From NCBI GenBank assembly GCA_016176745.1, contig JACOWO010000052.1, forward strand, positions 1 to 11,531: 11,531 nucleotides of DNA. The letters run 5' to 3'. Within the stretch, counting starts at the first letter, position 1; the number at the start of each line of letters is the position of its first letter. The notes under the pieces are model-generated. The model made no database searches. It saw nothing but the letters and a program-made list of their open reading frames with translations, and was not told the DNA's origin. This stretch comes from Nitrosopumilales archaeon. GTDB lineage: Archaea > Thermoproteota > Nitrososphaeria > Nitrososphaerales > Nitrosopumilaceae. Positions 1-11,531 of the stretch are shown here, piece by piece. Made by a program: the position numbers and the translations under genes.

Positions 1-126
1 CCATGGGCACATTTTGATATTGCAGGAACTGCCTGGATTCAGACAGGTACAAAACCAAAGTCTTACAATCCAAAGGGCGCAACAGGCTTTGGGGTAAGAC
101 TGATCCTAGATTATCTATCTAATTAG
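1..126 (+). CDS. Leucyl aminopeptidase (M17 family), C-terminal fragment
   Basis: Frame 1 is open from the window edge to TAG at 124-126 and encodes 41 residues, so the 5' part lies outside the window. The peptide begins [12 protein letters not shown] and continues with [15 protein letters not shown]. This matches the C-terminal signature of M17 cytosolic aminopeptidases (W-x-H-x-D-I-A-G-x-A-W, then P-K-G-x-T-G-x-G-V-R). The family consists of hexameric two-metal peptidases that remove N-terminal residues from peptides in the cytoplasm. The metal ligands and most of the catalytic domain are upstream and cannot be checked. The family call rests only on this tail but is distinctive. Confidence 0.85.
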
Positions 127-163
127 ATCGAAAACCTCTTTTCAAATTAGCGAAAGATGAGTG

Positions 164-176
164 CAGTTTAAGTATT
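164..176 (+). promoter_or_regulatory. Putative TATA box for the structured RNA at 196-330
   Basis: The sequence TTTAAGTATT lies at 167-176. The middle of its TATA-like core is about 26 nt before base 196, where the closing helix of the RNA candidate begins. The spacing is normal for archaeal TBP-dependent promoters. The match is by eye and the sequence is only moderately TATA-like. Confidence 0.45.
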
Positions 177-195
177 ATTTTGACGTATATTAACA

Positions 196-330
196 GACGA
201 GGAAACTTGGAATGTTGCCATTTCACAAAACGTGGAATGGTGCCAAAGTTCTAAGGAACGCTTTGGACTACCATGCCATGGCGTTCTACGCCCGATCCCT
301 GCATGTTTGGGTGGTACCAGTTCCTTGTCC
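196..330 (+). ncRNA. Candidate structured non-coding RNA, family unknown
   Basis: This segment has no convincing reading frame but folds by eye into a closed, branched structure. GACGAGGAA (196-204) pairs with TTCCTTGTC (321-329) over nine base pairs including one G-U; a short inner helix follows (C206, T208-G210 with 317-320). Arm 2 is CCATTTCAC (218-226) against GTGGAATGG (232-240) with a 5-nt AAAAC loop. Arm 3 is CCAAAG-TTC (243-251) against GAA (256-258) and CTTTGG (261-266). Arm 4 is TACCA (269-273) against TGGTA (312-316), and encloses GGCGT-TCT-ACGCC (280-292). Several pairs are G-U only when read on the plus strand (199/326, 223/235, 217/241, 216/242), so the plus strand is the likely transcript. 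By my count it is about half G+C, while the flanks are very A/T-rich. I could not match it to RNase P RNA, SRP RNA, tmRNA or a known riboswitch. Confidence 0.6.
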
Positions 331-348
331 CGTTATTATTAAAATTCC

Positions 349-366
349 TGTCATCAAACGTTGACA
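349..366. repeat. Small inverted repeat in the A/T-rich flank
   Basis: TGTCA (349-353) and TGACA (362-366) are separated by 8 nt, about 20 nt after the structured RNA. It could be part of its 3' end or a protein site. The stem is only five base pairs and may be chance. The remainder of 331-440 is A/T-rich and I see nothing else in it. Confidence 0.2.
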
Positions 367-425
367 AATCAAGGCCAAAAAATATCGATCAATAAATTAT
401 GAACGAATAGAAGATATCATAGTTT

Positions 426-483
426 AAAATAAAAAAATAAAGTAGGAAGTTTTAGGGGAGAATGAAATTTCTACTTCCTACTT
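426..483 (-). terminator. Inverted repeat plus T-run at the end of the SEC-C gene
   Basis: On the minus strand AAGTAGGAAG (483 to 474) is complementary over ten bases to CTTCCTACTT (449 to 440), with a 24-nt loop. The second arm is followed by a T-rich tract, TTATTTTTTTATTTT (440 to 426). The first arm overlaps the last codons of the SEC-C protein gene, whose stop lies at 471-473. The T-run alone is a usual archaeal termination signal; the perfect hairpin ahead of it is unusual for archaea and may instead stabilise the 3' end. Confidence 0.5.
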
Positions 484-824
484 GTTTCAGAATATATCTT
501 CTGCAACTTTGATGCCAAGTCTTTTTTTGCCTCAGATTGAATGAGCATAGAATTCCAGACTTTTCCTACTGTGTCTATGACAGCATCTGCTGCCTTATCC
601 ATTGTAGGACCAAAAGTAGTTTCTATTCGCTTTCGTAGTCTTTCTGTTTGTGCTTCTTGGAGCGCTGCAAAAAATGACTTGTGCCACATCATCATGGCAT
701 GTTGGATTGGATCTTGTGATTCACAACCGCAACATTCTTCGTATGGTTTGTTAGAACCACATTCACAAGTACATGAGCAGCTTGCATCAGTTTCCATTTT
801 ACATGATTCTGTTGTACATTCCAT
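471..824 (-). CDS. Cys-rich small protein with a SEC-C zinc-binding motif
   Basis: 117 residues, ATG start at 824. Nine cysteines fall within the first 34 residues (3, 8, 16, 18, 20, 22, 31, 32, 34). Residues 20-32, CECGSNKPYEECC, fit the SEC-C consensus (C-x-C-G-S-x-K-x-Y-x-x-C-C), a short zinc-binding motif known from the SecA C-terminus and from many stand-alone proteins. The rest (about 40-117) is a charged, probably helical domain with no signal peptide or membrane segment. It diverges from an HxlR-family regulator across 83 bases that contain repeated half-sites, so it may be a target or partner of that regulator. A metal-binding or thiol-sensing role is inferred from composition only; the specific function is unknown. 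Confidence 0.75.
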   Translation of the reverse strand: MECTTESCKMETDASCSCTCECGSNKPYEECCGCESQDPIQHAMMMWHKSFFAALQEAQTERLRKRIETTFGPTMDKAADAVIDTVGKVWNSMLIQSEAKKDLASKLQKIYSETSRK

Positions 825-890
825 GTTACTTTCTTATAGTAACTATAGAAAGGTAAGTATATAAATTAGAAAGTAACTAAAATGAAAGTA
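825..890. promoter_or_regulatory. Operator-like repeats between the SEC-C and HxlR genes
   Basis: GTTACTTTCT (825-834) is the exact inverse of AGAAAGTAAC (868-877). Related copies lie between and beside them: AGTAAC (838-843), AGAAAGGTAAG (847-857) and GAAAGTA (884-890). One arm abuts the start codon of the minus-strand gene and the other follows the TATA box of the plus-strand gene. HxlR proteins bind as dimers to inverted repeats near their own genes, so autoregulation and joint control of the two genes is a reasonable inference. Confidence 0.5.
857..867 (+). promoter_or_regulatory. TATA box of the HxlR regulator gene
   Basis: The sequence GTATATAAATT (857-867) is a good archaeal TATA box. 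It predicts a transcript start near 888 and a leader of about 20 nt. The leader contains GGTGA (891-895), which matches the anti-Shine-Dalgarno end of archaeal 16S rRNA and sits 12 nt before the TTG start at 908. Confidence 0.55.
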
Positions 891-907
891 GGTGAGTTTG
901 TGGTAAG

Positions 908-1324
908 TTGAACGAACAAGAACTAAAACTGATTTCAGAACAAATGAAATGCTGTCCTGTAGACAACACATTCAAAATAGTTGGAAAAAAATTCACAATC
1001 CATATTCTTCGAAACATGATGATGCTAAACCAGACAAGATTCAATCAGTTTCTTGAATCAATTGAAGGAATCAACCCAAAGACACTTTCTGTCAGACTAA
1101 AAGAGATGGAAAAACATGGTCTTATTACAAGAAAGATCTACGACGAGACTCCAATTCGTATAGAATATGAAATGGCCGATAAAGGAATTGCGTTGCAACC
1201 AATAATTGAGAAAATGGCAGAGTTTTCAATGAAATATTGCTGTAGAGAGGTATTCAAGGATGGCAAGCCTCGAACCTTCAAGCAAGTTTTTGGTAGAACT
1301 TTGAAAGGGTTTGAAAATCAATAA
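908..1324 (+). CDS. HxlR-family winged-helix transcriptional regulator
   Basis: 138 residues from TTG at 908, chosen because GGTGA lies 12 nt upstream and the N-terminal residues read as normal helix; the next in-frame ATG is codon 13. Residues 15-115 follow the HxlR pattern: CPVDNTFKIVGKKFTIHILRNM, then RFNQFLESIEGINPKTLSVRLKEMEKHGLI with the recognition helix, a wing around residues 74-88 (RKIYDETPIRIEYE), and a C-terminal dimerisation helix. Two CC pairs (15-16 and 111-112) are notable: several HxlR members (for example HypR and YodB of Bacillus subtilis) sense oxidants or electrophiles through an N-terminal Cys. The gene diverges from the Cys-rich SEC-C gene. The family call is firm; redox or metal sensing is inferred. 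Confidence 0.88.
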   Translation: MNEQELKLISEQMKCCPVDNTFKIVGKKFTIHILRNMMMLNQTRFNQFLESIEGINPKTLSVRLKEMEKHGLITRKIYDETPIRIEYEMADKGIALQPIIEKMAEFSMKYCCREVFKDGKPRTFKQVFGRTLKGFENQ

Positions 1325-1446
1325 CCCCTACTGTTTCTATCAGGCTTGTCTGTGTTTGGATTTCTAAAACCATGCTTTTCCATCATGTGGTTTAGAAATC
1401 GTATGTCATCAGTAAATTGCGCTCCACATACAGCACAGCTTGGCAT
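1318..1446 (-). CDS. 42-residue C2H2 zinc-finger protein
   Basis: ATG at 1446 to TGA at 1318-1320. The peptide starts MPSCAVCGAQF and carries Cys4, Cys7, Phe11, Leu18, His20 and His25, that is C-x2-C-x12-H-x4-H, a complete classical C2H2 zinc finger. A basic, Asn/Arg-rich tail (residues 27-42) ends RNSRGY. It overlaps the last seven bases of the HxlR gene tail to tail. A TATA-like element (about 1467-1476) sits 26 nt before the ATG, so the mRNA is probably leaderless. The gene lies 40 bases after the 5S rRNA gene on the same strand, so read-through from 5S is another possible source of transcript. Single-finger microproteins of this kind are common in archaea and their targets (nucleic acid or protein) are mostly unknown. 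Confidence 0.75.
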   Translation of the reverse strand: MPSCAVCGAQFTDDIRFLNHMMEKHGFRNPNTDKPDRNSRGY

Positions 1447-1466
1447 GTTGATTTAGGTTGGTTTTG

Positions 1467-1476
1467 TCTATATTAA
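1467..1476 (-). promoter_or_regulatory. TATA box of the zinc-finger gene
   Basis: On the minus strand the sequence is TTAATATAGA. Its middle is 26 nt before the ATG at 1446, predicting a leaderless transcript. It directly follows the 3' end of 5S rRNA. Confidence 0.5.
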
Positions 1477-1485
1477 TTTCAAGAA

Positions 1486-1601
1486 ATGCCAGCACTGTTG
1501 CTTCCCAAGAGCTCTCGCACCTTAGTAACACAACAGCGACATTAGGTTTGACTTCCAGGTTCGGAATGGGTCTGGGTCGCACCCTAACGCTATGGCCGGC
1601 T
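1486..1601 (-). rRNA. rrf: 5S ribosomal RNA
   Basis: Read on the minus strand, the sequence starts GCCGGCC (1600 to 1594) and ends GCTGGCA (1493 to 1487). These ends pair as helix I: G-C, C-G, C-G, G-U, G-C, C-G. Inside is the hallmark 5S segment GACCCATTCCGAACCTGGAAG (helix III and loop C with CCGAAC), followed by GTCAAACC. The 3' half contains CTAAGGTGCGAGAGCTCTTGGGAAG, the helix IV/V region. The gene stands alone, with no 16S or 23S near it, as is usual in Thaumarchaeota. The exact ends are uncertain by a few bases; a TATA-like sequence near 1630 predicts transcription from about 1604. Confidence 0.93.
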
Positions 1602-1623
1602 TGAAATAGCATCTTGCAAAGTT

Positions 1624-1635
1624 CTCTATTAATGT
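1624..1635 (-). promoter_or_regulatory. TATA-like promoter of 5S rRNA
   Basis: The minus strand reads ACATTAATAGAG with its centre near 1630, about 26 nt before the predicted 5S 5' end near 1604-1600. It is back to back with the promoter of the ABCE1 gene on the other strand. Confidence 0.45.
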
Positions 1636-1665
1636 AACTAAGAAAGTTGAGCGTCGCCTAATGAC

Positions 1666-1676
1666 CTATAAATTAT
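1666..1676 (+). promoter_or_regulatory. TATA box of the ABCE1 gene
   Basis: TATAAATTATA lies at 1667-1677, its core about 26 nt before the ATG at 1696. No Shine-Dalgarno sequence precedes the ATG, so a leaderless mRNA is predicted. Confidence 0.6.
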
Positions 1677-1695
1677 ACAAAAGGCCCAGAACGTC

Positions 1696-3480
1696 ATGAC
1701 GCATCGTGTTGCAGTACTTGACAAGGAATTATGCCAGCCAAAAAAATGTGGCCTTGAATGCATCAAGTACTGTCCAGTAAACAAGTCTGGCGCTGATTGC
1801 ATCATACTAAATGAAGAGATCAAAAAGGCCCAGATTGATGAAAATATTTGCAATGGATGCGGCATTTGTGTAAAGGTCTGCCCCTTTGATGCAATAACTA
1901 TTATCAATTTGGCAACAGAGCTTGCAACAGACAAGGTCCACCAATATGGAATAAACTCATTTAGGCTCTACAAGTTGCCTGTTCCAAAAAAAGGCGAAGT
2001 GGTTGGCCTGCTTGGCAGAAACGGAATGGGAAAAAGTACGGTTGTAAACATTTTAGCAGGAAACCTAAAACCAAACTTGGGAAATTATACAGATCCGCCT
2101 GACTGGGATACGATTCTAAAGTACTATAGCGGAACTGAGCTAAAATCACATTTTGAGAAAATAAAAGAAAAACAAATCAGGGCCTCGATAAAGCCACAGC
2201 AGGTATACAACGTAGCAGAGGCCTTTGATGGTACAGGAAAAGAGCTTTTAGAAAAGTTTGACGAGCGCGGAGTTGCTAGAACTTTGGTAAAGGAGCTAGG
2301 ACTTGAAAATTCAGTTGACCATACACTAAAGGAGCTAAGCGGTGGAGAGCTGCAAAGACTTGCAGTGGCAGTTGCAGCTTCAAAGGATGTCGACTTTTAC
2401 TTTTTTGATGAGCCATCATCGTATAATGATGTATACCAAAGAGCAGGTGTTGCAAGGGTAATTCACAGTCTTGCAAATATTGGAAAAAGTGTGATGGTTG
2501 TAGAACATGATCTTACTTTGCTTGATTATCTAAGTGACTATATCCAGGTATTGTATGGAGTGTCAGCTGCATATGGAATTGTTGCAGGTGTTCTTTCAAC
2601 AAAGGTTGGAATAAATGTCTTTTTGGATGGTTACCTCCCTGGTGAAAACGTAAGGTTTCGCGACAAAAAGTTCACATTTGATGCATCAACATCAGTTGAT
2701 GATTTTGCACAAGGCGATGTGATAATCTCATATTCATTGCTTGAAAAAAAGTATCCATCGTTTTCTGTCTCAATTGAGCAAGGCGAGGTAAGAAAGGGCG
2801 AAGTTCTTGGAATTATGGGTGCAAATGCATTGGGAAAAACAACAATGATGAAGATGATTGCAGGTGTTGAAAAACCAGATTCTGGTGAAATAGACAAGAA
2901 GGTAAAGATTGCATACAAGCCTCAATACCTGACAAACGATATTGACATGGAAGTTATTGCATTATTGGACAAGGCAAATGGAGGTCCAATTATGGGATCA
3001 ATTGAAGAAGAGCAAATAATTGATCCCCTGCATATCAAAAAACTTTACAACAAATCTGTAAAAAACCTCTCAGGTGGAGAGCTGCAAAAGGTTGCAGTAG
3101 CGTCATGTCTTTTGCAAAAAGTTGATCTTTTTGCACTTGATGAGCCATCTGCCTTTTTGGATGTAGAAGACAGAATTGCCATTGCAAAGTTTATCCAAAA
3201 ATTTGTCCGCTCCTATGGAAAATCTGCCATCATAATAGACCATGACTTGCAGCTTATGGATTTGATTTCAGACAAGATGGTAATTTTTGAGGGGATCTCA
3301 GGTGTGAAAGGAAATGCAACTAGTCCCCTATCAAAGGTTGATGCAATGAACAAGTTCCTAAAGTCACTTGATATTACCTTTAGGCGTGATGAAAAAAGCC
3401 TCAGGCCTCGTGTCAACAAAGGCGAAAGCAGGCTAGACAAACAACAAAAAGAGTCTGGCCATTTCTATTACAGGAATTGA
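1696..3480 (+). CDS. ABCE1/Rli1 ribosome-recycling ATPase
   Basis: 594 residues, the usual size for the family. ABCE1 splits post-termination ribosomes together with aRF1/Pelota in the cytoplasm. The N-terminal iron-sulfur domain has all eight cysteines: C13, C18, C22, C26-Pro and C52, C55, C58, C62-Pro, for two [4Fe-4S] clusters. NBD1 has Walker A GRNGMGKST (107-115), signature LSGGELQR (214-221), Walker B ending DEP (238-240) and switch His271. NBD2 has Walker A GANALGKTT (375-383), LSGGELQK (458-465), DEP (482-484) and His516. A C-terminal hinge extends beyond residue 540. Small departures from the usual family text are GRNGMGKST and GANALGKTT for the Walker A loops, and SSYND instead of SSYLD in the first D-loop; all ATPase residues are present. 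The ATG at 1696 sits 26 nt after a TATA box. Its stop overlaps a possible TTG start of the next gene. Confidence 0.97.
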   Translation: MTHRVAVLDKELCQPKKCGLECIKYCPVNKSGADCIILNEEIKKAQIDENICNGCGICVKVCPFDAITIINLATELATDKVHQYGINSFRLYKLPVPKKGEVVGLLGRNGMGKSTVVNILAGNLKPNLGNYTDPPDWDTILKYYSGTELKSHFEKIKEKQIRASIKPQQVYNVAEAFDGTGKELLEKFDERGVARTLVKELGLENSVDHTLKELSGGELQRLAVAVAASKDVDFYFFDEPSSYNDVYQRAGVARVIHSLANIGKSVMVVEHDLTLLDYLSDYIQVLYGVSAAYGIVAGVLSTKVGINVFLDGYLPGENVRFRDKKFTFDASTSVDDFAQGDVIISYSLLEKKYPSFSVSIEQGEVRKGEVLGIMGANALGKTTMMKMIAGVEKPDSGEIDKKVKIAYKPQYLTNDIDMEVIALLDKANGGPIMGSIEEEQIIDPLHIKKLYNKSVKNLSGGELQKVAVASCLLQKVDLFALDEPSAFLDVEDRIAIAKFIQKFVRSYGKSAIIIDHDLQLMDLISDKMVIFEGISGVKGNATSPLSKVDAMNKFLKSLDITFRRDEKSLRPRVNKGESRLDKQQKESGHFYYRN

Positions 3481-3485
3481 CACGA

Positions 3486-4313
3486 ATGTTAAAGCGCGCA
3501 CTAGAAAGCGTGCTTTCAGAAAAGGAAAGTGCAGAGATTTTTTCTGCATTTGATCAAATTGGCGACATCATAATAGTCAGGATACCTGACTTGCTGCTTG
3601 GCAAAAAAGAAATTATCGGAAAAACACTGCTTGAGCAAATAAAAAACGCAAATACTGTTTTTTACCAGTCCTCACCTGTTGAAGGCGACTTTAGGATAAG
3701 AGATTTAGAGTTTCTTGCAGGCGAGAACAAGACGCAAACTGAGTACAAGGAGTTTGGTTGTAGATTTTTAGTTGATGTAGAAAAGGTGTTTTTTTCTCCA
3801 CGGCTTTCAACTGAGAGAAACAGGATTGCCGATTTGGTCAAAGATGGCGAGACTGTAATCAACATGTTTGGCGGCATTGGAATGTTTTCAATAATGGCTG
3901 CAAAAAAGAAGAAATGCACAGTTTACAACATTGACATTAATCCAGATGCTGCCAAATTATGTGAAAAAAATATTTCATTAAACAAGCTTGCAGGAAGTAT
4001 AATTTCACTGCATGGTGATGCCACACAAATAATCAATGAAAAACTGAAAGGAAAAGGCGACAGGATTTTGATGCTCCTTCCTGAAAGATCAGATGAGTTT
4101 TTAGATTCTGCAATATCTGCTGCTAAAAAAAACGGAATAATTCACTACTATTCACATATCCATGCAGACAAAAAGACTCTAGCCCCCAAGTTATCAGAAA
4201 AACATTTTCTTGAGATTACGCCAGTCAAATCAGAAATACTATACTCTAGAATGGTTAGAGCAGTAGGTCCTAGATACTACCAAACTGTAGTTGATGCAAG
4301 AATATCAAAATAA
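3486..4313 (+). CDS. Trm5/Taw-family tRNA methyltransferase-fold enzyme
   Basis: 275 residues from ATG at 3486. A TTG at 3477 overlapping the ABCE1 stop would add three; I prefer the ATG, with AGGAA about ten bases upstream. Numbered from the TTG, the order is the Trm5-type core FSPRLSTERNRI (106-117), SAM-binding MFGGIGMFSI (130-139), acidic DINP (153-156), N165-x-LNK, GDA (180-182), and a C-terminal RAVGPRYYQTVVDARI. Trm5 makes m1G37 in tRNA; related archaeal Taw2/Taw22 enzymes act in wyosine synthesis at the same base. The motif that reads NLP in Trm5 is here MLLPERS (199-205), so the Asn is Leu. That makes the exact reaction uncertain: Trm5-like methylation or a Taw2-like aminocarboxypropyl transfer. 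It is translationally linked to ABCE1, a second translation-related gene. Confidence 0.8.
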   Translation: MLKRALESVLSEKESAEIFSAFDQIGDIIIVRIPDLLLGKKEIIGKTLLEQIKNANTVFYQSSPVEGDFRIRDLEFLAGENKTQTEYKEFGCRFLVDVEKVFFSPRLSTERNRIADLVKDGETVINMFGGIGMFSIMAAKKKKCTVYNIDINPDAAKLCEKNISLNKLAGSIISLHGDATQIINEKLKGKGDRILMLLPERSDEFLDSAISAAKKNGIIHYYSHIHADKKTLAPKLSEKHFLEITPVKSEILYSRMVRAVGPRYYQTVVDARISK

Positions 4314-4315
4314 GA

Positions 4316-4546
4316 TTATTTTTTTTCCTCATCGTCGCTTATAATAGATGACGGACCTGACTTTGTAGTTGCCATGGTATAACCAATCCAAGAAATTACG
4401 CCCAATATCCCACCTGCAATCATCAAAACAGACAGATGTAGTACTATTGGACTCCATTCAGACAGCATTAGCAAATATGCGTACACAAAAAAGGCAACAA
4501 TGCACACAACAAAGATCGTAATTCCAAGTGCCTTGCGTCTTTGCAT
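4316..4546 (-). CDS. Small two-helix membrane protein, unknown function
   Basis: 76 residues. MQRRK at the N-terminus is positively charged, followed by two hydrophobic segments, about 8-28 and 33-57, and an acidic tail ending DDEEKK. This predicts a hairpin-like inner-membrane protein with both ends in the cytoplasm. Its stop is two bases from the stop of the Trm5-like gene on the other strand. An A/T-rich TTAAAATAAATAA element sits about 27 nt before the ATG, which suggests a separate leaderless transcript. I do not recognise a family and see no catalytic motif. Confidence 0.7.
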   Translation of the reverse strand: MQRRKALGITIFVVCIVAFFVYAYLLMLSEWSPIVLHLSVLMIAGGILGVISWIGYTMATTKSGPSSIISDDEEKK

Positions 4547-4566
4547 TGCGCTAAAGCCTGGCAGCA

Positions 4567-4579
4567 GTTATTTATTTTA
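4567..4579 (-). promoter_or_regulatory. TATA box of the two-helix membrane protein gene
   Basis: The minus strand reads TTAAAATAAATAA, centre about 27 nt before the ATG at 4546. It lies only a few bases after the end of the acetyltransferase gene. Confidence 0.5.
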
Positions 4580-4581
4580 AT

Positions 4582-5097
4582 CTAGTAAGTAAACTCGATT
4601 GTCATAAGATAAGCATCTTCGCCATCACGATAGTATGACTTGAGTCTCTGTTTTATGATAAATCCCATTTTTTCGTATAATCGTACTGCCTCATTGTTGC
4701 TGCATCGAACCTCAAGGTACAGCTCATCACATTTTTTTATTTGCACTCCCTTGAGTGATTCTTCGACTAGCGTGCGTCCAATTCCCTTTCTTCTGTGCTC
4801 GTCAAGAACTGCAACCGATACGACGTGACCTTTTTTTACAAATCCAAGTTTTTTAAAATTTGAAAATCCGTATTCGGTTTTACACATTACGTATCCTATA
4901 ACACGTCCACCAATTTCTGCTACAAGAAATGCCTCTGGAAGCTCAGATAGCAGGCTTTCATAGAAATAATCCGAATAGTGCTCAGGAAGTGTCTTCATGT
5001 TTATCTCCATGATTGAGATTAGATCGCTTGCCTCACATCTTCGAATTACGCAATCACCAATCTGTCGCAGTATTACTTGCAATAATGATACTTTCAA
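4582..5097 (-). CDS. RimI/Ard1-like GNAT N-acetyltransferase
   Basis: Up to 171 residues from TTG at 5097; TTG at 5082 (166 residues) is equally possible and there is no in-frame ATG before the domain. The GNAT fold begins at CVIRRCEASDL (16-26). The acetyl-CoA loop is RRKGIGRT (102-109) after the SVAVLDEHR strand, and NNEAVRLYEKMGF (134-146) is the family's N-x-x-A-x-x-L-Y-x-x-x-G-F motif with Tyr141. Archaeal Ard1/RimI proteins acetylate protein N-termini co-translationally. An A/T-rich box near 5107-5118 lies about 26 nt before 5086-5090, slightly favouring the shorter form. The gene diverges from the membrane protease. Confidence 0.87.
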   Translation of the reverse strand: MKVSLLQVILRQIGDCVIRRCEASDLISIMEINMKTLPEHYSDYFYESLLSELPEAFLVAEIGGRVIGYVMCKTEYGFSNFKKLGFVKKGHVVSVAVLDEHRRKGIGRTLVEESLKGVQIKKCDELYLEVRCSNNEAVRLYEKMGFIIKQRLKSYYRDGEDAYLMTIEFTY

Positions 5098-5104
5098 TTA
5101 TCAA

Positions 5105-5137
5105 ATATTTAATTATAGACTGCAAAAGCAATTAATG
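5105..5137. promoter_or_regulatory. Divergent promoter region, acetyltransferase and site-2 protease
   Basis: Two A/T elements lie in the 61-base gap. AATATTTAATTATAG (about 5104-5118) is placed to serve the minus-strand acetyltransferase. CAATTAATGG (about 5128-5137) is centred near 26 nt before the ATG of the protease at 5159. No Shine-Dalgarno sequence precedes either start. Confidence 0.4.
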
Positions 5138-5158
5138 GACTGGTTTTAGTTTAAAAAT

Positions 5159-6190
5159 ATGAGCGAGCCAACACAGGAAGAAGTAATTTCAACTGTCTCA
5201 TCAATCTTTAAAGTAAATAATATATCTAGTTCCCCTGAGAGTCTAAATTTTCAAATAGACGATGATGATTTTAAATCAAAGTTTGTCTATCTTGCCCAGC
5301 GCTTAGAGCAAAGAGACCTAATTTGCAGAATGAAAAAGGATTCTTACGGAACTTACATACTTGTCAACAGGTTTCCGCCTCAAAAGAAAGGATGGCTCTC
5401 AAAGTCATGGACTCCGCGAATACTGTTTGGCATAGTTGTGGTATTGGTGATGATTGATGGATACTATAGAACTGAAGGTGCAAACTCGATTGTATACATT
5501 GGCGATCCGTTTGATATGGCAGTCTTGTACACATTTTCGCTTCTTGGTATTTTGGGAATTCATGAGACAGGGCATCTAGTTGCTGCTAAAATGCACAAGA
5601 TAAAGACAACTTGGCCCTACTTTATTCCAGGAATTCCAATTCTTGGCATTCCAACGTTTGGCGCATTTATCCAGTCAAGAGGATTGACAATAAATCGCGA
5701 TATCTTGTTTGATGTGGCAATTGCAGGACCAATAGCCGGGCTAGTTATTGCAGTAATTGTTTCGATGTTTGGCGCCTACACATCACCTGTAATTGATGTT
5801 CAAACAGCAGGCGAGTTGTTTGAAAGATCAGAGCTTGTCAAAATGGAAGACAATGTGTTGTTAACTCTAGCACTTGCCGTGTTTGGAAAAAGTGGTGCAG
5901 ATACCGAAGTTATCATGTCTCCAATTTTGTTTGCAGCATGGCTTGGATTTTTAATTACGTTTTTGAATTTGCTTCCAGCATGGCAGCTTGATGGCGGTCA
6001 CATTGCACGTGTTATGTTTGGAGAAAAGTGGCACAGGATTGCAACGTATGCAAGCATGGGTGTTCTTGTTTTACTAGGATATTGGGTGATGGCAATGCTA
6101 ATTCTAATGCTTAATAGAAAAAGATTGTATGTTGTTGTGATAGCTTTGGCAATTTTGTGTGCGCCGTTGCCTGTTTCTATTCTACCTTAG
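5159..6190 (+). CDS. Site-2-protease-family (M50) membrane metalloprotease
   Basis: 343 residues. A soluble N-terminal part (1-80) rich in Asp/Ser precedes the membrane domain. Hydrophobic segments occur at about 86-101, 121-135, 184-204, 233-243, 255-272, 298-318 and 323-335. HETGH (135-139) is the zinc-binding HExxH, and NLLPAWQLDGGH (270-281) supplies the third zinc ligand, Asp278. GIPTFGAFIQSRG (163-175) is the G-x-F-G-A-x-I strand of this subfamily. Such intramembrane proteases cut transmembrane helices, often in stress signalling; the substrate here is unknown. The C-terminus (about 318-343) runs from LMLNRKR straight into a last helix, without the charged loop I expect there from related sequences. 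Its last nine bases overlap the end of the next, minus-strand gene. Confidence 0.88.
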   Translation: MSEPTQEEVISTVSSIFKVNNISSSPESLNFQIDDDDFKSKFVYLAQRLEQRDLICRMKKDSYGTYILVNRFPPQKKGWLSKSWTPRILFGIVVVLVMIDGYYRTEGANSIVYIGDPFDMAVLYTFSLLGILGIHETGHLVAAKMHKIKTTWPYFIPGIPILGIPTFGAFIQSRGLTINRDILFDVAIAGPIAGLVIAVIVSMFGAYTSPVIDVQTAGELFERSELVKMEDNVLLTLALAVFGKSGADTEVIMSPILFAAWLGFLITFLNLLPAWQLDGGHIARVMFGEKWHRIATYASMGVLVLLGYWVMAMLILMLNRKRLYVVVIALAILCAPLPVSILP

Positions 6191-7261
6191 CAAAAGTCGT
6201 GCGCCGTCTGATACAACAACAACTTTTTGCCTTGCGCCCTGCACCTTTAAGATGTGATTCATTGCTTGTGCAACTCCACTAAATGAAAGAATGTTTAGTT
6301 TTTTCAAGTAAAATTCAGGAAGTATAGAAACCATTGCAACTTGAAACTTTTTTTGAAGCTCAGTCAAAAACAATAAAGTTTCCATCCCGTTAATGTATTT
6401 GGCTGGTTTTTTTAGTCTGTCAAGGCTCATTTGTCCTTCGATATAATATTGAATTGCACTAGAACCAATGCCATGAGTACATTCTGCAAGAAGTACTGCT
6501 AGTCCCTCGTTTCGCACTGCCTCACTACAGTTCCAAAGAGCTGAAAGAGATTTGCCAAGTGAGTCGTTGCTTGATTCCTTTCCAGTACTGATGAAAAGTG
6601 TTCTATGTTTTCCAATTTCTTTTGTTGCAGATTCTACAAACGGTTTTGAGACTGACATTGTAGATGAAGGATGACCTATTGCCAAATCAACAATGCCACT
6701 AGAGTTTGAGGCAATCTCTATTGCAAATATCTCAAATTTATCAACAAACTGTTTTGCAACAGAAACGTTTTCAACGTCTTGCCCTGGGGCTGGGAGTTCG
6801 CCTTTTCGTTTCTCATATGCCAAAAGCATCTCTTCTGTTCCAAATTTTCGAAGCAGTCTTGTTGCTATAGACTCAAAGCCAAACAGGCCATCAAATTCCA
6901 TTTCGCCAATAAAAACTAGAGAGTTTGAAAGCTCAGGTTTTTCAAATTCCGAAATAGAGCTGCCTTCTGGCAAGCTGTTCTTTAATGCATCCATAATTTT
7001 TTTTTCTGCAAATATACGTGGAATGCGAAGTGATTTTTGCTCACATTTTGCAAAAAGTGCAAGTAGTGTTTTTTGTACTGCGTTTGAATTATTCAAAACT
7101 ACGATTTCAAGAGGCTTTGTCAGGTCAAGTGAATCAAGTCTTGAGTTGATTTCAGCATCCTCAAGGATTTTTCCTTCCGCGGCTAGCTGCTGGCCAAGGT
7201 TTTCTGCCTGTATGTCAAGCACAACGTCTGTGGACCCGTAGTTAAGCCAGATTTCAGGCAT
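6182..7261 (-). CDS. LarA-like (DUF2088-type) protein, probably not a racemase
   Basis: 359 residues from ATG at 7261; a TTG at 7279 would add six. The ATG fits the shared promoter at 7283-7291. The N-terminus EIWLNYGSTDVVLDI resembles the YGK-x-x-x-L-x-(I/V) opening of LarA. The C-terminal third has GLAVLLAECTHGIGS (253-267) and ends KVVVVSDGARLLL, matching the LarA C-terminal domain (AEC-x-D-G-I-G-S and V-x-P-x-G-x-x-x-L-P). LarA is a nickel-pincer lactate racemase. I do not find its catalytic His cluster or the cofactor Lys region: where LarA has VSDITRP this protein has VVLNNSNAV. It may therefore be a non-catalytic or differently acting paralogue. It is divergent from pyrE, which does not reveal a function. 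Confidence 0.65.
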   Translation of the reverse strand: MPEIWLNYGSTDVVLDIQAENLGQQLAAEGKILEDAEINSRLDSLDLTKPLEIVVLNNSNAVQKTLLALFAKCEQKSLRIPRIFAEKKIMDALKNSLPEGSSISEFEKPELSNSLVFIGEMEFDGLFGFESIATRLLRKFGTEEMLLAYEKRKGELPAPGQDVENVSVAKQFVDKFEIFAIEIASNSSGIVDLAIGHPSSTMSVSKPFVESATKEIGKHRTLFISTGKESSNDSLGKSLSALWNCSEAVRNEGLAVLLAECTHGIGSSAIQYYIEGQMSLDRLKKPAKYINGMETLLFLTELQKKFQVAMVSILPEFYLKKLNILSFSGVAQAMNHILKVQGARQKVVVVSDGARLLLR

Positions 7262-7263
7262 AG

Positions 7264-7914
7264 ATGAATCAAAAAACAAACCAAAATAAATCCAGCACAG
7301 TTAATTTTGGTGTGGAAATTGTGAAAGAGTTTGCTGTTTTTTTACATCAAAATGATGCGATCAAGTTTGGGGATTTTACGCTCTCAAGTGGCAAGAAAAG
7401 CTCCTACTATGTGGACCTAAGGGTTGTTCCAAGCTTCCCACACCAGTTTCGCAAGATGTTAAAAGGTCTCCAAGCGTTAATTTCAGATCAAATTGGTTAT
7501 GACAACTTTGATTGTCTTGCATCGGTCCCAACAGGAGGTCTTGTGATTGCCTCTGCTTTGGCAATTGAGACTGTAAAGCCACTTGTCTATGTCAGATCAC
7601 AGCCAAAAGAGCATGGAACCTCAAAGTCAATTGAAGGTAAAATAAAAAAAGACGCAAAAATTTTGATGGTAGACGATGTGGCAACAACTGGTGCATCCGT
7701 CTCAAATGCCATAACTTTACTAAAAGAGGCAGGTGCCAAAATAACCGATGTATATGTTATTGTAGACAGGATGGAAGGCGCAGACAAATTATTACAATCA
7801 CAGGGAGTAAAGATTCACAGCCTGACTAACATCTTAGAAATTACAGAGATTCTACACAAGGAAGGTTTGGTATCAGATCAAGTGCTTGAAAAAGTAAAAA
7901 ATCAGATAAAATAG
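7264..7914 (+). CDS. pyrE: Orotate phosphoribosyltransferase
   Basis: This enzyme transfers PRPP to orotate to give OMP in de novo pyrimidine synthesis. Numbered from ATG 7264 (216 residues): KFGDFTLSSGKKSSYYVDLR (34-53) is the orotate-binding region, SVPTGG (88-93) the phosphate-binding loop, KEHGTSKSIEG (115-125) the flexible catalytic loop, and ILMVDDVATTGASV (133-146) the PRPP motif. The start is uncertain. GTG at 7312 gives 200 residues, closer to the usual archaeal length, and lies 25 nt after an A/T element; the first 16 residues from 7264 (MNQKTNQNKSSTVNFG) are polar and look like upstream sequence. The true CDS may therefore be 7312-7914. The stop abuts the TBP gene tail to tail. Confidence 0.93.
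   Translation: MNQKTNQNKSSTVNFGVEIVKEFAVFLHQNDAIKFGDFTLSSGKKSSYYVDLRVVPSFPHQFRKMLKGLQALISDQIGYDNFDCLASVPTGGLVIASALAIETVKPLVYVRSQPKEHGTSKSIEGKIKKDAKILMVDDVATTGASVSNAITLLKEAGAKITDVYVIVDRMEGADKLLQSQGVKIHSLTNILEITEILHKEGLVSDQVLEKVKNQIK
7281..7292. promoter_or_regulatory. Shared bidirectional TATA element, LarA-like gene and pyrE
   Basis: The sequence CCAAAATAAATC has its centre near 7287. This is about 25 nt before a GTG at 7312 (pyrE) on the plus strand and 26 nt before the ATG at 7261 on the minus strand. One A/T element could thus serve two leaderless genes. Confidence 0.4.
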
Positions 7915-7915
7915 T

Positions 7916-8476
7916 CTAGTCGTAGATCATTAGTTTCTTTTCTTCAAGTGTTGTATGCAAGTTATGTACTGCACGGTACACGTCTTCTTCCTTTTTTGCA
8001 CCAGTACATACTAGTTTGCCTGATGCAAATAAGAGTAACACGGTTTTTGGGTCAAGCATTCTGTGTATAAGACCTGGAAATTGCTCTGGTTCGTACATGC
8101 TTCGTGGCATTATTCGAGCTGCCGATTCAAGATGAATTTTTCCACCAAGGTTTCCAGATGCTACCATGTTCTGAATTGTAACTACAGGATCTTTTTTGAC
8201 CTTGACTTTTCCTTTTCTTAGCTGCTGTACTACTGTGTTTACAGCCCTTACTGCCATGTCAGCTGACTTGCTTCCAGTACAGACCATCTTGCCTGAAGAA
8301 AAAATAAGCGTTGCAGTTTTTGGGCTCTTTAATCGATATACAAGTCCAGGAAATTGGTCTGGATGGTATTCTGTTTCTGGAAATTTTTTTGTGATTTCAT
8401 TTAGGTCCATTCTCTGATCAACGGTTGCAGATGCAACTACATTTTCAATGCTTACAATAGGTTTAGTCTGCGGCAC
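7916..8476 (-). CDS. tbp: TATA-binding protein (TBP)
   Basis: 186 residues from GTG at 8476, which reads MPQTKPIVSIENVVAS and matches usual archaeal TBP N-termini. Two direct repeats of about 90 residues form the DNA saddle: IVSIENVVAS...QFPGLVYRL...TLIFSSGKMVCTG and VVTIQNMVAS...QFPGLIHRM...LLLFASGKLVCTG. The Phe residues of FPGL and of F(S/A)SGK are those that intercalate at TATA boxes. TBP recruits TFB and RNA polymerase at all archaeal promoters. No acidic tail is present. Two strong TATA-like sequences precede the gene (8486-8495 and 8502-8512); the distal one predicts a start about five bases before the GTG. Self-control of this promoter is possible but only inferred. Confidence 0.97.
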   Translation of the reverse strand: MPQTKPIVSIENVVASATVDQRMDLNEITKKFPETEYHPDQFPGLVYRLKSPKTATLIFSSGKMVCTGSKSADMAVRAVNTVVQQLRKGKVKVKKDPVVTIQNMVASGNLGGKIHLESAARIMPRSMYEPEQFPGLIHRMLDPKTVLLLFASGKLVCTGAKKEEDVYRAVHNLHTTLEEKKLMIYD

Positions 8477-8501
8477 TTCTCGTGTTTTTATAAAAAGGCT
8501 T

Positions 8502-8512
8502 TATATATACTA
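8502..8512 (-). promoter_or_regulatory. TATA box of the TBP gene
   Basis: The minus strand reads GTATATATAAA, a near-ideal archaeal TATA box, about 26 nt before position 8481. A second A/T box, TTTTTATAAAAA (about 8485-8496), lies between it and the start codon; bound by TBP it would overlap the transcription start region. Confidence 0.6.
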
Positions 8513-8559
8513 CGAAATTCTTTTTTCTAAAATCAATTCGCAAAAATCTAACAGGTCAA

Positions 8560-8624
8560 GGGCAGCTCAGACAAATGCCTTCACATCATTTTTCAGATAT
8601 AACTCTGATTCTTCATTGCGGCCA
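8560..8624 (-). ncRNA. Probable C/D-box sRNA (2'-O-methylation guide)
   Basis: On the minus strand the order is: C box ATGAAGA (8616-8610), 13-nt guide (8609-8597), D' box CTGA (8596-8593), 3-nt spacer, C' box ATGATGT (8589-8583), 12-nt guide (8582-8571), D box CTGA (8570-8567). The ends GGCCGC (8623-8618) and GCTGCC (8566-8561) pair with one mismatch as the terminal stem. This compact symmetry, with about 12-nt guides and a short D'-C' spacer, is typical of archaeal C/D sRNAs that guide fibrillarin to rRNA or tRNA. C and C' each have one mismatch to RTGATGA. A TATA box (8646-8653) lies 26 nt upstream of 8624, and a T-run occurs at 8546-8542 downstream. I could not assign the targets by eye. 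Confidence 0.7.
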
Positions 8625-8644
8625 ACAGTTCTAGTGTAAAACTC

Positions 8645-8654
8645 ATTTTAAAAC
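8645..8654 (-). promoter_or_regulatory. TATA box of the C/D-box sRNA
   Basis: The sequence TTTTAAAA (8646-8653) is centred 26 nt before 8624, exactly where the terminal stem of the sRNA begins. It lies between the tRNA 3' end and the sRNA. Confidence 0.5.
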
Positions 8655-8664
8655 TAATGTAGAG

Positions 8665-8738
8665 TGGGCCCGAAGGGCTTCGATCCCTTGGCTCACCGAT
8701 TATGAGTCGGTTACTCTACCAAGCTGAGTTACGGGCCC
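8665..8738 (-). tRNA. tRNA with anticodon CAT (elongator Met or Ile2)
   Basis: 74 nt, no intron, no encoded CCA. Acceptor GGGCCCG pairs with CGGGCCC and the discriminator is A. The D arm is ACTC/GAGT. The anticodon stem ACCGA/TCGGT holds loop CTCATAA, giving CAT (bases 8704-8702). The T stem is AAGGG/CCCTT. The stem lacks the three G-C pairs of initiator tRNA and position 1-72 is G-C, so it is not the initiator. The G-rich acceptor also occurs in archaeal tRNA-Ile, so this could be tRNA-Ile2, in which C34 becomes agmatidine. The T loop reads ATCGAAG, with A at position 54 instead of the usual T. A TATA box (8764-8770) lies 26 nt upstream of the predicted transcript start. Confidence 0.93.
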
Positions 8739-8762
8739 TACGAAAAAACAGCTTTGTTTTCA

Positions 8763-8771
8763 GTATAAAAT
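8763..8771 (-). promoter_or_regulatory. TATA box of the CAT tRNA
   Basis: The plus strand reads GTATAAAAT; centre about 26 nt before 8741, just ahead of the tRNA 5' end at 8738. It sits between the end of the TenA/CADD-like gene and the tRNA. Confidence 0.5.
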
Positions 8772-8781
8772 GTTATAGACA

Positions 8782-9414
8782 CTAACAATAAGTCTCGTAA
8801 CAACCATCAAGCAAAAGATTTTGCGCCAAAAGCGATCTTTCTGCAATTTTTAGGAGTTTATCGTTTTGAGAATTTCTTTCCAGTATCTTTTGCCATGTTT
8901 TTGCATGTCTAATGTCTGCTTCCTTGTGAAGCTCAAAGTATTGCGTTGCATCATAGTCTGTAATGCCATAAAATTTGTTTAGTCCTTCAAGCTTTGTCTG
9001 GCTTATTTTTGGGATCTCTTTTTCAAGTGCGTACATTGCGGCTGCGCCGCCGTCAAGTGAGTCCATAAGTGAGGACATTTCAGATATTGCCTTTTTTGTC
9101 TTCTCAAGACCTTCGTATTTTTCAAGCTCGCTTTCTGAAACACCCAAGGCTTTTGCAAATCTAGTCCAAGGTACGATATGCTCTGATTCTTCTTTTTGGT
9201 TTTCCTTGAGCTCATCAAGATTTGATTGAGGAGCATGTTTTGCAACACTTGCAATAAACGATGGGACCTGCTTTACAAGCTGAAAGTATTCCTTTGAATA
9301 GCCTGAGAGTGATTCTTGCGATAACTTGCCATCAGACCACATTTGGTAAAATTGATGTTTTAAAAGACTGTGCTGTTCAATTAGTTCATCGATTTTTTGG
9401 ATTAACAAACTCAT
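8782..9414 (-). CDS. TenA/CADD-like diiron heme-oxygenase-fold protein
   Basis: 210 residues from ATG at 9414; the open frame continues upstream to 9519 but that part runs into the tRNA-Glu gene, and a TATA box (9436-9444) lies 26 nt before the ATG. The N-terminus LLKHQFYQMWSDGKLSQESLSGYSKEYFQLV (17-47) matches the PqqC/TenA/CADD family (L-L-x-H-P-F-Y-x-x-W...Y...Q-Y-Y). Likely metal ligands are Glu71 or Glu75, His79 (SEHIVPWTRFAKALG), Glu131 or Glu133, His163, Asp167 and His170 (HKEADIRH). The H-x3-D-x2-H triad fits the diiron oxidases/oxygenases of this fold, of which chlamydial CADD makes p-aminobenzoate; thiaminase TenA lacks that triad. The substrate is unknown, and a role in pABA or another cofactor pathway is inference. 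Confidence 0.8.
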   Translation of the reverse strand: MSLLIQKIDELIEQHSLLKHQFYQMWSDGKLSQESLSGYSKEYFQLVKQVPSFIASVAKHAPQSNLDELKENQKEESEHIVPWTRFAKALGVSESELEKYEGLEKTKKAISEMSSLMDSLDGGAAAMYALEKEIPKISQTKLEGLNKFYGITDYDATQYFELHKEADIRHAKTWQKILERNSQNDKLLKIAERSLLAQNLLLDGCYETYC

Positions 9415-9435
9415 GTGATTTATCCAAAACAGCTG

Positions 9436-9475
9436 ATAATAAAATCTTTGGCAGGTTCCAAAAGATTTTATGGAT
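9436..9475. promoter_or_regulatory. Divergent promoters inside a large inverted repeat
   Basis: TAAAATCTTTGG (9440-9451) and CCAAAAGATTTTA (9458-9470) are inverse copies apart from one extra A, around a 6-nt centre. TTTATCC (9419-9425) and GGATAAA (9472-9478) extend the symmetry outward. The left arm contains the TATA-like box for the TenA/CADD-like gene (centre 26 nt before 9414) and the right arm the one for tRNA-Glu (centre about 26 nt before 9496). Confidence 0.45.
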
Positions 9476-9495
9476 AAAATAAAAATGCAACTAGG

Positions 9496-9587
9496 GCTCC
9501 TGTGGTGTAGACCGGTCAAGCATACCGCCCTTTCAAGGCGGTGATCCCGGGTTCAAATTCTCAGCGATGAAAATCCCGGCGGGAGCA
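9496..9587 (+). tRNA. tRNA-Glu (TTC) with a T-loop intron
   Basis: Acceptor GCTCCTG pairs with CGGGAGC (9580-9586), discriminator A9587, and no CCA is encoded. The anticodon stem CCGCC/GGCGG encloses CTTTCAA, giving TTC (9532-9534). The T stem CCGGG (9547-9551) and CCCGG (9575-9579) are 23 nt apart instead of 7. Removing 9558-9573 (16 nt) restores loop TTCAAAT and a 76-nt tRNA. The junctions fold as a full bulge-helix-bulge: T stem; 3-nt bulge AAT (9572-9574); central helix TTCA (9552-9555) with TGAA (9568-9571); 3-nt bulge AAT (9556-9558); short inner helix TC/GA. Cutting after the second base of each bulge gives exactly this intron, between positions 59 and 60. Archaeal splicing endonuclease is expected to remove it. 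Confidence 0.93.
9558..9573 (+). other. 16-nt non-canonical tRNA intron (BHB type)
   Basis: The sequence TTCTCAGCGATGAAAA interrupts the T loop of tRNA-Glu between positions 59 and 60. Both splice bulges read AAT and would be cut as AA^T. The intron contains the ATG at 9567 from which the longest reading frame of the downstream gene begins; that ATG is therefore unlikely to be a real start. Confidence 0.85.
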
Positions 9588-9602
9588 CCTACAAGTATTA
9601 AT

Positions 9603-9614
9603 ACCATAAAAAAA
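9603..9614 (+). promoter_or_regulatory. Putative TATA box of the polyprenyl synthase gene
   Basis: The A-rich sequence ACCATAAAAAAA (9603-9614) lies about 27 nt before the TTG at 9636 and 16 bases after the tRNA-Glu end. It supports a leaderless start at that TTG. Confidence 0.35.
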
Positions 9615-9635
9615 GTAGTTGGATCTGTACTGATT

Positions 9636-10487
9636 TTGGATAGAAAAAATATCGAGATAAATCCACTTCTTGAAACCTATAACAACTACATCAAAAAAAT
9701 CAACCAAGTTTTGAGCTCAGAGCTTAGCATGTATTCAGAGTCCGAGTTTAAGGATCCATTGATTTATGCAATCGAAAACGGCAAGCGAATAAGGCCGCTG
9801 ATTTTGGTCTTGGCGTCAGAAAGTGTTGGACATGCAGACGAGAATGCATATGTTGCAGGATGTGCAGTTGAGCTGTTACATACCGAATCTGTGATTCATG
9901 ATGATATAATCGACAATGAAACGCTGAGACGACAAAAGGATCCATTTCATATCAAGTATGGCTACAACACAAGCATTCTGACTGGAGATTTTGTTTTGGG
10001 ATTTATTCTAAATATTTGTGCAAAGCTAAACAACCCAAGAATTACAAAAGACTTAGCAACAACTGCAATGCTTATGAGTGAAGGCGAGATGATAGAGGGA
10101 AGACTTGAGACAAGCGAAGACCTAACATTTGATGACTATCTCAAGGTTATAGAGTACAAGACGGCAACTGCCTTTGAAACTGCGGCAAAGCTTGGAGCTA
10201 TTCTTGGCGGAGGTACAGAAGAGCAGATAATGTCGCTTTCAGAGTATGGAAAAAATATTGGCGTTGCATACCAGATAAAAGATGATCTTAGGGACTGGAA
10301 AAACGAGGACAAGTTGTTCAATCTTTTGGTGAAAAAAAGTTCTGATCCTCGTGATGTCTTTAATCACATGGAAGTGTTGCTTGAAAAATATTCCTCTATG
10401 GCAAACATCGGCCTAAGAAAGATAAAAGACTCTAATGCAAAAACAAGTTTAGAAAATCTAATTAAATTTACGATGTTTAAGGTGTAA
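9636..10487 (+). CDS. Polyprenyl (GGPP/FPP-type) diphosphate synthase
   Basis: 283 residues from TTG at 9636 (MDRKNIEINPLLETY). The frame is open back to an ATG at 9567, but those first codons lie inside tRNA-Glu and encode no domain sequence. GKRIRP (49-54) binds the IPP diphosphate, the first Asp-rich motif is HDDIID (88-93) followed by RR, Lys175 lies in EYKTA, and the second Asp-rich motif is DDLRD (216-220). These enzymes condense IPP with allylic diphosphates for archaeal ether lipids and other prenyl chains. The residue five before the first motif, often the chain-length setter, is Glu84. The usual segment after the second motif (GK-x2-G-x-D) is replaced by a charged stretch. Product length cannot be told from sequence. 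Its end overlaps nuoN tail to tail by 11 bases. Confidence 0.88.
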   Translation: MDRKNIEINPLLETYNNYIKKINQVLSSELSMYSESEFKDPLIYAIENGKRIRPLILVLASESVGHADENAYVAGCAVELLHTESVIHDDIIDNETLRRQKDPFHIKYGYNTSILTGDFVLGFILNICAKLNNPRITKDLATTAMLMSEGEMIEGRLETSEDLTFDDYLKVIEYKTATAFETAAKLGAILGGGTEEQIMSLSEYGKNIGVAYQIKDDLRDWKNEDKLFNLLVKKSSDPRDVFNHMEVLLEKYSSMANIGLRKIKDSNAKTSLENLIKFTMFKV

Positions 10488-11531
10488 CTGTAAGGCTTGG
10501 AACTGCAGTTTCAACAAACTGTATTATTGGATCAGGATACACTCCTATTCCAACAATAAATATTATTGAAAATATCATTACTGCAACTACAGATGCAGGT
10601 TCCTTGACTCTTTTTGCTGTCTCGCCTTCAAAGTACATCTTGCGGATAATCCAACCATAGTAAGCTAGCGACAGTGCACTGTTTAGAACACCGGCTATTG
10701 CAAGCCATGGAGCCCATGGCGCAATAGGTCCTGCATCAAGTGCAGCTCCAAACAAAATCAGCTTGCTCCAAAATCCGTTTAGTGGAGGGACACCAGCTAG
10801 TGCCAAAAGTGATATCACAAGTCCAAGTGATGTTATTGGCATTGACCTGCCAAGTCCCTTTATCTTATCAAGGTGGCTTGATGCCAGAGTTGTGATGATT
10901 CCTGCTACTGCAATGAATGCTGCGCCCTTCATTACTGCGTGATTTAGGATATGAAATAGCGAGCCCTGAATGCCAATTGTAGTGTATGGCGCAATTGCAA
11001 GGCCAATTAGGATGTATCCTGCATGGCCAATGCTTGAATATGCAAGAACTCGTGCCAAGTTCTTTTGCATGATAGCAGCTATGTTTCCAACAGTCATAGT
11101 CATTACAGCAATTACCCCAAGTGCAAAGGTCCAGTCAAGTGATAATGCAATTGAGCCCATCACAATTACTCGCAGTGCTGCTGCAAAGCCTGCCTTTTTT
11201 GTACCAGCAGCCAATAGTGCACTAATTGTTGGTGGTGCACCCTCGTATGTGTCAGGAAGCCACATGTGAAACGGCACAAGGCCCATCTTGAATCCAAATC
11301 CTGCAACAAACATTCCAATTGCAAGTAGTGCAAGTGGCAACATTTCAGAATCAATTGTTGCAAATGTCTGGATTACATCGCCAATGTTTGTAGATCCTGT
11401 CAGGCCATATGCAATTGATATTCCATAAATGATTATTGCAGATGAGAGTGCACCAAACAAAAAGTACTTGAGTGCAGCCTCATTTGATGACGGATCCTTT
11501 TTCATAAATCCTACAAGGACATATGTCGGGA
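10477..11531 (-). CDS. nuoN: NADH-quinone oxidoreductase (complex I) subunit N, C-terminal part
   Basis: The frame is open from the right edge to the stop at 10477 and reads PTYVLVGFMKKDPSSNEAALKYFLFGA at the edge, which is internal NuoN sequence. The Met at 11505 is therefore not the start and the 5' part lies outside the window. Multiple hydrophobic helices follow. Key family features are KYFLFGA, GFGFKMGLVPFHMWLPDTYEGAPP with the essential Lys and the TM8-like segment, RVLAYSSIGHAGYILIGL, HILNHAVMKGAAFIAVAGI with a mid-membrane Lys, and PPLNGFWSKL. NuoN is one of the three antiporter-like proton-pumping subunits of complex I in the cell membrane. In Thaumarchaeota the complex lacks the NADH module and is thought to work with other electron carriers. 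nuoN is usually last in the nuo cluster, so the rest of complex I is expected just beyond the edge. Confidence 0.94.
   Translation of the reverse strand, partial: PTYVLVGFMKKDPSSNEAALKYFLFGALSSAIIIYGISIAYGLTGSTNIGDVIQTFATIDSEMLPLALLAIGMFVAGFGFKMGLVPFHMWLPDTYEGAPPTISALLAAGTKKAGFAAALRVIVMGSIALSLDWTFALGVIAVMTMTVGNIAAIMQKNLARVLAYSSIGHAGYILIGLAIAPYTTIGIQGSLFHILNHAVMKGAAFIAVAGIITTLASSHLDKIKGLGRSMPITSLGLVISLLALAGVPPLNGFWSKLILFGAALDAGPIAPWAPWLAIAGVLNSALSLAYYGWIIRKMYFEGETAKRVKEPASVVAVMIFSIIFIVGIGVYPDPIIQFVETAVPSLTVTP

Follow-up and report, generated by a model that had tools for sequence, protein, structure and literature searches.

A putative structured RNA with its own promoter and relatives across a family of ammonia-oxidizing archaea

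In a draft genome of a Nitrosopumilales archaeon (1.12 Mb, 74% complete), we identified a segment that very probably encodes a structured RNA. The segment lies on the plus strand at positions 196-329 of the window, by which we mean the whole stretch of 11,531 nucleotides that we analyzed; the window is an entire contig (G000:C218). The RNA of ~134 nt appears to be non-coding and to belong to a new, lineage-specific family whose side arms vary between lineages. We are nearly certain that this is a real family of structured RNAs. More specifically, we propose, with a probability of roughly 0.6, that it is a free-standing and co-regulated RNA that acts in trans, is sealed by its closing helix (P1), is bound by protein, and meets its partners through its side arms.

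In the sea, few cells outnumber the ammonia-oxidizing archaea of this group, which carry several TFB proteins. A conserved RNA that seems to have its own promoter is a handle on both RNA-based control and promoter specificity in these archaea. The novelty is at the level of the RNA family, as none of the known ones fits; in how it acts, the RNA may turn out to be an ordinary small regulator.

The element is in a 344-nt gap between the gene for an M17 aminopeptidase, whose stop codon is at 124-126, and a convergent, cysteine-rich ORF on the minus strand (471-824). (A longer relative of the aminopeptidase, from locus L008, is a Peptidase_M17 protein in Pfam.) An initial annotation of this DNA described the element as about half G+C in an A/T-rich gap, and the G+C content is indeed 0.50 within the element and just 0.30 (126-195) and 0.26 (330-470) in the flanks. 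The same annotation saw no same-strand gene within 570 bases, which agrees with our finding that the nearest plausible one downstream, a regulator-type gene (HxlR in Pfam), starts at 908, or 578 nt past the RNA. A 107-amino-acid plus-strand frame at 541-864 lies opposite the ORF at 471-824, and we took it to be spurious.

The plus strand of 196-329 has a minimum free energy of -55.1 kcal/mol (z = -5.35), and none of 1,000 dinucleotide shuffles folded as low. For the minus strand, z was -1.0 and 164 of 1,000 shuffles were as low; 200 shuffles gave the same trend between strands. Given the weak signal on the minus strand, we rejected a minus-strand RNA at this location. When we folded 1,140 segments of 134 nt across the window (20-nt steps, both strands), the best value was -47.4, at 10781; two segments that overlap the element ranked second (at 201) and fourth (at 181). 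The best structure for 196-329 is a four-way junction formed by helices P1 to P4. The features of the gene are as follows.

167-187, plus strand: family promoter, with the TATA box TTTAAGTAT at 167-175 and the conserved TATTTTGACGTA to 187
196-329, plus strand: class I RNA gene, with a predicted transcript of ~134 nt (fold z of -5.35; models R1, R2, and R3 find homologs)
196-204, plus strand: P1 5' arm, GACGAGGA(A), pairs with 321-329
206-213, plus strand: P2 5' arm, pairs with 248-255 (95% of cells paired and a double change C-G/U-A, in five relatives)
218-240, plus strand: P2b apical hairpin, 218-226/232-240 (pair probability 1.0)
248-255, plus strand: P2 3' arm, partner of 206-213 (same comparison of five relatives)
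253-269, plus strand: conserved core AAGGAACGCTTTGGACT (family core RGGAAnGCCUUGG, from 19 divergent members)
256-286, plus strand: P3 hairpin, 256-262/280-286 and 264-266/276-278 (91.5% of cells paired)
289-313, plus strand: P4 hairpin, 289-295/307-313 (window type only; 80% of cells paired)
314-320, plus strand: joining strand GTACCAG, 5' of the P1 3' arm (GTACCA is identical in the window, L013, L014, and L016, and not in L017)
321-329, plus strand: P1 3' arm, (U)UCCUUGUC, pairs with 196-204
330-392, plus strand: 3' flank, near-identical in an alignment of the window, L008, and L009 (three genomes of the same genus)

Within the core, G255, G256, A257, and A258 are nearly invariant (at least 90%) across 19 divergent members, and C261 is invariant. 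The GGAAn of the RGGAAnGCC core can pair with a downstream n'UUCC, and this pairing is P3. In five relatives, P3 shows double changes from C-G to U-A and from U-G to A-U, and two pairs of P4 show double changes; P4 has no counterpart in the class I reference of alignment A11 (see below), as judged from the minimum-energy fold predicted for that sequence. The 3' flank may be a transcript tail, a terminator, or an antisense promoter. Beyond 392, the identity among the three genomes of the same genus falls sharply.

The closing helix that was originally described (196-204 with 321-329) is recovered with pair probabilities of 0.68-1.0. The arm 218-226/232-240 also stands in the window (probability 1.0), but it varies in relatives, where 72% of the cells of its first five pairs are paired (five relatives). 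The rest of the inner fold was mostly wrong and is replaced by P2, P3, and P4: the pair probability was 0.0 for the arm 243-251/256-266, for the pairing 269-273/312-316, and for the inner hairpin at 280-292. Because the folding program is blind to pseudoknots, 269-273/312-316 could still form as a tertiary contact.

A DNA search over 101 genomes matched five of them. Four of these matches are true (the window's own genome, G001, G002, and G014); the fifth, L011 in G025, is a chance match within a protein gene. We then searched 250 genomes of the window's family with models R1, R2, and R3. R1, whose consensus structure did not include P2 (a partial row is the probable cause), matched 5 of the 250 genomes at E ≤ 0.1 and added G050 and a second copy in G014. 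R2 matched 16 of the 250 at E ≤ 1, and several of these matches appear to be due to chance: L197, L198, L199, L204, L206, L207, and the second match in L200 have no family promoter by eye. We are unsure if L209 is a member.

Four homologs were folded on both strands, the same strand being that of the window's RNA. (Values for relatives differ slightly in range between computations.) Fold z-scores on the same strand and the other strand were -4.79 and -1.96 in G002 (L008/L013), -6.18 and -1.09 for the first copy in G014 (L010/L014), -2.14 and -0.67 in G050 (L016), and -5.61 and -3.79 for the second copy in G014 (L017); given the last value, the contrast between strands is not clean everywhere. 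The match in L016 is on the minus strand of the contig-oriented locus, which agrees with the plus strand in the window.

An exact pattern of the two P1 arms, GACGAGGA-N86-115-TCCTCGTC, matched 16 of the 250 genomes, while the reversed control matched none. On reading, the matches in 14 of the 16 genomes are members; L211 and L225 have no promoter and were rejected. A pattern of the promoter and the 5' arm matched 18 places in 17 genomes (18 places for the reversed control, too), among them four new places (L230, L239, L240, and L242), all of which have a pairing P1 3' arm even though the pattern did not demand one.

R3 was built from 19 members and includes the promoter. At E ≤ 1, it matched 112 of the 250 family genomes (69 of the 131 good genomes and 11 of the 22 genera). 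There were 34 places of at least 50 bits, in 30 genomes, and 19 of these 34 had been used to build the model. G002, G014, G040, and G112 each contain two such places, which are paralogs; those we compared within genomes, in G014 and G002, have diverged. With sensitive filters, R3 matched 9 of 25 family genomes, so detection is patchy; among 15 genomes from the order's other families it matched one, and this match (E = 0.93) is probably due to chance. These models are short and have limited reach, and with them we found no convincing members outside the family-level group. A loose pattern, TCTRAGGANNGCNTTGGA, selected at least 118 contig stretches and 43 viral stretches. R1 found nothing in the 43 viral loci and 10 of the contig loci; R3, over 100 more of the contig loci, found one member, L186 (VHBM01000007.1, from Thaumarchaeota archaeon isolate K_Offshore_80m_m1_039), and this contig is from the same genus as the window's genome.

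We examined 60 places found by R3, which we chose by hand among the matches listed. Many of them belong to a second class. In class I, which includes the window, the closing helix is GACGAGGA/UCCUCGUC. Class II has the closing helix AACGAGAA/UUCUCGUU, and an arm tip of UGCGUMGUA (found in 44 of the 60 places); its P3 arm can be, for example, GGAAAAC..GUUUUCC, and it carries UCAUGUUA. One genome, G046, has two R3 matches, one of each class.

P1 is kept as a helix while its sequence changes. In an alignment of 19 members (A8), 151 of the 152 cells of its eight pairs are standard pairs, and the exception is an A-C in L195. U-A replaces G-C in L200; the first pair varies in step in class II (A-U, G-U, or G-C); and L327 has AACAAGAAA/UUUCUUGUU. 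All 60 of the R3 places have at least 7 pairs in P1; when shuffled, an average of 14.25 of the 60 do. The arms are canonical in 57 of the 60, and non-canonical in L290, L312, and L330. A GGAA-type stem, which is outside the structure of R3, has at least 5 pairs in 57 of the 60 (11.6 if shuffled) and at least 7 pairs in 50 of the 60 (3.2 if shuffled).

To quantify the conservation of pairing, we used three alignments: five window-type sequences (A6), 39 class II rows (A10), and 20 class I rows (A11). In A6, 86.2% of cells are paired, compared to 83.0 ± 1.0% for shuffled sequences (one shuffle of 500 equaled it) and 36-52% with slid partners. In A11, the corresponding values are 93.3%, 91.9%, and 36-52%. 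In A10 they are 87.4%, 83.7%, and 40-48%, and these paired percentages are flattered because A10 omits 21 of the 60 places (nine of the other class or doubtful, and twelve that are short, variant, or more divergent, of which eight look class-II-like). Pairs that changed on both sides numbered 8 in A6 (4.3 in shuffles, 4 of 500 as high; 1-3 with slid partners), 13 of 37 in A10 (8.5 in shuffles, 0 of 500; 4-10 with slid partners), and 8 in A11 (3.1 in shuffles, 2 of 500; 1-7 with slid partners), where the shuffles do not preserve relatedness, so these counts are not probabilities. The covariation score was 0.200 in A10 (at most 0.089 with slid partners) and 0.172 in A11 (at most 0.079); across the three alignments it was 0.17-0.28, compared to at most 0.14 with slid partners. 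The number of further pair types did not exceed that of the shuffles in A6 (261 of 500) or A10 (250 of 500), or that of the control in A11 (78 of 500). Overall, the closing helix and the corrected inner helices show the two-sided, pairing-preserving changes that the initial annotation had suggested looking for.

The UGCGU of the tip and a UCAUGUU are invariant across the 39 rows of A10. A class II pattern occurred in 13 of the 29 family genomes scanned and in 1 of 108 other genomes; its reversed control occurred in 2 of the 137. In the genus g12, 11 of the 13 genomes examined have the pattern. In contrast, the interiors of class I differ strongly between genera. The interiors of the two classes align poorly, so the argument for their common descent rests on the promoter, P1, and the GGAA stem.

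The upstream TATA-like box that was originally reported is present at 167-175, and it is part of a longer signal with the consensus TTAARTATnATTTTnACGTA. The window's copy is at 168-187, at a spacing of 20 from P1, and it scores 29.5 bits at 168 with a 20-column family matrix, whose rows include the window. Among the 19 class I members, 17 have a spacing of 20-21 nt between the end of TTAARTAn and P1. The exceptions are L195, with a spacing of 25, and L193 (the first copy in G014), which lacks a good match even though it is a clear homolog. The spacing was also 20-21 in 59 of the 60 R3 places, although this recurrence, like that of P1, is partly built in because R3 contains both; our script missed the other place, L312, because its P1 varies. 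Homologs with a matching promoter occur in other genera, in agreement with the proposal that the RNA has its own. By established archaeal promoter geometry, the spacing of the TATA box predicts a transcription start no more than a few bases from 196.

The promoter pattern by itself was not enriched (18 places, and also 18 for the reversed control), so the argument for the promoter comes from the spacer that members share and from the RNA that follows. We also scanned 127 kb, on both strands, with the matrix (built from 57 of 58 rows, with consensus TTAAATATCATTTTGACGTA). All 11 sites of at least 13 bits were before RNA genes, including one before a doubtful member (L295 3939, 13.0 bits); the best other site had 12.2 bits, and the RNA gene in L296 (the L193 place) was missed. 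These genes are themselves among the rows of the matrix, and the 127 kb consist of stretches picked for their RNA genes; what the scan shows is therefore that the signal is uncommon among neighboring genes, and it does not speak for the genome as a whole. On reading, the family promoter is absent before the window's 5S rRNA and tRNA-Met genes. Conservation beyond the TATA box, in a signal that these genes lack, suggests special control. The doubtful member, at 3935-4095 (plus strand) of L295, combines its weak promoter (13.0 bits) with an imperfect closing helix; it is possibly a third paralog in G014.

The element had been left unassigned, and we found no match to it in Rfam 15 up to E = 5, nor did the members at 30 further loci match any family at E up to 0.5 or 1 (two weak matches at these loci fall outside the member regions). 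The Rfam families of C/D and H/ACA guides likewise had no match in the element or in member regions. There is no ARAGORN or Rfam call of a tRNA or tmRNA on the element, and none of these genes were called in 23 member loci. K-turns, C/D and H/ACA boxes, and switch pairings were inspected by eye only and led nowhere.

Some well-known RNAs resemble the element. 5S rRNA (RF00001) is ~120 nt and has a closing helix with arms at a junction, but the element does not match RF00001, and the true 5S rRNA gene is at 1484-1603 on the minus strand (76.1 bits in Rfam; the sole rRNA matched within the window). Archaeal RNase P RNA (RF00373) has a GAGGAA-like start, as does the element, and is a stable, free-standing RNA; but it is twice the length of the element, which matches no Rfam family, and the single RF00373 match in this genome is elsewhere (G000:C72:2200-2480). 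Regulators of the Y RNA or 6S RNA type have a sequence-conserved closing stem, a variable interior, and their own promoter, all of which the element shares. It differs in having no Rfam match or known binding protein (we compared it to these RNAs through Rfam only). The nearest published analog that we found is Tan1 (Thalassoarchaea ncRNA 1), an abundant structured ncRNA of marine planktonic archaea that was seen by RNA-seq and is described as having no known function (PMC5069720). As described there, Tan1 is set apart by its length of 229 nt and its hosts, which are group II Euryarchaeota; the five homologs that are named are all from Thalassoarchaea (PMC5069720). In our searches of open-licence papers, we found no structured RNA family described for ammonia-oxidizing archaea of this group.

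In the mechanism that we favor, TBP and TFB, possibly joined by a dedicated factor that recognizes ATTTTnACGTA, would start transcription at the first base of P1 or right beside it. By pairing the two ends of the RNA, P1 would then seal them off from exonucleases, and a protein would probably bind it. The RNA would act in trans, with the loops of its side arms meeting protein and/or mRNA partners, and its own promoter would make it a co-regulated small regulatory RNA.

The strongest alternative, to which we give perhaps one chance in four, is that the RNA is always on and is not a regulator: it could be the housekeeping structural RNA of a lineage-specific ribonucleoprotein, as a scaffold or a guide-like component. 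The high frequency of class II in g12 and the invariant UGCGU and UCAUGUU in 39 rows (with 21 of 60 places left out) would fit such a role. The strong differences among class I interiors argue against it, and so does the promoter, whose conservation beyond the TATA box distinguishes it, on reading, from those of 5S rRNA and tRNA-Met.

The arrangement of neighboring genes bears on whether the RNA is free-standing, as we and the initial annotation propose, or a cis-acting element (a riboswitch, attenuator, or antisense RNA) for a neighboring gene. In the same genus, L008 (from G002) has the same neighbors as the window and is the only locus where synteny with the aminopeptidase gene is retained; the contig from G001 begins within the RNA. 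In other genera, the neighbors listed differ (G151 and G281 in class II; G023, G014, G050, and G040 in class I), so the RNA looks free-standing. It recurs with its promoter in these different neighborhoods, and it lacks the fixed position upstream of a same-strand gene that would be expected of a riboswitch. A cis-acting role draws some support from G046 and G058, where the class II RNA is ~60 nt upstream of a same-strand gene for a Zn-ribbon-like protein, and from an acidic ORF in G046 that converges on the class I RNA and overlaps it with its 3' end. But the Zn-ribbon-like gene is absent downstream of class II in G151 and G281, and in the window the next plausible same-strand gene is the distant HxlR gene. 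Overall, we consider a cis-acting element to be quite unlikely.

Some of the neighbors recur. The Zn-ribbon-like genes (L293 4715-5254 and L299 5347-5892) have no Pfam match. Small genes with Lrp/AsnC ligand-binding domains adjoin the RNA in two genera (L301 4589-4840 and L302 4211-4483). By eye, a similar protein of ~129 amino acids is encoded near the RNA in three genera (L296 5138-5527, L195 1742-2131, and L212 2068-2457); the L296 copy has no Pfam match, and the recurrence may mean no more than that these genomes often encode such proteins. A viral scan for one neighbor protein found no relative.

Contrary to the original statement that the segment has no reading frame, a 50-amino-acid frame with an ATG start covers 212-364. 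A similar peptide, TRKLG..GAKVLRNALDYHA.AFYA, is found in the window, L194, L193, and L195, and the frame is open through the RNA in the window and L195, as would be expected of a short protein gene or a dual-function RNA. However, it is stopped in L194, from the same genus; on reading, the stop is directly after FYA in both L194 and L193, and the sequences share no start codon. Also, across the four sequences, the variable columns on codon positions 1, 2, and 3 number 12, 14, and 17 of 32. Given the stop in L194 and the spread of the variable columns, the frame looks accidental. Among those listed, the longest frames of A11 and A10 members differ, so no open frame is common to the members, and we rejected a coding gene as very improbable.

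It is hardly credible that the RNA is a non-autonomous mobile element with P1 as its terminal inverted repeat: such a repeat is present and the locations differ between genera, but the draft genome contains a single strong match, the element itself (the strongest other match is 16 nt, E = 0.16), which led us to reject a recent element; the compared paralogs in G014 and G002 have diverged; the conserved promoter is outside the repeat; L008 has the same neighbors; and we looked for target duplications by eye only.

Returning to a trans-acting RNA, the pairing of GGAAn with n'UUCC may be more than an ordinary stem. In the window it forms a neighboring stem, while in L208 and L239 it is, by our reading, possibly a loop-to-loop contact, so that it might be a kissing or switching module. 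Speculatively, and with odds well against it, these RNAs could form a superfamily that is private to ammonia-oxidizing archaea, with at least two classes, several paralogs in some genomes, a dedicated transcription signal, a constant P1 scaffold, and interchangeable arms that meet as kissing or switching helices via a GGAA/UUCC contact that can itself be exchanged. If true, this would be a modular RNA regulon without a counterpart in known families.

Two other places in the window might encode RNAs. At 8565-8620 on the minus strand, adjoining tRNA-Met (8664-8738, minus strand), there are sub-threshold matches to several archaeal C/D box sRNA families in Rfam (sR17 at 25.3 bits, with a cut-off of 36), so this is perhaps a C/D box guide RNA. 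At 9501-9566 on the plus strand, immediately 5' of the ORF at 9567, there is a tRNA-like segment (25.1 bits, with a cut-off of 29) that is not called by ARAGORN; it is perhaps an intron-bearing or decayed tRNA.
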